Shown here: in pieces, positions 1 to 64,000 of the stretch
Position numbering within the stretch: the stretch's first letter is position 1
How the letters are laid out: every line of letters begins with the position of its first letter
Source of the DNA: Desulfomarina profundi
Lineage (GTDB): Bacteria > Desulfobacterota > Desulfobulbia > Desulfobulbales > Desulfocapsaceae
Direction: 5' to 3'
Assembly: GCF_019703855.1 (NCBI RefSeq)
Contig: NZ_AP024086.1
Coordinates: 3,058,501-3,122,500 of the forward strand
Length of the DNA: 64,000 nucleotides
Position numbers and translations under genes: made by a program
Notes under the pieces: model-generated
Seen by the model: the letters and a program-made list of their open reading frames with translations, nothing else
What the model was told of the DNA's origin: nothing
The model's database searches: none

Positions 1-112
1 CGTCAAACTTCACCAGGAAAAACGGGATCTGGCCGGAAGCCTCCTTGAAGGCAGTGATATCAGTGCCAAAATGAAATCGGATGATCTCCTCGACCTGATC
101 AAGGCAAGCTGA
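1..112 (+). CDS. SNF2-family helicase, C-terminal end (partial)
   Basis: The window opens inside a reading frame (codons from base 2) ending in TGA at 110-112. The 36 visible residues contain LHQEKRDLAGSLLEG and end in LLDLIKAS. This is the usual tail of bacterial SNF2/RapA-like DEAD-box ATPases, whose last helix reads like L(H/R)xxKRxLAxxLLEG followed by an acidic LLxLL segment. The motor domains lie upstream of the window. The assignment rests on this short tail only. Confidence 0.72.
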   Translation, partial: VKLHQEKRDLAGSLLEGSDISAKMKSDDLLDLIKAS

Positions 113-127
113 TTTTTTGTAACTGGT

Positions 128-207
128 CACAGGATTTGTAACTCTGTGTTTTTATCTACTTGCCTCTGGATCCCCCACCCTGCGGGTTTTTCGCTCACAG
201 ATTCAGG
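128..207. repeat. dispersed repeat family R3, copy a
   Basis: About 80 bp between the SNF2 tail and the next gene. Its end CACAGATTCAGG and the internal CCCTGCGGG are shared, in inverse orientation, with the copy at 24413-24496. The stretch CTGTGTTTTTAT is shared with the partial copy at 26227-26281. No open reading frame of note lies here. The rest of the 113-384 intergenic stretch shows nothing recognisable. Confidence 0.5.
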
Positions 208-384
208 TTTCCCTCATTTTTCTGTAAACTCTTTGCTGAAAAACAAATGGAAGTTGGTCATTTTTTTTTTGTTACGTATAATAGTAACAGGAAATGGATT
301 TCCAACTGATGATTACACAGAATACCTCTCGAATGAGGTATCTGTTTTATTTCCCCTGATCCAGCAAACCCGGATACTATTGCA

Positions 385-1218
385 GTGAGAAACAACAACC
401 ACAGGGAATTTTTCTTTATCCTCCTCTGCACCAGTGCGGTCCTCATGACACTGTTCTTTCGCTCTGCTGTTCATGAAGTTACCGCACCTTTCGTGGAAGA
501 ACAGGAAAACAGTGATTCCAATCCACAGGCAGCAGGAAAAATGGTCGTTTTTTTTCAGGAAAAACGACCATACACCATTACCTCCAAGGATGGTATGCGT
601 GGACTGATAGCTACTCCTGTGACCATGTTGTTTGAAAAAATCGGTATGAACTTCATCTGGGAAAGAATGCCCCTCAAACAACAGATGATTCTCATCAAAA
701 AAAACACGATCCGCGCATGCGGGGCGGGCTGGATCAAAACTGCCGAGGGTGAGATATTCGGCAAATACACACTGCCCATATACAAGAACAAACCGTTTGT
801 AGCCATAGCACGGGCCGACATTCCGTATCTTAAAGATGTGGAAACGGTTGACAGTCTTCTCTCCGAGTCAAAACTCCGCCTGCTCATCAAGGTCGGACAT
901 CCTTACGGGCGAAAGATAACAAGGCTCATGGAAGATCTCACTCCCTGGACGGTTTATACGACTGCAGATAACCGCAGTATGCTGAAAATGATCGAGACAC
1001 ACCGGGCAGACTATTGTTTTATGTCCCAGGAAGAGGCCCAGGATCTCCTCCTGTTCTCCGGGCTGAACAGTGAAAAATTCAGATTGATCAGCCTCAGTGA
1101 CAATCCGCCGGGAAATTCTTTTTATCTCCTGTGCTCAAAACAGGTCAAGGACGACACCATCAGACAATTGAACAACGCGATTCGGCATTTTGTCAACATC
1201 CAGGGCAATTCGCCATGA
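385..1218 (+). CDS. membrane-anchored periplasmic solute-binding (SBP_bac_3-like) sensor protein
   Basis: 277 residues from a GTG start. One hydrophobic segment (residues ~9-26) acts as signal anchor or signal peptide, and the rest is periplasmic. It carries the two-lobe pattern of amino-acid-type solute-binding proteins: a beta-strand entry RPYTITSKDGMRGL near residue 60, then the PxxxLFEKIG helix, and late strands with the YCFMSQEEA segment. The stop overlaps the start of the downstream sensor kinase (ATGA), so the two are translationally coupled. This suggests a ligand-sensing accessory of that kinase, not part of an ABC importer; no permease or ATPase genes are nearby. The ligand cannot be read from sequence. 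The GTG lacks a strong ribosome-binding site, so an internal ATG at 445 is a weaker alternative. Confidence 0.65.
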   Translation: MRNNNHREFFFILLCTSAVLMTLFFRSAVHEVTAPFVEEQENSDSNPQAAGKMVVFFQEKRPYTITSKDGMRGLIATPVTMLFEKIGMNFIWERMPLKQQMILIKKNTIRACGAGWIKTAEGEIFGKYTLPIYKNKPFVAIARADIPYLKDVETVDSLLSESKLRLLIKVGHPYGRKITRLMEDLTPWTVYTTADNRSMLKMIETHRADYCFMSQEEAQDLLLFSGLNSEKFRLISLSDNPPGNSFYLLCSKQVKDDTIRQLNNAIRHFVNIQGNSP

Positions 1219-3400
1219 ATATTGCCGAACACCACACAAAACTTCCAATATGGGCCATGGGACTGCTGACAATACTGTTCTGCGTCTTTACCCTGTCATA
1301 TGAAAAATACGTGTCAGAACAGGCCCAGGAAAAACTTGACCAGCACGCCCGCATAATTGCCGATGACCTATGGAATTTCAATTTTAATGGGGCTATTGAA
1401 TATCTAAAACTTGCCGCTGACTCCAATCACTATGAAAAACTCGCAGTAATCAGCCATAACGGTGAACTTTTTCAAGAAATTTCTACCTCTTTTCCAACTC
1501 CGCTTGAGTCGATTCTCATCAGAATCCATCTCACATCCAGGGTTATCCTGGTTTCGCAGATAGTATATAACAACAATATTATCGGCTGGATAGAAGCCGT
1601 CTGGATCCCTGAAACATTATATACCCACCTGTTTGTATTCATCTTTTTCCAGATGATTCTTCTGGCGGTTCTGTTATACAGCAGAATAGTCGGAGAAAAG
1701 GTCAAACTTGAACATATGGTCAATGAACGGACCAATGAACTGACCCGTTCCAACTCAATCCTGAAAAAGCAGATTGAAGAGCGCATCCACGCCGAGGAGG
1801 CCTTGAGAAAAAGTGAGGAAAAATATCGATTTCTAGCTGAAAATATTGAGGATGTAATCTGGACCTTGAACACGGATTTCCAATATTCATATGTCAGTCC
1901 GGTGGCCGAAAAAATGTACGGTTGGAAGCCGAAAGAACTGGTAGGATCGGAAATGGACAAGATTCTTGTACCGACATCCTGCACTGTCTTCAGGCAGTTT
2001 TTGAAAGAGATCAACGTTTTTGAAAAAAATGATTTCAATCCTCCACAACCTGCCATTTTAGAACTTGAAATTAAACATAAGAACGGTTCCACAATCTGGT
2101 GTGAAGTAACAATCTCTTTTCTCTTTGACGATATATCCGGGTTTACCGGGACCATGTGGGTGGCCAGGAACATCACGGAACGGCGTATTGCCCAACGGGA
2201 AAGAGAGGAACTGCAGGAAAAGCTGGAACGTTCCAAAAAAATGGAATCCCTTGGTCTCCTTGCCGGAGGAGTGGCTCATGATCTTAACAACGTGCTCTCG
2301 GGGATTGTCAGCTACCCCGATCTTATCCTGCTTGATATTAACCAGGACTCTCCCCTGCGTGAACGAATTGAAACCATTCGAGACTCAGGGATAAAGGCAG
2401 CGGAAATCGTAAATGACCTGCTGACTTTGACACGACGCGGTGTTTTTTCCACCCAGGTTTTAAATCTCAACACCCTGGTAAAAGAGTATATTTCCTCCCA
2501 GAATACAGGAAGATGATCAGCTATCATCCTGAAATAGAAGTAAAACTTCGCCTTGAAGAAAATCTGCCCAATATCAAAGGCTCCCCCACTCCCCTGAAAA
2601 AAGTCATTATGAATCTTGTCTCCAACGCTGCTGAAGCACAGGTCAGGGGTGGGGAAATTTTAGTCAAGACATCAAGTCGCTATCTGGACAAAACGCTGGA
2701 AGGATACCAATCAATTGCCCATGGAGAATACTCGGTTCTCAGCGTTATTGACAGGGGAGAAGGAATTGATCCGGAAGATCTGAGAAGAATTTTTGAGCCA
2801 TTCTATACGAAAAAAGTCATGGGCAGAAGCGGAACCGGACTCGGGCTTACGGTTGTCTGGGGAACTATCGAGGACCACAAGGGATACATAGACATCAGCA
2901 GCGATAAAAACAAAGGAACAACTATTGATGTGTATATTCCCATCTGCAGAGAGCTTATAGAAAAGAATGGCACCTCTGAAGAAGTTGCAGATTTCCGAGG
3001 GAGTGGGGAAAAAATTCTTGTGGTTGACGACATTGATTACCAGCGAAGAATTGCCTGCGCCATTTTGAAACGGTTAAATTATAAGGTTATTTCAGTTGCC
3101 AGTGGTGAAGAAGCAATTTCCTATCTGAAACAGGATAGAGCAGATCTTGTCATGCTGGATATGATCATGGACAATGGTATGGACGGTCTCGAAACATACG
3201 AAAACATCATCAAATACAATCCCCGCCAGAAGGCAATAATAGCCAGTGGGTTTTCAGAAACGGACCGGGTAAAACAGGCACAACGTCTTGGCGCGGGACG
3301 GTATATAAAAAAACCGTATAAGCTGGAACTGCTTGGTAAAATAATTTACCAGGAACTCCGAGGAGATAAGGAGTCGTTATCAAATGGTCCAGGCGGCTGA
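1215..3400 (+). CDS. hybrid sensor histidine kinase (PAS-HisKA-HATPase-REC), frameshifted in this sequence
   Basis: Two consecutive frames (1215-2516 and 2513-3400) form one 728-residue protein if a single C is added to the CCC run at 2497-2499. This restores SSPEYRKMISYHP, the usual linker between these domains. Order: transmembrane helix ~12-31, periplasmic or extracytoplasmic segment, second helix ~138-158, coiled coil, PAS (~200-330), HisKA with the H-box AGGVAHDLNN (phospho-acceptor His), HATPase with NLVSNAAEA, DRGEGI and GTGLGL boxes, then a receiver domain (VVDD ... MLDMIMD, Lys in IKKPYK). The start at 1215 is chosen because it overlaps the upstream stop as ATGA; a longer frame from 1131 would overlap that gene by 88 bases. 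Likely an inner-membrane phosphorelay sensor receiving input from the upstream binding protein. Output target unknown. Confidence 0.85.
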
Positions 3401-3497
3401 GAATACACCTGAATCAGTGGACGTTTTCCCCCATTCTCAGTTTCCTCATCCCTTATAAAATACATGGGTTAATCGCAGATATACATTGCTTTCCCTC

Positions 3498-3540
3498 TTT
3501 ACAGGAAGGAGTGTTATGATTACATAACTAACAGGTTAGT
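3498..3540 (+). promoter_or_regulatory. promoter with TetR operator palindrome
   Basis: A sigma-70-like promoter, TTTACA (3498-3503), 17-base spacer, TACATA (3521-3526), is followed directly by the palindrome ACTAACAGGTTAGT (3527-3540), six-base perfect arms around AG. The palindrome covers the expected transcription start, just upstream of the TetR gene. This is the classical arrangement for autorepression by TetR proteins; binding by this regulator is inferred. Confidence 0.62.
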
Positions 3541-3559
3541 AATAAACAGGGACAACAAT

Positions 3560-4189
3560 ATGAGAAATAAAAGGCTGACGGCAGAGCAAAGACGTGAACA
3601 GATCCTGCGCAAAGTAAAAGAGCTATGTACGAACAAAGGGTTTGCAGGCACAACACTGGATGAAATTGCAAACGCTGCAAATGTGAGCCGCGCACTCATC
3701 GTCCAACACTTTGGAAGCAAAGAGAATCTTTATGAAGCGCTGATAGATTATCTCTTCTGCGATCATCCCATGGAAAAAGACCCAGCAATCAAAGCCTATG
3801 CTGAGCGGAAAGATGATCGTGGTGTTTTTATGGCATATTGCGAACATGCCTATGATCACATGGTGGCAGAACAAACTGAATCCCCCTTGAAATTGGTCAT
3901 GTTCAGTATGCTTGAAAAACCGGATTTATATACAAAACATTTCCAAAAGAGGAAAATCAAAGGGATTGAAGTGCTGGAAGAATATGTTTCTAACAGAATT
4001 AAAGACAATGTGTTCAAGAGCGTTGACCCATTTTATGTAGCTCTTGCTTTTTCTTCCATGATTACCCAGCTTTTATTAGAAACTTCCGTATTGAAAACCA
4101 TACGGAACAGGGATGAATTCCTCAATATAACAGGAACAATGGTAGATCTTTTTTTAAACGGACTAACACGGGAGAGAGGTGTACTATGA
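3560..4189 (+). CDS. TetR/AcrR-family transcriptional regulator
   Basis: 209 residues. The N-terminal helix-turn-helix (~residues 12-60) is typical: REQILRKVKELC, TTLDEIANAANVSRALIVQHFGSKENLY. The remainder is the variable all-helical ligand-binding domain. ATG at 3560 follows a modest AGGGAC ribosome-binding site and an operator-like palindrome, so it probably represses its own transcription. Its stop overlaps the start of the zinc-ribbon/winged-helix gene downstream (ATGA), and those two form the visible operon. The inducer and other targets are unknown; no efflux or degradation genes are adjacent on this strand. Confidence 0.88.
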   Translation: MRNKRLTAEQRREQILRKVKELCTNKGFAGTTLDEIANAANVSRALIVQHFGSKENLYEALIDYLFCDHPMEKDPAIKAYAERKDDRGVFMAYCEHAYDHMVAEQTESPLKLVMFSMLEKPDLYTKHFQKRKIKGIEVLEEYVSNRIKDNVFKSVDPFYVALAFSSMITQLLLETSVLKTIRNRDEFLNITGTMVDLFLNGLTRERGVL

Positions 4190-4542
4190 AATGCCAAAAA
4201 TGTGGAACTTTAATTGCTGATGAAACTGATGCATATAAACATGGAGATCAGAGTCTTTGCGAGGACTGCTATCTGGATATTGTGGCAACACCCAAGACTT
4301 GTGACCCCTGGGCGGTCTACACGGCAAAAAGTCTAACCAAGGAAAAACCGGTTTTAACACCGATACAAGAAAAAATCCTGTCCCTGGTTGAGGAAAAACC
4401 AGGTACGGCAGAAGAAATTTGTGCAGAACTGGGGATAACTGAAAGCGAATTTCGATTAAACTTTACCCCCCTCAGGCACATGGAACTTGCCCGGGCATGC
4501 AAGGTGGACAACAGGGTTTGTTATACACTTTTTAACCGGTAA
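4186..4542 (+). CDS. small zinc-ribbon plus winged-helix protein
   Basis: 118 residues. The N-terminus holds CxxC pairs at C3/C6 and C25/C28, a zinc-ribbon-like arrangement. After a linker, residues ~58-118 look like a winged helix: LTPIQEKILSLVEEKPGTAEEICAELG then ITESEFRLNFTPLRHMELAR. It starts inside the stop of the TetR gene (ATGA), so it is translationally coupled. A role as DNA- or protein-binding partner of that regulator is plausible but inferred. I do not recognise a named family. Confidence 0.72.
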   Translation: MKCQKCGTLIADETDAYKHGDQSLCEDCYLDIVATPKTCDPWAVYTAKSLTKEKPVLTPIQEKILSLVEEKPGTAEEICAELGITESEFRLNFTPLRHMELARACKVDNRVCYTLFNR

Positions 4543-4602
4543 GAATTTTCCTTATCAGAATAACCACCGCAAGAAACAGCCCCCCGTCCTGTTACTTTAA
4601 CA

Positions 4603-4723
4603 GCATGGCCGGACCAAATGGCTCGGCCATTTATGCCCCTTGGGTATTTATGCCCGTTGGGTATTTATGCCCCTTGGGTACAACAAAGCAAATAAAAATC
4701 ACAACCGTGGCGAAATGATCTTC
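4603..4723. repeat. dispersed repeat family R2, copy a
   Basis: An intergenic unit beginning GCATGGCCGGACCAAATGGCTC, here cut at 20 in the family consensus GCATGGCTGGGCCAAATGG, and ending near GGCGAAATGATCTTC. The same order of blocks (GCATGGCTGG, GGGTACAACAAAGCAA, AAAATC, GCGGCGAAAC) recurs at 19297-19393 and 41401-41492, and inversely at 39061-39156. It contains a 17-bp tandem repeat and abuts an R1 repeat at 4724 without a gap. Confidence 0.55.
4629..4679. repeat. 17-bp tandem repeat, three units
   Basis: Three head-to-tail copies of ATTTATGCCCCTTGGGT (units at 4629, 4646, 4663; the middle one has one substitution). They lie inside R2 copy a, where other R2 copies have one unit, so this is a local expansion. 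Confidence 0.85.
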
Positions 4724-4963
4724 AACCCGGATTTCTCATGAGTTCAGGCTGCGCCAGGTTCAAAGTTCCCGGAGTCTTCGCTTACCTGGCAGCGAATTAT
4801 AGTGATCTATATTTACTGCCGAAATACTGCAGAAGATGGCGTCGCCTGGACTGACCTCTGGTGAACATTGTGTAAATTTTTCTGGGTCACTGATAATTGT
4901 CTTATTGTTTGTGTTCTATAATTATTCTCAAAATTGACACAATGTTCATGAGGAATGCGGGTT
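4724..4963. repeat. dispersed repeat family R1, copy A (full length)
   Basis: 240 bp bounded by inverted ends AACCCGGATTTCTCATGA and TCATGAGGAATGCGGGTT. In inverse orientation it aligns over its whole length with copy B at 13175-13399, including the blocks AACATTGTGTCAATTTTGAG, CCAGGCGACGCCATC and CAGTAAATATAG. It has no coding frame. Together with R2 copy a it fills the 4543-5014 gene-free stretch. Confidence 0.75.
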
Positions 4964-5014
4964 AACTGCTTGATTTTCAGCTAAACAAGAACACTTTTTT
5001 CTTTTCAGCCTGTC

Positions 5015-5419
5015 TCACTCCCTCAGGAGAGCCAGAATCAGACCGAAAAACCCTGTTTCATTCTGTTGATACTGCCAGCCCAGGTGAACCCCACAATTCC
5101 TGCAGAGGGAGAAACGCCATACATACCCCTTAAACCATGTGAATTCACTGGTTGCCGGTCCCGCCTGTACACATCCCCCGGCATTACGAAAACAACCGAG
5201 ATGGAAAACCACCCCGGCAGGATTAAAAAAAGTGTGTTCATGGGCTCCATTGACTTCTATTGCCTGTTCCTTTCCGGTGATACCATATCCGCATGGTCTG
5301 CAGAAAAGAGCTTTTTCCTTCCGTTCCCCTGTTTCATTCTCTCCATCGATTAGAGAATCAAGTGCATTTTCAGGGAGAGTCTTTCCACGAAATTCGTACA
5401 ATAGATGGCAACTTTCCAT
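5015..5419 (-). CDS. CULT-domain (cereblon thalidomide-binding-domain-like) protein
   Basis: 134 residues, almost entirely one CULT domain (cereblon domain of unknown activity). Visible features: zinc ligands C40/C43 in FCRPCG and C106/C109 in CRNCG; the aromatic cage W95, W101 and W115 in FTWFKGYVW and HLGW, which match the three tryptophans lining the glutarimide/uridine pocket of human cereblon and bacterial single-domain homologues; plus HTFFNPAGVVFHLGCF. The start at 5419 lies 8 bases after the cobA-hemD stop; an upstream ATG at 5461 would overlap that gene. Co-transcribed with it. Biological function of bacterial CULT proteins is not established; a small-ligand or degron-like binding role is inference. 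Confidence 0.85.
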   Translation of the reverse strand: MESCHLLYEFRGKTLPENALDSLIDGENETGERKEKALFCRPCGYGITGKEQAIEVNGAHEHTFFNPAGVVFHLGCFRNAGGCVQAGPATSEFTWFKGYVWRFSLCRNCGVHLGWQYQQNETGFFGLILALLRE

Positions 5420-5427
5420 AGCGATTC

Positions 5428-6982
5428 TTACGCTTTTGTATAATACTCCACAATGGACCAAACCAGCTCCGAAATGGTATATTCTTCTGCTTGAACAGTA
5501 ACTTGCAGTCCATTATCCGTAATAGTTTTCGCGGTTATCGGCCCTATGGCCGCAATATCAACCCCTTCCATAAGCCGTTCAAGTTCATCCTGGCTTTCGG
5601 CATCCACCATGGAAAGAAAATTTCTAACGGTAGAAGAACTGGTGAAGGTGACCATATCGATCCGCCCCATCTCCAGATCAGCCCGCAGGCTCTTTTTTGG
5701 CTGGATAGCAGGACAATTCTGGTATACAGGGGCAACTGTGACCTGGGCACCTGCTCCCCGTAATGTTTCCGGCAGTATTTCTCGGGCTTTCAGGGCACGG
5801 GGAATGAGGATATTCCGCCCTTCAACACCCTGATCAAGTAGACTTTCAGCCAACCCCTCTCCTGTAAACGTATTGGGAATAAGATCGGCGTTTATACCAT
5901 ATTGCAGAAGAAGATCGGCTGTACTTTTTCCCACTGCGGCAATATCAGGACCTTTCAGATCCCTGGCATCCATACCCTTTGAATACAGATGCTCAAAGAA
6001 ATACTTGACCCCGTTCAAAGATGTAAAGAGAATCCAGTGATATTCATCAAGCCGTTCCAGCTCATCATCGAGTATCTCATAGGATTCCACCGGTTTTATG
6101 TTAATGGTTGAATACTCAATGCAGTCTGCACCAAACTCTTCAAGTCCGGCAACAAGCTCACTGGCCTGCTCCCTTGTCCTGGTAACGATGATTTTTTTGC
6201 CGAAAAGAGGTCGTTTCTCGAACCAGTCGATACTTTCACGGAGTTTAACCACTTCACCAACAATAATAAGGGAAGGTGGCTTTATCCCACTGTCCCTGAC
6301 GATGTCGGTAATCGTATCCAGTGTGCCGACAACAGATCGCTGCTCAGGAGTGGAAGCCCACCTGACAACGGCCACCGGAGTCTTGGGATCCCGTCCGTGT
6401 CGAATGAGGTTATCCATGATAACCGGAAGGTTTTTAATCCCCATATATACAACCAGGGTTCCCACCCCTGTTGCCAGTTTTGCCCAGTCAATATTTGATG
6501 TTTCCTTGGTGGGATCCTCATGTCCGGTCAGGAAAGCAACCGAGGCGGTATACCCCCGATGGGTTATGGGAATCCCGGCATAGGTGGCAGCCGCTGTGGC
6601 CGATGTAACCCCGGGTACGACCTCGAAAGCGACTCCCGCCTCATGCAGGACTTCGAGTTCCTCTCCCCCCGACCAAAGATAAAGGGATCTCCACCCTTCA
6701 GCCTGACAACAAATTTTCCCGCCTGTGCATGATCCACCAGCATCTGGTTGATTTCGTCCTGGGTGTGAGTATGTTTCACTCCGCCCTTTTTCCCAACGTA
6801 AATACGTTCAGCCGATACCGGAACATGATTCAACAGTTTCTTGCTGGCGAGGTAATCGTAAAAAACGACCTCAGCCCGCTCCAGCAGTCTCTTTCCACGT
6901 ACGGTTATAAGGCCGGGATCCCCGGTCCTGCACCAACCAGATAGACCTTACCGGGCCTGGTTGTATTTGGCTTCTTTTTCAT
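5428..6982 (-). CDS. cobA-hemD: uroporphyrinogen-III C-methyltransferase / uroporphyrinogen-III synthase fusion, frameshifted twice in this sequence
   Basis: Bifunctional tetrapyrrole enzyme. The CobA/SUMT half makes precorrin-2 from uroporphyrinogen III (towards sirohaem and cobalamin); the HemD half cyclises hydroxymethylbilane. The reading frame runs through three frames on the minus strand. Adding one G to the run at 6920-6923 restores VGAGPGDPGLITVRGKRLL, and one to the run at 6665-6670 restores GGDPFIFGRGGEELEVL. The repaired protein is 518 residues. SUMT motifs: VGAGPGDP near residue 16, GGDPFIFGRG, then VVYMGIKNL; HemD from about residue 250 (GKKIIVTRTREQASEL, TFTSSSTVRNF). Start at 6982 is preceded by AGGAAT. 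The fused architecture is known in clostridia and Desulfobacterota. Sirohaem is needed by sulfite reductases. Confidence 0.88.
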
Positions 6983-7040
6983 AATCGATACATTCCTGAC
7001 TGACTCAGGGTTCATGGATAATGCTCTCTCGACAAAGGCA

Positions 7041-7077
7041 AAAAAGGGCTTCCCCGAAGTTCGGGACAGCCCTTTAT
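7041..7077 (-). terminator. intrinsic terminator of adk
   Basis: On the minus strand a hairpin with arms AAAGGGCT/AGCCC(TTT), plus an inner pairing of CCCGAA with TTCGGG, is followed by a run of T (bases 7041-7046 read in reverse). It lies about 60 bases after the adk stop and upstream of the cobA-hemD start, separating the two units. Confidence 0.72.
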
Positions 7078-7138
7078 GCCGGTTAACCGCCACTCCCGTT
7101 AACAGTAACAGCGAGAGAGGACAGAATTAACAATATGA

Positions 7139-7819
7139 TTACAGCTCTTTCATTATGGCCTCGGTTACTTCCTGAATGGAAACAGAACCATCAACGGAGA
7201 TGACTTTCGGGCCACCGGCCTGCTTGAAATAATTCACAGCGGCCATTGTTCCTGTCTCTTCATCATAATAAATGCCATGACGTTTGTTGATAGCATCCTC
7301 ATCCTGATCATCCGCACGGGTCTTCAGTTCTCCACCGCATACACGACAAACCAGTTTTCCATCTTTTTCCACAGGCTTGATGGCTTCAAAGGCTATATGA
7401 TTGGGATGATTATTATCATTCACACAGAGCCGACGCCCCATGATTCGCTCTTTGGCAATTTCGCGGTCAAGAACAATCTCAATCACGTAATCCAGGGCAA
7501 GACCCTCTTTTTGCAACGTTTCGGCAAGAGTTATCGCCTGATCTTTTGAACGGGGAAAACCGTCAAGAATCCAGCCGTCTTTACAATCGTCCTGCTGCAA
7601 TCGGGAAATCATCATGGGAATGGTGATATCATCCGGCACGAGGTCGCCCCTGTCGATATACTCTTTTGCCTTTTTCCCAAGCTCGGTTCCACCACCGATA
7701 TGCTCACGAAAGATTGCACCCGATTCAATATGGGGAATATTGAATTTCTTCTGAACGATTGCACCCTGGGTACCCTTGCCACTGCCGTTCGGCCCAAAAA
7801 ACAGGATGTTCTTACCCAT
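7139..7819 (-). CDS. adk: adenylate kinase
   Basis: 226 residues; interconverts ATP + AMP and two ADP in the cytoplasm. P-loop GPNGSGKGTQ at residues 9-18, AMP-site segment SGAIFREHI, and DGWILDGFPRS in the core. The LID region has C132, C158 and C161 (CRVC) plus nearby His residues, resembling the metal-binding LID of zinc-type adenylate kinases. The C-terminus is longer than in Escherichia coli Adk. The start at 7819 is set by an AGGAG ribosome-binding site 7 bases upstream; the frame extends 7 codons further without support. A terminator follows. Confidence 0.95.
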   Translation of the reverse strand: MGKNILFFGPNGSGKGTQGAIVQKKFNIPHIESGAIFREHIGGGTELGKKAKEYIDRGDLVPDDITIPMMISRLQQDDCKDGWILDGFPRSKDQAITLAETLQKEGLALDYVIEIVLDREIAKERIMGRRLCVNDNNHPNHIAFEAIKPVEKDGKLVCRVCGGELKTRADDQDEDAINKRHGIYYDEETGTMAAVNYFKQAGGPKVISVDGSVSIQEVTEAIMKEL

Positions 7820-8278
7820 AATTTTCTCCTTTAAAAACAAATAACAAATAATTAAAAAACTCTATAAAAACGACGGCAACAGAACAACAACTCACACGAT
7901 TTCAGAAACCATAACTCCGGATTTCCGGCCAGATGCAATCCCGCCGCCACTTAACTCATATCATGTAAATTTCAGACAGCAGGGCAAATTATTCCCGCCG
8001 GTGAAAACATTCATCGACACCCTTTCCGGTAGTTCCCAGACACAAAAAGCAGGGTTCAGGGCAGGTATTATAGCCGAAAAGGTACTGACGGGCCATAAAA
8101 ATATCTCCCCATAGATTTTGACTTTCACCGCTAAAGCGATTACTTTCAGGGTCATTACAGGTTTTTTCCTGAATTTATAACAGACAAACTGGAACTCTCG
8201 TTTATTCAGGGATTCGGATTACAGGCAGCTTTACAAGGGGCCCTCCATACAACCACAAATCATTACACTACACCAGCT
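7820..8278. other. divergent intergenic region adk / hom
   Basis: 459 bases between two divergent genes. I see no convincing RNA, repeat or gene. It must hold promoters for both genes, but no clear -35/-10 pair stands out. Confidence 0.5.
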
Positions 8279-9583
8279 ATGAAAGAAATACGCATTGGTC
8301 TCATTGGCTTCGGGACGGTGGGAAAAGGGCTCGCTCAGGCCCTGTTTTCCCAGCGGGAAAGACTCATTCAACGATCAGGTATCGCCTTCACCCTGACGAC
8401 GGTGGTTGACATTGCAGTAGATTCCCTTCCGGACGAATTCAGTAATGTAACCCTTACCCGGGACGCAAAGGATATCTTTAATGACCCGTCAATAGATATA
8501 GTCGTCGAACTCATCGGCGGCATGGAGCCGGCAAAATCTTTTCTGCTCGAAGCCATCAACAAAGGCAAGCATGTGGTCACCGCCAACAAGGCCCTGCTCT
8601 CGGTCCATGGCCGGGAAATATTCACAGCAGCTGCTCTGAACAATGTCGAGGTCGGATTCGAGGCCAGCGTGGGAGGTGGAATTCCCGTCATAAAAGCATT
8701 AAAAGAAGGCCTGGTCGCTAACAAGATCAATTATATAAAAGGGATAATGAACGGCACCGCGAACTATATCCTGACTAAAATGACCGATGACGGTATGGCT
8801 TTTAACGAAGTTCTGAAGGAGGCCCAGGAGCTCGGTTTTGCTGAAGCGGATCCCACCTACGATGTGGAAGGTATTGATACAGCTCACAAGCTGGCAATCC
8901 TCATGACCATTGCCTTCGGGCTCCATGTCCATCTTGATGATATTCACGTGGAAGGAATCAGCGAGATCGAACCTACAGATATTGAGTTTGCCGGAACCCT
9001 GGGACATCGTATCAAGCTGCTGGCTATCAGCCGAAACCATGGAAAGCACGTAGAAGCCAGGGTCCATCCCACAATGGTACCTGAAACCCATATGCTGTCC
9101 ACAATCAGCGGTGCATTCAACGCCATCCAGTTTAATGGAGATACCGTTGGTGACGTTCTCCTGTATGGACAGGGAGCGGGCATGATGCCAACAGGAAGTG
9201 CTGTGGCTGCTGATGTTGTCGACATCGGAAGAAATATTCTGCAGAACAGTGTCAACCGGGTTCCGGCCCTCTCCTACCTCCCGAACAATATGGCAGAGCC
9301 GATCATCACACCCATGGATGAGCTGGTCTGCCCCTACTACTTCCGTGTAACTGCCCTGGACAAACCGGGGGTTCTTGCCCGTATCACCTCAATTTTCGGC
9401 GACCACGGTATTTCCATCAAATCCATGGTCCAGCAGGAACATGATGCCAACGAACCGGTCTATATTGTCTTCATGACCCACAGCGCCACGGAGGGAAATG
9501 TCAAAAGGGCGATCAGGGAAATTGATGAACTTGATGTATGCACTTCACCCACGGTAAAAATCAGACTTCTTATCTCCGAATAG
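8279..9583 (+). CDS. hom: homoserine dehydrogenase
   Basis: 434 residues, the usual length for the ACT-domain form. It reduces aspartate semialdehyde to homoserine (threonine/methionine branch). NAD(P)-binding GFGTVGKG at residues 10-17, the TANKALLS active-site segment near residue 103, GIMNGTANYILTKM, and the EAQELGFAEADPTYDVEG(I)D catalytic region are all present. The C-terminal ~80 residues (RVTALDKPGVLARITSIFGDHGISI) form an ACT domain for feedback control by threonine. It is followed after 7 bases by the apgM-like gene, which in such contexts is the proposed homoserine kinase. Confidence 0.96.
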   Translation: MKEIRIGLIGFGTVGKGLAQALFSQRERLIQRSGIAFTLTTVVDIAVDSLPDEFSNVTLTRDAKDIFNDPSIDIVVELIGGMEPAKSFLLEAINKGKHVVTANKALLSVHGREIFTAAALNNVEVGFEASVGGGIPVIKALKEGLVANKINYIKGIMNGTANYILTKMTDDGMAFNEVLKEAQELGFAEADPTYDVEGIDTAHKLAILMTIAFGLHVHLDDIHVEGISEIEPTDIEFAGTLGHRIKLLAISRNHGKHVEARVHPTMVPETHMLSTISGAFNAIQFNGDTVGDVLLYGQGAGMMPTGSAVAADVVDIGRNILQNSVNRVPALSYLPNNMAEPIITPMDELVCPYYFRVTALDKPGVLARITSIFGDHGISIKSMVQQEHDANEPVYIVFMTHSATEGNVKRAIREIDELDVCTSPTVKIRLLISE

Positions 9584-9590
9584 GTTAACA

Positions 9591-10808
9591 ATGAAATACC
9601 TTATCCTTGTCGGTGACGGAATGGGAGACTATCCCATCAGCGAACTTGATGGAAAAACAGTGCTGGAAGCGGCCCGAACACCTGCCATGGATGAACTCTG
9701 CCGAAAAGGTGAGTTTTTCCTGACCAATACGGTTCCGGAAGGTTTTCCTCCTGGCAGTGATGTGGCCAACATGACCCTTATGGGTTATGATCCAGCTCGT
9801 TTCTACACGGGAAGAGCCCCCCTTGAAGCTGCATCCATGGGTATAAAACTGGCAGAGGATGAGATTGTCTTCCGCTGCAATCTCGTAACCCTGGACCTGG
9901 TTAACGATCAGGTTACGATGCGCGATTTTTCCGCTGGCCATATCAGCAATGAAGAAGCCCGTGAACTGATAGCCAGCCTGGAAGCCGTTTGCTCCGGTGA
10001 TCGCTTTCATTTTAAACCGGGGATAAGCTATCGGCATCTCCTGGTTTTCAAAGGAAAACACCCAGGTTTTATTACCGTCCCGCCCCATGACTATATCGAA
10101 AAAGATGTCACGGAATACTGGCAGCGCTATCTCGACAGTCCCGGCTGGTCTGAACTTGTCACCAGATGCGGTGATATTCTCAAAAACCATCCCGTAAACC
10201 TGGAACGTATCAAACAGGGGAAAAACCCGGCCACTCATATCTGGTTGTGGGGGGAAGGAAAAATGATTGATGCTCCCCCGCTGACAGAACGATTTTGCAT
10301 CAGCGGCTCCATGATCAGCGCCGTCGACCTGCTGAAAGGGTTGGGCGTCATCGGCGATCTTGATGTCATCAATGTACCCGGAGCAACCGGTTATATTGAT
10401 ACAAACTATGAAGGCAAAGCAGAGGCGGCAACACAATCTCTCAAGGAACAGGATTTTGTTTTTGTCCATCTTGAGGCTCCCGACGAAGCGGGCCACCAGG
10501 GCTCTCTCAGTGCTAAAATTCAGGCAATCGAAGATTTTGATGCCCGCATTGTCAGTCCTATTACAAACGAACTGCGCAGCCGGAAAGAAGACTTTCGCGT
10601 CATAGTCACCATGGATCATTTCACACCGCTTTCCCTGCGAACCCATGTTTCCGATCCTGTCCCGACTCTGCTCTATGACTCCAGGGAGAAGGAAGCCGGC
10701 TCAGGAAAAACATTCTGTGAAAAAAACTGTCTCGCCCATGATGCCGAAAAGAACAATTCCATTAACGATGGGTATACCCTTATCAATAAACTCCTGGAAC
10801 AGAATTGA
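9591..10808 (+). CDS. apgM: ApgM-family phosphotransferase, proposed homoserine kinase
   Basis: 405 residues of the alkaline-phosphatase superfamily, archaeal-type cofactor-independent phosphoglycerate mutase group. Metal-binding GDGMGD at residues 8-13, nucleophile Ser56 in PGSDVANMTLMGYDP, later HLEAPDEAGHQG and VTMDHFTPLSLRTH metal ligands. Family knowledge: members sitting directly next to hom in genomes without thrB are annotated as proposed homoserine kinase, and this copy begins 7 bases after hom. No thrB homologue is in the window. So either glycolytic 3PG/2PG mutase activity or homoserine phosphorylation is possible; the context favours the latter. The next gene overlaps its stop (TGATG). 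Confidence 0.88.
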   Translation: MKYLILVGDGMGDYPISELDGKTVLEAARTPAMDELCRKGEFFLTNTVPEGFPPGSDVANMTLMGYDPARFYTGRAPLEAASMGIKLAEDEIVFRCNLVTLDLVNDQVTMRDFSAGHISNEEARELIASLEAVCSGDRFHFKPGISYRHLLVFKGKHPGFITVPPHDYIEKDVTEYWQRYLDSPGWSELVTRCGDILKNHPVNLERIKQGKNPATHIWLWGEGKMIDAPPLTERFCISGSMISAVDLLKGLGVIGDLDVINVPGATGYIDTNYEGKAEAATQSLKEQDFVFVHLEAPDEAGHQGSLSAKIQAIEDFDARIVSPITNELRSRKEDFRVIVTMDHFTPLSLRTHVSDPVPTLLYDSREKEAGSGKTFCEKNCLAHDAEKNNSINDGYTLINKLLEQN

Positions 10809-11239
10809 TGTCCGAGAATATTTTTACGACTAAAGTCAGAGTGCTCTATGGCGACACCGACGCAGGGGGGGTCGTCTATAACGCTAATTATCTCCGTTAT
10901 TTCGAAATGGGAAGAACCGAACTGATGAGAGATCATGTCTGTTCCTACAGGGAAATTGAAGAGCGTGGCTTTGTTCTCCCCGTGACAGAATGCTGGGCCC
11001 GTTACAAGGCCCCTGCTTTTTATGATGACTTGCTCATCATTGAAACGATTGTTGCCGAAGTAACCAGAATAAAGTGTAAATTCAGCTACAGGATTCTGCG
11101 AAATGAACAAGACGGCAAACGACCCAGGTTGCTGGTCAAGGGGTTTACGGTCCATGCCGCAATTACCAGGGAAGGCAAACTGACACGGTTGCCGGATGAA
11201 ATTATCCGCAGGATAGAAGCACTGCAGACGAAAACATGA
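10808..11239 (+). CDS. ybgC: YbgC/4-hydroxybenzoyl-CoA-thioesterase-family acyl-CoA thioesterase
   Basis: 143 residues, a single hot-dog fold. The signature YGDTDAGGVVYNANYLRYFE, with the catalytic Asp in the DTD motif, sits at residues ~14-33. It hydrolyses short acyl-CoA thioesters; YbgC proteins of many Gram-negatives are linked to the Tol-Pal envelope system, but no tol genes are here. ATG at 10808 overlaps the upstream stop; the frame also offers a TTG one codon earlier. Last gene of the hom-apgM-ybgC unit. Confidence 0.9.
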   Translation: MSENIFTTKVRVLYGDTDAGGVVYNANYLRYFEMGRTELMRDHVCSYREIEERGFVLPVTECWARYKAPAFYDDLLIIETIVAEVTRIKCKFSYRILRNEQDGKRPRLLVKGFTVHAAITREGKLTRLPDEIIRRIEALQTKT

Positions 11240-11323
11240 TGTCGTAATACCGCGGATTCATGTTCTGTTTTTAAAATTAACCAGTTATTTGCTTCTGATC
11301 TGCCGAATATGTAAAAATAACTA

Positions 11324-11351
11324 TTTACAATATCTGCAATTGGTGTATATT
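11324..11351 (+). promoter_or_regulatory. promoter of the initiator tRNA gene
   Basis: TTTACA (11324-11329), 16-base spacer, TATATT (11346-11351). The expected transcription start falls a few bases before the tRNA at 11364. Confidence 0.6.
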
Positions 11352-11363
11352 GGCAAATCTCAA

Positions 11364-11439
<76 letters not shown>

Positions 11440-11446
11440 AAATGTC

Positions 11447-11487
11447 AAGGGGTTGTAAAACGTAAATGTTTTACAACCCCTTTTTTT
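11447..11487 (+). terminator. intrinsic terminator after tRNA-fMet
   Basis: A 15-bp perfect stem (AAGGGGTTGTAAAAC and its complement) with a 6-base loop, followed by seven T (11481-11487). Confidence 0.9.
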
Positions 11488-11532
11488 GACTGTAACACAA
11501 AGATCTGTTAAGGAAGAAAACGCAATTATTTT

Positions 11533-11576
11533 AATAATAAAAAAAGCCCGCTTTTCGGCGGGCTTTTTTTATTATT
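11533..11576. terminator. bidirectional intrinsic terminator
   Basis: Perfect 19-bp inverted repeat AATAATAAAAAAAGCCCGC with loop TTTTCG. A-rich and T-rich flanks allow it to stop transcription from both sides. It lies between the tRNA unit (plus) and the 3' end of the mmsA-like gene (minus, stop at 11596). Confidence 0.88.
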
Positions 11577-11595
11577 CTATTTTTTGATTGTGTCT

Positions 11596-13125
11596 CTACT
11601 GAGCGACGCAACTTCGAACAGACTTGTCACCATCAGTTTTTTTGCCCTCTTCACTGACACCAGCTGGTGGTGTGACTCGAATAGTCGCAACTTTATTCTG
11701 AGTGAAAAAGTCAATCCCGTCTTTTCCCTGCACTTTGTTGGTACCAAGGTGTGAATCTTTAATGCCACCAAAAGGCAAGTAAGGATGCGGTGCGCACACA
11801 CCCACATTAACTCCCACCATACCCACATCGGCTTCAGCAATGAATTTTTCAGTATAATACTGGTTTTGGGTGAAAATACATGCACCGTTACCAAATTTTT
11901 GTTCCCTGATAAGTTGTAGAACATCGTCAAGATCTTTAATCTTCATAACGGATACAACAGGGCCAAAAATCTCCTCTTTGGCGATTCTCCTGCAGGGAGT
12001 AACATCAGTAAAAATTGTTGGTGCTACAAAATAACCATTTTGATTCTTCTCAGGAAGATCAGGATTACGTCCATCAAGAATCAGATTTGATCCCTGCTCA
12101 ATTCCGATCTTTATATATTCCTCTATACTGGCCTTGGCCTTGGCTGAAATAACCGGCCCCATATAGACATCGGGATCCATGGCATCACCATAGGTGACCT
12201 TTTTGGATGCCTCCAGTACCCGTTCAATCAATTCGTCATAAACTTCGGGAACCGCCGCCACAATCGAACCGGCAAGACAACGCTGGCCGGCAGAGCCATA
12301 ACAGGAATGGATGAAATTATCGATGAAAACATCCCAGTTAACATCTTCCATGACAACCAGGAAATTCTTTGCACCACCAAGCAGCATTGAACGCTTCCCG
12401 CCCCTGCCACAGGCTTCAGCCATTTTCTTGGCGGTCGGCGTTGAACCCACAAGACAAACGCCACTCATTTTGGGGTGCTCATACCAGGTACCAGGAATGG
12501 AACGATTTCCATGGATTATATTCACAACCCCTGGAGGAAGACCGATCTGGTTGAAAATATTGCCCATTTCCTGCATAAACAGAGGAGATTGGGTGGAAGG
12601 TTTGTAAATAAAGGTGTTACCGACTCCAATGGCATAAGGAATAAACCAACCAAACACCAGGGCTGGAAAATTAAATGGAGCAACACCGCCAAATACACCA
12701 AGAGGTTGTTTTACCACCCTCCCATTGATATTTCCGGCAATGCCGTCCAGATGCTCTCCCTGAAGCAAAGTCGGAATGGAACAGGATGTCTCCAGGATTT
12801 CAATTACCCGACCTATTTCCCCTCTGGCCTCACTGATATGCTTCGCCTGATCCACTGCTATGGAAACAGCAAGATTTTCCTTGTTCTCCACCATTGCCTG
12901 ACGCATATCAAAGAGAAAACGCATCCTTTTACTGACGGAAAGCTTTCTCCATGAATCATAAGCTGCATAGGATGAATCAACGGCCTCAAAAGATGTCTTT
13001 TCGGACGAAAGAGGCACCTCGCCGATGGCTTCACCGGTTGAAGGATTGTAGAGAGGTACATATTCCACACCGCTTTCTTCCACCCACTCACCGTGAATGA
13101 AATTTTTAATTCTTGTAAAATCCAT
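11596..13125 (-). CDS. mmsA: CoA-acylating (methylmalonate-semialdehyde-type) aldehyde dehydrogenase
   Basis: 509 residues of the MmsA/IolA subgroup: PFNFPALVFGWFIPYAIGVGN, catalytic Cys283 in SAGQRCLAGS, and EEIFGPVVSV; the general base Glu of ordinary ALDHs is missing in GGAKNFLVVM, as expected for CoA-dependent members. Known reactions: methylmalonate or malonate semialdehyde to propionyl- or acetyl-CoA; relatives oxidise sulfolactaldehyde or sulfoacetaldehyde. It follows tpa and ald on the same strand, separated from ald by an R1 repeat. In this context it may take the aldehyde made by the transaminase from beta-alanine or taurine; the substrate is inference. A second, diverged copy lies at 22842-24337. 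AGGAGG ribosome-binding site upstream. Confidence 0.85.
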   Translation of the reverse strand: MDFTRIKNFIHGEWVEESGVEYVPLYNPSTGEAIGEVPLSSEKTSFEAVDSSYAAYDSWRKLSVSKRMRFLFDMRQAMVENKENLAVSIAVDQAKHISEARGEIGRVIEILETSCSIPTLLQGEHLDGIAGNINGRVVKQPLGVFGGVAPFNFPALVFGWFIPYAIGVGNTFIYKPSTQSPLFMQEMGNIFNQIGLPPGVVNIIHGNRSIPGTWYEHPKMSGVCLVGSTPTAKKMAEACGRGGKRSMLLGGAKNFLVVMEDVNWDVFIDNFIHSCYGSAGQRCLAGSIVAAVPEVYDELIERVLEASKKVTYGDAMDPDVYMGPVISAKAKASIEEYIKIGIEQGSNLILDGRNPDLPEKNQNGYFVAPTIFTDVTPCRRIAKEEIFGPVVSVMKIKDLDDVLQLIREQKFGNGACIFTQNQYYTEKFIAEADVGMVGVNVGVCAPHPYLPFGGIKDSHLGTNKVQGKDGIDFFTQNKVATIRVTPPAGVSEEGKKTDGDKSVRSCVAQ

Positions 13126-13174
13126 ATATTTTTTTCCTCCTCAAACAGCTTCTATTATTGCTGATTATCTCTAT

Positions 13175-13399
13175 TAGCCCACATTTCTCATGAACATTGT
13201 GTCAATTTTGAGAATAGTTGTAGAATACAAATAATTAGCCAACTATCGGTAATCGAACAAAATTCACACAAGGTTCACCCAAGGTCAGCCCAGGCGACGC
13301 CATCCTCTGCAATATTTCAACAGTAAATATAGGTCACTATTATTTACTGTTGAAAATTTTAAAGCTGACACCGCCTGAACTGATGAGAAATGCGGGTTA
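13175..13399. repeat. dispersed repeat family R1, copy B (full length)
   Basis: 225 bp filling the mmsA-ald gap. Inverted ends TTAGCCCACATTTCTCATGA and TGATGAGAAATGCGGGTTAG. Aligns end to end with copy A (4724-4963, inverse). If mmsA is transcribed with ald and tpa, this element lies inside the transcript. Confidence 0.78.
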
Positions 13400-13430
13400 G
13401 TTCGGGATGACCTGTGCGTAAAATACCACT

Positions 13431-14543
13431 TTACAATACTTCCTCCACTGGAGTGTACGGAAGATTAAAGGCATCAGAGACAGCTTTGTACACTAACTTG
13501 CCGTCATGAACATTAAGACCAAGTTTCAATTCCTCATTCTCCACACAGGCTTTATGCCAGCCTTTATCAGCCAGCTGTACTGCATAGGCAAGAGTGGCAT
13601 TGGTCAGGGCCATGGTGGAAGTAAGGGGGACAGCACCGGGAATATTAGCTACACAATAGTGAATGACTCCGTCAACGACATACGTTGGATCTTCGTGTGT
13701 AGTCGGTTTTGAAGTTTCAAAACAACCACCCTGATCAATTGAAACATCAACAAGAACAGAACCTTCTTTCATCAGGGAGAGATCTTCCCGACGAATAACA
13801 AAAGGGGCTTTGGTTCCGGGAATAAGGACAGCTCCAATCACCATATCAACTTCCGGTAAAACATCCAGGATCGCCTGACGGGATGACATTTTTATAAAAC
13901 AGTTCCCAGGCATAATATCACTTAAATATCTTATCCTCTCAAGATTGAGATCCATCATATAAACCTGGGCACCAAGACCGCATGCCATTTTAGCGGCCTG
14001 CGTACCAACAACACCTCCACCAATGACCAGGACCCGGGAAGGATCGGTTCCGGGGACACCTCCAAGAAGACGGCCAAGCCCGCCATTGGTAGCCTCAAGG
14101 GCAACCGCACCACGCTGCACTGCCATACGACCTGCAACCTCCGACATGGGCGTCAGGAGAGGAAGGGATTTATCTTTTTTCTGAATCGTCTCATAAGCAA
14201 TACAGGTAGCACCGGAGTCAAGAAGTGCCTTAGTTTGACGCTCGTCGGCTGCAAGATGAAGATAGGTAAAAAGAGTTTGTCCTTTCCGCAGCATACCGTA
14301 TTCGGAAGGCTGAGGTTCTTTGACATGCATTACCATTTCACACTTTTCATATATCTCGGCCGGGGTCTCGGTAATGACCGCACCTGCGGAAACATACTGT
14401 TCATCACTGAAACCGGAACCATTACCTGCATTCTTCTCAACAAGAATCTGATGACCGTGATCGATCATCGTCGCAACACCTGCGGGGGTCATACTGACTC
14501 TGTTTTCCTTTACTTTTATCTCTTTCAGGATACCAACTAGCAT
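13431..14543 (-). CDS. ald: alanine dehydrogenase
   Basis: 370 residues, normal length. NAD-dependent oxidative deamination of alanine to pyruvate and ammonia. N-terminus [20 protein letters not shown], catalytic-site segment [15 protein letters not shown]-binding [14 protein letters not shown] near residue 170, and [15 protein letters not shown] are typical. It lies just downstream of tpa on the same strand. In taurine degraders Ald regenerates the pyruvate that accepts the amino group from taurine, so the pair Tpa/Ald nets oxidative deamination of taurine. AGGAG-like site before the ATG at 14543. Confidence 0.96.
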
Positions 14544-14609
14544 TTTATCTCCTTTCCAAATTCTTTACAGGATTCCCTGCGAAAAACAATTCGCAGCAGA
14601 CATTTTGCA

Positions 14610-16007
14610 TTAAAAGGTTTTTTCTATACCAGCTCGAACAGCGGCTACAATTGTATCGACCTGCTCCCTGGTGATAATCAGACAAGGTGCAAAATTAATA
14701 ATTGTATTCATCCCGGGAAGACTGTTATTGGTTCTGCCAACGATAACACCTTCTCCAATTATATTGCCCATCAGAACAGCCATCTGACTTTCAGTTATAG
14801 GAACTTTGCTTTCCTGATCCACGACAAACTCAACACCGCAAAAAAGCCCCACTCCCCGCACATCCCCCACATTGGGAAGATCTTTCAGGGTTGACAATTT
14901 TTCAAGGAGATACGCACCAACCTCACGGCTGTTTTCCACCAGGTTTTCTTCCTCAATTATCCTTGTACTTTCCAGCGCGGCAACCATTGGGGCAGTACAG
15001 CCGCCATAAGTGCTGATATCTCTGAAAAAATTCATTCTTTCGTCATCATTGGCAGGATCGTTGAGAAAAATATCATAAATTTCCTGTTTAACAACCGTGG
15101 CTGACAGGGCCTCATAGGAACTAGCCAATCCTTTAGCCATGGTGATAATGTCAGGATCGACATCATAATGCTCGTGTCCCCAGAATTTTCCGGTTCGACC
15201 AAAGCCACAGACAACCTCATCCATAATTATCCATACGCCATATTTCCTACATATTTCCTGAACGAGGGGATAATACTCCTTGACCGGTGGCAGAATACCT
15301 CCACCAGCAGTAATAGGCTCAAAAATGATTGCACCAACGGTATCCGGCCCCTCCCTGAGAATGACATCTTCCACAGCCCTGGCACACTCCATATTGCATC
15401 CGGGATAAGTCTGGTTGAAATTACAACGGTAGCAAAGGCACTGAGGAACTTCCATAAACCCTTCCACGAAGGGCCCAAAGTCATTTTTCCGTTCAAACTG
15501 ACCGGTGGAGCTCAAAGCACCCAGAGTGGTTCCATGATAATCCCGGTCTCTGAAAAGAATTTTATACTTCCCCTTGCGCGCGGGATCAATCCTGGAGGCT
15601 TGCCTGACAATCTTATACGCCTTTTCATTGGCTTCTGAACCGGAATTGGAAAAGTATACTTTTTGCAGTCGAGGTAGCTTTTCCAGCAGTTTTCCTGCAA
15701 ATTTTATTGCAGGAACATTTCCAAAAACACCTGCAAAATACGGCATTTTTTTCATCTGCTCACACACAGCCTCGGCAATGGAATCGCGGCCATAGCCAAC
15801 CATGACACTCCAGACGCCACCAGAGGTTGCGTCCAGGTACTTCCGTCCCCGAATATCAGTAACATTAAGACCCTTGCCTTCCACAATGATCATCTGTTCC
15901 TGATTTTCAAAACATTTATGGGGCTTTAAATGGTGCCATAAATCATTTTTATCTCCTGCAACCATCTCCTCAACATCGTATTCAAGCCAATCTGTTTTCG
16001 TTACCAT
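14610..16007 (-). CDS. tpa: taurine--pyruvate aminotransferase
   Basis: 465 residues, class-III PLP aminotransferase. It transfers the amino group of taurine to pyruvate, giving sulfoacetaldehyde and alanine. PLP site: Asp263 in IMDEVVCGFGRTG and Lys292 in MAKGLASSYEALSA; NSGSEANEKAYK at the phosphate-binding region; YHGTTLGALS. A Cys-rich insertion CLCYRC ... GCNMEC (residues 190-208) is as in Tpa proteins. It heads the minus-strand unit tpa-ald(-mmsA) and is divergent from xsc, whose product consumes sulfoacetaldehyde. The promoter shares a TGATRTGTGAT half-site with the xsc operator. It could also accept beta-alanine, as related enzymes do. Confidence 0.93.
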   Translation of the reverse strand: MVTKTDWLEYDVEEMVAGDKNDLWHHLKPHKCFENQEQMIIVEGKGLNVTDIRGRKYLDATSGGVWSVMVGYGRDSIAEAVCEQMKKMPYFAGVFGNVPAIKFAGKLLEKLPRLQKVYFSNSGSEANEKAYKIVRQASRIDPARKGKYKILFRDRDYHGTTLGALSSTGQFERKNDFGPFVEGFMEVPQCLCYRCNFNQTYPGCNMECARAVEDVILREGPDTVGAIIFEPITAGGGILPPVKEYYPLVQEICRKYGVWIIMDEVVCGFGRTGKFWGHEHYDVDPDIITMAKGLASSYEALSATVVKQEIYDIFLNDPANDDERMNFFRDISTYGGCTAPMVAALESTRIIEEENLVENSREVGAYLLEKLSTLKDLPNVGDVRGVGLFCGVEFVVDQESKVPITESQMAVLMGNIIGEGVIVGRTNNSLPGMNTIINFAPCLIITREQVDTIVAAVRAGIEKTF

Positions 16008-16055
16008 GACAAGTTTCCCCTGATTATAATTTGGATCTTAATGAATCTGGAATCT

Positions 16056-16085
16056 AAAATATCACATATCAGAAGTCAGTGTCAA
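16056..16085 (-). promoter_or_regulatory. tpa promoter with regulator half-site
   Basis: On the minus strand: TTGACA (16085-16080), 18-base spacer, TATTTT (16061-16056). The spacer contains TGATATGTGAT, which matches 10 of 11 bases of the arm TGATGTGTGAT in the xsc operator palindrome. A common regulator for both directions is inferred. Confidence 0.6.
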
Positions 16086-16128
16086 GTACTAATTCTCCGA
16101 TACCAATTCCGCTAATCGCATAATTATC

Positions 16129-16172
16129 TTGACAACCTACTGATGTGTGATGTATCACACATCAGTAGGTTG
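16129..16172 (+). promoter_or_regulatory. xsc promoter with 40-bp perfect palindromic operator
   Basis: TTGACA at 16129-16134 with a TATCAC-like -10 about 18 bases on. The region 16133-16172 is a perfect inverted repeat: arm CAACCTACTGATGTGTGAT, central GT, then the exact complement. It covers the -35/-10 span. Without a T tract and so close to the promoter it fits an operator better than a terminator. The FCD-type GntR protein encoded after xsc is the obvious candidate to bind it. Confidence 0.68.
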
Positions 16173-16252
16173 CTAAAGTTTTCGCCCCAATAAAACTTGG
16201 GATTTATTGTAATCAACTGGAATAAAACACAATACTCAATCAGGAGGTCAAA

Positions 16253-18034
16253 ATGACTGCAATGAAAATGACGACGGAAGAAGCATTTATTAAAGTTCTC
16301 CAGATGCACGGAATAAAACATGCTTTTGGTATTATCGGTTCAGCAATGATGCCAATCTCCGACCTCTTTCCCAAGGCGGGTATTACTTTCTGGGATTGTG
16401 CCCATGAAGGCAATGCAGGCATGATGTCGGATGGTTATACTCGTATTTCCGGTAAAATGTCCATGCTGGTTGCCCAGAATGGACCGGGCATTACCAATTT
16501 TGTCACTCCGGTAAAAACCGCCTACTGGAACCACACTCCATTGCTTCTTGTCACACCGCAGGCAGCAAATGCAACCATAGGCCAGGGAGGTTTTCAAGAG
16601 GTTGAGCAGATGGCGGTATTCAGAGATATGGTAGCCTATCAGGAAGAAGTTCGTGATCCTCGCCGCATGGCAGAAGTTCTGAATCGTGTGATCATGCAGG
16701 CAAAACGAGCGTCCGCTCCTGCACAAATCAACGTACCACGTGATTTCTGGACCCAGGTTATCGAGATTGAACTCCCTGCAATTGTCGAATTTGAACGCCC
16801 CGCAGGTGGAGACGAGGCTCTGGCCAGAGCTGCAGAACTTTTATCAAAGGCCAAATTCCCTGTTATTCTTAATGGTGCCGGTGTTGTCATTGGAGACGCC
16901 ATTGAGGATTCAATGGCACTGGCCGAGCGTCTGGATGCTCCGGTCTGCTGTGGCTATCAGCACAATGATGCCTTTCCTGGCAATCATCCTCTTTTTGCGG
17001 GACCACTTGGCTACAACGGATCCAAGGCCGGAATGGAACTGATTGCCAAAGCAGATGTAGTGCTTGCTCTCGGCACCCGCCTCAATCCATTTTCCACCCT
17101 TCCGGGATATGGAATTGATTACTGGCCCACAGACGCCGCAATCATACAAGTTGACATCAACCCCGACCGCATCGGCCTGACAAAAAAGATAACTGTCGGA
17201 ATCGCCGGTGATGCCAAAAAGGTTGCCAATAGTCTTCTTGCTCGTCTTTCTGAAACTGCCGGCGATACGGACAGGGAAGAACGTAAGGCAACCATCGCTC
17301 AATTAAAAGCGAATTGGGAAAAAGAACTTGCTACTCTGATCCATGAAAATGACGACCCGGGAACCACCTGGAACGAACGGGCCCGCAAACGTGAACCGGA
17401 AAAAATGTCTCCCCGGCAGGCATGGAACGCAATCAGAGAGGCTCTCCCGGAAAATGTCATCCTTTCATCTGATATCGGCAATAACTGTGCTATCGGCAAT
17501 GCCTATCCCACCTTCAAAGAGGGACGAAAATATCTGGCCCCCGGCCTTTTCGGACCCTGCGGATACGGTTTCCCGGCAATATGCGGTGCCAAAATAGCAC
17601 AACCAGAGGTACCTGTAATCGGAATGGCTGGTGATGGTGCTTTTGGCATCTCCATGAATGAAATGGTGTCATGCGGACGTGAAACCTGGCCTGCCATCAC
17701 TATGATTGTTTATAGAAACTACCAGTGGGGAGCTGAAAAACGCAACACTACGCTTTGGTATGCTGACAATTTTGTCGGTACTGAATTAGACCAGAATGTA
17801 TCATATGCCGAGATTGCGAGAGCATGTGGATTAGAAGGTATCAAGGTAACCACAGCCTCTGAATTGACCGAGACACTGAAAAAAGCAGTAAAAGCCCAGA
17901 TGGAAGAAGGAAAGACCACATTCATCGAGGTCATGGTCAATCAGGAGCTTGGAGAACCTTTCCGGCGTGATGCTATGAAGGCACCAGTTGTTGTTGCGGG
18001 AATTGACAAAGCCGATATGCGCTCTCAAAAATAG
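16253..18034 (+). CDS. xsc: sulfoacetaldehyde acetyltransferase
   Basis: 593 residues, ThDP-dependent. Converts sulfoacetaldehyde and phosphate to sulfite and acetyl phosphate. Hallmarks: N-terminal HGIKHAFGIIGSAMMPISDLFPKAGI and DCAHEGNAGMMSDGY (ThDP-activating Glu region), then GMAGDGAFGISMNE and the NYQWGAEKRN segment (GDG...N ThDP/Mg motif; Xsc-specific context). Strong AGGAGGT site before the ATG at 16253. It is divergent from tpa. No phosphotransacetylase gene (pta), which often follows xsc, is in the window. The sulfite released could serve as respiratory electron acceptor in a sulfite/sulfate reducer. Confidence 0.95.
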   Translation: MTAMKMTTEEAFIKVLQMHGIKHAFGIIGSAMMPISDLFPKAGITFWDCAHEGNAGMMSDGYTRISGKMSMLVAQNGPGITNFVTPVKTAYWNHTPLLLVTPQAANATIGQGGFQEVEQMAVFRDMVAYQEEVRDPRRMAEVLNRVIMQAKRASAPAQINVPRDFWTQVIEIELPAIVEFERPAGGDEALARAAELLSKAKFPVILNGAGVVIGDAIEDSMALAERLDAPVCCGYQHNDAFPGNHPLFAGPLGYNGSKAGMELIAKADVVLALGTRLNPFSTLPGYGIDYWPTDAAIIQVDINPDRIGLTKKITVGIAGDAKKVANSLLARLSETAGDTDREERKATIAQLKANWEKELATLIHENDDPGTTWNERARKREPEKMSPRQAWNAIREALPENVILSSDIGNNCAIGNAYPTFKEGRKYLAPGLFGPCGYGFPAICGAKIAQPEVPVIGMAGDGAFGISMNEMVSCGRETWPAITMIVYRNYQWGAEKRNTTLWYADNFVGTELDQNVSYAEIARACGLEGIKVTTASELTETLKKAVKAQMEEGKTTFIEVMVNQELGEPFRRDAMKAPVVVAGIDKADMRSQK

Positions 18035-18152
18035 TGCATGAAACCTCCTGTTCCTTGCTCTTGGCCATAACCCGACGTGCATGTTTATTCTGTTCTGAAG
18101 AGTCAAATTCATGGGAATCCGGCAATAAAGCGATTGCCTCAGCTTTTGACAT
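17973..18152 (-). CDS. possible small protein, convergent with the xsc 3' end
   Basis: A 59-codon frame with a good GGAG site before ATG at 18152. The first ~38 residues (MSKAEAIALLPDSHEFDSS, then KHARRVMAKSKEQE) look protein-like and polar; the last third runs antisense through the end of xsc and looks non-coding. It may be a short real gene, a remnant, or chance. It sits between xsc and repeat R1 copy C. Low confidence. Confidence 0.25.
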   Translation of the reverse strand: MSKAEAIALLPDSHEFDSSEQNKHARRVMAKSKEQEVSCTIFESAYRLCQFPQQQLVPS

Positions 18153-18188
18153 TGCTTATACTCCGGACAACAATAAGTACAGAGGTTT

Positions 18189-18316
18189 TTAGCCCGCATT
18201 GTCAACCCAGGCGGCACCATCTTCTACAGTATTTTACAGTAAACATAGGTCACTATAATTTATTGTCAAAAACTTCGAACCTGCCTCCGCCTGAACTGAT
18301 GAGAAATGCGGATTAG
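18189..18316. repeat. dispersed repeat family R1, copy C (internally deleted)
   Basis: 128 bp. Same orientation as copy B but lacking about 100 bp after the left end: it goes from TTAGCCCGCATT directly to the GTCAACCCAGGCGGCACCATC block, then the CAGTAAACATAGGTCACTAT block and the right end GATGAGAAATGCGGATTAG. Confidence 0.72.
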
Positions 18317-18378
18317 AAAGTTTTATTCAATGGGATCCTCCATTCAAAAGTAGTTTCGGCACAGAACAGGAAACAGGA

Positions 18379-19059
18379 ATGAGCAGTGGGTTAAAATATG
18401 CGTCTTTGAGAGAACAGGTTTACAAATATTTACGCCAACAGATGAACCGGGGAGATCTGCTTCCCGGTTCATCAATCAACATCGGGGAAATTGCCCGACA
18501 ACTGGGTATCAGTAAAACACCACTCAGGGATGCCCTGATCCATCTGGAACTTGAAGGATTTGTGACAATTCTGCCTCGAAGAGGCGTCTGCGTGAACAGG
18601 TTAAGTTTTCAGGATATCAAAAACGCCTATGATTCTGTAGGCCTGATAGAATCATTCATTGTAACAGAGTGTATTGATAGAATCGGGCAATTGCAGGTTA
18701 AAAAGCTGGAAGAACTGAATAAAAAAATGATTAGCAACATAGAGAAAAATGATTTCTCAAAGCTTTTTCAAACCAATCTGCGGTTTCATGATGTTTATCT
18801 GGATATTTCCGAAAATGAACCTCTCAAAAAGTTTATTCGACCGATAAAACATCGACTCTATGATTTTCCCCGACAGAATTATATCAAGGAGTGGGAATTG
18901 AGAAACTGTGAAGAGCACAGCGAATTTATTGAACACCTGCGAAAGGGAGATGCGGTTGCTGCTGCAAAAGTATTGAAAGATATCCATTGGTCTTTCGACT
19001 ATCAGAAAGATTTCATCCATAAGCTTTACCAGGATCTGGATGACCCCGGACAAATATAA
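18379..19059 (+). CDS. GntR-family (FCD domain) transcriptional regulator
   Basis: 226 residues. Winged helix-turn-helix at ~10-70 (REQVYKYLRQQM, INIGEIARQLGISKTPLRDAL, LEGFVTILPRRGVCVN) followed by an all-helical FCD domain. It lies directly after xsc and before the TRAP genes, so it probably controls the taurine block; FCD regulators usually release DNA on binding a small organic acid. Ribosome-binding site ACAGGA before ATG at 18379. A clear paralogue (26593-27294) closes the block; both share the HTH nearly identically. Confidence 0.9.
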   Translation: MSSGLKYASLREQVYKYLRQQMNRGDLLPGSSINIGEIARQLGISKTPLRDALIHLELEGFVTILPRRGVCVNRLSFQDIKNAYDSVGLIESFIVTECIDRIGQLQVKKLEELNKKMISNIEKNDFSKLFQTNLRFHDVYLDISENEPLKKFIRPIKHRLYDFPRQNYIKEWELRNCEEHSEFIEHLRKGDAVAAAKVLKDIHWSFDYQKDFIHKLYQDLDDPGQI

Positions 19060-19222
19060 TTGTTTGACGGTAACCCGAACCTGAAATCCCTCCCCCATAT
19101 TCCTGAAAACGAAATATCACACCCGCTGACAGTATAAACCTACTCGATTTCCATTCGTTTCCGGCGTCTCCCCCTGCTTTCCCTGGAACTTTAAGAGAAG
19201 TACATGGTCCAGGAAAAAAATC

Positions 19223-19250
19223 TTGACAGCTTACTGGTATCTGATATATT
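19223..19250 (+). promoter_or_regulatory. promoter upstream of the TRAP operon
   Basis: TTGACA (19223-19228), 16-base spacer, TATATT (19245-19250). The spacer end reads TATCTGATATATTAGA, which resembles the CTGATAT element in the tpa promoter. It would give a ~270-base leader that contains repeat R2 copy b. Confidence 0.55.
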
Positions 19251-19296
19251 AGAAATCACAATCACAGATTATCGAAAAATATTTTCGGATAAACTG

Positions 19297-19393
19297 GCAT
19301 GGCTGGACTTAAGACTCAACCATTAATGCCCTGCGGGTGCAACAAAGCAATGAAAATCTGACTGCGGCGAAACAACATTCTGCGCGGAAGATT
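19297..19393. repeat. dispersed repeat family R2, copy b
   Basis: About 97 bp in the presumed leader of the TRAP operon: GCATGGCTGG ... CCCTGCGGGTGCAACAAAGC ... GACTGCGGCGAAACAACATTC ... GGAAGATTTTCA. Same block order as copies at 4603 and 41401. Confidence 0.6.
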
Positions 19394-19526
19394 TTCAAAT
19401 TAATCTTTCAAACATTGTTGTACTCAACCTCTTTTTTTGATCAGGGGCTCAGAACCTGCATGAATATCTATACGAATCAGGAAAATGGATTTCTTTTAAA
19501 ATAATACCACCCAAAAAGGAGAGAAC

Positions 19527-20832
19527 GTGAGTATCGAGCTTATCACTTTATTGTATTTCTCATGCCTGTTTATTGGATTGTTCTTAGGTTTACCTGTCGC
19601 TCTTGGCCTGGGAGGAACTGCTGTAGTTTTTGCGGCAATTTTTGAGCCAAGATCTCTCCTGGCTATTCCAAGTGCCTTCTATTACACACCCTGGAATGCG
19701 GTTCTGGTGACTGTCCCGCTATTTCTTTTCATGGGAAGTCTTATTCGCTTTTCCGGTATTGCCGAATCAGCATATGATGCCGTTTACAAACTCATTGGTC
19801 ATATTCCCGGCGGTCTTGCCATGGGGACGGTTCAGGTTTGTACCATATTTGCGGCAATCACAGGTATTACCCCTCCAGCGACAATAACCATGGGACAGAT
19901 AGCTTATCCATCCATGATTAAATACAAGTATCACAAAGCCATCGCCATCGGGTCTATTGGAGCAGGAGGCGCACTGGGGCTCTTATTCCTCCAAGTGTGC
20001 CTTTTATTTTTTATGGACTTCTTGCTAAAGTGTCCATAGGAGGGCTTTTTCTGGGCGGCCTGCTGCCCGGCCTGATGCTTGCTTCCTTTTATATCATTTA
20101 TATTGGTATTCGCTGCAAAATCCAACCGCACATGGGCCCAAGTATTCCAGCCGATCAAAAATTCTCCATTAAGGAAAAAGTACAGGCATTACTCAACATA
20201 TGGCCCTTCGTAGTTCTTGTCATCATGGTGCTGGGGGCCATATGGGGCGGCATTGCCACTCCTTCTGAAGCTGCAGCTTTTGGTGCGACCGGTGCGTTTA
20301 TTATTAATATGATTTACGGAAAATTAACATGGAAGGTTCTGAGGGACTCCCTAGACACAACCGTTAAACTGACTGGAATGGGTTTATGGATTTTAATTGG
20401 TGCCAATGTATACCTCAATGTTTTCAACTCACTGGGTTGTCAGGAGTTAGTTACAACATTGGTTCTCAGTATGCCCGGGGAAGTAACGGTATCCTGTTAA
20501 TGATGATGTTCATCATTTTACTGCTTGGCATGGTCATGGATGACTGGGCAATCATCATGCTGTGCACCCCGCTATACATTCCAATAATCAATGAACTCGG
20601 TATCGACAAACTATGGTTCGGCGTTCTCTTTATCGTCAATATTCAAATTGCCTACCTCACACCGCCATTTGGTTTTGTCCTTTTCTGGCTGAAAAGTGTG
20701 TTGCCTTCAGATGTGAGTATGGGAGATGTGTATAAATCAGTTGGTCCATTCATTCTCTTACAATTATTAGGCTTAACCCTTGTTTTCATATTTCCGCAGA
20801 TTGCACTATGGTTACCAAGTATGCTGAATTAA
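19527..20832 (+). CDS. TRAP transporter large permease subunit (DctM/TauM-like), frameshifted twice in this sequence
   Basis: The frame is split in three. Adding one G at 19976-19979 restores GGALGALIPPSVPFIFYG, the family's conserved core, and one G at 20477-20480 restores LVLSMPGGSNGILLMM. The repaired protein has 435 residues, typical of DctM. About 12 hydrophobic helices; conserved IAESAYDAVYKLIGHIPGGL and GMVMDDWAIIMLCTPLY. GTG start at 19527 after AAGGAGAG. Sodium-driven uptake of an organic acid across the inner membrane with the small subunit and binding protein encoded next. Context suggests taurine or a related sulfonate; TauKLM-type TRAP systems are known for taurine. Confidence 0.88.
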
Positions 20833-20906
20833 AAGATATCCAACAACTCTGAATAATCCATATAACAGTTCACTGTTATTATGTATAACCGCTGTGGGAG
20901 GAACAG

Positions 20907-21422
20907 ATGAAATTGTGGAAAAAAATAGAAAAGCCCATTGATTTTATATCAGATGCTTTTGGAAAAATCGGCTGGCTAATTATCCTCTACTGTATGTTTC
21001 TGGGAGTCACGGATGTATTCTTACGGTATGTCCTCAATGCACCTTCGCTCTGGATTTCTACAACAGTGCAGTTTGCCATGGTCCTTCTGGCATGCGTTGG
21101 TGGCGTATATGCATTAAATGATGATGCCTTTGTAAAACTTGACTTGTTTTATGCCAATTTTTCAGCGAAAAAAAAGGCAGTTTGCGATGTTATCACTGTG
21201 GTATATACCTTCCTGTTCATATCGGTACTGATATGGAAAGGTATCTCTGCGGCAAAAATGTCCCTGATGATGCACCAGGTAACACCAACAAGTGTTCCGA
21301 TTCCCATTTATCCTCTGAAAATTTTTATCCCCATAGCTGCTGTTGTCTTTTTGCTGGTGGTCATTAAAAAACTCGTCAATGACCTGATAACCATATTTTC
21401 AAGCCAACAGACAGATTTATAG
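20907..21422 (+). CDS. TRAP transporter small permease subunit (DctQ/TauL-like)
   Basis: 171 residues with four hydrophobic segments (~20-40, 50-70, 92-112, 136-158) and the DctQ pattern GVTDVFLRYVLNAPSLWISTT followed by LLACVGGVYALNDDAFVKLDL. Good GGGAGGAAC ribosome-binding site 74 bases after the large-subunit stop. The gene order large-small-binding protein is preserved on one strand. Partner of the permease at 19527-20832. Confidence 0.9.
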   Translation: MKLWKKIEKPIDFISDAFGKIGWLIILYCMFLGVTDVFLRYVLNAPSLWISTTVQFAMVLLACVGGVYALNDDAFVKLDLFYANFSAKKKAVCDVITVVYTFLFISVLIWKGISAAKMSLMMHQVTPTSVPIPIYPLKIFIPIAAVVFLLVVIKKLVNDLITIFSSQQTDL

Positions 21423-21522
21423 AGAACTCTCTTTTTCAAAAGATCAAAGCACCCGGTGCAGAATTCACGGCAGGTATCTGCACTTTCACATCAGATTGCA
21501 TTGATAAAACAGGTAGCTCAAC

Positions 21523-21551
21523 GTCTTTATCGTGTGGGTTGCGATAAAGAC
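21523..21551. other. hairpin in the dctQ-dctP intergenic region
   Basis: Ten-base arms GTCTTTATCG/CGATAAAGAC around a 9-base loop. No T tract. It lies in the 226-base leader of the binding-protein gene and could affect differential expression or mRNA stability; nothing else recognised there. Confidence 0.4.
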
Positions 21552-21648
21552 TATACAAATAAGTTGTATGAAAATGTGACTTACTGAGTCTGCTGAAGCT
21601 GATTCTTATTTCACAAAACACCAACTGAAGGAACAGGAGGAGTGTGTA

Positions 21649-22698
21649 ATGAAAAAAATCTCTATTCAGCTGTTTGCTGTACTGATCACGATGACTTTAC
21701 TGCAAGGAGCTGCCATTGCGAAAGAAAAATATGGCAAACCGGACAAGGTGACAAAGTGGGTTTTTCAACCCTGTTTTGACTCATCCGACGCCGGCTGGAA
21801 CAGTGGTATTGTCCCATGGATTAAAGCTGTAGAAAAAGCAACGGAAGGCACAGTAAAAATAAAACTTGAACCGGCTGGTGCCATTACAAGTGGTTCGGAG
21901 GCTTTTGGTGCAGCTGCAGCAGGCATGATTGATGTATACGCCGGATGGGGTTCCATCTATGGCGGTGATATGCCTGAAGGTATGCTGGCATTTGGCCTGC
22001 CGATGGGAGTAAAAAACTACCATGATGCCTGGGAAGTCATGTGGGGTGACCCTAAATATAGGGTCGGGGATCTCGTCCAGAAAGCAGCCAATGCACGTAA
22101 TCTGCAATGGATTGGCTGGACCTGCCAGGGACCCAATGCAGCTTTCACTAAAAAGCCCATTCGCAAGATGGAAGATTTTGCTGGTCTCAAGATGAGAGCA
22201 GGCGGCCCCCAGGCTCTCTTCCACAAAGCCATGGGTGGCGCACCTGTTTCCATGGGTGGTGGTGATATCTACACAGCCATTAAACTTGGCACTATTGACG
22301 GAACATATTGGGATACCGGCGGAATTGATGATATGGCCTTCCAGGAAGTTATTAAATATGCAATCATGCCGGGCTGGTGTCAGGCTCAGCATCAGGAAAC
22401 TTATGTTAATCTCGACAAATGGAAAGCACTGAACCAGTGGCAGAGAGATAAAATCATGAGTGTCTTCAAGTCCACCTATTTTGAGACCAGTAAATTGCAT
22501 GCTGATGGCGTTGAAGAAGCTCTGGAAATTCTCAAGAAAGCCGGAGGAGAAGTAATAACCCTGCCTCCGAAAGAGGTTGACAAAATTCGTGCACGTACCA
22601 TCGAAAAAGTATGGCCTCAAATTGCTGCAAAATCCAAAGCCAATGCGGAAGGTATCAAACTGTGGAAACAGTTCATGAAAGATAAAGGCCAGTTATAA
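21649..22698 (+). CDS. TRAP transporter periplasmic solute-binding protein (DctP/TauK-like)
   Basis: 349 residues. Cleavable signal peptide with likely cut after AIA (residue 24). The mature part follows the DctP fold: W(V)FQPCFDSSDAGWNSGIVPWIKAVEKATEG, GFAGLKMRAGGPQA-like segment (DFAGLKMRAGG, containing the Arg that salt-bridges substrate carboxylate or sulfonate), GDIYTAIKLGTIDGT and YWDTGG. AGGAGG site before ATG. Captures the substrate in the periplasm for the DctQM permease. The taurine assignment comes from the tpa/xsc neighbourhood, not from the protein itself. Confidence 0.9.
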   Translation: MKKISIQLFAVLITMTLLQGAAIAKEKYGKPDKVTKWVFQPCFDSSDAGWNSGIVPWIKAVEKATEGTVKIKLEPAGAITSGSEAFGAAAAGMIDVYAGWGSIYGGDMPEGMLAFGLPMGVKNYHDAWEVMWGDPKYRVGDLVQKAANARNLQWIGWTCQGPNAAFTKKPIRKMEDFAGLKMRAGGPQALFHKAMGGAPVSMGGGDIYTAIKLGTIDGTYWDTGGIDDMAFQEVIKYAIMPGWCQAQHQETYVNLDKWKALNQWQRDKIMSVFKSTYFETSKLHADGVEEALEILKKAGGEVITLPPKEVDKIRARTIEKVWPQIAAKSKANAEGIKLWKQFMKDKGQL

Positions 22699-22737
22699 GA
22701 AGTCCTGTAGGCCTGTAAATAACTTTTGAGATACTCT

Positions 22738-22796
22738 GTAAGGCGGGCCAGCCCCTCTCATTTTCAGCAAATGAGAGGAGGGGAGGCTCGCCTTAC
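22738..22796. other. long intercistronic hairpin after the TRAP operon
   Basis: Nested arms GTAAGGCG/CGCCTTAC outside and CCCCTCTCATTT/AAATGAGAGG-AGGGG inside. No T tract on either side. It may protect the upstream transcript end or attenuate read-through into the aldehyde dehydrogenase gene 45 bases on. Confidence 0.55.
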
Positions 22797-22841
22797 CTGT
22801 TTCTGCAGCAGCTTGAAAATTTTCTGGACAGGATAAATACC

Positions 22842-24337
22842 ATGATCATTGGACATCTGATAAATGGCCAAAATTTTGAAGGGACACGGGACCGTTTGGG
22901 AGATGTTTTCGACCCTTCAACGGGAAAAATCACCAAGCAGGTGGCGCTGGCTTCCAAGTCTACAGTAAAAAAAGCCATAAAGGCAGCAGAGGCTGCATTT
23001 CCAGCCTGGCGAAATACTCCACCAGGCAAACGGGCTCAGGTAATGTACCGCCTAAAAACTCTCCTTGAAAAAAATGCTGACAAGATTTGCAGGTTAATTA
23101 CTGAAGAACACGGCAAAGTCTTGCATGATTCCAGAGGAGAGCTTGGCAGAGCGATCGAAAACATTGAATATGCCTGTGCTGCACCAGACCTCCTCAAAGG
23201 TGAATATACTAAAAACGTTGGTACTTCCGTTGATTCCTGGAGCGAATTCCAGCCCCTGGGAGTTACAGCCGGTATTACACCATTCAATTTCCCTGCAATG
23301 GTGCCTTTCTGGATGTGGCCCCTGGCGGTCGTTGCCGGAAACACCTTTATATTAAAACCTTCTGAACGAACTCCTTCTGCAGCATTATACATGACACAAT
23401 TGGCCCAGGAGGCCGGTTTACCACCAGGGGTTTTGAACCTGGTCAATGGCGACAAGGAGGCTGTGGATACCCTCCTCCATGACCCCTGTGTTCAAGCCGT
23501 AAGCTTTGTAGGCTCGACTCCAGTTGCCGAATACATTTATGCCACTGGAAGTGCAAATGGAAAGCGGGTTCAGGCACTGGGGGAGCAAAAAATCACGCCA
23601 TAATGATGCCGGATGCCGACATTGACAATGGGGTAAGCGCCTTAATGGGTGCGGCTTACGGCTCATGCGGTGAGCGTTGCATGGCGCTACCGATCCTGGT
23701 GGCTGTCGGCCGGGAAACAGGAGACAGGGTTGTCGCAAAAATAAAAGCCCGGCTGGAAAAGATGAAAATCGGGTCTGGACTGGACAACGACAATGACATG
23801 GGACCTCTCATTACAAGGGAACATTATGAGAAGGTAAAAAGTTATGTTGATCTTGGCATTGAAGAGGGTGCAGACTTGGTGGTTGATGGACGGAATCATG
23901 TTGTCGAAGGTTTTGAAAACGGCTTCTTCCTCGGAGGCTGTCTTTTTGACAATGTAACACCTGAATTGGAAATATATAAAGATGAAATTTTTGGCCCCGT
24001 ACTCGGCGTAGTACGAGTTGAAACCCAGAAAGAAGCAATGGACCTGATCGATAACCATGAATACGGGAACGGAACATGTATTTTTACAAGAGACGGAGAA
24101 GCTGCCAGATATTTCACCGATAATATTAAAGTCGGCATGGTAGGAGTAAACATTCCTCTGCCTGTCCCTGTTGCATACCACAGTTTCGGTGGCTGGAAAC
24201 GATCTCTTTTTGGTGATCTGTCGATTTATGGCCCGGATGGTATTCGTTTTTATACCAGACGTAAGACCATTACTCAACGATGGCCGTCTTCCAAAATCCG
24301 GGAAGGAGTACAGTTTTCCTTCCCCGGTACTGAGTAA
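22842..24337 (+). CDS. second MmsA-type CoA-acylating aldehyde dehydrogenase, frameshifted in this sequence
   Basis: Two frames (to 23603, then from ~23585) join when one G is added to GGGGG at 23579-23583, restoring RVQALGGAKNHAIMMPDADID. The result is 498 residues, the family length. It has PFNFPAMVPFWMWP, ILKPSERTP, catalytic Cys in YGSCGERCMAL, and KDEIFGPVLGVVRVE. It is closer to canonical MmsA than the copy at 11596-13125, so the two are not a recent duplication. Position between the TRAP operon and the CoA-disulfide-reductase-like gene points to oxidation of an aldehyde from the imported compound, with CoA ester as product. Substrate not determinable from sequence. Confidence 0.87.
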
Positions 24338-24412
24338 GTACTTTCGACTGATCTCCCGAAAACATTGAATCATTTAATACGTCAGAGCAACTGACTATAT
24401 TTTGAAAAATAT

Positions 24413-24496
24413 CCTGAATCTGTGGGCTGGTGCGCCGCAGGGCGGTAAGTGCTTTTCTACACCAAACACAGAATCACAAAACCGTCACAGATTCAG
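24413..24496. repeat. dispersed repeat family R3, copy b
   Basis: 84 bp with perfect 11-bp inverted ends CTGAATCTGTG/CACAGATTCAG in the gap before the flavoprotein gene. Contains CGCCGCAGGGCGG and, in inverse sense, CGGTTTTGTG shared with the partial copy at 26227. Confidence 0.6.
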
Positions 24497-24523
24497 AATC
24501 ATGAATACTCCAGGAGAATAGAC

Positions 24524-26224
24524 ATGTCATATAAAGCTGTAATTATAGGTGGTGTTGCCGGCGGAGCCTCTGCTGCAGCAAGGTTAAGGAGACTTTCAGA
24601 AGACAGTCAGATAATCATCTTTGAAAGAGGCCCCCACGTCTCATTTTCCAACTGCAGCCTACCCTACCATCTAAGTGGAATGATAGAAAATTCTAAAGAA
24701 CTTGTACTTCTTCACCCCTGGAATTTTTCCAGCCAGTACAATATAGATGCACGAATCCGACATGAGGTAGTTTCCATAGACCGGGGAAATAAAACCGTAT
24801 CTGTCAAGAATCTTGAAACCGGTGAACTGTATGAGGAAACATACGACAAACTCATCCTGTCTCCAGGAGCAGCACCCATTGTTCCACCCATTGAAGGCAT
24901 TGAAAAAGCAAAAATTTTTACTGTACGATCAGTCCCGGACATTGAGCGGCTCAATCATGCCATAACTGATTTGAAGCCACATAATGTCACGGTGATTGGC
25001 GGCGGATTCATAGGCATTGAAACGGCTGAAAATCTTCGGGAAAAAGGTCTTTCAGTTACCCTGATTGAAGCAATGCCCCAAATTCTGCGACAATTTGATT
25101 TTGATATGGTGCAGATTCTCCACAAGGAATTATTTGACAACGGCATTCACCTTATTCTGGGAGACAAGGTTACCTCTTTTACAGAGAACAGTGTTATCCT
25201 TGAATCTGGACAGATTGTTGATTCCCCCATTGTAATACTCGCCATTGGAGTAAGCCCGGAAACGCTGCTTGCCCGGGAAGCTGGACTCGACCTGGGAAAA
25301 ACCGGCGCCATAAAGGTTGACCAGAATTTCAAAACCAACGATGACTCAATCTATGCCATCGGTGATGCAGTGGAAGTCTACAACCCGCTGTTCAGCGATT
25401 TTTTCAGACTCTCTCTGGCCGGACCTGCACAAAAACAGGCCCGCCATGTTGCTGACCATATACATGGACTGCGACCGGTCCCTGGTGGATTTATCGGCTC
25501 ATCTGTTATCAAGGTATTCGGTATGAACGCAGCATCAACCGGATTGTCGGAAGGATTTATCCAGGCTGCAGGTATAAATAGAGACTACGAAGTTGTGAAA
25601 GTCATTCCCAGGGACAAGGTCGGCCTTATGCCCGACAGTGCAATGCTCCATTTCAAACTCCTTTTTGACAGACAAACGGGCAAAATTCTCGGGGCACAGG
25701 CAATCGGGGCAGGCAATGTGGACAAACGGATTGACATCATCGCCACGCTTATCAAAACAGGTGGTACAATTGTTGATCTTAAAGATCTGGAACTCTGTTA
25801 TGCACCGCCTTTTGGTACCGCCAGGGACGTGGTCAATTTTGCAGGGTTGGTTGCAACAAACCTCCAGGCTGGTATCTTCAAGCAGGTACACGATTACCAG
25901 ATCAGGGAACTTATTAAACAAGATGCCTTCATTGTAGATATCAGAGAAAAAGAGATATTTACCAAAGGTCATCTCAAAACAGCCATCAATATACCTTTCA
26001 GCGAAATCCGCCAAAGGCTTTCAGAATTTCCCAAAGACCGGCCTGTATACATCCAGTGCCGAACAGGACAGGACAGTTACAATGTTGTTCTCACCCTGCA
26101 ACACATGGGTTATGATAATGTGTTTAATCTCTGTGGAGGTTTTATGGGTATTTCTTTTTTCGAATATTTTATGGATGAAACCTTGCCCAGAGAACCCATT
26201 TTGACCGGATATAATTTTGATTGA
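24524..26224 (+). CDS. FAD/NAD(P) disulfide oxidoreductase with C-terminal rhodanese domain (CoA-disulfide/persulfide-reductase-like)
   Basis: 566 residues. N-terminal FAD motif IIGGVAGGASAAARLRR, single redox Cys44 in SFSNCSLPYHL (as in CoA-disulfide reductases), second Rossmann motif VIGGGFIGIETAENL near residue 160, FAD-binding YAIGDAVEV, dimerisation domain, then a rhodanese domain (~455-566) with active-site Cys512 in YIQCRTGQDSY. Fusions of this type reduce CoA or other persulfides/polysulfides with NADH. AGGAGA site precedes ATG at 24524; the frame extends 25 codons upstream without support. Placed in the taurine block it could deal with CoA thiols or sulfane sulfur formed from released sulfite, which is inference. 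Confidence 0.87.
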   Translation: MSYKAVIIGGVAGGASAAARLRRLSEDSQIIIFERGPHVSFSNCSLPYHLSGMIENSKELVLLHPWNFSSQYNIDARIRHEVVSIDRGNKTVSVKNLETGELYEETYDKLILSPGAAPIVPPIEGIEKAKIFTVRSVPDIERLNHAITDLKPHNVTVIGGGFIGIETAENLREKGLSVTLIEAMPQILRQFDFDMVQILHKELFDNGIHLILGDKVTSFTENSVILESGQIVDSPIVILAIGVSPETLLAREAGLDLGKTGAIKVDQNFKTNDDSIYAIGDAVEVYNPLFSDFFRLSLAGPAQKQARHVADHIHGLRPVPGGFIGSSVIKVFGMNAASTGLSEGFIQAAGINRDYEVVKVIPRDKVGLMPDSAMLHFKLLFDRQTGKILGAQAIGAGNVDKRIDIIATLIKTGGTIVDLKDLELCYAPPFGTARDVVNFAGLVATNLQAGIFKQVHDYQIRELIKQDAFIVDIREKEIFTKGHLKTAINIPFSEIRQRLSEFPKDRPVYIQCRTGQDSYNVVLTLQHMGYDNVFNLCGGFMGISFFEYFMDETLPREPILTGYNFD

Positions 26225-26226
26225 TT

Positions 26227-26281
26227 CCTGAATCCGTGATGGTTTTGTGTTTTTATATTAAGCACTCTGCTGAAAACACGG
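26227..26281. repeat. dispersed repeat family R3, copy c (partial)
   Basis: Starts CCTGAATCCGTGATGG then TTTTGTGTTTTTATATT and AGCACT, matching the inverse of copy b for about 50 bp. The remainder of the 26225-26592 gap shows no clear signal; an in-frame extension of the next gene to 26413 exists but has no ribosome-binding site. Confidence 0.45.
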
Positions 26282-26592
26282 TGAATATATTTAATAAAGT
26301 TGATTCAAAAAACACTTGCCGGTTCAAAAAGAATTTGAATGCACAATTTTCATCGATTTTGACCGCAGGTTAACTTCATAAAGCAGGCACATCTCCAATC
26401 TGGCTGAGTTTCATGGATAATCAGATAAAAAACTCGGAAAAAGCTGTAATCGACTCAAGGAAAATATTGACGGCCCGGATACCACTGATTATTAATGGTT
26501 TACCTTCTGTTTTTCAAACTGCGACAATTAAATTTCAACAACCGGCCAGACAAATTGTCTTGTCGTGGAACAATATAGAGGAAAACCTTCAA

Positions 26593-27294
26593 ATGGATCA
26601 GAAACTCAATGTAACATCTTTAAGCAAACAGGTTTATGACTATCTCCACGAACAGATGAACAAAGGAGCAGTTCTGCCCGGATCAACTATCAATATTGCC
26701 AAATTTGCCAAACAACTGGGTATAAGTAAAACACCTCTCCGTGACGCACTCATCCATTTGGAATTTGAAGGTTTTGTCACAATTCTTCCACGTCGAGGTG
26801 TCCAGGTCAACCAGTTGACACTCAAAGATGTAAAAAACGCTTACGCTCTGATTGGAGCTCTTGAATCTGCAATTGTATACCAGTGTTTTGAGGAGTTCAC
26901 TGCAGAACACATTTCCCGACTGGAAGAACTCAATGCAAAAATGCTGGAACTGATCAAGGCAAATAATTTTGAGTGCTATTTCAAATCTAATCTCGCTTTT
27001 CACAATGTTTTCATAGATCTGTCCGACAATGAACTGATAAAAAAAACAATCCTTCCTGCCAAAAAACGCCTCTATGAATTTCCAACAAAAATTTATATAA
27101 GCGAATGGGAAGAACGAAACTGCGCGGAACATCAACAACTTATTGATTGTATCAAGGAAGGAGACAGGAATGGTGCAGCCTCGGTTCTCCGTGATGTTCA
27201 CTGGTCTTACGATGCCCAGGAAGAGTATATTATCCGGTTTCACGCCATGCGTGGAGAAGAAATCGACCAGGAATACGCAAACAGAGATAAATGA
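26593..27294 (+). CDS. GntR-family (FCD domain) transcriptional regulator, paralogue of 18379-19059
   Basis: 233 residues from ATG at 26593, chosen because a GAGGAA site precedes it and the protein then aligns from the first residues with the paralogue; a 60-codon upstream extension has no homologue-like features. HTH region: SKQVYDYLHEQMNKG, INIAKFAKQLGISKTPLRDAL, FEGFVTILPRRGVQVN. FCD helices follow with HNVFIDLSDNELIKKTILPAKKRLY, mirrored in the paralogue. Overlaps the next gene by ATGA. Likely second regulator of the taurine block; whether the two bind the same sites is open. Confidence 0.88.
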   Translation: MDQKLNVTSLSKQVYDYLHEQMNKGAVLPGSTINIAKFAKQLGISKTPLRDALIHLEFEGFVTILPRRGVQVNQLTLKDVKNAYALIGALESAIVYQCFEEFTAEHISRLEELNAKMLELIKANNFECYFKSNLAFHNVFIDLSDNELIKKTILPAKKRLYEFPTKIYISEWEERNCAEHQQLIDCIKEGDRNGAASVLRDVHWSYDAQEEYIIRFHAMRGEEIDQEYANRDK

Positions 27295-28199
27295 CTTTTA
27301 TCTCCATTCTCTTAATCTCAATCTCTGTTTTTGCCCATGTCCTGTGGAATCTTCTGAGTAAACAGCAAAACCCTACCGGTGCTTTTTTTCTTCTGGCTAC
27401 AACCGCAGCCGTGCTGTGTCTTCTCCCGGGATTTTGGATTTTCCGGGAAGGCTTTATTCAGATATCTCCCCTGGTATGGTTTTTTGTCTTTATTACCGGC
27501 TTGTTCCAGGCTATTTATTATATTGGTCTGGCAGCGGCTTATCGACAAGGTGATATGTCACTGGCCTATCCATTGGTACGTGCAATCCCCGTTTTATTAA
27601 TAACAATCTGCAATTTTATCTTCGGAAGAGGTGAACAGATCGGAGAAGCAGGCCTTGCAGGTATCCTGATAGTGGCTTTCGGCTGCCTTATTTTACCCAT
27701 GCAGGAATTCAACAGTCTCAGCATACGAAACTACCTGTCAAAATGCTACCTTTTCTCTGTTTTTGCGGCCATTGGTACCTGTGGATACACCCTGGTTGAT
27801 GACGAAGCCCTTCGACAGCTCAGACATACACTGCAACACGCTTTCAGCACCACGCAAATAACCCTTTTTTATATTCTCCTGCAGACGTTCAGTACATGGA
27901 TAGCCCTGCTGCTCTTTGTCTCGGTCAGTAAAACTGAACGTCGACAACTGCAGAAGGTCTGGTTCCAGGCCAGAAGACAGGCTGTAATGTCGGGGATAAT
28001 TATCACCTCCGCGTACGGCCTGGTCCTTGCTTCAATGGCCTATGTGTCCAATGTCAGTTATGTAGCTGCCTTCCGTCAGCTCTCTATTCCCCTGGGAGCC
28101 GTAATTGCCATTTTTGCATTTAAAGAACCAGCCCAGATTCCAAAACTCACCGGAATTTCAATTGTTTTCGGCGGACTGATTCTCGTTGCTCTCGGTTAA
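27291..28199 (+). CDS. EamA/DMT-superfamily permease
   Basis: 302 residues, ten predicted transmembrane helices in two EamA repeats (residues ~1-140 and ~150-300; each ends with an IxxFGxLIL-type helix: ILIVAFGCLILPM and ISIVFGGLILVAL). The start overlaps the GntR stop (ATGA), so the two are translated together. DMT permeases mostly export metabolites. In a taurine operon it may export a sulfonate, amino acid or sulfite-derived product, but nothing in the sequence fixes the substrate. Confidence 0.85.
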   Translation: MTFISILLISISVFAHVLWNLLSKQQNPTGAFFLLATTAAVLCLLPGFWIFREGFIQISPLVWFFVFITGLFQAIYYIGLAAAYRQGDMSLAYPLVRAIPVLLITICNFIFGRGEQIGEAGLAGILIVAFGCLILPMQEFNSLSIRNYLSKCYLFSVFAAIGTCGYTLVDDEALRQLRHTLQHAFSTTQITLFYILLQTFSTWIALLLFVSVSKTERRQLQKVWFQARRQAVMSGIIITSAYGLVLASMAYVSNVSYVAAFRQLSIPLGAVIAIFAFKEPAQIPKLTGISIVFGGLILVALG

Positions 28200-28252
28200 T
28201 TCAATTGAACTGTATTTCATTTGTTTAAATAAAATTCGTAATGCTACATGTA

Positions 28253-28289
28253 TTTTTACGGTATTGTAAAATATTTACCTCCGTAAAAA
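28253..28289. terminator. possible weak bidirectional terminator
   Basis: Arms TTTTTACGG/CCGTAAAAA with a long 19-base loop between the convergent ends of the EamA permease gene and the chemoreceptor gene. The long loop makes it a weak candidate. Confidence 0.35.
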
Positions 28290-28300
28290 ATGAACCATCT

Positions 28301-29950
28301 TCATCTTTTATCGTCGACACGGAAGTTTGTACTTATTGCTCTCAATTCCTCGGCCAATTTTGACAATTCCTGGATACTCAATCGAACTTGCCCGCTGGCC
28401 TCAGTCATTTCACCCGCTTCACTATTTACTTTCAGGATATCCTGAGCAATTTCACCGGACACACTGGAACTCTGAGCAACATTTTCAGTTACCTCCTGCA
28501 ATCCCAAAGTTGCCTGGTTCATGTTATTAGAAATCTCCTCAGTTGTTGCCGACTGTTCTTCCACTGCAGCAGCAATCGTGGAGACGATACCATTGATCTC
28601 CTTAATGACCGAGGAAATTTGACTAATCTGATCCACTGTTCCCTGGGTTGACTCCTGTATACTATTGATTCTGTATCGAATTTCTCCAGTTGCCTCTGCT
28701 GTCTGTTTGGCGAGATCCTTTATTTCGTTAGCTACAACAGCAAATCCTTTTCCAGCCTCACCAGCACGGGCGGCTTCAATAGTTGCATTAAGTGCCAGCA
28801 AATTAGTCTGATCAGATATTTCTGTTATAGTTTCCGTTACCTTACCTACTTCAGTAGCCGCATCCCCTAATTTTCCAACCTTTTCGGAGGCATCTTCCAC
28901 ATCACCCACTGCAGTAGAGGTTATTTGGTTAGCTTTGGCAGTATTTTGAGCGATCTCGCTAATAGCACTTGTCAACTCATCGGTAGAAGTAGCAACGATA
29001 CTGACATTAGTTACGGCTTCCTCAGTAGCAGCTGCAACTGTGTTCATATTTGCACTCATTTCCTCTGCAGCAGTAGCTACAGTTTCAGCTCTAGCCGTAG
29101 TTTGCTCTGCACCAGATGCCATCTGCTCAGAAATCGTCGTCAACTCGGTAGCTGAGGAAGCCAGAGTTTCAACCCCAGTCGTGATGTCACCGATCATACT
29201 TCCAACATTTTCAACGATCCTATCCATCGAAGCAGCAAGCTGCCCAGCCTCATCTTTTCTATCCATACCGATCTTAATTGTAAAGTCACCCTCAGCCAAC
29301 TTATCAGCAAAGGATGCACATTGGATAATGGGCTTTTTTACGGAAGAAGTGAGAAAAAAGCTGATGATCATGCTTAGAAACACTCCTAAACCTACACCGA
29401 CAATATTAGATGTTTGTGCAGATTTTGTAATCTGCACACTGCTCACCGCCATTTCATTGAGCCGTTTGGTTGCCTTCTCGGTCATTACATTGCAGAGTTT
29501 TATGATTTCATCTCCGGTTTCTTCCGCTTGAGTCAGCACAGTTTTATCTTGTTTTTTACGTAAGTTGCGATAGGTCGTTTCATAATTGTCCAACAGTTGG
29601 ACAAATCTCTCGATTGGGTCTTGTTGTTTTTTAAGTTCTGGATGGTTACCAATCAAGTTTATTAAAGTGGCAAGATTTTTTTTTACAATCTTCAGATGAT
29701 TTAAACCATCCTGCATGTACTGCATTTTTTCCTCGGTACCATAAAGTAAGAAACGAGTCCGAACTGTGGTAAAGTTATTGGTAAGTTGATTTAGATTTGA
29801 TACTACGGGGATGAAAATTTCACTTTGATCCAACGCATTATCTTCGATCCTCGAATTGGCAAAACCATTTGACAAGGCAAGAATTATCATCACGGCAATA
29901 ATTAAAATAAAGCCAGTGCTAAGCTTATATACAAGTTTCAAATTTTGCAT
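28301..29950 (-). CDS. methyl-accepting chemotaxis protein
   Basis: 549 residues. Transmembrane helix ~8-28, a periplasmic four-helix-bundle-like domain to ~190 (no obvious ligand motif; contains [15 protein letters not shown]), second helix ~180-202, HAMP ([15 protein letters not shown]), then the coiled-coil signalling domain with the hairpin tip [42 protein letters not shown]-type region (tip at ~385-425). Start set at 29950, where TGGAGT lies about 10 bases upstream; 25 upstream codons are unsupported. Isolated from che genes. Adjacent to the taurine block, so taurine or sulfonate taxis is conceivable but unsupported. Confidence 0.92.
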
Positions 29951-30025
29951 CTGATTTACTCCAGAAAATAGTTGCACAACAATATCAGGATACACAATTA
30001 ACTCCCTATTACTGCCAGATAACAT

Positions 30026-30472
30026 ATCGGAATATTTTTGTGAAATGCCAATATTGTAACTTAGTTAATTTAAAAAACTATTTCAAGTTGCGATCCATAA
30101 CCTTCATTTTGACCTGGAATATAATTTGAATACGAATCCTCCTAAAAAAATTGTGTTAAAACATCTCAATAAATATCATCAGCTTCTTGAAGTTCTTCCC
30201 TGTGGTACTAACAAAGGTGTACTTGAAGTAATTGTAAGCTAAGCTATCATCAATCGAATGCTGACGGTAGACCTTTTCTTGACAGAATGTGGGGCAGAAG
30301 TGGTCCCTTTTCTTTGGACCTTTTCAAACATTATCACAAAGAATGAAAAAATGTCAAATTAACAAAAACTTCTTCAACATTTGCAAATCATAACAAATTT
30401 AAGGTATCATTTTCCTGGTACTTTCAGATCCCACGAATAAAGTAACAAACTGGTTGAAAACAAGGAGGAAAT
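30026..30472. other. intergenic region, possible degraded coding fragment
   Basis: 447 bases between divergent genes. One stretch (30128-30241, plus frame) would read KKIVLKHLNKYHQLLEVLPCG and stops soon after; it looks protein-like but is too short to assign. Otherwise AT-rich with no repeat or RNA recognised. Confidence 0.3.
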
Positions 30473-32007
30473 ATGAATTATCCGATCTGGTATCTACCGG
30501 AAACCGGCGGAGGGTTTCTCATAGCCCTGATTGCCATCCTGCATGTTTTTGTGTCGCATTTTGCCGTTGGAGGCGGTCTTTATCTCATTTACTGCGAAAA
30601 AAAAGGACTGGCTGAAAACAGTCAGAAAATTCTTGATTTCACCAAACGACATGCCCGTTTTTTCCTGCTGGTAACCATGGTTTTCGGCTCAATCACAGGG
30701 GTTGGTATCTGGTTTATTATTGCCCTTGTCAGTCCAGCGGGCGCCTCACTCCTGGTTCACAATTTCGTGTTCGGCTGGGCAGCGGAGTGGGTGTTCTTCA
30801 CTGTGGAGATTGCCGCCGCCTTCGTTTACTACTACATGTTTGAAAAAATGGATTCTAAAACCCACCTGCAGGTGGGATGGTTATATTTTATCAGCGCATG
30901 GATATCCCTTCTGCTCATCAACGGCATAATCGGTGTCATGCTCACACCCGGTGCCTGGGCGGAAAACCATAATTTCTGGACAGGTTTTTTCAACCCTTCT
31001 TTCTGGCCTTCTCTCTTTTTCCGTACATTTATTGCCATCCTGATCGCCGGCTGTTACGGTTACCTGTCCAGTGCGTTCACCAGTGACAGGGAGGTACATG
31101 CGGCCATGACCCGCTTTTCCGGTAAATGGGCCCTGGCCGCCCTGATCGGCGCTGTCCCCAGTGGCATCTGGTATCTTTCGGTGCTGCCGGTCCCGGCAAA
31201 AGATCTGGTCATGGGAAAATCACCGACCATTGCCTGGGTATTGCAGTGGGGCCTGGTGGCTGTCATTCTCCTCCTGATAATCACTCTTGTCGCCGGCATC
31301 CTTCGCCCCGCCTGGAACCTGAAAGCCGTCTCCATGGTCTCCATGGTCTGCGGTCTACTGATAATCGGCTCTTTTGAATGGACAAGAGAGGCTGCCCGTC
31401 GTCCCTATGTCATCAACGAGGTGATGTACTCCAATTCCATCCTCAAAAAAGATATGGATAGACTTAACAGTGACGGTTATCTGAAATCCGCTCTATGGAT
31501 ACGCAACAGAGAACTGTCAGACAGCAACAGAGTTGAGGCGGGCAGGGAACTTTATATCCACCAGTGCTATCCATGCCACACCCTGGGGGAAGTAATAACG
31601 ATCTTATCAAACTGACCGAAAACATGAGTTATTCGGCCCTTACCAAGTATCTTGGAAAAATCCATAAGCTGCGCTATTTCATGCCTCCGTTTGCAGGTAC
31701 ACAGGAGGAACAACAGGCCCTGGCAGCCTTTATCGCAGGGGAACTTCACGGCAAAGATATTTCCAATACCATCCAGGTTGCAGACAGTCCTCTAGCCAGA
31801 GGCAGGCTGCTCTTTGAAGATAACTGTTCCGCCTGCCATGAACCCGATGATCTGGCCTCCGCCTTTGAAGAGGAAGATGTCAACTCGCTTGCCTCCCTTC
31901 TTCTCAACCTTGATGAAATCTCTGATGAAATGACACCATTTGACGGTACGGAAAAAGAACGATCCGAACTTGCTGAATATCTGGACAGTCTCCAAGGAGG
32001 TCAATAA
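30473..32007 (+). CDS. cytochrome bd-oxidase subunit I-like membrane protein with C-terminal di-haem cytochrome c, frameshifted in this sequence
   Basis: One G added to GGGGG at 31585-31589 joins two frames into 511 residues and restores CYPCHTLGGSNNDLIKL. Part one (~residues 1-320) is a CydA-like bundle of about nine helices: HVFVSHFAVGGGLYLIY carries the early His; FGSITGVGIWFIIALV and AEWVFFTVEIAAAFVYYYMF follow the CydA helix pattern, but I do not see the quinol Q-loop. Part two is exported cytochrome c with CxxCH motifs C365YPCH and a second in NCSACHEPDD, each followed by a Met. Family knowledge: bd-superfamily members with fused c haems exist in anaerobes and are poorly characterised. 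Good AGGAGG site. Co-transcribed with the next membrane protein. Confidence 0.78.
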
Positions 32008-33069
32008 TGGAAAACCTGCTTATCCCACATACAGATACAATACCGGCAGCCTGGGGCTGGTTCCAGTTCCTGCTGCTCCTTACCTTTCCGCTGCACCTTC
32101 TCACTATGAATGCTATGCTGGGGGGCTGATTCTGGGAGTAATACAGCATTTCAAAGGAGGTGAAATCCGATTGCGTCTTGCCCATCGGATAGCCATTGTA
32201 CTGCCGCTGATTATCGCTACAACAGTCAATCTCGGGGTTGCTCCCTTTCTCTTTGCCCAGGTTCTCTACGGTCAATTTCTCTATACCAGCTCTGTTCTCA
32301 TGGGTTTCGTATGGATACTCGTTATCCCGGTACTCATTGTCGCCTACTATGGAGCATACCTGTACGATTTCCGCTTTGTGCAGCTTGGCCGGGCTGGAAT
32401 ATGGATCGGTACGCTTGTCTCCTTTCTTTTACTGGCTATCGGATGGGCTTTTTCCAACAATATGCTTCTCATGCTTCTTCCCGGGACATATGCAGGCTAC
32501 TTTGATCATATGAACGGCACCCTTCTGGCAACAGGCTATGTGAATTTCCTCCCGAGATATCTCCATATGATGCTGGGAAGCATTGCCATCGGGGATTGTT
32601 CGTTGCCCTGCTCGGTCGGTTCAAAGCTGACCAGAATCCGGAGCTGGCCAGTCATGCCCTGCATTATGGCATGCGAAGTTTTCTCATCTGCACCATTATC
32701 AATACCCTGGCAGGAACCTGGTACCTTTTCTCTCTTCCAGTGGATGTCATGCGCCTCTTTCTTGGCGGACAGACAGGCCCGACAGTTGTTTTTATTCTCT
32801 GCCTGCTTCTGGTTTCAGGAGTCATTTATGGTGCAGTAAAGGAAAAACTGATGCCGACACTGTCCGGGGCTGTTATCCTGGTCATACTGATGACCTTTAT
32901 CCGCTCATGGGTCCGTTCCGGTTTTCTATCAGACTGGTTCACCCTGGACCAACTGCAACTTGCACCACAATACTCATCAATGTACTTCTTCTTTGTCACC
33001 CTGGCAGTGGGTATCATCTGCCTGACCTGGCTTCTGCAGAAAACAGTTTCAGTCCTTAATCGACTGTAA
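32007..33069 (+). CDS. bd-oxidase-like partner membrane subunit, frameshifted twice in this sequence
   Basis: The start ATG overlaps the upstream stop. Adding one G at 32120-32125 restores TMNAMLGGLILGVIQHFKGG, and one at 32591-32594 restores MMLGSIAIGGLFVALLGRF. The repaired protein has 354 residues and about nine hydrophobic helices. It opens with AAWGWFQFLLLLTFPLHLLTMN, similar in layout to the first CydA helix, with a conserved-looking FLPRYLHMMLG helix and two possible haem-ligand His residues. It is not a recognisable CydB; it may be a CydA-prime-like second subunit. Forms an inner-membrane complex with the di-haem protein encoded before it. Reaction unknown; oxygen or other acceptor reduction is inferred. 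Confidence 0.68.
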
Positions 33070-33090
33070 AAACGGAATATTCTCACATTT

Positions 33091-33138
33091 TTTCAATATG
33101 TTCCCTGGAGAAACAATTCTCCAGGGAACATATTGAAA
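33091..33138. other. 22-bp perfect inverted repeat
   Basis: Arms TTTCAATATGTTCCCTGGAG(AA) and exact complement around ACAA, 22 bases after the stop of the bd-like operon. No T tract after it on the plus strand, so it is an mRNA 3'-end structure or operator rather than a standard terminator. Confidence 0.65.
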
Positions 33139-33217
33139 TCGAGTGAAAAACAATAAAAATCATTGGCCTTGACTTTCATTTCCCTTTCACCGAAAATAAT
33201 ATAATTCTTCATTGTAT

Positions 33218-33260
33218 AACCTGTATTTCTCATCAATTCAGGCGGCGTCATCTTACCAGG
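33218..33260. repeat. dispersed repeat family R1, copy D (end fragment)
   Basis: AACCTGTATTTCTCATCA then ATTCAGGCGGCGTCATC matches the R1 terminal block. It lies inside another imperfect inverted repeat (ATTCTTCATTGTATAA near 33203 and TTATACAATAAAGAAT near 33264). The 33070-33356 stretch has no gene. Confidence 0.5.
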
Positions 33261-33356
33261 ACATTATACAATAAAGAATTTCCCTGGCGACGCTCCCCGG
33301 GCATCATTGCAACCGACAGCACGTGCAATCCTTTTTTACTGAATTTCCAAAAAGAT

Positions 33357-36300
33357 ATGCAGGCATATACAATCAAAAACAAAATAGCCATCATCAGCAT
33401 TCTTGCCTGCTGCCTCTATTCATTTTTCATTGGACTGTGCTTTTATTTCGATACCGTTCAGGAAAAAAAAAACACCATGGAGGTGGCACGTAATAGAGCA
33501 TTGACTGTTTACAAAAAAGACCTGGCCTTTCGCTCATGGGCTGCGGAACATGGCGGTGTATATATTTTTCAGAATGACACAAACTCTCCTCATGCCCATC
33601 TGAAGACCACCCCGGAGCGAGAATTCCTCACCCCTTCCGGCAAGAAACTGATCCTCGTCAATCCCGCATCCATTCTTCAACAGGTCTCTGAAAATTTCAA
33701 TAAGCTTAACAGGAAAAATGACCAGCTTCCAAGCTTGAAAATCTTTAACCGCAACACGGCGACTGACGGATGGGAAAAAAAGGCCACAGCACAGCTGTCC
33801 GCAGGCAGTCAGGAGGTGTTCCAAACTGCATTATCCCGAAACAATCCTGTATTGCGATTAATAAAACCAATCAGGCTCCGAAAAAACTGTCTGCGTTGCC
33901 ACGGCCCGGACGGATACAAAGAAGGAGATACAAAAAGTATTGTATCAATCACTGTACCGTTACAGCCATTCCTCGAGAAGGAGCGAGAAAATATCAAATT
34001 TCTCTTTCTCCTGCATTTTTCTTTCTGGATAGTTGGTGTCGCCTTCATACTGGCAGCATTCTTCTGGGGAAGACGCAGGATTGTTGAGCGAATCCATTCA
34101 AGAGAAGCGCTGTTGAAAAGTGAAAACGATTTTCGTTCGATTTTCAACAACTCTCCCATGGCAATGGTAATCATGGACAATAACGGGGAAATGCTTTCCT
34201 TCAACCATCGTTTTTCCATACTGTTTGGTTTTGGAAAAAACGATATCAGGTCCATGACGGAGTGGTGGGAGAAACTCTTTCCGGAACAGGAATACCGAAA
34301 TAAAGTAAAAAAGTGGTGGTCCGAAAGTGTTGTCAGCTCGCGAAATGATGAGAAGACAGTGGAAACAAGTGCATGGACAACGACCAGGAAAAACGGGGAT
34401 ACTCTCACCATCGAATTCAGCCTGGTTCCCCTGACGGATATGTCAGTAATTACCCTGAACGATATTTCCACTCAGAAACAGGCCAAGGAAGCCCTGCAGA
34501 TAAACGAAGAACGATTCAAAGATGCCCAGAAGCTTGCCCATGTCGGCCACTGGGAATTCGACCTGAGAACAAAAGAGCTTATCTGCTCTGAAGAAATATT
34601 CAACATTTTTGAAATGAAACCGGAGCAGTTTAAAAATTCTTTCAGACCATTTCTCAAAAGGGTCCATCCGGAAGACAGGAAAAATGTTTTCAAAGCCTAT
34701 TCAAATCTTGAACCCGCTAAAGCCCCCCGTGAGATAAGCCACCGTCTTCTTCTCTCCAATGGACGGATCAAATTCATCCAGGCAATTTTCCGCACAAAGC
34801 ACGATGACACCGGTACTCCCGTCTGTATACGAGGTACTGTCCAGGATATCACTGCCCGCAAAGAAGAGGAAACACTGCGAATTCGACTGCAGACAGCCAT
34901 CGAGCACACGGCAGAAAGCATTGTCATAACAGATAAAAACGGTACAATTCAATATGTTAATCCAAGATTTGAAAAGATCACCGGTTACTCGAGAAAAGAG
35001 GCCATCGGCAAAAACCCACGTGTTCTCAGAAGTGGCAGACATAACCGGGAATTCTACAGAGATATGTGGAAAACCCTGTTTGAGGGCAAGGTGTGGAAAG
35101 GTCATTTTATCAACAGGAAAAAAGACAACAGTCTCTACGAAGAAGAGGCAACTATTTCTCCAATATTCAATTCCGATGGAAACATTACTGCTTTTGTTGC
35201 TGTAAAGAGGGATGTTACCGAACAACTCAGGCTGGAAAAACAGCTGCGACAAACTCAAAAAATGGAAGCTATCGGTACTCTTGCCGGCGGTATTGCCCAT
35301 GATTTCAACAACATTCTGGCAGCTATCCTCGGTTATGCTGAAATGGCCAGAGAAGATTGTCCGCCTGATTCAACCATCGCCGATGACCTGGACAAAGTAC
35401 TTACAGCCGGTCATCGGGCCCGTGATCTGGTGCAGCAGATTCTGGCTTTCAGTCGTCAGACAGACACAGAACGTATCCTCTTTTCCCCGGAAGCAATTGT
35501 GAAAGAGGCCATAAAAATTCTTCGACCTTCAATTCCAACAACTATTGATATTCACCAGGATATTGAACCGGATATCGGCTCCATCCACGCCGACCCCACC
35601 CAGTTCAACCAGATCCTTATGAATCTCTGTACAAACGCCTACCATGTTATGGAGAAAGATGGCGGGATACTGACAATATCTCTTAAAAGAATGACTCTTG
35701 AGGCGAAAGGTCCCTATCATGGTTTTGAAATCAAGAGCGGACAGTTTATCCAGCTGACAGTGCAGGATACCGGCCCGGGAATCCCCAGGGAACTGAAAGA
35801 AAAGATTTTTGAGCCTTATTTTACCACAAAAAACATCGGTCAGGGAACCGGGATGGGCCTTGCGATAGTTCACGGTATTGTCAAAAGCCTGGAAGGACTC
35901 ATTGAAGTGGAAAGTCCCTCCGAAGGTGGTGCAGCTTTCCATATATACCTGCCGGTTTTCCAGGAAAAAGCCGTTTCAGAAAACCCTGTTACAAGCAGGA
36001 GCTTTGCGGGCCATGAAAAAATACTGCTGGTTGATGATGAGGAAATGCTGGTCAACATGGGAAAAGACATGCTTGAAAGACTGGGGTACTCTGTCACTGT
36101 AAAACAAGACGGCAGGCAGGCCCTGGAGGCATTTAGAAAGCATCCCGATCAATTTGACATCGTCATTACCGACCAAACCATGCCGGGCATGACAGGATTA
36201 AACCTCTCACGGGAAATTCTCGCAATCAGACCAGACATACCTGTCATCCTCTGCTCCGGCTACAGCTCCATAATTTCAGAAGACAAGGCTAACGCCATCG

Positions 36301-36380
36301 GCATCAGGAAATACATAATGAAACCCATCACTCAGCAAACCATTACCAGGCTCATCAGAGAAATTCTGGATAACAGATAA
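33357..36380 (+). CDS. hybrid histidine kinase with periplasmic c-haem (Tll0287/DUF3365-like) sensor, three PAS domains and REC
   Basis: 1007 residues. Helix ~10-31, a periplasmic domain with C178LRCH182 (CxxCH, c-type haem) near its end, second helix ~215-237, PAS domains at roughly 255-370, 380-500 and 510-635 (each with the PAS/PAC pattern, e.g. ITDKNGTIQYVNPRFEKITGYSRKE), HisKA H-box GTLAGGIAHDFNNILAAILGY, HATPase (NLCTNAYHVM, DTGPGIP, GTGMGLA) and receiver domain (LLVDDEE, TDQTMPG). The haem suggests redox, O2 or NO sensing. It follows the bd-like operon on the same strand, so it may control respiratory genes. ATG at 33357 lacks a strong ribosome-binding site. Confidence 0.9.
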   Translation: MQAYTIKNKIAIISILACCLYSFFIGLCFYFDTVQEKKNTMEVARNRALTVYKKDLAFRSWAAEHGGVYIFQNDTNSPHAHLKTTPEREFLTPSGKKLILVNPASILQQVSENFNKLNRKNDQLPSLKIFNRNTATDGWEKKATAQLSAGSQEVFQTALSRNNPVLRLIKPIRLRKNCLRCHGPDGYKEGDTKSIVSITVPLQPFLEKERENIKFLFLLHFSFWIVGVAFILAAFFWGRRRIVERIHSREALLKSENDFRSIFNNSPMAMVIMDNNGEMLSFNHRFSILFGFGKNDIRSMTEWWEKLFPEQEYRNKVKKWWSESVVSSRNDEKTVETSAWTTTRKNGDTLTIEFSLVPLTDMSVITLNDISTQKQAKEALQINEERFKDAQKLAHVGHWEFDLRTKELICSEEIFNIFEMKPEQFKNSFRPFLKRVHPEDRKNVFKAYSNLEPAKAPREISHRLLLSNGRIKFIQAIFRTKHDDTGTPVCIRGTVQDITARKEEETLRIRLQTAIEHTAESIVITDKNGTIQYVNPRFEKITGYSRKEAIGKNPRVLRSGRHNREFYRDMWKTLFEGKVWKGHFINRKKDNSLYEEEATISPIFNSDGNITAFVAVKRDVTEQLRLEKQLRQTQKMEAIGTLAGGIAHDFNNILAAILGYAEMAREDCPPDSTIADDLDKVLTAGHRARDLVQQILAFSRQTDTERILFSPEAIVKEAIKILRPSIPTTIDIHQDIEPDIGSIHADPTQFNQILMNLCTNAYHVMEKDGGILTISLKRMTLEAKGPYHGFEIKSGQFIQLTVQDTGPGIPRELKEKIFEPYFTTKNIGQGTGMGLAIVHGIVKSLEGLIEVESPSEGGAAFHIYLPVFQEKAVSENPVTSRSFAGHEKILLVDDEEMLVNMGKDMLERLGYSVTVKQDGRQALEAFRKHPDQFDIVITDQTMPGMTGLNLSREILAIRPDIPVILCSGYSSIISEDKANAIGIRKYIMKPITQQTITRLIREILDNR

Positions 36381-36457
36381 CTTCTTTTTTCCTGTTATTT
36401 TAATAAGTAACCCAAACCGGCCCATTGAAACCACTGTGAAAATCTGTCAACAGGACG

Positions 36458-36488
36458 AGTTCGCCTGATCTTATGAGAAATGCGGGTT
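36458..36488. repeat. dispersed repeat family R1, copy E (end fragment)
   Basis: TTCGCCTGATCTTATGAGAAATGCGGGTT, i.e. blocks GCCTGA and ATGAGAAATGCGGGTT, the right R1 terminus alone, between two genes. Confidence 0.45.
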
Positions 36489-36559
36489 CGTGCCCTGTCA
36501 TACAAATACCTTGACTATCACCCCCATTTCCATACAATTAAGTATGTGCTGAAGCTGCA

Positions 36560-38625
36560 ATGCACCGGATTTTTTCTCTTTCCACTGTTAAAAACAACAT
36601 TACTGATAATATCATGACGACAATTTTTTTTGCACGGCTATTGAAACTGGACAGACTTGATCTCGAAAAGAAACTTCGTCGCATTATAGTTATTTTCCTG
36701 GCTATCATTTCCCTCATTGTACTGTACACTTCCGTCACCCTTTTTCAGCAGAAGAATGACGGACTGGTAATCAATATCGCCGGACGTCAGAGAATGCTCA
36801 GTCAGAAATACACCAAGGAAATCTTTCTGGCACTCCATGGGGCCATACAGGAACAGAAGCCATTGGACCTCAGTAACGCCGCCGCTTCACAGCGATTGTT
36901 CGAACTTTCCCTCAGTGCTCTTATTCATGGAGGAAAAACCTACAGTGACCCCAAAATGACCAGAGAAATTACCCTTCCGGGAACATCTTCAAAAACGATC
37001 AGGGTCAAACTGAAGGAAGTGGAAGGATTATGGAAAAATCTGGTGAGCCGGGTGGAAGCCATACATACGAAAACAGTTGATATAAAACAATTGAATGCAC
37101 TGAATAAACTCAGCGTTAAGGTTCTGGTGGAGATGAACAGAGGCGTGGGTATGATCGCATCTGCTGCTGACAGGAAAGTTTTTGTCCTCCAGGTCGCCCA
37201 GATTGTCATGTGGTTGCTGGCAATCACTCTATCAATTCCCCTTGCCCGCCTTATTCTCCAGGCAATAACGTCACCAATCAACGAAATGCTGGCCACTACC
37301 AGAAGGATATCGGACGGCGATCTTCAGGCCTACGATATCGTTCACCACAGCCGGGATGAACTTGGTACCCTGAGTGAAAATATCAACCTGATGAGGGAAA
37401 AACTCAGTACAATTATCAATACAATGCAGCAGAATGGAAGACAGATGACCCATTCCTCCACCCAGATTGCCCGGGTATCAAAAGAGATTTCCCACTCTGT
37501 AGCCAAAGAAGAACAAAGTACAGATCAGATTCGGAAGGCCACCGAGGATTTACAGCACATTTCCACCCTGGTCAATAATATCGTCAACCAGACTGTGGAC
37601 AGTGTGGAAGAAACGGAGACTCATGCCAGGAACGGGAGTGAGGTCATCCGACAGAATATCCAGGACCTTATTGACACGGTTGAAAGTGTCAACGCCACAT
37701 CCAGACAGATGGAGCAACTGAGTAACGCCACGGGACAGATCTACAATATTATCGAATCCATTGAAAATATAGCTGATCAAACCAATCTCCTTGCTCTCAA
37801 CGCTACCATTGAGGCAGCACGTGCCGGAGAAGCGGGCAAAGGATTTGCTGTAGTGGCCAATGAAATCAAGGATCTTGCTAAACAGACTGCTGAAAGTACC
37901 ACGGAAATAACAACCCTGCTTAATGCTTTTAGGGACCAGGTGGGTGAAGCCGGACAGAGTATGGAGCAGGTGGTCAACCAGGTCAACCACTCAAGGGAAC
38001 AGTCAAGGCAGACAATTGAGGCCTTTGAAACCGTCAATGAAAGCATTAACGACACCCTCTCAAGAACCCGGAAAATCAATGAATATAACGAAAAACAGCA
38101 AAATCAGCTTGCAGAACTGGAAAATCGCTTCTCAAACCTCTTTGAAGTATTGAAAGATAATAATCTGAAGGCCGACACAACAACCCTGGTGGCAGCCGAA
38201 CTGTCTTCAGCGGCAGACAGACTGCAGAAGACATTGCAGAATTTTTCAACCAACAGAGAGTCTGCCCCCCCAGACAGGCAGGAGAAAAACGGAATTTCCC
38301 AAGAATCGATAATTCAATTAGAATAACAGTACAACAGGAAGGGCAGGATATTGAAGGAGTTACACAGAATCTCAGCCTCTCCGGCATGAAGCTGAGATGC
38401 AGGCGCCTGCTTGCCTTAAACACGATAATACCGACAAACCTGTTTCTCCCGACAACAGACAATGGCAAAGAAGAGATAGTGCAGGTTAAGATCAGGCTTC
38501 TCCACAAGACCCGGGAAGAAAAAGATTACCTGTACGGAGCCGAATTCGTTGATCTGACAACAGCACAACAGCAGAAAATCACGAAAGTTTTTGACTTTTA
38601 TCAGAAACCGTATTTTTTTACATGA
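36560..38625 (+). CDS. PilJ/NarX-type methyl-accepting chemotaxis protein with C-terminal PilZ domain, frameshifted in this sequence
   Basis: As written, the receptor stops at 38326. Adding one C to the seven-C run 38265-38271 continues it in frame to 38625 (688 residues) with [18 protein letters not shown], then [11 protein letters not shown]: an RxxxR-type start and the (D/N)xSxxG motif of a PilZ domain. Front part: helix ~40-62, PilJ-type periplasmic domain with [15 protein letters not shown], second helix ~208-230, HAMP, and an MCP signalling tip [18 protein letters not shown]. PilZ binds cyclic di-GMP, so the receptor may join c-di-GMP to chemotaxis or surface motility. First Arg-rich motif is imperfect, so c-di-GMP binding needs testing. 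Without the repair the short frame 38386-38625 would be orphaned. Confidence 0.82.
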
Positions 38626-38653
38626 AAAATGTCACTCAAAAACACATAACCGA

Positions 38654-39034
38654 TTACAGAGTAAAACCTCTTTTTCTCAGGTCACTCATGGAAAGATCAT
38701 TATTCTCAAGCAGGTGCATTATTTTCTGTCGAGGGCCGATATTTGAGAGAAAGAGCAAACCTATCAGAAGAAGAAAAAAAAGAGTACTGAAGGTACCGTC
38801 ACCCCACAGTGTTGAAAAAGCGAGGGGAATGAAAAGCACTCCCATATACAGCATCCTCTCATAAGCCGTTTTCAACAATAATCTTAATGTGGCAAAATCC
38901 TCCTCAGTCAGTTCCGGAAGGCGGGAATGATCCAGGAGAGAAAGAGTTCTTCGTCGAACCCGAAAGAGATACATGATTGAAGCTCCGGTCAGAAAATAGA
39001 GAAGAGCCGTCAGTATATCAGCAGACATAAGCAT
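38654..39034 (-). CDS. small membrane protein of unknown function
   Basis: 126 residues with three likely transmembrane helices (~5-24, ~60-80, ~82-100) and a basic/acidic loop RVRRRTLSLLDHSRLPELTEEDF. No recognised family. It lies downstream of the first YeiH-like gene on the same strand, 129 bases away with an R2 repeat between. The start is uncertain: ATG at 39034 or 39028, neither with a strong site. Confidence 0.55.
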   Translation of the reverse strand: MLMSADILTALLYFLTGASIMYLFRVRRRTLSLLDHSRLPELTEEDFATLRLLLKTAYERMLYMGVLFIPLAFSTLWGDGTFSTLFFLLLIGLLFLSNIGPRQKIMHLLENNDLSMSDLRKRGFTL

Positions 39035-39060
39035 CCATTAAACCCTGAAAGGATGTCCTT

Positions 39061-39156
39061 CCAGTCGGGATTCCGCCCAGGTGGAAGAACATCCTTCGTT
39101 ACTCTGTTGTACCCAAAAGGCGTAAAAGACAGCACCTTTGGGCCCAGCTATACCGG
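39061..39156. repeat. dispersed repeat family R2, copy d (inverse orientation)
   Basis: Read on the minus strand it contains AGCTGGGCCCAAAGG, TTTACGCCTTTTGGGTACAACA and GGCGGAATCCCGACTG (each shown in blocks), following the order of R2 copies a-c. Confidence 0.45.
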
Positions 39157-39162
39157 TTCATC

Positions 39163-40806
39163 TCAGTTGACAATAACCCCTGCCATGTTCGGAATCTGCA
39201 TTCCATGATGGAACAGATAGGCAATAATGACCGCAACTGGAATGATAAAAAGAAAGAGGGAGACAAAATAGACCCAGACCATTTTGCCGAACTGTGCTTC
39301 CGCCAGTTTTTTGAAATCGGTTATTATGCCGAGGCTCATGAAAGTCAGCATGAAAAAGAGTTTTCTCATACCTTTTTCAACGGCAACAGCACCCACCTTG
39401 GCATTTTTGAGAACTGCCAGTCCTTCGGGGGTGGAGCCTGACTGTCCGGGGCCAAAAAAGATACCGAGATAGATCCACCAGGCAGCAAAATAGCCCAATA
39501 CAAACTTGGGAAACCGGAACCAGACTTCCGAGAACGGTACCCGATCTCCCTCATGTTTCTCAATCTTGTAGACCCAGAACAGAGCAAGGACAAACGCCCA
39601 GAGTCCGATAAACATATCGATCCAGATTTTAGTCATGACTGCACTGGTGGTAATAACCCCGGGCATCCAGACAATTTTGCCACCACTCTCCTTTTCAACC
39701 TTTGCACGCATGAACTCATCAAGCAGTTCACCGGCTGCAGCATCGGCGCCGTCGGTTTTCACAGCCATACCCATTGCTGACCCGGCGACAATGGGATCAC
39801 TGGTTCCCGGCCACACATGGGTAAAGACTCCCGGTAAAATAACCAGTTCAATAACAGCATAGACAACGACAAGGGCAGAAACCATAATGGAAACTATGGG
39901 CCTGGCCCGCACGGCGCCACCCGTCGCTACAGCTGCTGAAACACCGCAGATGGAGATGGCCGAGCCAAGCACTGCCGCTGTTTTACGTGGCAATTTGAAG
40001 ATGAGCCGGGAAATCGTATAGACACCCGGCCAGAAAATCAGGTAAGCCACAACCGTTGCGGCTGCACCGGCCACAAAAAGTTCAAAGGTAAGATGGGCCA
40101 TCTGCTGGCCAATCTCCGCCCCCTTCGCCCCCAGCTTCGAACCGGTCAGAACAGCCTTGATGGGCAGATAACCAACCTTGACCCCAAGAAAAACAATGGC
40201 GGTCTTGATATACCATTCTGGTTTGGCCGCTTCACTGAGATAACGTGCAAGAGGTTTAAAAAAATTACCTATAAGGAGTCCCACCACAAGAGCCAGAATA
40301 AAGGAAGCACCGCCGCCGAGGGAAAGGGTGAAGGTACCCGCCGGAAAATGGCTTTTTTTCAGGTCAACAGCCGATGCAGCGAAAAAGGCATTATGACCGA
40401 TAAACCAGACTGCATAGGTCAAAAAGAAAATGATTGTCCAGCCAACCACAAAACGCTTTATATCCCACTTCTGGAAATAAGCTCCAATAGTAGTGGCAAT
40501 AGTAAAAACAATATAAGTAACAAAAATGGAGCCGATCGGCCCAAGTGACTTGTAAGCTGCCTTGGCGGTGAGACTGTATTTCCCGCCAAGGGCGTAAAAC
40601 GATTTGTCAATCGTGACTATTTTCTTTGCAATTGCGCCATCGGGCATGGAGGCGACCCAGATTTTCGGATAGGATATCCATCCAACCAGGTCGACACCCG
40701 AAAGCGTCAGAAGACCGAGAATAAAAAAGGCAAGACCCAGCCAGACTGCCCACCAGTCCTCTGTTGTGGCCATGCCGGAATACCAGTATCGTTGCGTTTT
40801 AGCCAT
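39163..40806 (-). CDS. YeiH/UPF0324-family membrane carrier (putative sulfate exporter family)
   Basis: 547 residues, about 12 or more transmembrane helices. The family core is clear: FILALVVGLLIGNFF, KTAIVFLGVKVGY, LPRKTAAVLGSAISICGVSAAVATGGAV (the conserved ICG(V/A)SA signature) and, late, FFMLTFMSLGIITDFKKL. It is ~200 residues longer than Escherichia coli YeiH, with an extra N-terminal part (two or three helices plus hydrophilic segment). Strong AGGAGG site. Preceded on the same strand by two small genes. The family name is a prediction; transport of sulfate, sulfite or another sulfur oxyanion is unproven. A second long member is at 62405-64000. Confidence 0.85.
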   Translation of the reverse strand: MAKTQRYWYSGMATTEDWWAVWLGLAFFILGLLTLSGVDLVGWISYPKIWVASMPDGAIAKKIVTIDKSFYALGGKYSLTAKAAYKSLGPIGSIFVTYIVFTIATTIGAYFQKWDIKRFVVGWTIIFFLTYAVWFIGHNAFFAASAVDLKKSHFPAGTFTLSLGGGASFILALVVGLLIGNFFKPLARYLSEAAKPEWYIKTAIVFLGVKVGYLPIKAVLTGSKLGAKGAEIGQQMAHLTFELFVAGAAATVVAYLIFWPGVYTISRLIFKLPRKTAAVLGSAISICGVSAAVATGGAVRARPIVSIMVSALVVVYAVIELVILPGVFTHVWPGTSDPIVAGSAMGMAVKTDGADAAAGELLDEFMRAKVEKESGGKIVWMPGVITTSAVMTKIWIDMFIGLWAFVLALFWVYKIEKHEGDRVPFSEVWFRFPKFVLGYFAAWWIYLGIFFGPGQSGSTPEGLAVLKNAKVGAVAVEKGMRKLFFMLTFMSLGIITDFKKLAEAQFGKMVWVYFVSLFLFIIPVAVIIAYLFHHGMQIPNMAGVIVN

Positions 40807-40818
40807 ATCTTTCCTCCT

Positions 40819-41114
40819 CTATGCCTGATAGCGAAGGGGATCTCAAGGATACGGTTGAAATAATGATTCATATAGGGCCGCATCCACATGGGAATCACCT
40901 CGTTGTCAAAACTCATAAACACATCCAGTGACTGTCCATGTTTGAGATCTTTTCCCAGAATACTGTCAAGCTTGCGATCAAGTTCATTTAATGACGGCGC
41001 GCTCAGGCTGATGGAGCTGTTGGAAACCGTCCAGTTTCTGCCATCATGATGAAGAATCATTTCAATTACTTCTTTCTGATCTTTCCCGTTGTTATGAAAG
41101 AATGAAAAAGCCAT
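40819..41114 (-). CDS. conserved small cytoplasmic protein of unknown function, stop codon lost by frameshift in this sequence
   Basis: Starts MAFSFFHNNGKDQ at 41114 after a GGAGGGTGGG site. As written the frame runs on to 40707, 100 bases into the carrier gene, with unnatural sequence. Adding one C to the run at 40836-40839 makes it end LEIPLRYQA with TAG at 40821-40819, immediately before the AGGAGG of the carrier; this gives 98 residues. The protein has an alternating alpha/beta look (EMILHHDGRNWTVSNSSISL; LDVFMSFDNEVIPMWMRPYMNHYFNRI). No family recognised. Lies between a small membrane protein and the YeiH-like carrier, in one operon. Confidence 0.6.
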
Positions 41115-41128
41115 CGTCCCACCCTCCA

Positions 41129-41317
41129 TCAGTGAAAAATTGATGTCGGCACCAGGATCAATCCGATAATCAGTGCAACAAATGCGCAGGCAAGAGAACC
41201 GAGAACCAGCTTGGTTTCAATGGGCTCCCATGGTTCAGCCCCTTCAAGAACACTGGATGTATCCAGCTCTTCTCCGGACAGGGAACCGGAAGTATTATCA
41301 TTTAATTTTTCTGACAT
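41129..41317 (-). CDS. small single-pass membrane protein, carrier companion
   Basis: 62 residues: acidic Ser/Glu-rich N-terminal half (SGSLSGEELDTSSVLEGAEP) and one helix (~39-58, LVLGSLACAFVALIIGLILV). The AAAGGAGG site before ATG at 41317 fixes the start; the long upstream frame extension is unsupported. First gene of the operon ending in the YeiH-like carrier. A protein of the same design follows the second carrier (62187-62384), suggesting a functional small subunit. Confidence 0.72.
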   Translation of the reverse strand: MSEKLNDNTSGSLSGEELDTSSVLEGAEPWEPIETKLVLGSLACAFVALIIGLILVPTSIFH

Positions 41318-41400
41318 AATGGCCTCCTTTTCTGGTTTTCGAACAAACCTGTACCCCACGCACAGGTTTCGTATATAAACGGCAGACTGGGAAGACGAAA

Positions 41401-41492
41401 GCATGGCTGGGCCAAATGGCTCAACCGCAAAAAAACGAATTAAAAATCCAACTGCGACAAAACGATCTTCGACAGCGGAATTTTCAGATAGC
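41401..41492. repeat. dispersed repeat family R2, copy c
   Basis: GCATGGCTGGGCCAAATGGC followed by AAAAATCCAACTGCGACAAAACGATCTTC and GCGGAATTTTCAG in short blocks, lacking the middle GGGTACAACAAAG part. It lies in the 545-base divergent gap 41318-41862; the remainder of the gap holds no recognisable gene or promoter. Confidence 0.58.
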
Positions 41493-41862
41493 GAAATGAA
41501 ACAATAAGGGAGAACGAGATATCTTTGAGTCATTTTCAATTCACCATGGCTTTTGGACTGCCTGATCGGCATGAAAAGAAAATCCAGCACTCAATTACGT
41601 ACCTGTTACCGCCACTATACACCATTTTTAAAAAAATGGCTTGCTACAATGTGGTTATTGCTGATGCAAGGTTTTGTACTGCTCTCCTTTCGAGACTCAG
41701 CACGGGTGCTGAACTGGTTTTTTATCCCGAAATCGTTTTTCCTTGTCACATTGCAGCTTTTGCCGTATTTTCGACAAATTATTCTTTTTTCCAGATAACT
41801 ATACTTCTTGCCGATTAATCGACCATGACAACTGAAACAGATACAACGAATCACATACCAAA

Positions 41863-43839
41863 ATGGAACCTGTGCAAATGAACGCTTTTTCCCTCTCTTT
41901 TATTATTATTTTTGCAGCAGGTATAATGCCCTTCCTGACCTTACGATGGTTTTCTGCAAGCAGATATATTTATTCAGGACTGACCACGATTGGCTGTATA
42001 GCCGGGCTCTGGTCTCTCATCAACTCCACTGCCGGGTCTGCTCAGACTGAATGGTCATGGATATGGCTCCATTCCCTTACTCTGACATTCTCCCTTGATT
42101 CCCTCAGCAGCTATTTTCTGCTACCGGTTTTCCTGGTTTGTCCCCTGGCTGCCATTTACAGCTTCGGCTATTTCGATCAACAGGAAAAGGGCCTGCGAAA
42201 CAGCGTCAGTTTCTTCTTTACAAATATTCTCATTCTTTCCATGACACTGGTAATCACTGCCGGCAACCTGATCACGTTTGCCCTGTCCTGGGAACTCATG
42301 TCCCTGTCATCTTATTTCCTGGTAATGTATGATTATTCAAAGGAGAATACAAGAAAAGCCGGTTACCTCTATTTTATCTTTGCCCAGACTGGGGCCCTCT
42401 TCATTTTCGCTTCCTTCGGTATCATTTTCAGCCATACAGGGCACCTGCTGTTTAGCGGCGCTGCAGCACTGCCGGATCAGGCAAAACAACTCGTGTTCTT
42501 TCTTGCATTTATTGGATTCGCCTCAAAAGCCGGGGTCTTCCCTTTTCATGTCTGGCTCCCCCATGCCCACCCGGCTGCTCCCAGCCACATATCGGCCATC
42601 ATGTCTGGAGTGATGATCAAAATGGGTATTTACGGTATTTTCAGAATGTACTTTGCCCTGGGAAGCACTGATCTTCTCCAAGGACAGACAATCCTTTTTT
42701 TCGGTATGATTTCAGCTATTCTAGGCGTAGTGTATGCCCTTGGAAAACATAATCTCAAAAGACTCCTGGCCTACCATAGTGTGGAAAATATCGGCATTAT
42801 TCTCATGGGCATGGGACTTGGTATGATCGGCATGGGCCACCAAAACGCAATAATGGCGGGTTTCGGTTTCGGCGGAGCTCTTCTGCACGTTCTCAATCAT
42901 TCTCTTTTCAAATCTCTTCTCTTTTTTGGGGCCGGGAACGTCATCAAAGAAACGGGAACCGCCCATATTGATGAAATGGGTGGCCTGATGAAAAAAATGA
43001 CCATAACCGGTAAATCATTTCTAACAGGTTCAGTTTCCATCTCCGGCCTGCCACCGTTCAACGGCTTTATCAGCGAGTTTCTCATCTATTTTGCCGCCTT
43101 CCAGGGGTTACAGTACGGGCACAGTTCACTGCTGTCCTCTATTCTCGCCATTATATCCCTGGCAGTCACGGGTGGTCTGGCCTCATTCTGTTTCACTAAG
43201 GTGGTCGGCATTGTCTTTCTGGGAGAACCACGGACAAATGGTGCCGCAGTAGCCATGGAAAAAAGCAGGGCCATGACCTTGCCCATGATTATTCCGGCGA
43301 TCTGCTGTCTGATGATAGGGATTTTTCCACAAATCTTTATCAATGCTGCCTTCGCCGCTCTTGCGGATTTACCGGGAATTACCGCAGTCAACCCGAAACT
43401 GGTGGACACAGTGGGAGCAGATCTTGCCCTTGCTTCCCGACTCTTTCTGTTCCTTTTTACCACAGTGATGCTCTGTAGAAAGCTCCTGTACAGGAAAAAA
43501 GAAATCACTCAGAGCTCCACCTGGGGATGTGGCTTTACAAGACCTTCTACCAGAATCCAGTACACAGGTACATCCTATGCCAGAAGCGTAATCGATTTTT
43601 TTCGCCCCTTTGTCCTTGTTCATGAGACTGCCGTCCTGCTGGATAAGATATTTCCCGGTCGAATCCACTATAAAAATCATACGGAAGATATCGCAGAAGT
43701 CGGTCTTACCAAAGGATTTTCAGAACCTCTTCTTGCTCTCCTGAAAAAACTCCGCTGGATTCAGCACGGCAATGTTCAGCTCTATATCGGCTATATCATC
43801 TCCACCGTTCTTGTCCTGCTCCTGATCCTGTTCACATAG
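41863..43839 (+). CDS. hyfB: Hyf/Hyc-like antiporter-type subunit (HyfB/NuoL-like)
   Basis: 658 residues, at least 14 helices. Proton-conducting membrane transporter family: LITFALSWELMSLSSYFLV (conserved Glu of TM5), FIGFASKAGVFPFHVWLPHAHPAAPSHISAIMSG (Lys of TM7, His/Pro loop), LLAYHSVENIGII and LHVLNHSLFKSLLFFGAGNV (TM8 region Lys/His). First gene of the cluster hyfB-C-E-F-G-I. It forms part of the proton or sodium pumping arm. An alternative ATG is at 41878. The cluster lacks HyfD, a separate HyfA/H, FdhF and maturation genes within the window. Confidence 0.88.
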   Translation: MEPVQMNAFSLSFIIIFAAGIMPFLTLRWFSASRYIYSGLTTIGCIAGLWSLINSTAGSAQTEWSWIWLHSLTLTFSLDSLSSYFLLPVFLVCPLAAIYSFGYFDQQEKGLRNSVSFFFTNILILSMTLVITAGNLITFALSWELMSLSSYFLVMYDYSKENTRKAGYLYFIFAQTGALFIFASFGIIFSHTGHLLFSGAAALPDQAKQLVFFLAFIGFASKAGVFPFHVWLPHAHPAAPSHISAIMSGVMIKMGIYGIFRMYFALGSTDLLQGQTILFFGMISAILGVVYALGKHNLKRLLAYHSVENIGIILMGMGLGMIGMGHQNAIMAGFGFGGALLHVLNHSLFKSLLFFGAGNVIKETGTAHIDEMGGLMKKMTITGKSFLTGSVSISGLPPFNGFISEFLIYFAAFQGLQYGHSSLLSSILAIISLAVTGGLASFCFTKVVGIVFLGEPRTNGAAVAMEKSRAMTLPMIIPAICCLMIGIFPQIFINAAFAALADLPGITAVNPKLVDTVGADLALASRLFLFLFTTVMLCRKLLYRKKEITQSSTWGCGFTRPSTRIQYTGTSYARSVIDFFRPFVLVHETAVLLDKIFPGRIHYKNHTEDIAEVGLTKGFSEPLLALLKKLRWIQHGNVQLYIGYIISTVLVLLLILFT

Positions 43840-43860
43840 TTGCTGAAAAAAGGAATACGT

Positions 43861-44778
43861 ATGGAATCGATACTTTCACTCATCCTGGCCCTGCTGTCAG
43901 CCCCTCTTTTTCCGGGGGTGATCCTCAAGGTTAAAGCCTTTTTTGCCGGGAAAAAAGGACCACCTCTCCTGATCAAATACTACACTCTTATAAAACTGTT
44001 GAGAAAGGGCTCGGTGTACAGTAGCAGTACCAGTTTTGTTTTCAAACTTGGTCCCCTGGTCTCCCTTGCCGGAGCACTCATGGTTCTCCTCTTCTTTCCG
44101 ATAGCTGCCATCAAGCCGGTTTTCTCCTTTCACGGAGATGTCATTGCTCTCTTTTACGTTATGGCGACGGGTCGCTTTTTTACCATTGCCGCCGCCCTCG
44201 ACACAGCTTCTCCATTCCAGGGAATGGGTGCAGCCCGGGAAGCCTTTTTCGGCACACTTGCGGAAGCCTCCATTTTTGCGATTCTCATCCTCTTTTACCG
44301 AATGAATGGAGGCCTGGCATTCTCTGAGTATTTTACGGGGACAATGGTGATAAGCCTGACCAGCCCCACCGGTTCTCTTCTGCTGCTTGTAATTGTTTCT
44401 CTGTTCATGATTCTGCTCACTGAAAACTCCCGAGTACCGGTAGATGATCCGGCAACCCACCTGGAACTGACAATGATTCATGAGGTCATGATTCTTGATC
44501 ACAGCGGACCTGACCTGGCCCTTATTGAGCTCGGTTCATTTTATAAACTCTTTTTCTATGCCGCATTTATCACCCTTATTATTATTCCATTCAATCCCGC
44601 TGAGGGCCTTTTCAACCTGCCGCTTTTTTACACTGTTCTCACCGTTATATATGCGGCAATCGGCCTTATGGAATCAATAATGGCAAGATACAAAATGAAC
44701 CGTGTTCCAAAATTCATCCTCACCTCCTGTACTCTTGTTTTCTTTGCCGCAATTCTGACAATGGGATTTGTACAATGA
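43861..44778 (+). CDS. hyfC: NuoH/HyfC-like membrane subunit
   Basis: 305 residues, about eight helices. Anchors the peripheral arm. Typical: LLLSAPLFPGVILKVKAFFAGKKGPPLL near the N-terminus, and MILLTENSRVPVDDPATHLELTMIHEVM, the conserved acidic loop contacting the quinone/ferredoxin-side module. Start at 43861 after AAAAGGAAT; a TTG at 43840 directly after the hyfB stop is a poorer choice. Overlaps hyfE by ATGA. Confidence 0.9.
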   Translation: MESILSLILALLSAPLFPGVILKVKAFFAGKKGPPLLIKYYTLIKLLRKGSVYSSSTSFVFKLGPLVSLAGALMVLLFFPIAAIKPVFSFHGDVIALFYVMATGRFFTIAAALDTASPFQGMGAAREAFFGTLAEASIFAILILFYRMNGGLAFSEYFTGTMVISLTSPTGSLLLLVIVSLFMILLTENSRVPVDDPATHLELTMIHEVMILDHSGPDLALIELGSFYKLFFYAAFITLIIIPFNPAEGLFNLPLFYTVLTVIYAAIGLMESIMARYKMNRVPKFILTSCTLVFFAAILTMGFVQ

Positions 44779-45428
44779 CAAATATCAATGACATAATTCT
44801 GGTCCTGATTCTTCTTTCCGTCTTGCTCTCCCTGGCTTCGAACAGACTGATCACACTGGTAAAGGTTATGGCACTCCAGGGCATTTTAGTCTCCCTGCAA
44901 CCTCTCCTTCTGGATCACCACTCCAACATGGGGAGCGGTGGAGTGATTTTTTTCCAGATCATGCTTTTGATCAAAGGCATCCTGATTCCCGGTCTTCTTT
45001 TTGTTGCCCTGAAACGAATTTCCATCAAAAGGGAAATCGAACCTATAATCGGTTATCACGCATCACTTCTTGCCGGATTACTCATTATTCTGCTCTCCGT
45101 TTTTATCACAGACAAACTGCAATCTTCCATTCCCCGGGGACATGAACTCATTCTTACAACAGCCATTGCGACCATGTCCGCAGGGTTTTTCCTGATGATG
45201 AGCCGAAGAAAAGCCATTACCCAGGTCATCGGCTACCTGATGCTGGAAAACGGTATCTATCTTGTGGGAACCGCGCTCACCAGGCACTCCCACACGATAT
45301 ACGTTGTCGAATTCGGTGTACTCCTTGATCTGCTGGTTGGTGTGATGATCATGGGAATCATCCTCCATGATATCAATCATGCCTATGATGATATTGATAC
45401 CGATCTTCTCAACCGCCTGAAGGATTGA
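44775..45428 (+). CDS. hyfE: HyfE-like membrane subunit
   Basis: 217 residues with about six or seven helices. The N-terminal half resembles NuoK/HyfE (LITLVKVMALQGILVSLQPLLL) and the later half has YLMLENGIYLVGTALTRHSHTIYVVEFGVLLDLLVGVMI with a conserved buried Glu (LEN) and (VEFGVLLD). Start overlaps the hyfC stop by ATGA; the stop overlaps the region just before hyfF. Confidence 0.86.
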   Translation: MTNINDIILVLILLSVLLSLASNRLITLVKVMALQGILVSLQPLLLDHHSNMGSGGVIFFQIMLLIKGILIPGLLFVALKRISIKREIEPIIGYHASLLAGLLIILLSVFITDKLQSSIPRGHELILTTAIATMSAGFFLMMSRRKAITQVIGYLMLENGIYLVGTALTRHSHTIYVVEFGVLLDLLVGVMIMGIILHDINHAYDDIDTDLLNRLKD

Positions 45429-45433
45429 CACCC

Positions 45434-46882
45434 ATGCTGGAACTTATATTTTTGCTGCCCTTACTGACCGGGATAATTTCCCTTTTTCTCCCTCTGAACA
45501 TCGGTCGTCCCATGCTGCTCATTGTTGCCCTGCTCCATGTACAACTGAGCATAATGGGCTGGCTTGGAAAACTGCCGGTTTACAACGCCGATTTCTTTTC
45601 TCCGCAACCGGCGGGTATGCTGGTGTTGCTTGTAACTTCCTTTATTTTCTTCTGGATCTCGCTCTATACCGTACGGTACATAAAAGAAACCGGAATGGAA
45701 AACAAGCCGGTATTCCTCGGGTGCATGCTGCTTTTCCTTGGCACCATGAGTATGGTGACCCTTGCGGATCATCCAATTGTCCTGTGGATAGCCATTGAGG
45801 CAACAACCCTGGTAAGTGCCCCTCTTATATTCCTGCACCGTTCCAAAGAAGCCCTTGAAGCGACCTGGAAATATGTTCTCATCTGCTCCGTCGGCATTGC
45901 CCTTGCCCTTCTGGGCTGTTTTTTCATCACTCTTTCCATCGATATTGCCGATGTAGATATTCCCCTTACTTTTGCCTCACTCAACCAGGTCGCAGGTCAA
46001 CTTGACCCCATATGGCTGAAAGCTGGTTTTATTTTTATTCTGATAGGATTCGGCACAAAAATGGGCCTGGCCCCTCTACACACCTGGCTTCCTGACGCAC
46101 ACAGTCAGGCCCCCAGTTCCGCCTCCGCCCTGCTCTCCGGAGCCCTTTTAAATTGTGCATTTCTCGGCATCTACAAGACCCACACATTAATGGTACTGGC
46201 AGGACTCGGTGACTTTTCAGGAAAACTGCTTGTGGGCTTCGGTCTTATTTCCATGTTGGTTGCCGGTATTTTTATCATGAGACAATCTGACTACAAAAGA
46301 ATGCTCGCCTACTCGTCCATCGAAAACATGGGTGTGATTGCTTTTGGTGTGGGAATAGGCGGTTTTGCTCTGTATGGGGCAATTCTCCACATGATCCACC
46401 ATTCTCTTATAAAATCATCTCTTTTCTTATCTGCCGGTAACATCATGCGTGGGTTCGGAAGCAAAGCAGTAAAGGAAGTGGGTGGTCTCATCAAATACCT
46501 GCCCAAAACATTTCTCTCATTTTTTGCCGGTTTTATAGGGATTGCCGGGCTGCCACCTTTTGGTCTTTTTCTCAGCGAACTGTTCATTCTTATCGGAACC
46601 TTTCAGGCACACAAACCTGTTGCTGCATTTCTCTTCGGCTTCAGCCTCCTCCTGGTCATCGCAGGAGCAGCAAAAATTGTCATGAAGATGTCCTTTTCAG
46701 ATAAACCGGCATGGCAGAACCCAATGACTCAGCCACAACAGAGAAATGAAACATTCATGCGAACATTTCCTCCTTATGTCCTGCTTCTTGCGTCCCTTGT
46801 TCTCTGTATCTGGATGCCGGACAGGCTGTATACAACGATTGCCAACACTATCCAAATCATCGGAGGAACAATAAATGGCTAA
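45434..46882 (+). CDS. hyfF: HyfF/NuoN-like antiporter-type membrane subunit
   Basis: 482 residues, about 14 helices. HPIVLWIAIEATTLVSAPLIFLHR (TM5 Glu), LIGFGTKMGLAPLHTWLPDAHSQAPSSASALLSG (TM7 Lys and loop), MLAYSSIENMGVIAFGVG and ILHMIHHSLIKSSLFLSAGNIM follow the family. Second ion-translocating subunit. ATG at 45434, nine bases inside a frame that opens with TTG at the hyfE stop; AAGGA precedes it. Overlaps hyfG by eight bases. Confidence 0.9.
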   Translation: MLELIFLLPLLTGIISLFLPLNIGRPMLLIVALLHVQLSIMGWLGKLPVYNADFFSPQPAGMLVLLVTSFIFFWISLYTVRYIKETGMENKPVFLGCMLLFLGTMSMVTLADHPIVLWIAIEATTLVSAPLIFLHRSKEALEATWKYVLICSVGIALALLGCFFITLSIDIADVDIPLTFASLNQVAGQLDPIWLKAGFIFILIGFGTKMGLAPLHTWLPDAHSQAPSSASALLSGALLNCAFLGIYKTHTLMVLAGLGDFSGKLLVGFGLISMLVAGIFIMRQSDYKRMLAYSSIENMGVIAFGVGIGGFALYGAILHMIHHSLIKSSLFLSAGNIMRGFGSKAVKEVGGLIKYLPKTFLSFFAGFIGIAGLPPFGLFLSELFILIGTFQAHKPVAAFLFGFSLLLVIAGAAKIVMKMSFSDKPAWQNPMTQPQQRNETFMRTFPPYVLLLASLVLCIWMPDRLYTTIANTIQIIGGTING

Positions 46883-48386
46883 TCTCCTGCAGATCCACAA
46901 CGGAGAAGTTGTCAAACGATCAGCAATTCCCCTGCTGTCTTTTCCAGAGTTTGCCGAAGTGCTGACTGATTTTATCAATAGAAACGGTTTTATTGTTCAA
47001 TTTTTCGCCTATCCTCAAAACAGAGAGAACCGTCTGCTTGCAGTATTACGGAATAAACAACTTTATATCACCAGTTGTACGGTAAAAGAGTCTTTTGATT
47101 CTCTTACAGCCTCAGCCAGTGAAAAATTTCACATGTTTGAGCGGGAAATAGCCGAACAGTACGGTATTACACCCAAAAACCATCCCTGGCTGAAAATGGT
47201 CCGCTACCACGCCAATTATCGAAATGTTCCCGATGTGTTCGGCAATGATTATGCAGTAGATATTCCAGGTGAATATCCCTACTACGAGGTGGAAGGAGAC
47301 GGTATTCACGAAGTCGCAGTAGGTCCGGTCCACGCCGGCATTATAGAACCCGGCCACTTCCGTTTCCAGTGTGCAGGTGAAGAAGTCTTCTCCCTGGAAA
47401 TCCAGCACGGTTACCAGCACCGGGGAATTGAGAAACTGCTGACCAGGGTTCCCCTGAAACGGTTACCCATCATTTGTGAAGGTATCGCTGGAGATACCAG
47501 TATCGGTCACAACCTCTGCTGCTGTCAGGCGCTGGAAGCCCTGGGCAACCTGTCCGTTTCCCCGGAGGCAACTATCGTACGGACCATGGCCCTGGAACTG
47601 GAAAGAATAGCCAATCACATCGGTGACCTCGGAGCCCTCAGCGGAGATGTGGCCTTTAATCCACCGGCAGCCTATTTTGGTCGTATCAGGGGAGAATTTC
47701 TGAACCTGTTGCTGATCCTTTGTGGCAACAGGTTCGGAAAAAGCCTGATCCTTCCCGGCGGAATTTCAAAAAGTATGAACCGGGAACAGTCAGGAATAAT
47801 TAAAAACAAGCTGAGAGAACTGGAACCGGAAATCAGACATGTCTGTGACCTTCTTTTCTCAGCCCATACTGTCCAGGCCAGATTTGAACAGACCGGAACC
47901 GTATCGAGAGAAATTGCTGCCAGACTCGGCCTTGTTGGATACAGTGGCAAGGCATCCGGCCTTGACTACGACGCACGTGTCTTTTTCCCCACAGAGAGTT
48001 ACTTTTCCCTGGAGGGATACAGAAATGAAATTACTAACGGTGATGTCAACAGCCGTGCCTGGGTTCGCAGGGAAGAAATCATGCACTCAATACATCTGAT
48101 AAATACCCTGCTCAAAAGATCAGAAGAACTCTGCCCAAAGACAACTATGACCAAAATCTCCCTGGAACCCGATGCATGCATTGTCACAATCAATGAAGGC
48201 TGGCGGGGTGAAATATCCCACTGCCTGCTTACAGATAATTCCAGGAAAATAGAGCGATATAAAATCAAAGACCCCTCCTTCCATAACTGGACAGGGCTGG
48301 CCATGTCACTCCGAAACCAGGAAATATCAGATTTTCCCCTCTGCAATAAGAGTTTTAATCTCTCTTACTGCGGTTTTGACCTGTAG
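46875..48386 (+). CDS. hyfG: Hyf-type NuoCD-like large subunit without the usual nickel ligands
   Basis: 503 residues. N-terminal ~170 residues resemble NuoC/HycE-N (SEKFHMFEREIAEQYGITPKNHPWLKMVRYH), followed by the NuoD/hydrogenase large-subunit domain (EIQHGYQHRGIEKLL, TMALELERIANHIGDLGALSGDVAF, FGKSLILPGGI). In genuine [NiFe] hydrogenases the first CxxC follows RxC(G)xC; here the position reads ICEGIAGDTSIGHN, a single Cys. The C-terminal DPCxxC is replaced by LCNKSFNLSYCGFDL. So NiFe cofactor binding is unlikely and an energy-converting hydrogenase-related (Ehr) complex is the better reading. Overlaps hyfF; hyfI follows 51 bases on. The real electron donor/acceptor is unknown. Confidence 0.85.
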   Translation: MANLLQIHNGEVVKRSAIPLLSFPEFAEVLTDFINRNGFIVQFFAYPQNRENRLLAVLRNKQLYITSCTVKESFDSLTASASEKFHMFEREIAEQYGITPKNHPWLKMVRYHANYRNVPDVFGNDYAVDIPGEYPYYEVEGDGIHEVAVGPVHAGIIEPGHFRFQCAGEEVFSLEIQHGYQHRGIEKLLTRVPLKRLPIICEGIAGDTSIGHNLCCCQALEALGNLSVSPEATIVRTMALELERIANHIGDLGALSGDVAFNPPAAYFGRIRGEFLNLLLILCGNRFGKSLILPGGISKSMNREQSGIIKNKLRELEPEIRHVCDLLFSAHTVQARFEQTGTVSREIAARLGLVGYSGKASGLDYDARVFFPTESYFSLEGYRNEITNGDVNSRAWVRREEIMHSIHLINTLLKRSEELCPKTTMTKISLEPDACIVTINEGWRGEISHCLLTDNSRKIERYKIKDPSFHNWTGLAMSLRNQEISDFPLCNKSFNLSYCGFDL

Positions 48387-48437
48387 AGCAATACCATCTC
48401 TGCAACAGTTCCCAAAAAACGAGAAGGACAAAACCAG

Positions 48438-49190
48438 ATGTTAAAAATAATCAGGAACAGAATTGAACAGGGCTACAGGACCAGCAGTTATCCCAAGGAA
48501 CCCATCGATCTTTATCATCGTTACCGGGGACTGCCCATAATTCATCATACCTGTGATCCGGCAATCGTAAAACAATGCGCCGAAATCTGTCCTCAAGATG
48601 CAATTTTATCGGCAGAATATAAGATTGATCTGGGAAAATGTACTTTCTGCGGCAGGTGTGAAGAGATCGCTGATGGTGCCTTTGTAACCTTCAGCCAGGA
48701 TTTTGCCATGGGGACAGAAAGCCGCGAAGCTCTAATCTGTGACGGTTTTCTCCCCAAACTTGCTGAACATTCAAAACAACATTTTAAAAAACTGTTCGGC
48801 AGATCTCTGCAGTTGCGTCAAGTCTCCGCTGGAGGCTGCAACGCATGTGAGGCCGATACCAATGTTCTCAATACTCCTTTTTTTGATCTTTCCCGGTTCG
48901 GTATCGATTTTGTTGCCTCCCCCCGCCATGCTGATGGCCTCCATGTCACCGGTCCAGTCTCGAGAAACATGAAGACAGCTCTACTGGCAACCTATGAAGC
49001 TATTCCCACGCCCAAGATTGTTATTGCCAGTGGTGCCTGTTCAATTTCCGGAGGTCCGTTCTTTGACAGCACTGAAATAACAGGAGGTCTTGAAAAAATC
49101 CTGCCGGTAGATCTCTACATTCCGGGCTGCCCACCCCATCCTCTCTCCACCCTCCACGCTCTTCTGCAGTTTTTTACCAAAACTCCATAA
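48438..49190 (+). CDS. hyfI: NuoB/HyfI-like [4Fe-4S] small subunit with N-terminal ferredoxin domain
   Basis: 250 residues. Front part is ferredoxin-like: HHTCDPAIVKQCAEICPQDAI and GKCTFCGRCEE provide Cys for at least one [4Fe-4S] cluster. The NuoB part supplies the proximal-cluster ligands in SAGGCNACEAD, SGACSISGG and IPGCPPHPLS. Together it merges what are HyfH-like and HyfI-like functions in Escherichia coli. Last gene of the hyf-like operon. It hands electrons to the large-subunit site through the proximal cluster, which is fully conserved even though the large-subunit metal ligands are not. Confidence 0.9.
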   Translation: MLKIIRNRIEQGYRTSSYPKEPIDLYHRYRGLPIIHHTCDPAIVKQCAEICPQDAILSAEYKIDLGKCTFCGRCEEIADGAFVTFSQDFAMGTESREALICDGFLPKLAEHSKQHFKKLFGRSLQLRQVSAGGCNACEADTNVLNTPFFDLSRFGIDFVASPRHADGLHVTGPVSRNMKTALLATYEAIPTPKIVIASGACSISGGPFFDSTEITGGLEKILPVDLYIPGCPPHPLSTLHALLQFFTKTP

Positions 49191-49362
49191 AAAGATGAGG
49201 AAATGATAATTTTTTCTTCAATTCTGTCTTCTGTTAAGATTTTTGTAAGAAATGAATGCTATTCTCAATCATAAGCAACAGCAAAGTGATGCGATCAGGT
49301 GGCATTCATTTTATACTGACCACTTTTCCCATACGAGATTACGAAAACAGGAGTCTTACACC

Positions 49363-50028
49363 ATGCAGGATTCAACTCAATTTCGAATATTACTCGCCGA
49401 TGATCATACCTTCTTTCGAAAAGGTATTAAAAGCCACATCTCAAAAAACCCGGAATTGAGTGTTGAGGGAGAAGTAGCTGACGGAAATGAACTGATTCCT
49501 TTCCTGGAAAAAAAACCTATTGATATGATTATCCTGGACTTGTGGATGCCGACCGTAACCGGTCTTGAGGCATTGAACATGGTGAAAAAAAGGTTTCCCC
49601 AGGTAAAGGTTCTTATCTGTAGTGCCAAGGAAAAGAAAAAAGATTTCGTCAAAGCTATGATCGCCGGTGCAGATGGTTTCCTCGGCAAACTGGAATCGGA
49701 CAAGGAAGTTTTTACAGCCATTGAACGAATCCGCACAGGAAAAAAATATATTCCACCACTTCTGGCGTCAGAGTTTGCCGGTGACCTTATTGACAGTGTC
49801 GACGGTGCTGGATCGGATCCTTTCAGCCATCTCACCAAACGGGAACTTGAAGTCCTCCACCTTCTTGTAAAAGGATATACAAGCGGCAGGATTGCAGATC
49901 ATTTCCATTTGAGCATACGGACCATTGAACATCACCGGGCCAATTTACTGCGAAAAAGCAAGCAGAAAAACAGTGCAGCGCTGGTTAACTGGGCCGTAAG
50001 CAATGGCCTGACAGAATCTGATCTTTGA
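49363..50028 (+). CDS. NarL/FixJ-type LuxR response regulator
   Basis: 221 residues. Receiver domain (RILLADDHTFFRKGIKSH; phospho-acceptor Asp in MIILDLWMPTVTG; Thr/Ser and Lys in CSAKEKKKDFV, LGKLESDK) and C-terminal LuxR helix-turn-helix (LTKRELEVLHLLVKGYTSGRIADHFHLSIRTIEHHRANLLRK). ATG at 49363 has AGGAG ~10 bases upstream; the frame could start at 49252 but without signal. Follows the hyf-like operon by 170 bases on the same strand; its histidine kinase is not adjacent. It may regulate the complex. Confidence 0.92.
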   Translation: MQDSTQFRILLADDHTFFRKGIKSHISKNPELSVEGEVADGNELIPFLEKKPIDMIILDLWMPTVTGLEALNMVKKRFPQVKVLICSAKEKKKDFVKAMIAGADGFLGKLESDKEVFTAIERIRTGKKYIPPLLASEFAGDLIDSVDGAGSDPFSHLTKRELEVLHLLVKGYTSGRIADHFHLSIRTIEHHRANLLRKSKQKNSAALVNWAVSNGLTESDL

Positions 50029-50109
50029 TCTTTTCCTTTCGGCAATGAATTTTGTGGATAACAAGAATACGTTTTTTATCCGAGTCCCTGAAAAATGGAC
50101 AGGAGTGAA

Positions 50110-51012
50110 TCAGACTCCCGGATATATTATTTCAATCCAGCTCTCACTGTCAAAACGACCATCACCCCACTCATCCTCAAGATCGGCTAAAGGTTTTTCC
50201 TCTGCCGCCTCTTCGGCAGTGACACTGGCCGCCTTCAACTTTCTCAAACGCTCATAAACAGTCACCAGCATCCGACGATAATTTTCAAGCTGCCTCCTGT
50301 CCGAAAGGGGACCATGGCCGGGAATAATCTTTGTATTATCGTCTGCAATGGAAAGAATTTTTGTCACAGCTGCAATCATTCCCTTCAATGAACCACCATG
50401 ATCAACATCAATAAATGGATAAAAACCATTAAAAAACACATCGCCTGTATGGATAACATCGGCTTTTAAAAAATGAATAAAACTGTCACCATCGGTATGG
50501 GCATGGTCCACATGCACCGCCTGAACCGTATCACCGTTAAGGTGAAAACTGATATCATGGGAAAAGGTAATAACAGGCAATCCCTTTTGGCTGAGTCCTG
50601 CCTGTTTCATCTCAAATTCCTTCAGATAATATCCAGTGCTCAAACGCTCCCGGACATTGTGGTGAGCAAAAATCAAGGTGTTTCCCTCGCCAAGATTCTC
50701 GTTGCCACCGGTATGGTCAGGATGATAATGGGTATTTATCAGAAAACGGGGATGCCCGCCACCAACAGACCTGACTGCCTCCATAATTTCTTCTGTCAAT
50801 GGGGCAAACTGATCATCAATCATAAATGTACCGTCTTCCCCGATAAAAAGACCGATATTGCCCCCCTTCCCCTGTAACATGAAAATATGTTCTGCAACCG
50901 GAATAATTGAAACAGTTGTACCTGCCGCACTCTTTTTTGCCTCTGCCTGCGGTAAATTTAAACCGCAACCGACAAACAACAGGAAAAAAACCGAAACCAT
51001 TTTTTGAAACAT
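50110..51012 (-). CDS. exported MBL-fold metallo-hydrolase
   Basis: 300 residues. N-terminal signal sequence with FLLFVGCGLNL, possibly a lipoprotein box (Cys16), otherwise cleavage after AEA. Zinc motif THYHPDHTGGNEN (HxHxDH), later HAHTDGDSF and IIPGHGP. This layout matches the periplasmic quinoprotein-relay/SoxH-like class of MBL proteins, also close to subclass B lactamase-like folds. Substrate unknown. AGGAGG site before the ATG. The C-terminal tail (KLKAASVTAEEAAEEKPLADLEDEWGDG, in short blocks acidic) is as in this class. No operon partner. Confidence 0.85.
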   Translation of the reverse strand: MFQKMVSVFFLLFVGCGLNLPQAEAKKSAAGTTVSIIPVAEHIFMLQGKGGNIGLFIGEDGTFMIDDQFAPLTEEIMEAVRSVGGGHPRFLINTHYHPDHTGGNENLGEGNTLIFAHHNVRERLSTGYYLKEFEMKQAGLSQKGLPVITFSHDISFHLNGDTVQAVHVDHAHTDGDSFIHFLKADVIHTGDVFFNGFYPFIDVDHGGSLKGMIAAVTKILSIADDNTKIIPGHGPLSDRRQLENYRRMLVTVYERLRKLKAASVTAEEAAEEKPLADLEDEWGDGRFDSESWIEIIYPGV

Positions 51013-51098
51013 TGTTCCCTCCTCAATTGAAAATCAGGTAATGCCTTGTACACCGAAACCTCTCACGATCAGTCCAGAGCTAATATCTATTATTTTCG

Positions 51099-51352
51099 TA
51101 TAACCTAAATCCTGCAATTGGCAAGTTTTCGGAGATGCGAGGCATCAAGGGCGCAGACGTATTAACATACTTCAAGCACTTGATAACGAAGCAGATTCGA
51201 TAAAATTGCCAATCCCCCAGGGCAAGGGAATAAAGAAAAAACAATCTCACTCTGATAGTGAGTAGTACAGCCCCTACTGCGATACGATAACTATCTGTTT
51301 ATAAAGTATAAATATTTTTTCTTTATTCCCGAAGTGCAGGATTTAGGTATAA
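51099..51352. repeat. structured intergenic element R4 with nested inverted repeats
   Basis: 254 bp with terminal arms TATAACCTAAATCCTGCA and TGCAGGATTTAGGTATA. Inside are two further inverted repeats: ATTGGCAA ... TTGCCAAT (51117-51213, itself enclosing ATCAAGGGCGCAGACGTAT ... ATACTTCAAGCACTTGAT) and GGGAATAAAGAAAAAA with its complement (51226-51330). No coding frame. The GCGCAG-stem-AAGC core resembles the core of R5 (53727). Confidence 0.7.
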
Positions 51353-51555
51353 CCTCATGACATTTATTAACCTGTAAGAATTTCCAGACCCGATCAAATA
51401 ATTATCGATCGATTCACCGTAACCGGCGATTTTCAATCCTGTCTCAATCTTACATATACACTCTACACGCTATTTTCCACGGAAATATAACCAGAAACCT
51501 GTATTTCTTCTTGCATATCCCGCTCATATGGCCTAATACTGTTTTCTTAAAGATT

Positions 51556-51571
51556 GACCGAGCGCTCAGTT
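51556..51571 (+). promoter_or_regulatory. TetR-type operator before the acyl-CoA synthetase gene
   Basis: GACCGAGCGCTCAGTT: near-perfect palindrome around GAGCGCTC, 35 bases before the start. Sites of the form TGACCGAGCGCTCGGTCA are typical for TetR regulators of fatty acid or phenylacetate CoA-ester degradation. The cognate regulator is not in the immediate vicinity. Confidence 0.55.
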
Positions 51572-51605
51572 GCAAACCAGAAACCTGTTACAGAGGAGAG
51601 AACCG

Positions 51606-53207
51606 ATGCAGTTACCGAGTGTAAATAAAAGTATCCTGACTCCCGTTGAATTTCTCACACGAAGCACCCTTGTCTACCCTGACAAGACGGCTGTTGTTTA
51701 CGGAGAAAACCGTTATAATTACAGGGAATTTGCCGAAAGGATATATCGACTGGGAAATGCTCTCAAGAACAAAGGCGTTGGTAAAGGAGACAAGGTGGCT
51801 TTTGTCTGTCCGAATATCCCGGCCATGCTTGAGGCACACTATGCGGTGCCCCTGATTGGAGCAGTCCTGGTCAGTATCAATATCCGCCTTTCTGCAGGAG
51901 AGGTATCTTATATCATAGACCATTCCGATGCAAAATTTGTTGTTGTCGACAGTGAATTCGCGAACATAGTAAAACCGGAACAGCTACCGAATGTGGAAAA
52001 CTACGTAACGGTCTGTGATGTCAATGATACGGTGTTTTTTGATGGTATGGAATATGAGGAGTTCCTGCAGACAGGCTCCCCGGAACCGATCCCAGCAGAT
52101 ATTGACTCAGAGGACCAGCTGCTCTCCCTGAATTACACCAGCGGTACAACCGGCCGTCCCAAAGGGGTCATGTACCATCACAGGGGAGCTTATCTCAATG
52201 CAATCGGTGAGATTCTGGAATCGGGGCTGACCGCCTCTTCCGTCTATCTCTGGACCCTGCCCATGTTCCATTGCAATGGCTGGTGCTTCACCTGGGGAGT
52301 AACTGCTGCCGGGGCAACCCATGTCTGCCTCCGTGCCGTAGTTGCCGAAGAAATCTACAGGCTGATCGAGCAGGAAGGTGTAACCCATCTCTGTGCGGCC
52401 CCGACAATCCTTATCACCATGAGTACCTGGCCGGGAGCCGGAGATGTCAAAATGAAGCAGCCCCTTAAAATCATGACCGCGGGAGCCCCGCCTGCACCGA
52501 CAATTATCCGTAACATGGAAGCCATCGGTGCAGATATCACCCATACCTATGGCCTGACGGAGGTCTTTGGTCCCCACAGTGTCTGTGCATGGCAACCGAG
52601 CTGGGAAACAATGTCCGCCGAAGAAAAGGCCACCATGAAATCACGCCAGGGAGTACCCTTCATTGTCACCCATTTCATGGATGTTGTGAATCCCAAAACA
52701 ATGGAGCCCGTGGCCAGGGACGGTAAAACCATGGGGGAAGTGGTCATGCGCGGCAATAACGTCATGACCGGCTATTACAAAGATCCTGAAGCAACCGCAG
52801 AAGCATTCGAAGGCGGCTGGTTCCACAGTGGCGACCTCGCTGTCATACATCCCGACGGTTATATCCAGATTATGGACAGAAAAAAGGATATCATCATCAG
52901 CGGAGGAGAAAATATTTCGACCGTTGAAGTTGAAAGCGTCATTTACCAGCACCCCGATGTACTGGAGGTAGCCGTTATCCCCGTACCTGATGAAAAATGG
53001 GGTGAAGTTCCCAAGGCCTTTATAGTAGCCAAACCGGGATCAAACCCCACAGCAGAGGAAATTATCGCTTTTACCAAGGAACATCTGGCACGGTTCAAGG
53101 CCCCGAAATATGTAGAATTTGATGAGTTACCCAAGACAGCCACAGGCAAAATCCAGAAATTCAAACTCCGGGAAAAAGAATGGCAGGGTAAACAACGAAT
53201 TGGTTGA
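51606..53207 (+). CDS. acyl-CoA synthetase (AMP-forming fatty acid--CoA ligase)
   Basis: 533 residues, the size of medium/long-chain AMP-binding ligases. P-loop-like LNYTSGTTGRPKGVMYHHRG, THTYGLTEVFGP, GWFHSGDLAVIHPDGYIQIMDRKKDIIISGGENI hinge, and C-terminal Lys in LPKTATGKIQKFKLRE. It activates a carboxylic acid to its CoA thioester through the adenylate. The ATG at 51606 follows AGAGGAGAG; the frame extends 12 codons upstream. No beta-oxidation genes adjoin. A TetR-type palindrome lies at 51556-51571 and a terminator follows. Confidence 0.93.
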   Translation: MQLPSVNKSILTPVEFLTRSTLVYPDKTAVVYGENRYNYREFAERIYRLGNALKNKGVGKGDKVAFVCPNIPAMLEAHYAVPLIGAVLVSINIRLSAGEVSYIIDHSDAKFVVVDSEFANIVKPEQLPNVENYVTVCDVNDTVFFDGMEYEEFLQTGSPEPIPADIDSEDQLLSLNYTSGTTGRPKGVMYHHRGAYLNAIGEILESGLTASSVYLWTLPMFHCNGWCFTWGVTAAGATHVCLRAVVAEEIYRLIEQEGVTHLCAAPTILITMSTWPGAGDVKMKQPLKIMTAGAPPAPTIIRNMEAIGADITHTYGLTEVFGPHSVCAWQPSWETMSAEEKATMKSRQGVPFIVTHFMDVVNPKTMEPVARDGKTMGEVVMRGNNVMTGYYKDPEATAEAFEGGWFHSGDLAVIHPDGYIQIMDRKKDIIISGGENISTVEVESVIYQHPDVLEVAVIPVPDEKWGEVPKAFIVAKPGSNPTAEEIIAFTKEHLARFKAPKYVEFDELPKTATGKIQKFKLREKEWQGKQRIG

Positions 53208-53213
53208 AAAACC

Positions 53214-53246
53214 AGCGGCAGTCCCTTCATGGGACTGCCGCTTTTT
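53214..53246. terminator. intrinsic terminator
   Basis: AGCGGCAGTCCC/GGGACTGCCGCT hairpin with loop TTCAT followed by TTTTT. Ends the acyl-CoA synthetase transcript and, with the A run on the other side, may also serve the convergent gene at 53268-53702. Confidence 0.88.
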
Positions 53247-53267
53247 AAAAAGAAAAAGGACTACTTA

Positions 53268-53702
53268 TTACCGCATCTTCCGCCAACCTTCTTCACTGAA
53301 ACGCTGCTCACGTCCAATGCCCCACGTTTTCATGGCATGAAGATAACCGAGAAAATCCGTTCCGGCCAACTTCCGAATTTCCTCCCTTTCACGATTTCTA
53401 GTCTTTGCATCATCGGGAGTAATCCCGACCCAGGTTACATACCCACGGTCAAAAACCCAGGCCGCCGTCAATTCATCAGCCGGCAGACCGAAGGTGGATG
53501 AATGGGAGCGGATAATATCCATATCCAGCTCAAGAACCCATCCGTTGTCCCAGACATACCGACTCTCTTTTTTATCTATTTTTCCACTGCAGGAAGGACA
53601 GAAAAGATTCAGAACAGAACTTTCATTCAGAACCATCTTGCCGAAAAAAAGCTCTGTGCTGTTCTTCCCACAACTGCATTGTATTGGATAACTGTCACAC
53701 AT
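53268..53702 (-). CDS. zinc-ribbon protein of unknown function
   Basis: 144 residues. Cys pairs C9/C11 (CSCG) and C35/C38 (FCPSC) suggest a zinc-binding knuckle in the N-terminal third; the rest is alpha/beta with YVWDNGWVLELDMDIIRSH and WVFDRGYVTWVGITPDD and a basic C-terminal helix. AAAGGAGGA site before ATG at 53702 supports a real gene. Monocistronic as far as seen. I do not recognise a named family. Confidence 0.68.
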   Translation of the reverse strand: MCDSYPIQCSCGKNSTELFFGKMVLNESSVLNLFCPSCSGKIDKKESRYVWDNGWVLELDMDIIRSHSSTFGLPADELTAAWVFDRGYVTWVGITPDDAKTRNREREEIRKLAGTDFLGYLHAMKTWGIGREQRFSEEGWRKMR

Positions 53703-53726
53703 CCGGAATTCCTCCTTTTGTTTGAA

Positions 53727-53867
53727 GGGTGCCTTGAATAATTAGATATTTTGTTCGAGTTTGGGGAGCATAGAAAATAAAAAGCGCAGCATATTAATTA
53801 TATGTGAGCATTTTTATTTTCGTAGCGACGATGAAATCGGGAAAAATAGCAATTATTCAAGGTGTCC
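53727..53867. repeat. structured intergenic element R5 with inverted termini
   Basis: 141 bp. Terminal arms CCTTGAATAATT/AATTATTCAAGG. The centre forms a long interrupted hairpin: GAAAATAAAAAGCGCAGCATAT pairs with ATATGTGAGCATTTTTATTTTC, leaving a GCGCAG/GTGAGC internal loop. Similar loop in R4. Non-coding. Confidence 0.7.
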
Positions 53868-53958
53868 TGAAATCAGACTTGCTCAATATTACATGGCCTG
53901 ATAGAAAGATACCTTGATTTAGATCAAATCTTTTGACAAACTCGCTTAATGACTCTAT

Positions 53959-54028
53959 CACGCATTTCTTATCAGTTCAGGCAGCGTCAGGTTCAAAGTT
54001 TACGGAATCTTCCCTTACCTGGCTGAAT
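53959..54028. repeat. dispersed repeat family R1, copy F (left part)
   Basis: CACGCATTTCTTATCAGTTC then AGGCAGCGTCAGGTTCAAAG and CTTCCCTTACCTGGC match the first ~70 bp of copy A in the same orientation. Upstream of the CBS-domain gene. Confidence 0.65.
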
Positions 54029-54112
54029 TTGTGAATGTATAAAACCATGCATTCAATCTCACAACCATTACAAGGCCTTGAGATTTATATATTAAGTTTA
54101 ATGAGGTGAACA

Positions 54113-54664
54113 ATGAAAAATTATTCAGTAAAAGATCTGACAATCCCTATTGACGAGTATGCAACGGTGTCAATAGACACGACTCTGGCTGATGCCATCG
54201 TTGCCCTGGAAGAAGCCCAGGAAGCGTACACCAGCAAATACCAGCACAAGGCGATTCTGGTGCTCGATAAAAAGAGTGATGTTGTCGGAAAAATTGATCA
54301 ACTCAGGGCTCTGCAGGCCCTTGAACCGGATGATTTCAAGGTCAAAATCGAAAAAATGAGAAAGTTCAAATTCAGTGAAGAATATCTGGCCGGATTGCGT
54401 GACAAATATCGTTCAGCTGATCCAATCATCATCAGGAATTCCTTGAAAATACTGGCGACAAAAAAAGTCTCAGAATTCATGCAGAAACCGAAAATTGGTG
54501 AATTTGTGAATGAAGAGGCAAGTCTGGACACAGCAATTCACAAACTTATTGCCGGCAGACTCCAATCCCTGCTTGTTACCCGTGAAGATAATATTATTGG
54601 CATACTCAGGCTGTCCGATGTCTTTGCAGCCGTCTTCCACGAAACACGGGTTCTTGAAAACTGA
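54113..54664 (+). CDS. CBS-domain pair protein
   Basis: 183 residues made of two CBS motifs (residues ~5-75 and ~115-180) with a helical insert between them (KVKIEKMRKFKFSEEYLAGL). First: YATVSIDTTLADAIVALEEAQE ... HKAILVLDKKSDVVGKIDQLRAL; second: GEFVNEEASLDTAIHKLIAGRLQSLLVTREDNIIGILRLSDVF. Such stand-alone pairs sense adenosyl ligands. GAGGTG site before the ATG. It precedes the beta-helix protein by 65 bases on the same strand. Target protein unknown. Confidence 0.85.
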   Translation: MKNYSVKDLTIPIDEYATVSIDTTLADAIVALEEAQEAYTSKYQHKAILVLDKKSDVVGKIDQLRALQALEPDDFKVKIEKMRKFKFSEEYLAGLRDKYRSADPIIIRNSLKILATKKVSEFMQKPKIGEFVNEEASLDTAIHKLIAGRLQSLLVTREDNIIGILRLSDVFAAVFHETRVLEN

Positions 54665-54729
54665 TTTGCCCTGAAACTCCGGAATACTCTTATTAAGGGT
54701 ACACTTACATAAAGAAGGAAACACAGATC

Positions 54730-56150
54730 ATGCATGAATTACTGAAACTCTACAACAGAATTGTCCAGAGAGTAAATATCAATCTGCGGGAACTCAATTT
54801 TGACATCACTCCCTTTGCACAGGAACTGATTCAACCCGACAATATGAATAAATTCTACGCCTTTTACGGTATAACACCCGACCATCCCCTGGACCTTGAC
54901 TTCCAGCACTCGGCCCTTGCAGGTAGCTATTTCCTCGGAAAATGCCGTATTACAAACTCTGTGCTCTATAAGAGTGATATCAGGGGAGATGAACTAAAAC
55001 GCAAGGGCCATGTCTTTAAATATGACCGTTTTGACATACCGCTCACACGAGACGAGGCAATTATTATCGACGACAGTGCCCTGGTCAAAACCCTGGTACA
55101 CAACTTCTCACACGACCCTGAAACTCCGGAGACCTTTTTTATTAAAGACACTCTGGCCATGGACTACTCAAATATCCATGGTGCTCCGAGTGACGGTTGT
55201 TTTCTCGGACCTTTTGCCACCGTCGATCTGACCACCATGAGGGACTGCGCCATCGGGGCCTATTCCTATATTCAGGCCGGAGAGATATACCATCTGGATA
55301 TTGATCCCGGAACAGTCTGGGTCAACAGTCCCCATAATTTTAATTTCCTGTACACCTACCCAGTAAAACAGCTTTCGCAGTATGTTTCCCTTTCTCCTGA
55401 ACATATCCCATGGGGTACACTTTTTGATTTCATTGACAACCACAAAGAAGCGTTCCAGAGAGTTTTTGACGTGGTCAATCTCGAAGCCATCGAATCCATT
55501 CCGGCGACTGCCTCCCTGGACAGGTACGCGGTGGTTCTGCCAACTACAAAAATTGAAGACAATGTCCTTATTGCCCAGAGAGCTTACCTGGAAAACTCCT
55601 TCCTCGGCAAAGGATCTAATGCCCAGGAAAACTGTTTCATTATTAATTCCCACCTCAGCGGTTTCAATGTAACCGCCCATGGTGCAAAGTTGATCTGCAC
55701 TCATCTCGGGTCAGGTGTATTTACCGGTTTTAACAGTTTTATCTATGGGAAAGAGGATGCGCCTGTTTCTGTGGGTAAGGGATCAATAATCATGCCGCAC
55801 ACCATTATCGATATTGATGAACCACTGGAGATACCAGATAACTATCTTGTGTGGGGGCTAATCAGAAACAGCAGAGAACTGATGGAAAACAGCGTTTCCC
55901 TGAATGAACTGGAAAAAATTGAGACTTCTTTTTCCAGGGGACGTATGCATTTTGAAGGAAAGGGGCTCTCTTTGTAAAAGCTTTTCAGGACCGTATTCAC
56001 CACATTCTTGATTTAAACGGCGCTTTTTTTGATAACGGTGAAAACGCAGGACATGCCCAGAGAAACCAGAACCTGTCTCTGAATACCATTCAGCCTTTCC
56101 AGTTCGGCACAATGGAAGGGATGTACCCCAGCATCAGGATTAAACCTTAA
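54730..56150 (+). CDS. left-handed beta-helix (hexapeptide-like) protein of unknown function, frameshifted in this sequence
   Basis: As written it stops at 55977 (415 residues). One G added to GGGG at 55962-55965 continues the frame to TAA 56148-56150 (473 residues), giving FEGKGALFVKAFQDRIHHIL and a coding-like tail with TMEGMYPSIRIKP. The body contains irregular hexapeptide-type turns (GSYFLGKCRITNSVLYKSDI, DCAIGAYSYIQAGEI, KIEDNVLIAQRAYLENSFLGKGSNAQEN, GKGSIIMPHTIIDID), as in sugar- or acyl-transferases with a left-handed beta-helix, but no catalytic His motif stands out. Preceded by the CBS gene. Function unknown. Confidence 0.75.
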
Positions 56151-56165
56151 ACAATCCAGGACTGC

Positions 56166-56435
56166 TTACAGCCCTGCACTTTTTTCACTACGAAATTTAG
56201 TACCCAAATAATTTGCTGCAACCGACGCATGGCCCTGGAGGAGGATCATGGACAGGTGAACACCCTCTGTATTTTTGAATATATTTTTCAGGGATGAAAA
56301 TGTTGCAATGGAGAGGTCGCGCTCCTGCCACAAGCCGGCATGGGAAAAGCGCAGGCATGTGACACACCGTAAAGTACAACGGCTGGTAAGCTCAATCTGG
56401 ATGAATCCGTAGCGGATTTCATCCAGATTGGTCAA
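56166..56435 (-). pseudogene. truncated radical-SAM protein
   Basis: Starts at TTG 56435 after a strong GGGGAGGA site. The first ~45 residues are a clear radical-SAM N-terminus: FIQIELTSRCTLRCVTCLRF has the CxxxCxxC cluster motif, followed by the helix TFSSLKNIFKNTEGVHL. Normally GxGEPLL comes next; here the sequence turns into unrelated MILLQGHASV and stops at 89 residues. No single-base change restores the family, so it is a genuine 3' truncation, by deletion or rearrangement. Confidence 0.7.
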
Positions 56436-56521
56436 GGATCCTCCCCGCCTGGTGCATAATATTTACCGACTATGTTCGACCTAACGCAACCCAATTCATC
56501 ATAACCCAAAAAGGATGGAGA

Positions 56522-58210
56522 TCAACAAGCCTTTTCCAGATCCTCCCATAAATCCTCCACCCATTGATATCGTTTATAAACGTCGTAGGCCATGGCCTTC
56601 ACAATAATCTTCTCCAAGGCAACGGACAGATTTGCACTACAATTTCCGGGAGCCGGAATCTGTTTCTTAAGTTGTAGCCACTTCTGGAGTGATATTCGTT
56701 TCTCGCCAAAGGGTACATTTCCTGTTGTTGCCAGGTAAAGCAGGATACCAATGGCATAGATATCACTACGAGAATCCCCTCGTTTGCCCTGGATTTGTTC
56801 CGGTGCCATATACAACAAATCCCCCTGTGGTCCAAGACCGGCTGCAACAATGGGATCCTGCAACTGATCACTTGCGGCCAGCCCCATATCAATAAGACGT
56901 AATTTCTGTCTTTCGTCCAGCATCAGGATGTGTGGCCGCAGGTCGTGGTGAACAATACCCGCAGCATGGAAGGATGCGACCAGATCACAGAGCTGTGAAA
57001 AAACAGGCAGCAACAGCCGATCTTCCATCCGTTCTTTATCCTGCAGCGAGATAAGACTCTTTCCCCGGATTTCTTCCAGGATCAGCACGTCACCTACGCG
57101 GTCTTTGACCCCCGGCAGGCATGGGTGTGATACTGTTTCAAATAATTGGAGCTCTGTTTCAAAACAGCATCTGTACAATGGATTCTGCAACACTTCGTCA
57201 AAACCGATTTTGAGAGCCACCTTATCCGACGATGCAGTCGCATGGCCTTCGTACAGCCATGACATGGCGCCAGCAGCAACCGGCTGAGTAACAACATAGT
57301 CACCGATAAAATTGGGCTGTAGAGAGGCGCCTTTGCGGGCAGAACGAACATAACGTCGCAGGGAACCCAGAGAAGCATGCAACACATCAAGCTCGTCTCC
57401 CGGACCGGGGGCACTGTTTTTTTTCCTTTTTTCATCCACAATTGATACCATTGCACCAAGACGTTCAATGACTAATTTCTGGAAGAGCAGGTTTAAGAGC
57501 CAGAGCCAGACCAGTGTTGTAAGCAGAGTGATAAAAAAAATAACCAGGCTACCTTGCCATGCTTCCCGAAATGACGCGGAAACAGGGATAGCCACCGAAT
57601 CGATACCTGCCAGATCACCAGCCTGAAAACGAAACCCTCCCTTCTTACCGTATCGATCTATAAGAGACTGCGGGGCATCTTCCACTTTGCCATGACAGCG
57701 GATACAGGGAGAAGAAAAATAATCGGGAACCATGGAGATGAAGAAGGACTCTCCGTTTTTCTGCACTATACCCTGCCAGAACAACCGTTCAGGATCCATT
57801 TCAAACCAATCCAGCATCTCCTCTTCAAAGGGGTCGGCCAGATTACGCATATTATGTGGATTCACCGAAGCCCTTCGGTAGATGTAATTGGGCATCGATC
57901 CGGCAAAACGTTCCATGATGGAGGTACTGACGTAGGTGGTTGACATTGCCTCAATAATAAAGGCATTCTGGCCGTGCAGCTCAAACATTTTGGGACGGAG
58001 TTCTTCTCTGACGTAGGCACGGATAGCCTCAGCTTCCCGGAGGATGACCTCGGATTTGGTCATGGCCTCAGCCATGACCAGTCGCCTTGTATTCCAAAAA
58101 GAAAGCGCTGACAGCAACAGACCACCTCCAATAAGTATAAGGGCTGACCAGAGAAAAAAGCGTTTTCTGAGATTGGTGGTTACCCCTTGTCCATATCTCT
58201 TGATTTTCAT
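56522..58210 (-). CDS. membrane serine/threonine kinase-like protein with periplasmic c-haem (DUF3365) sensor
   Basis: 562 residues. Helix ~18-38, periplasmic DUF3365/Tll0287-like domain (MAEAMTKSEVILREAEAIR; haem motif C169IRCH173), second helix ~221-243, HAMP-like linker, and a Hanks-type kinase domain (~300-560): Lys in KVALKIGFDE, LILEEIRGKSL, HHDLRPHILMLD catalytic loop, LIDMGLA in place of DFG, and MAPEQIQG. The catalytic-loop Asn (HRDLKPEN) is replaced by Ile, so activity may be lost or altered. It is the last complete gene of the 64.0-56.5 kb operon, following the phosphatase by 18 bases. It could convert redox or gas sensing by haem c into Ser/Thr phosphorylation. Confidence 0.87.
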   Translation of the reverse strand: MKIKRYGQGVTTNLRKRFFLWSALILIGGGLLLSALSFWNTRRLVMAEAMTKSEVILREAEAIRAYVREELRPKMFELHGQNAFIIEAMSTTYVSTSIMERFAGSMPNYIYRRASVNPHNMRNLADPFEEEMLDWFEMDPERLFWQGIVQKNGESFFISMVPDYFSSPCIRCHGKVEDAPQSLIDRYGKKGGFRFQAGDLAGIDSVAIPVSASFREAWQGSLVIFFITLLTTLVWLWLLNLLFQKLVIERLGAMVSIVDEKRKKNSAPGPGDELDVLHASLGSLRRYVRSARKGASLQPNFIGDYVVTQPVAAGAMSWLYEGHATASSDKVALKIGFDEVLQNPLYRCCFETELQLFETVSHPCLPGVKDRVGDVLILEEIRGKSLISLQDKERMEDRLLLPVFSQLCDLVASFHAAGIVHHDLRPHILMLDERQKLRLIDMGLAASDQLQDPIVAAGLGPQGDLLYMAPEQIQGKRGDSRSDIYAIGILLYLATTGNVPFGEKRISLQKWLQLKKQIPAPGNCSANLSVALEKIIVKAMAYDVYKRYQWVEDLWEDLEKAC

Positions 58211-58228
58211 AATAATTCTCCGCAGAAA

Positions 58229-58969
58229 TCAGGTTCCTTTACACAGGCGTCTGCCGAGAACAGACGGTAGACCGGCATCCAGATCTGCCTGCACTGTTTT
58301 TTCCACATCATAGGCTACCCGATAAAACTCCAGTTTTTCCTCACGACTGTCATAAATAAGGTAACAGGAGCGGGGATCCCCATCCCGGGGTTGCCCTACG
58401 CTACCGCAATTGATGATGCAACGCCTGCTGTCGGCCAGCTCAAACTGCATATTGCCCGGGACGGTCTGCAGAGTCACAGCCAGCAGGTGTTTTCTGGTTA
58501 TCACCAATGGTTGGTGGCTGTGGCCGATATAAAGAAGACGGCAACTGGTGGCACCAAAGCTGCGCAGGGCGTATTTGCGGTCCATAACATAACGCCAGCC
58601 TCTGGGATTATATGGGTTAGCATGGACAAAGGTCATGTCAGCCAGATCGAGCCGGTCCGGCAGTGCTGCCAGATATTTTTTATTTTCTTCGCTCAGTTGC
58701 TCCATGGTCCACAGAATCACCTCTTTGGCAACTGAGGACATACCGTAGGGAGAAGTCTCCCAAAGGGCGGCCAGGTCGTGATTACCGGCAAGGACACGGC
58801 AGTTTTTCAGGCCACGTACCAAGCGAATGCACTCATTGGGATAAGGGCCGTACCCCACCAGATCTCCCAGGCAGATACTTCTGTGTACATTTCGTTTTGC
58901 GGCATCATCAAGCACACTCTGCAGTGCCTCCAGGTTGCCATGAATATCAGAAAAGATCATCAACCGCAT
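58229..58969 (-). CDS. metallophosphoesterase (PP2A-like/YfcE-type family)
   Basis: 246 residues. Calcineurin-like motifs in order: FSDIHGNLEAL, GDLVGYGPYPNE, LAGNHD, HANPYNP, and YIGHSHQP, giving the di-metal ligands. Proteins of this COG are bacterial PP2A-related phosphoesterases. Its ATG directly follows the stop codon of the kinase-Usp-CZB gene (TAAATG), so the two are tightly coupled. With kinases on both sides a protein phosphatase role reversing their phosphorylation is the natural inference; nucleotide hydrolysis is an alternative. Confidence 0.87.
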   Translation of the reverse strand: MRLMIFSDIHGNLEALQSVLDDAAKRNVHRSICLGDLVGYGPYPNECIRLVRGLKNCRVLAGNHDLAALWETSPYGMSSVAKEVILWTMEQLSEENKKYLAALPDRLDLADMTFVHANPYNPRGWRYVMDRKYALRSFGATSCRLLYIGHSHQPLVITRKHLLAVTLQTVPGNMQFELADSRRCIINCGSVGQPRDGDPRSCYLIYDSREEKLEFYRVAYDVEKTVQADLDAGLPSVLGRRLCKGT

Positions 58970-60910
58970 TTATTTACCCTCCCCTGACCGGCAACCTGAT
59001 ACTCTTTTCCTCTTTTCCTGGACCAGGGAACAGAGATCCTGATCCAGGTTGAGGGCTTTCAACAATGGGCCGTAACAGGCCAGATCCGGTTTGCTGACCG
59101 GGCAGGTGTTGTCCGTCAGAAAAGGAACCTGGGGAGGGGGCGAATCGAGATGGGTACGAAGAAATAGAGAAACCCGGCTCAGTTCATGTTTCAACCTGCA
59201 AGAGAGTGGCAGAAATTCACGGGTATAGAGGTCTTGCAGACCTTCAGGATCATGGTCGCAAAGTTCAGACATCCTGGAGGCAAGCCGGTGAAAGCGGGAA
59301 TGAATTGGCACCAGTGCTGAGGTTACCTGCAGCCATTCATCCTTTTTTTCAAAAAAGGCCAGAAAGCGGCCAAACAGACAGTTGTTTTCGCTGAGATCAA
59401 CATCCTGCTGAGGATTCAGGAGCCTGCGGTAGATAAAATCTGTATGATAATGGAGATGCTCATACCAAAGATCAACGAGAAAGATATCACAGGCAAGCAC
59501 CTGCCCGGCTGTCAACTGGGCAGGTTGCTGAGCCGCCAGACCTGTGGCAGGTGAAAACACCACATTATCAGCAACCACAATTGGGCAGGGGCTATTATTT
59601 TCCAGATGTCTGCGTACGGAAACAGTGCCTAGCATCCCTTGCTTTTTACGGGATTCGGCCAGTACCAGCAGTTCCGCGCCCAGATCTGTACAGAGTTTGC
59701 GCAGCACATCAACCACCTCACCCCGAACAAGGCGAATACTGGGATCAATACTGCAGCGGCGAAGAAGCTGTACAGCCTGTTCGAGACGTCCCATCAGCTT
59801 CTCCCCTTCGACAGCGATGCCGTAGCGTCTGAAATGGGAGTCGTCCTCCTCTTCAATAACATGCACCAGCGTTATTTCTGCAGATCGGATAAGTGCCTCT
59901 TTTTTGACTTCGGCCAGCATATTGTCGCTACCGGGAGAATCTATTAAAGCACCAATAATCTGTGGTTTATCATATGTAATAGTTGTTTTTTGTGGTTGTC
60001 TACGCTGTAACCGGATCGGTTTACCGGGAAATATGCGTCGCCACAATGATGACGATTTGTTTCTGCTGCCTGCCTCAGTGACCGGGAGTTGCTGCCAGTG
60101 ATTAAGATCATGCAGAAGATCCATGACATCTTTATAACGATCTGCAGCGTGGCGGGCAATGGCGCAGAGAATTATGGATTGGATCTGAGGAGGAATTTTG
60201 TCATTGTGATAACGTGGCGGGGTCGGATCATAATGCAGGCGCCGCCTGGCGACACGTTTCTTACTGGTGCGGGGCCAGGGTAACCTTCCGGTAAGCATCT
60301 CGTAAAGGAGCATACCCATGGTATAGATATCGCAACGGGGATCAGACCTTTCACCCAGCAACTGCTCCGGCGAAATATACCAGGGAGTGCCCAGGGGGTT
60401 TTGCAAGTCAAGCTCCAGCAGATCAGGAAGATGTCGGCAACTGGCCAGACCAAAATCTATCACTTTGATGGAGGAGTTATTGCAACAGATAATATTTTCG
60501 GGCTTCAGGTCCAGATGGACAATGCCCTGCCTGTGGAGATAAGAAACCACGCGCGCAAGTTGTTTCATCAGGATCAAAGCTTCACGCAAATCAAGGATGC
60601 GGTTTTTGCCGATACGGGAGCGTAGATCTTCCCCCTCCACATGCTCCATGATAATATACTGCCGACTTTTCTGGCGGTGGATAAAACGTATAACTCCGGG
60701 GTGATCGAGCAGCCGACTGATACGGTCTTCATTTTGATAATGATAGAGAAGGAGAGGATGATTGAGAATGTTGCTGTCGGGTATTTTCAGAACAACATGC
60801 TGTCTGGAAAACAGATCCTCTGCCAGAAAAATGCTGGCAAGCGGGCTTTTATGAAGCCGTGAACTAAGTACAAAAATATCGATATTATCGCCGACTTCAG
60901 GAAAAGTCAT
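58970..60910 (-). CDS. serine/threonine kinase fused to Usp and a CZB-like zinc-binding domain
   Basis: 646 residues. Residues ~8-285: complete Hanks kinase with Lys42 (VVLKIPDSN), IVHLDLKPENII, VIDFGLASC, ISPEQLLGE, DIYTMGMLLYEM. Residues ~315-465: universal stress protein domain (IIGALIDSPGSDNML ... LLVLAESRKKQGMLGTVSVRRHLENNSPCPIVVAD). Residues ~480-580: DLWYEHLHYHTDFIYRRLL ... ENNCLFGRFLAFF ... PIHSRFHRLA, the His/Cys spacing of a CZB (chemoreceptor zinc-binding) domain. Cytoplasmic. No transmembrane helix. Between a small membrane protein gene and the phosphatase. A zinc- or oxidant-responsive kinase is inferred from the CZB Cys. Confidence 0.86.
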   Translation of the reverse strand: MTFPEVGDNIDIFVLSSRLHKSPLASIFLAEDLFSRQHVVLKIPDSNILNHPLLLYHYQNEDRISRLLDHPGVIRFIHRQKSRQYIIMEHVEGEDLRSRIGKNRILDLREALILMKQLARVVSYLHRQGIVHLDLKPENIICCNNSSIKVIDFGLASCRHLPDLLELDLQNPLGTPWYISPEQLLGERSDPRCDIYTMGMLLYEMLTGRLPWPRTSKKRVARRRLHYDPTPPRYHNDKIPPQIQSIILCAIARHAADRYKDVMDLLHDLNHWQQLPVTEAGSRNKSSSLWRRIFPGKPIRLQRRQPQKTTITYDKPQIIGALIDSPGSDNMLAEVKKEALIRSAEITLVHVIEEEDDSHFRRYGIAVEGEKLMGRLEQAVQLLRRCSIDPSIRLVRGEVVDVLRKLCTDLGAELLVLAESRKKQGMLGTVSVRRHLENNSPCPIVVADNVVFSPATGLAAQQPAQLTAGQVLACDIFLVDLWYEHLHYHTDFIYRRLLNPQQDVDLSENNCLFGRFLAFFEKKDEWLQVTSALVPIHSRFHRLASRMSELCDHDPEGLQDLYTREFLPLSCRLKHELSRVSLFLRTHLDSPPPQVPFLTDNTCPVSKPDLACYGPLLKALNLDQDLCSLVQEKRKRVSGCRSGEGK

Positions 60911-61002
60911 GCTAAAATCTCTCCATATTCTGCAACGGCTACAGGGGATAAAGCGGTTTGTGCATTCAATTTAAAGATGCTGTTATCGACGGCCCCGGTG
61001 TA

Positions 61003-61575
61003 TCACTGGCCAAGAAATACATAACCAATCACGATTATGAAAATTACCACCAGCTCCACAACAGTAATTTTGGTCAGCATCAGACATATTTTTCGCTGTG
61101 ACGGGTTCATTTGCAGGATCATCCGGTTCATGAGCAAACGAAAAAAAACCGTGCGGGGTGTGGTGGAAACATAAAGTCTGAGATATTCCTGAATCCCGCG
61201 AACCCAGAGCAGGATATCCTGTTCCAGCTCATCATTAAAAGCTTCCTCTTCATAACGAACCCGTACCTGCGTTTTCTCTTGGTCTGCAAAAAAAAGCAGC
61301 TCCTGTACACCATAATCAAAGAGAGTAATCCGCATGATTATTTCAGCCTGAAACGGATCATCTGGGGCCGAAGTGCTATCCAGTTGCAGGCCTAGAGAAA
61401 AGGTCTGTTCCGTAGCGTAATCACGAAGGTTTGCAAAAAGAGCGGTATGCCGCTGCTCTGTATCTTCGAGGAACCAATGGGGATGAAGCCTGAGCAGTCT
61501 TTCTGCATCAAGAATGGTGGAGGTGGCAAGTGTTGTTGCTGCAGGAGTCAGATACAGGTCATAACACTGTTCCAT
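61003..61575 (-). CDS. tail-anchored membrane protein of unknown function
   Basis: 190 residues. Soluble alpha/beta N-terminal part (LDAERLLRLHPHWFLEDTEQRH, then a strand-rich stretch ending EKTQVRVRYEEEAFND) and a single C-terminal helix (~168-188, ITVVELVVIFIIVIGYVFLG). It starts one base after the UspA stop, and lies before the kinase-Usp-CZB gene. This geometry suggests a membrane docking partner in the same system. No family recognised. Confidence 0.65.
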   Translation of the reverse strand: MEQCYDLYLTPAATTLATSTILDAERLLRLHPHWFLEDTEQRHTALFANLRDYATEQTFSLGLQLDSTSAPDDPFQAEIIMRITLFDYGVQELLFFADQEKTQVRVRYEEEAFNDELEQDILLWVRGIQEYLRLYVSTTPRTVFFRLLMNRMILQMNPSQRKICLMLTKITVVELVVIFIIVIGYVFLGQ

Positions 61576-61576
61576 A

Positions 61577-62071
61577 TCAATCCACAGGGTGTGAAGAAGG
61601 TGCTATAAGCAGGGGGCAGGGCAGAACAGGATGCAGCTTTGCCTGATCAATACGTGCCCTGAGCCCTTTTTCCATCTTCAGGTTAAACAGCCTCCGGCTT
61701 TCACGGTAGGGGCCGATAACAATAAGATCACTTTTCCGTTTTTCGGCCTCAGCGGCAATAGTTGCCTCAATGAAACCTACTTCCCCCACAAAGGTTGCCT
61801 GTGCTGCTGCCGGATATTTTTCTTTTATCCGCTGCCAGTCCTCTTCATTTTCTTCCTGCATCTGTTTTTCCACGTGGTCAAGGAAGGTGGTATGTGTTTT
61901 GCTCGAGTTAAGCCAGTCATCACCGGTCATGGCCTGCCAGTCCTGGTCAATGATAGTCAGAACAGTGACCTGCAAATCAGGCTTTTTAACGCATAGTTCG
62001 TCAAAAACAAGCCGTTCTGCCTGTCTGGCACCTGCAGTTCCGTGGGTACAGAGAAGAATAGAAGTAAACAT
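61577..62071 (-). CDS. universal stress protein (UspA family)
   Basis: 164 residues. Opens ILLCTHGTAGARQAERLVFDEL and contains FIEATIAAEAEKRKSDLIVIGPYRESRRLFNLKMEKGL then PVLPCPLLIA, the C-terminal nucleotide-loop area; the usual G(2x)G(9x)G(S/T) is degraded (GPYRESRR), so ATP binding is doubtful. Translationally coupled to the tail-anchored protein gene. Part of the minus-strand operon with the carrier and kinases. Confidence 0.85.
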   Translation of the reverse strand: MFTSILLCTHGTAGARQAERLVFDELCVKKPDLQVTVLTIIDQDWQAMTGDDWLNSSKTHTTFLDHVEKQMQEENEEDWQRIKEKYPAAAQATFVGEVGFIEATIAAEAEKRKSDLIVIGPYRESRRLFNLKMEKGLRARIDQAKLHPVLPCPLLIAPSSHPVD

Positions 62072-62124
62072 AGTTTAAGGATAGCAAAAAATTACCCTCG
62101 CTGGAAGGCGAGAGAAAACAAGAG

Positions 62125-62154
62125 CCCTTCCCAATATTTCACTATCAGGAAGGG
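62125..62154 (-). terminator. possible attenuating hairpin before uspA
   Basis: CCCTTCC/GGAAGGG arms with a 16-base loop; on the minus strand the stem is followed by CTCTTGTTTTCT. Partial terminator between the small membrane protein gene and the UspA gene; may lower expression of the kinase genes relative to the carrier. Confidence 0.4.
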
Positions 62155-62186
62155 TCATAAAACAAGCTGTTTTTATTGGGTGATTT

Positions 62187-62384
62187 TTACATCCACTTTG
62201 TAAAAACCAACACAATAAAGGTTGTTACCAAGGATAGGATAAGGGCTGTCATATCCTCATTACGTTCACTGGCAAATACGGAAAGTGCACGTTCTTCAAG
62301 CTCTTCCGTATTCGCATTCTTGGCAATTTCAGACTCTCCCTTACCGGCATCACCTGTTTCAATGGTAATTTTATCATCACTCAT
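62187..62384 (-). CDS. small single-pass membrane protein, carrier companion
   Basis: 65 residues. Polar, Glu-rich N-terminal part (KGESEIAKNANTEELEERAL) and one C-terminal helix (~45-63, MTALILSLVTTFIVLVFTKW). GGAGGATTT site before ATG at 62384; the longer upstream frame overlaps the carrier gene and is unsupported. Lies 20 bases after the second YeiH-like carrier. Same size and topology as the protein at 41129-41317 next to the first carrier, though the sequences are not obviously alike. Confidence 0.72.
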   Translation of the reverse strand: MSDDKITIETGDAGKGESEIAKNANTEELEERALSVFASERNEDMTALILSLVTTFIVLVFTKWM

Positions 62385-62404
62385 TTTCAAATCCTCCGGA
62401 AATG

Positions 62405-64000
62405 TTATTTTAACACCACATCTTTTACCAGCCACAATACGACTACGAAAGAAAGTGTGGCTTTTGTGACGCCTGAGATACAGCCAATGACCAGCGGCCA
62501 TCCGCCTGCCTGAAAAATCGCCTTCTTGGTGATCTGCATACCAAGCCCGATCAGACCAAAGGCAAAGAACCAGATCATGCAGTCGGTCAGGGTGGTGACA
62601 GTCTTGGACTTTTTATGCACCTGTTTGATGGCATGGTGGATCGCTCCCTTAACCTCTTTGTCCAGGGTGATTTCCTTTGCCTTCGCAGCCGCCAGGATTG
62701 ATTCCAACTGGAACATCCGCGCTTCAGCCTGCTTGTTGAAAACCTTTTTGTCGGCACGGCTCTCAAAATTACCGGCCAGCTGACGCTGGGCAATAATGTC
62801 TTTCACTGCGGCCATCTGCTCACCAGTGAGGCCCTTGATTGAACCGGCCTGCACTGCACTATTTAAATTCTCCCACTCCTGTTCAGTAATCTGGCTTCGT
62901 TCATTATAACTGTAATCAATGAATTTTCCCTTGTAATGGGTTGGTGGTGAAAAAAGGCCCATGGAAGACATGGCAAAGAGCAGCAGGAAACCGATGATAA
63001 AAATGGGGAATTTGTCAATGACAACTTCTTTAAAGGTTAATTTTTTCCCGGATTCTTTACCGAACCAGGTTGCCAGCACCAGCACGATGATCGGCAGAAA
63101 AAGGACGCGGGTAATGTTGAAAATCTCCGCGACCTTCAAGGTCTTGATATCAACGGCGTTAAAGGCCAGGGCTGCTGCTGCAACCTGGGCAGAGTTAAGG
63201 ATACCAGTTCCTGCCCAGGCACCAAACTGGACAGGGTTCATGCCTGCCCAATGACCGACGGTGGGAAAAATGAACATACAGATAATACCAAAAGAGAGAA
63301 TGGTGCCGATGGTATAGGCCATCTCTTCACTCTTGGCTTTAACAACAGGGGCAACGGCCACGGTGGCAGAAACACCGCAGACACCCATACCAGCGGACAG
63401 AACACCGGTCATGGTTTTGGGCTGTTTAAACATTTTGCCGAGCCAGAGGACAAAAAATACCGTTCCCAGGACAAAGGTGCCGACCAGCACAACACTGTAA
63501 GAACCAAGTTTGGCCAGTTCGGCAAAACTGTATCGTGCGCCGAGCATGATAACGCCCATTTTGAGGACAAACCGGGCGCATTTGACGCCGGCAGCGGCAA
63601 ATTTAGGAATACCGTAGGTATTGGTAATAACAACACCGGCGAGCAGGCCAAGGATAACATAGTTGAGATTCAGGACCTTGTATATTTTAAAACCGAGTAC
63701 CGGTTGCAGGCTGTGGCTTATCAGCTTAACCACTGGCTCAACGTACCAGCGAATGGCCATTGCCATAATCAGAATGAACAAAATGCCGGGCAGGGGCTGC
63801 AGAATAAAACGGTCAATAATTGTATCGCCGGGTTTTCGAACAGAATTAATGATAGCGCCAACTATGCCCACACCTCCGACAATAAGGCCCATACTTACTT
63901 GAAGATCTGCTGTTTTGGCTGTGTGAAGGTATTTCATCAAAGGATGCAAGACGCCGCTGCTGGCTATCAATGCATAAATAATCAGAAGGCCGCTGAGAAT
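62405..64000 (-). CDS. YeiH/UPF0324-family membrane carrier, second copy (5' end beyond window)
   Basis: At least 531 residues; the frame stays open to the window edge (ILSGLLIIYA before the TTG at 63970), so the true start is outside. Family core: NYVILGLLAGVVITNTYGIPKFAAAG, LKMGVIMLGARYSF, MTGVLSAGMGVCGVSATVAVAPVV, GTGILNSAQVAAAALAF, and a final IWFFAFGLIGLGMQITKKAI. A ~130-residue hydrophilic insertion (~residues 345-475 of the visible part, including SQITEQEWENLNSAVQAGS and coiled-coil-like QLESILAAAKAKEITLDKEV) interrupts the membrane part. It leads the operon with uspA, kinases and phosphatase; the insertion is a plausible target of that regulation (inference). Confidence 0.86.
   Translation of the reverse strand: MLSGLLIIYALIASSGVLHPLMKYLHTAKTADLQVSMGLIVGGVGIVGAIINSVRKPGDTIIDRFILQPLPGILFILIMAMAIRWYVEPVVKLISHSLQPVLGFKIYKVLNLNYVILGLLAGVVITNTYGIPKFAAAGVKCARFVLKMGVIMLGARYSFAELAKLGSYSVVLVGTFVLGTVFFVLWLGKMFKQPKTMTGVLSAGMGVCGVSATVAVAPVVKAKSEEMAYTIGTILSFGIICMFIFPTVGHWAGMNPVQFGAWAGTGILNSAQVAAAALAFNAVDIKTLKVAEIFNITRVLFLPIIVLVLATWFGKESGKKLTFKEVVIDKFPIFIIGFLLLFAMSSMGLFSPPTHYKGKFIDYSYNERSQITEQEWENLNSAVQAGSIKGLTGEQMAAVKDIIAQRQLAGNFESRADKKVFNKQAEARMFQLESILAAAKAKEITLDKEVKGAIHHAIKQVHKKSKTVTTLTDCMIWFFAFGLIGLGMQITKKAIFQAGGWPLVIGCISGVTKATLSFVVVLWLVKDVVLK

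Follow-up and report, generated by a model that had tools for sequence, protein, structure and literature searches.

The minus-strand gene row at the end of the window (the whole stretch of 64,000 nucleotides analyzed, contig positions 3058501-3122500 of the 4.31-Mb genome of Desulfomarina profundi) is a real, conserved elaboration of the carrier-Usp system of sulfur bacteria, and its full combination of genes is apparently undescribed. The locus is read here, with a probability of roughly 0.45, as serving the regulated efflux of a sulfur oxyanion, sulfite itself or one closely related to it, under two layers of control. Toxic sulfite forms inside the cells of sulfate reducers, disproportionators and sulfur oxidizers; little is known of how they deal with it, and the post-translational control of their ion carriers has received hardly any study. 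The locus offers a conserved gene set with a cultured bearer (Desulfolithobacter dissulfuricans GF1), suggests what an orphan Desulfovibrio operon, for which fitness data are published, is likely to do, and yields a single candidate phospho-threonine.

Open reading frames, strands and spacings agreed with the earlier note, which had described seven same-strand genes with tight junctions. The gap between the stand-alone Usp and the tail-anchored (TA) protein is 1 base (61577/61575), the kinase stop at 58970 directly abuts the ATG of the metallophosphoesterase (MPP) at 58969, and 18 bases separate the MPP and the c-haem protein genes. The domain identities (carrier, Usp, kinase-Usp, metallophosphoesterase and Tll0287-kinase) were all confirmed by Pfam. 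The label "PP2A-type" for the phosphatase is imprecise, since it is a calcineurin-like MPP with 3rqz as the closest PDB entry. The features are as follows:

62405..64000, minus strand: carrier of the YeiH/PF03601 family, 542 aa, its coding sequence extending 33 nt beyond the window end (Pfam PF03601 180 bits; TIGR00698 101 bits; orthologue alignment)
62187..62384, minus strand: 65-aa single-helix protein with the N-terminus MSDDKITIETGDAGKG (orthologue comparison; motif-versus-kinase count)
62095..62154, minus strand: pair of hairpins with T-rich tails, separating the small-protein and Usp genes, a possible partial terminator or processing site
61577..62071, minus strand: stand-alone Usp, "Usp2" (Pfam Usp 30.8 bits; tree 98/93)
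61003..61575, minus strand: TA protein, predicted helix-grip (SRPBCC/START-like) (AF2 pLDDT 93; Foldseek)
58970..60910, minus strand: Hanks kinase fused to a degenerate Usp domain, with a helical CZB-like domain at the C-terminus (Pfam Pkinase 136 and Usp 35 bits)
58229..58969, minus strand: calcineurin-like MPP (Pfam Metallophos_2 59 bits)
56522..58210, minus strand: periplasmic Tll0287 c-haem (CxxCH) sensor between two helices, with a cytoplasmic kinase-fold domain (Pfam Tll0287 123 and Pkinase 85 bits)

Reading beyond the window revealed an eighth gene in front of the carrier, encoding 99 aa with two helices, and past it a divergent Tll0287-GAF-PAS histidine kinase with an NtrC-type regulator. 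The host genome has dsrA.

The neighborhood is not limited to this genome. The TA gene was found in 19 of 194 genomes of the host's order, and 15 of the 17 TA-bearing loci inspected there hold the complete set in one order: carrier, small protein, Usp, TA, kinase-Usp, MPP and Tll0287-kinase. The cultured strain GF1 is among them. A search seeded with the TA protein placed it directly behind a YeiH-like carrier and Usp in distant families as well, and in the genomes inspected it accompanies this carrier type only. When the carrier alignment was run against 85,462 species genomes, at least 80 loci were obtained. Among those listed, the carrier-Usp-TA core occurs in Desulfobacterota and in alpha-, beta- and gammaproteobacteria, mostly in sulfur lineages, with a Usp at most 700 bp after the carrier in 72/79 loci with room for it and a TA gene after the carrier in 61/73. 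In betaproteobacteria (Gallionella, Sulfuricella, Rhodocyclales) the order is MPP, kinase-Usp, carrier, Usp, TA, so that kinase and phosphatase lie on the opposite side of the carrier compared with Desulfobacterota; a periplasmic rhodanese sometimes joins this set. Alpha- and gammaproteobacteria mostly have the core alone. In the carrier tree, kinase-linked rows fall mainly into two blocks, Desulfobacterota and betaproteobacteria, while Usp2 forms one orthologous group across all classes with the core (98/93). The kinase part may have arisen once or twice. The trees did not establish that the MPP was recruited independently in these two blocks (AU p = 0.095), nor did they reject one common origin for the kinase-fused Usp (p = 0.48).

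Since synteny is conserved across species and classes, the genes belong together as one set, as had been proposed. The whole genome encodes only 6 Hanks kinases and 4 Tll0287 proteins and matches the Usp domain eleven times; two of each are at this locus. In the 80 relatives listed, densities per 100 kb within 6 kb of the carrier and far from it were 5.9 versus 1.0 for the kinase, 3.6 versus 0 for the MPP, 9.5 versus 0.3 for Usp and 8.2 versus 0 for TA, all about 6-fold or more denser near the carrier. Other PF03601 carriers of the phylum had a Usp neighbor in 0/19 cases, compared with 8/10 for the carrier type studied. The idea that the MPP is a generic kinase partner was rejected: among 29 further members of its family that were inspected, just 3 had a kinase close by, as did the paralogue in the same genome. 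Elsewhere in that genome there is a second kinase-MPP-Usp neighborhood, which has no carrier.

By its profile scores, the carrier belongs to PF03601 (180.1 bits against a gathering cut-off of 24.5) and not to TIGR00698 (YeiH, putative sulfate/sulfite exporter), for which its 101.4 bits fall below the curated cut-off of 232.6. Its substrate may therefore differ from that of YeiH. It shares the Pfam family and core motifs with the YeiH/PSE family (TC 2.A.98, TIGR00698) but is about 200 residues longer, with extra N-terminal helices and an insertion. The AF2 model of the carrier was poor (pLDDT 60) and its Foldseek search uninformative, and a PDB sequence search with the carrier and TA proteins returned nothing usable. 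The carrier family and the hosts (dsrA present) point to sulfite or some related anion as the probable substrate. Sulfite resistance of Salmonella depends mainly on YeiH (PMC12880088), and the YeiH of Hyphomicrobium, which thiosulfate induces 526-fold, has been proposed to export sulfite (PMC12423496, PMC11582611). Enteric YeiH is under the LysR-type regulator YeiE, whereas the locus studied has a haem two-component system instead.

Of the two kinase-fold proteins, the kinase-Usp fusion has the residues expected of an active Hanks kinase, with Lys42, Glu61, HxDLKPEN (HxDxKPEN) and DFG invariant in orthologues. The metal ligands of the MPP are also invariant in orthologues. In the c-haem protein, the Tll0287 domain (PF11845, 123 bits, with CxxCH) has C169, C172 and H173 invariant in 10/10 orthologues. 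Its kinase domain, taken for a kinase in the earlier note, lacks the HRDxKxxN and DFG of active Hanks kinases in all ten: the catalytic loop reads HHDLR, I/V occupies the position of the metal-binding Asn and DMG replaces DFG. Lys and both Asp are kept, and Arg replaces the catalytic Lys. Because of these degenerate catalytic residues, the protein is probably a regulatory pseudokinase. Tll0287 c-haem Cache domains fused to signaling modules have NO-sensor properties, and in these Tll0287/sCache_heme sensors the CxxCH Cache domain lies between two helices, as here; the main text of that report names no Hanks-type (pseudo)kinase among the fusion partners (PMC12889525).

The sequence [E/D/N]TGxxGKG was present at the N-terminus of the 65-aa protein in 24/24 kinase-bearing loci where it could be determined, against 1/6 of the loci that lack the kinase. 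The corresponding table (24/1/0/5) gives p = 4e-5 when loci are counted as unrelated, a value inflated by shared ancestry; the relaxed form of the motif, moreover, was fixed only once the sequences had been seen. At the exceptional locus, L037, the motif is present and the kinase absent nearby. Two close relatives form a natural pair, the locus studied (L002) having both kinase and motif and L017 neither. Since the motif tracks the kinase, its invariant Thr (Thr10) is taken as a candidate phospho-acceptor, a better one than the carrier insertion. For the Usp domains, the ATP-binding motif G2xG9xG(S/T) was found in 0/72 stand-alone Usp2 proteins and 0/16 kinase-Usp fusions of Desulfobacterota, and in 13/14 betaproteobacterial fusions. 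The AF2 model of the TA protein (pLDDT 93.4) has a helix-grip domain and a C-terminal helix, and its Foldseek matches were AHSA1/cyclase/PYL folds (best E 4.6e-4, TM 0.35-0.44), which points to a distant match to the SRPBCC/START-like fold.

The earlier note knew of no described system of this composition. This appears to hold for the full combination, but the core arrangement is already known as DVU0539-DVU0545 of Desulfovibrio vulgaris Hildenborough, where a divergent histidine kinase and a sigma-54 NtrC regulator lie beside a Usp and a PSE carrier, as here, together with a small helix protein and a second Usp (PMC10102598, PMC3333781, PMC4641369). In that operon two stand-alone Usps flank the carrier, whereas at the locus studied one Usp is stand-alone and the other kinase-fused; unlike here, no kinase-Usp fusion, phosphatase or c-haem pseudokinase is reported for it. 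At locus L179 the order is NtrC, Tll0287-histidine kinase, then Usp, carrier, 135-aa helix protein and Usp, with no START-like tail-anchored gene. From the match with the published layout, DVU0539-0545 is probably a reduced relative of the locus studied. The DVU0542 promoter, in front of the operon DVU0542-0545, is bound and activated by a sigma-54-dependent NtrC-type regulator, and mutant fitness under molybdate stress points in opposite directions, the histidine kinase and the Usp DVU0542 being required and the carrier and the remaining genes harmful (PMC10102598, PMC3333781, PMC4641369). Functionally, the closest precedent is Rv2623-Rv1747 of M. tuberculosis, where a Usp acts on an exporter via its phospho-Thr and regulates it negatively (PMC5549992); Rv1747 is, however, a non-homologous ABC exporter with FHA domains, and no FHA domain was found at the locus studied. 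Fusions of a Hanks kinase with a Usp, as here, were reported in 2005 as kinase-USPA proteins, including one of Nitrosomonas europaea, as architectures only and without carrier context (PMC1262709). Neither the composite system nor DUF3365-Ser/Thr kinases were found in the literature covered, most subscription papers lying outside it.

Control of the carrier by the kinase and phosphatase is the natural reading of the conserved linkage. In the first layer of the proposed efflux mechanism, the divergent, periplasmically sensing c-haem histidine kinase and its NtrC-type partner would drive a sigma-54 promoter before the carrier operon upon a change in NO or redox state. Sigma-54-like elements were indeed found upstream of the operon, mainly in NtrC-bearing loci, and are perfect in L020 and L038, for instance. 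In the second layer, the two small helix proteins, Usp2 and the membrane-anchored START-like protein would be accessory subunits of the carrier. The kinase-Usp fusion would phosphorylate a cytoplasmic accessory protein, most likely the 65-aa protein at the Thr of its [E/D/N]TGxxGKG tail, the MPP would undo this, and the c-haem pseudokinase might relay the periplasmic NO or redox state to the active kinase. This two-layer efflux reading draws on the gene order kept in the host's order, the carrier-Usp-TA core shared mostly by sulfur lineages, the betaproteobacterial kinase-Usp/MPP linkage and the motif tracking the kinase, on the sulfite roles of YeiH, the NO-sensor properties of Tll0287 and the Desulfovibrio regulator and molybdate data, and on the sigma-54-like sites with NtrC, the intact kinase residues and the dsrA of the host. 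The shortfall against TIGR00698, the poor AF2 model of the carrier, locus L037, the post hoc motif, shared ancestry and the hairpins weigh against it. That the locus represents an undescribed class of transport control, in which a small membrane subunit, reversibly phosphorylated on Ser/Thr, sets the activity of a sulfur-oxyanion exporter, a periplasmic c-haem pseudokinase supplies NO/redox input and a second c-haem histidine kinase acts on transcription, is put forward as a rather doubtful proposal.

The same regulatory logic could serve another substrate, such as sulfate, thiosulfate or molybdate-like oxyanions, perhaps moved inward. The detrimental effect under molybdate stress of DVU0543, a probable relative, fits the uptake of sulfate analogues (PMC10102598), and the carrier subfamily, below the YeiH cut-off, has its extra helices and insertion. 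This option is nevertheless considered somewhat unlikely, since the characterized YeiH proteins indicate sulfite resistance or export and the hosts are sulfite-forming sulfur bacteria. It was also considered whether the kinase, phosphatase and c-haem kinase are a general signaling set merely downstream of the carrier operon, with other targets. The gene order kept in 15/17 loci argues against this, as do the betaproteobacterial kinase-Usp fusion and MPP at the same carrier in another order, and the small protein next to the carrier with its TG..GKG motif when the kinase is present. It is judged unlikely, even if the alpha- and gammaproteobacterial core without kinases and the carrier-free kinase-MPP-Usp neighborhood of the same genome are consistent with it. 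So are the hairpins, which divide the carrier from the regulator genes in several loci, with T-runs after them in some. Lying between the small protein and the Usp, they suggest that carrier and regulator genes may be expressed separately or at different levels.

The mechanism suggested in the earlier note makes a cytoplasmic insertion of the carrier, put at about 130 residues, the target of the kinase, and the CZB domain the entry point of a zinc/thiol signal. The insertion, of about 120 residues before the last two helices, is long, charged and itself Lys/Arg-rich, and occurs in all close orthologues, which speaks for this model. However, it takes the place of a short loop that is on the periplasmic side when aligned with E. 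coli YeiH. Since the C-terminus of YeiH is reported as periplasmic (PMC12880088) and the neighboring loops are Lys/Arg-rich, the insertion is probably periplasmic too. It is also present in gamma- and alphaproteobacterial carriers with no kinase nearby, and for both reasons it is a poor kinase substrate. The CZB-like domain scored 16.7 bits, sub-threshold against the cut-off of 29.4, and its candidate His/Cys ligands were retained in only 10-14 of 15 orthologues. Neither phosphorylation of the insertion nor the zinc/thiol input was supported, and the model is regarded as very improbable.

In the cultured strain GF1, the Usp GF1_10800, the regulator GF1_10760 and GF1_10730 are proteins that appear solely when thiosulfate is disproportionated, and their identification with the operon studied was rejected. 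The operon is at 3.31 Mb in GF1, whereas GF1_10760-10900, judged by their expected gene order, match a different locus, at 1.21 Mb; therefore, those protein data do not apply to it. In some loci of the host's order, an extra gene of 366-379 codons lies between the TA and kinase genes, and the one checked, in L031, encodes a homologue of a radical SAM/SPASM protein of L017.

The end of the operon is immediately followed by a remnant of a radical SAM/SPASM gene, and a second PF03601 carrier lies elsewhere in the window:

33357-36380, Tll0287-containing hybrid histidine kinase (1007 aa; Tll0287, periplasmic c-haem sensor domain), neighbour of the second carrier
39163-40806, minus strand, second PF03601 carrier (547 aa; PF03601, 48 bits), distant from that of the operon
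56200-56435, minus strand, radical SAM/SPASM gene remnant

The remnant aligns with residues 1-61 and 350-366 of the homologue in L017, a close relative of the operon locus without the kinase. In L017 an intact homologue comes after the gene of the tail-anchored protein (TA); in the related locus L031 one separates TA from the kinase. The two carriers are the only PF03601 proteins of the D. profundi genome.

Away from the operon, this genome has a second kinase-metallophosphoesterase-Usp neighbourhood (L197:5973-9218), without a carrier, comprising a 442-aa kinase, a Usp and a metallophosphoesterase with 43% identity to that of the operon. In two Desulfovibrionaceae carrier loci, a gene for a 98-101-aa protein, downstream of TA, precedes a different and diverged kinase (426-436 aa):

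L040:13443-14723, diverged kinase, downstream of TA
L044:13298-14608, diverged kinase, downstream of TA

In four betaproteobacterial loci (L046, L056, L063 and L087), kinase-Usp and carrier are separated by a gene for a periplasmic-type rhodanese, an additional tie to sulfur chemistry. In the reduced relative L179, the DVU0544 position is occupied by a protein reminiscent of membrane-fusion parts:

L179:10160-10567, helix plus biotinyl-lipoyl/barrel-sandwich-like domain

Follow-up and report, generated by a model that had tools for sequence, protein, structure and literature searches.

The minus-strand gene at 56522-58210 of the window (the whole 64,000-nucleotide stretch of Desulfomarina profundi DNA that was analysed) encodes a Tll0287-type sensor fused to a Hanks-type kinase domain, the active site of which carries four replacements fixed throughout its family and seen in none of the 91 other kinase domains compared from the same phylum. 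We read this protein, the Tll0287-sensor/kinase, as a duplicated and remodelled kinase joined to a heme sensor, which would control its sister kinase and the neighbouring phosphatase by contact rather than by strong catalysis, and we assign this reading a probability of about 0.5. The parts of the protein lie in the window as follows.

56522-58210 (-): Tll0287-sensor/kinase gene, the whole finding (562 aa open reading frame; Pfam; 26 distinct full-length sequences)
58091-58165 (-): predicted first transmembrane helix (approximate), residues 16-40 (hydrophobic stretch; start of modelled helix 14-79)
57584-58081 (-): Tll0287-like / sCache_heme sensor, predicted periplasmic, residues 44-209 (Pfam PF11845, E 1.5e-35; model compared with 5B82)
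57692-57706 (-): CIRCH heme-c attachment motif, residues 169-173 (C, C and H invariant, 26/26)
57476-57562 (-): predicted second transmembrane helix (approximate), residues 217-245 (hydrophobic stretch; modelled helix 211-262)
56546-57304 (-): Hanks-type kinase domain, residues 303-555 (Pfam PF00069, E 6.5e-24; model compared with PknB 2FUM)
57209-57211 (-): beta3 (ATP) Lys334 (invariant, 26/26)
57152-57154 (-): alphaC Glu353 (invariant, 26/26)
56927-56950 (-): catalytic loop HHDLRPHI, residues 421-428 (D423 kept, Lys replaced by Arg425, Asn replaced by Ile428)
56882-56890 (-): DMG at the DFG position, residues 441-443 (invariant, 26/26)
56819-56821 (-): Asp464, replacing the P+1-loop Thr (Asp 28, Asn 2 among 30 family domains)

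Pfam placed both a Tll0287-like domain (formerly DUF3365; residues 44-209) and a Pkinase domain (residues 307-550) above cut-off, which bears out the architecture that a sequence-only reading had given this open reading frame, namely a DUF3365-like sensor with a CIRCH motif and a Hanks kinase. As the sensor is flanked by hydrophobic stretches at residues 16-40 and 217-245, the protein is predicted to sit in the membrane with the CIRCH motif in the periplasm and the kinase domain in the cytoplasm. The model of the kinase domain matched PknB (2FUM) with a Z of 27.5 (rmsd 2.2, 251 residues aligned), and StkP and PknB are the closest solved relatives of this part. With PknB/StkP-type kinases the protein shares the fold, the beta3 Lys, the HRD Asp, the Asp and Gly of DFG, the APE motif and a membrane anchor with an outside sensor; it differs in its active site, where Ile or Val replaces Asn, Arg replaces Lys, DMG takes the place of DFG and Asp that of the P+1 Thr, and in the order of its parts, with the sensor N-terminal of the kinase here and C-terminal there.

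The full-length model was poor in the sensor part, so residues 36-215 were modelled separately, built on 56 sensors. This second model (mean pLDDT 90) matched the Tll0287 crystal structure 5B82 with a Z of 17.2 (rmsd 2.7, 156 residues aligned), the next match scoring 9.6, and as modelled the sensor is a true Tll0287 Cache fold. Tll0287-type domains are heme-c Cache domains (2026 preprint, PMC12889525), and the C, C and H of the CxxCH motif are invariant in all 26 full-length sequences. Because the periplasmic part of the orthologs holds no Cys beyond CxxCH, the extra Cys residues sitting in membrane helices, the sensor falls by sequence into the NO-type signalling class that has no axial Cys; a tested signalling-type member without this Cys bound NO and formed no stable oxygen complex (PMC12889525). 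The domain is likely an NO or redox heme sensor, its heme loading and its ligand being what we infer from these resemblances.

The sensor thus resembles Tll0287 and other sCache_heme domains (PF11845; 5B82; PMC12889525) in the CxxCH motif, the Cache fold, the predicted membrane-proximal position in the periplasm and the missing axial Cys of the signalling subgroup. Its output, in contrast, is a Ser/Thr-type kinase domain, outside the histidine kinases, chemoreceptors, GGDEF/EAL proteins and guanylate cyclase that have been reported for sCache_heme (PMC12889525), and no published fusion of Tll0287 to a Ser/Thr kinase was found in the literature. If our reading is true, the outputs of heme-c Cache sensors extend to Ser/Thr kinases. 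The genome encodes four Tll0287 proteins, among them a hybrid histidine kinase within the window (33357-36380 (+), 1007 aa) that combines a Tll0287-like sensor of its own with PAS domains and a receiver domain. A separate idea, that the sensor was copied from the locus's own histidine kinase, is unsupported, as the two sensors form separate clades.

The altered motifs named by the sequence-only reading (HHDLRPHI with the Asn lost, DMG, and a retained ATP Lys, K334) were all recovered. In the alignment to solved relatives, HHDLRPHI pairs with HRDLKPQN of StkP without a gap, so Ile428 stands at the position of the metal-binding Asn. In order to compare this change with homologues, as had been proposed, a first alignment held the window protein and 15 relatives that are 47-78% identical to it, and a second held 26 distinct full-length family sequences chosen by overall similarity alone. 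In addition, 30 family kinase domains, which were selected using three of the diagnostic letters (letters that also hold in the similarity-chosen 26), were compared with 91 kinase domains from outside the family but within the phylum.

Position 428 is Ile in 18 of the 26 full-length sequences and Val in the other 8, with Asn in none; position 464 is Asp in 25 and Asn in one; and H421, H422, D423, R425, D441, M442, G443, K334, E353, G314, S317 and W318 are invariant (26/26). The background comparison separates the family from the other domains completely at four sites. At the Asn position, family domains have Ile (20) or Val (10) and the others Asn (91/91); the catalytic-loop Lys is Arg in 30/30 family domains and in 0/91 others; the DFG Phe is Met in 30/30, a residue never seen in the others, all 91 of which have Phe or Tyr; and the P+1 Thr is Asp (28) or Asn (2) in the family, as against Thr (82), Ser (6) or Lys (3) and no Asp or Asn elsewhere. 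Two of these changes, catalytic-loop Lys to Arg and P+1 Thr to Asp, had gone unnoticed before and are equally diagnostic. Relatives with a canonical HRDLKPEN, which would have reduced the Asn change to a sequence error or a lone mutation, were looked for, and no family member among the 26 full-length sequences or the 30 domains has the Asn. The family is also invariant at the APE Glu, the alphaF Asp and the second glycine of the Gly loop.

As these changes are fixed across the family and dN/dS between close pairs is low (0.07-0.18 in the kinase part, 0.05-0.13 in the sensor), the gene is functional and its altered site is under purifying selection. A sequence error, a frameshift or a decaying gene, for which nothing speaks except the oddity of the motif, is excluded for practical purposes by identical changes in 26 distinct sequences from many independent assemblies and by dN/dS far below 1. 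A transfer of the Asn role to neighbouring position 427 is likewise excluded, that position varying among Q, H, E, G and A. On a contig of another genus (G108:C312:3904-4302), there is a short family fragment with an internal TGA, which could be a copy in decay or an artefact of the contig.

The kinase domain has the fold, beta3 Lys, alphaC Glu, HRD Asp and DFG Asp of a Hanks kinase, and lacks the catalytic-loop Asn and the P+1-loop Thr/Ser. Pseudokinases are usually defined by loss of the beta3 Lys, the HRD Asp or the DFG Asp (PMC12599244), and all three are invariant here (26/26). The earlier suggestion that the protein may be a pseudokinase therefore holds in part: the loss of Asn on which it drew is fixed in the family, whereas the three-residue definition speaks against it. 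DMG, which had also been taken as a sign of inactivity, is weak evidence, as the metal-binding Asp and the Gly are both kept. We also dropped DMG plus a weak Gly loop as proof of inactivity; the first Gly of that loop is lost in the family, mostly to Ala, but the loss is common to the intact sister kinase. The bacterial pseudokinase families ActPs, GLW, CP1, DYD and DLHK (PMC12599244) show conserved, family-specific motif changes of a similar kind, but one of the three key residues is lost there, whereas here all three are kept and the Asn is lost; the DLHK family is described as retaining the Asn (PMC12599244).

The closest single match for the Asn change is the plant receptor pseudokinase BIR2, in which Asn171 is Val and which is inactive (PMC4718504). 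Both proteins have an aliphatic residue at this position and retain the beta3 Lys and the DFG Asp; bulky Gly-loop residues fill the BIR2 pocket, however, whereas this family has an invariant second Gly and mostly Ala in place of the first. ILK has Ser at the Asn position and binds ATP together with one metal ion that only the DFG Asp coordinates, and CASK is listed as active, with cations inhibitory (PMC4718504). By analogy, the most likely state of the altered site would be nucleotide binding with one metal and poor catalysis. R425 and D464 might touch each other or a metal, a conjecture based on where they would lie in the kinase fold.

The main rival reading is that of an active, atypical one-metal kinase, in which Asp441 would hold the metal, Asp464 and Arg425 would compensate for the lost Asn and Lys, and the sensor would gate phosphotransfer to the sister kinase, to Usp or to a target in the membrane. 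Every catalytic residue bar the Asn is invariant in the family, the joint change of Asn, Lys, Thr and Phe fits a site that was rebuilt rather than one that is decaying, and both CASK and ILK lend this account some precedent. Against it stand the inactivity of BIR2, the literature consulted, which yielded no kinase combining all four changes, and the P+1 Asp, which would lie near the catalytic Asp and be expected to disturb the binding of a Ser/Thr substrate. We regard an active kinase as tenable and somewhat improbable. For control of the sister kinase by contact, the invariant beta3 Lys, alphaC Glu, HRD Asp, DFG Asp, second Gly, APE Glu and alphaF Asp count against the reading, as they exceed the needs of a dead scaffold; the diagnostic replacements, universal in the family and never seen in the 91 background kinases, count for it.

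The neighbouring genes provide context that was absent from the sequence-only reading, namely a phosphatase and a ten-gene locus, of which the following members lie upstream in the window.

58229-58969 (-): metallophosphoesterase (calcineurin-like), candidate cognate phosphatase (Pfam PF12850, E 5.8e-16)
58970-60910 (-): intact sister kinase, a Ser/Thr kinase with a Usp domain and a C-terminal helical part (PF00069, E 2.4e-39; Usp, E 2.5e-8)
61003-61575 (-): 190-aa protein with a C-terminal hydrophobic segment (conserved in the locus; no Pfam or NCBIfam match)
61577-62071 (-): Usp (universal stress protein; Pfam PF00582, E 5e-7)
62187-62501 (-): small conserved membrane protein, 104 aa open reading frame as listed (conserved in the locus)
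62405-64000 (-): YeiH-like putative transporter, open reading frame continuing past the window (L045 9406-11109; Pfam PF03601, E 6.4e-53)

The intact kinase that had been placed two genes upstream is the one at 58970-60910, with the metallophosphoesterase gene between; its HLDLKPEN, DFG and GT are conserved among orthologs. In the window, the last three genes of the locus (sister kinase, metallophosphoesterase, Tll0287-sensor/kinase) are separated by gaps of 0 and 18 bp, and the metal ligands of the metallophosphoesterase (D8, H10, D36, N63, H64, H116, H150 and H152) are kept in at least 95% of 31 sequences. Gene order in the locus is conserved in nearly all long-flank loci holding the Tll0287-sensor/kinase. 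One side consists of a divergent histidine kinase, with its own Tll0287 sensor, and an NtrC-type regulator; the other runs through a 99-aa protein (recognised in only part of the loci), the YeiH-like transporter, the small protein, Usp, the 190-aa protein, the kinase-Usp protein and the metallophosphoesterase to the Tll0287-sensor/kinase. In one divergent locus, L042, neither Usp nor the 190-aa gene is recognisable, and the divergent histidine kinase is missing at that spot. A sigma-54-like -24/-12 element, GGGCACTGATATTGCT, lies past the window end at L045 11593 (- strand), between the divergent arms and upstream of the operon, and in a motif scan without chance control most of the orthologous loci showed a comparable element at the corresponding site. 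No match was found in the literature joining Desulfobulbales, this kinase type, Usp and YeiH.

In a maximum-likelihood tree of 94 kinase domains, the Tll0287-sensor/kinase family forms one clade, on a long stem (1.36 changes per site), and the kinase-Usp neighbours form another, with support of 99/97 for the joint clade. Among the 31 genomes of the class that hold a Tll0287-sensor/kinase, 30 also hold the sister kinase, and in the one exception the Tll0287-sensor/kinase gene lies at a contig end. Close neighbour kinases without a Tll0287-sensor/kinase occur in only two genomes, on contigs ending there. More distant kinase-Usp relatives (33-36%) also occur without it, and two of them adjoin the same phosphatase. 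As distant relatives pair with this phosphatase without the Tll0287-sensor/kinase, the latter looks to have been added onto a kinase/phosphatase module, and the simplest history is that of a kinase/phosphatase pair in which the kinase was duplicated in or near the operon and one copy was fused to a heme sensor. With the top few candidates per genome scored, no full-length sensor/kinase fusion was found outside the order in 395 phylum-wide genomes, so the fusion seems confined to Desulfobulbales.

Sister clades, close linkage and co-occurrence in 30/31 genomes offer indirect support for a partnership with the intact kinase. In STRAD-LKB1 and HER3-HER2, an altered kinase domain is similarly thought to regulate an intact partner, which here is also the phylogenetic sister; the pair proposed here differs in being bacterial and in carrying a heme-c Cache sensor. 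A nucleotide-independent scaffold could instead tie the heme sensor to some other partner, for example the transporter or the 190-aa membrane protein. The neighbourhood encodes several conserved membrane proteins without an assigned role, and in BIR2 an aliphatic replacement of the Asn accompanies an occluded pocket (PMC4718504); the nucleotide-binding residues are invariant, however, and the sister relation and shared phosphatase point toward a kinase pair. We consider such a scaffold unlikely.

Under the preferred reading, control of the sister kinase and phosphatase by contact, the periplasmic heme-c Cache domain would bind a ligand, most likely NO, or track redox state, and the resulting change would pass through the second transmembrane helix and the linker to the kinase domain. 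This altered domain would probably bind nucleotide with at most one metal, and good phosphate transfer would not be expected of it. By contact with the sister kinase (58970-60910), and perhaps also with the metallophosphoesterase (58229-58969), it would shift their balance on shared targets, for which the co-encoded Usp, the 190-aa membrane protein and the YeiH-like transporter are candidates. Expression would probably be set from a sigma-54 promoter by the divergent histidine kinase, which has a related heme sensor, and its NtrC regulator.

All the parts of this system belong to known kinds; neither their combination nor the set of four fixed replacements was met in the literature consulted. 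In its fullest form, the proposal is of an operon-born pair of a kinase and a near-pseudokinase sister, the altered partner having gained a heme-c NO/redox sensor and four fixed changes that make up an undescribed form of the site, and controlling the intact kinase and phosphatase across the membrane; we would put the odds on all of this slightly below even. Such a pair would provide a simple bacterial case of a kinase without the metal-binding Asn under strong selection, beside an unaltered sister and a phosphatase, in which one could test whether keeping all three key residues is compatible with being a non-catalytic regulator. It would also give a named handle on NO/redox signalling in Desulfobulbales.

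A chemoreceptor zinc-binding (CZB) domain on the sister kinase was considered and rejected, the Pfam match being weak and below cut-off and its His/Cys residues not invariant. The sister kinase encoded in the window has Ser in place of the second Gly-loop glycine (LHKSPLAS, residues ~20-24), unlike nearly all of its orthologs. Besides the YeiH-like copy in the locus, the window encodes a second, more divergent YeiH-like (Cons_hypoth698) protein at 39163-40806 (-), with an E of 1.1e-12.
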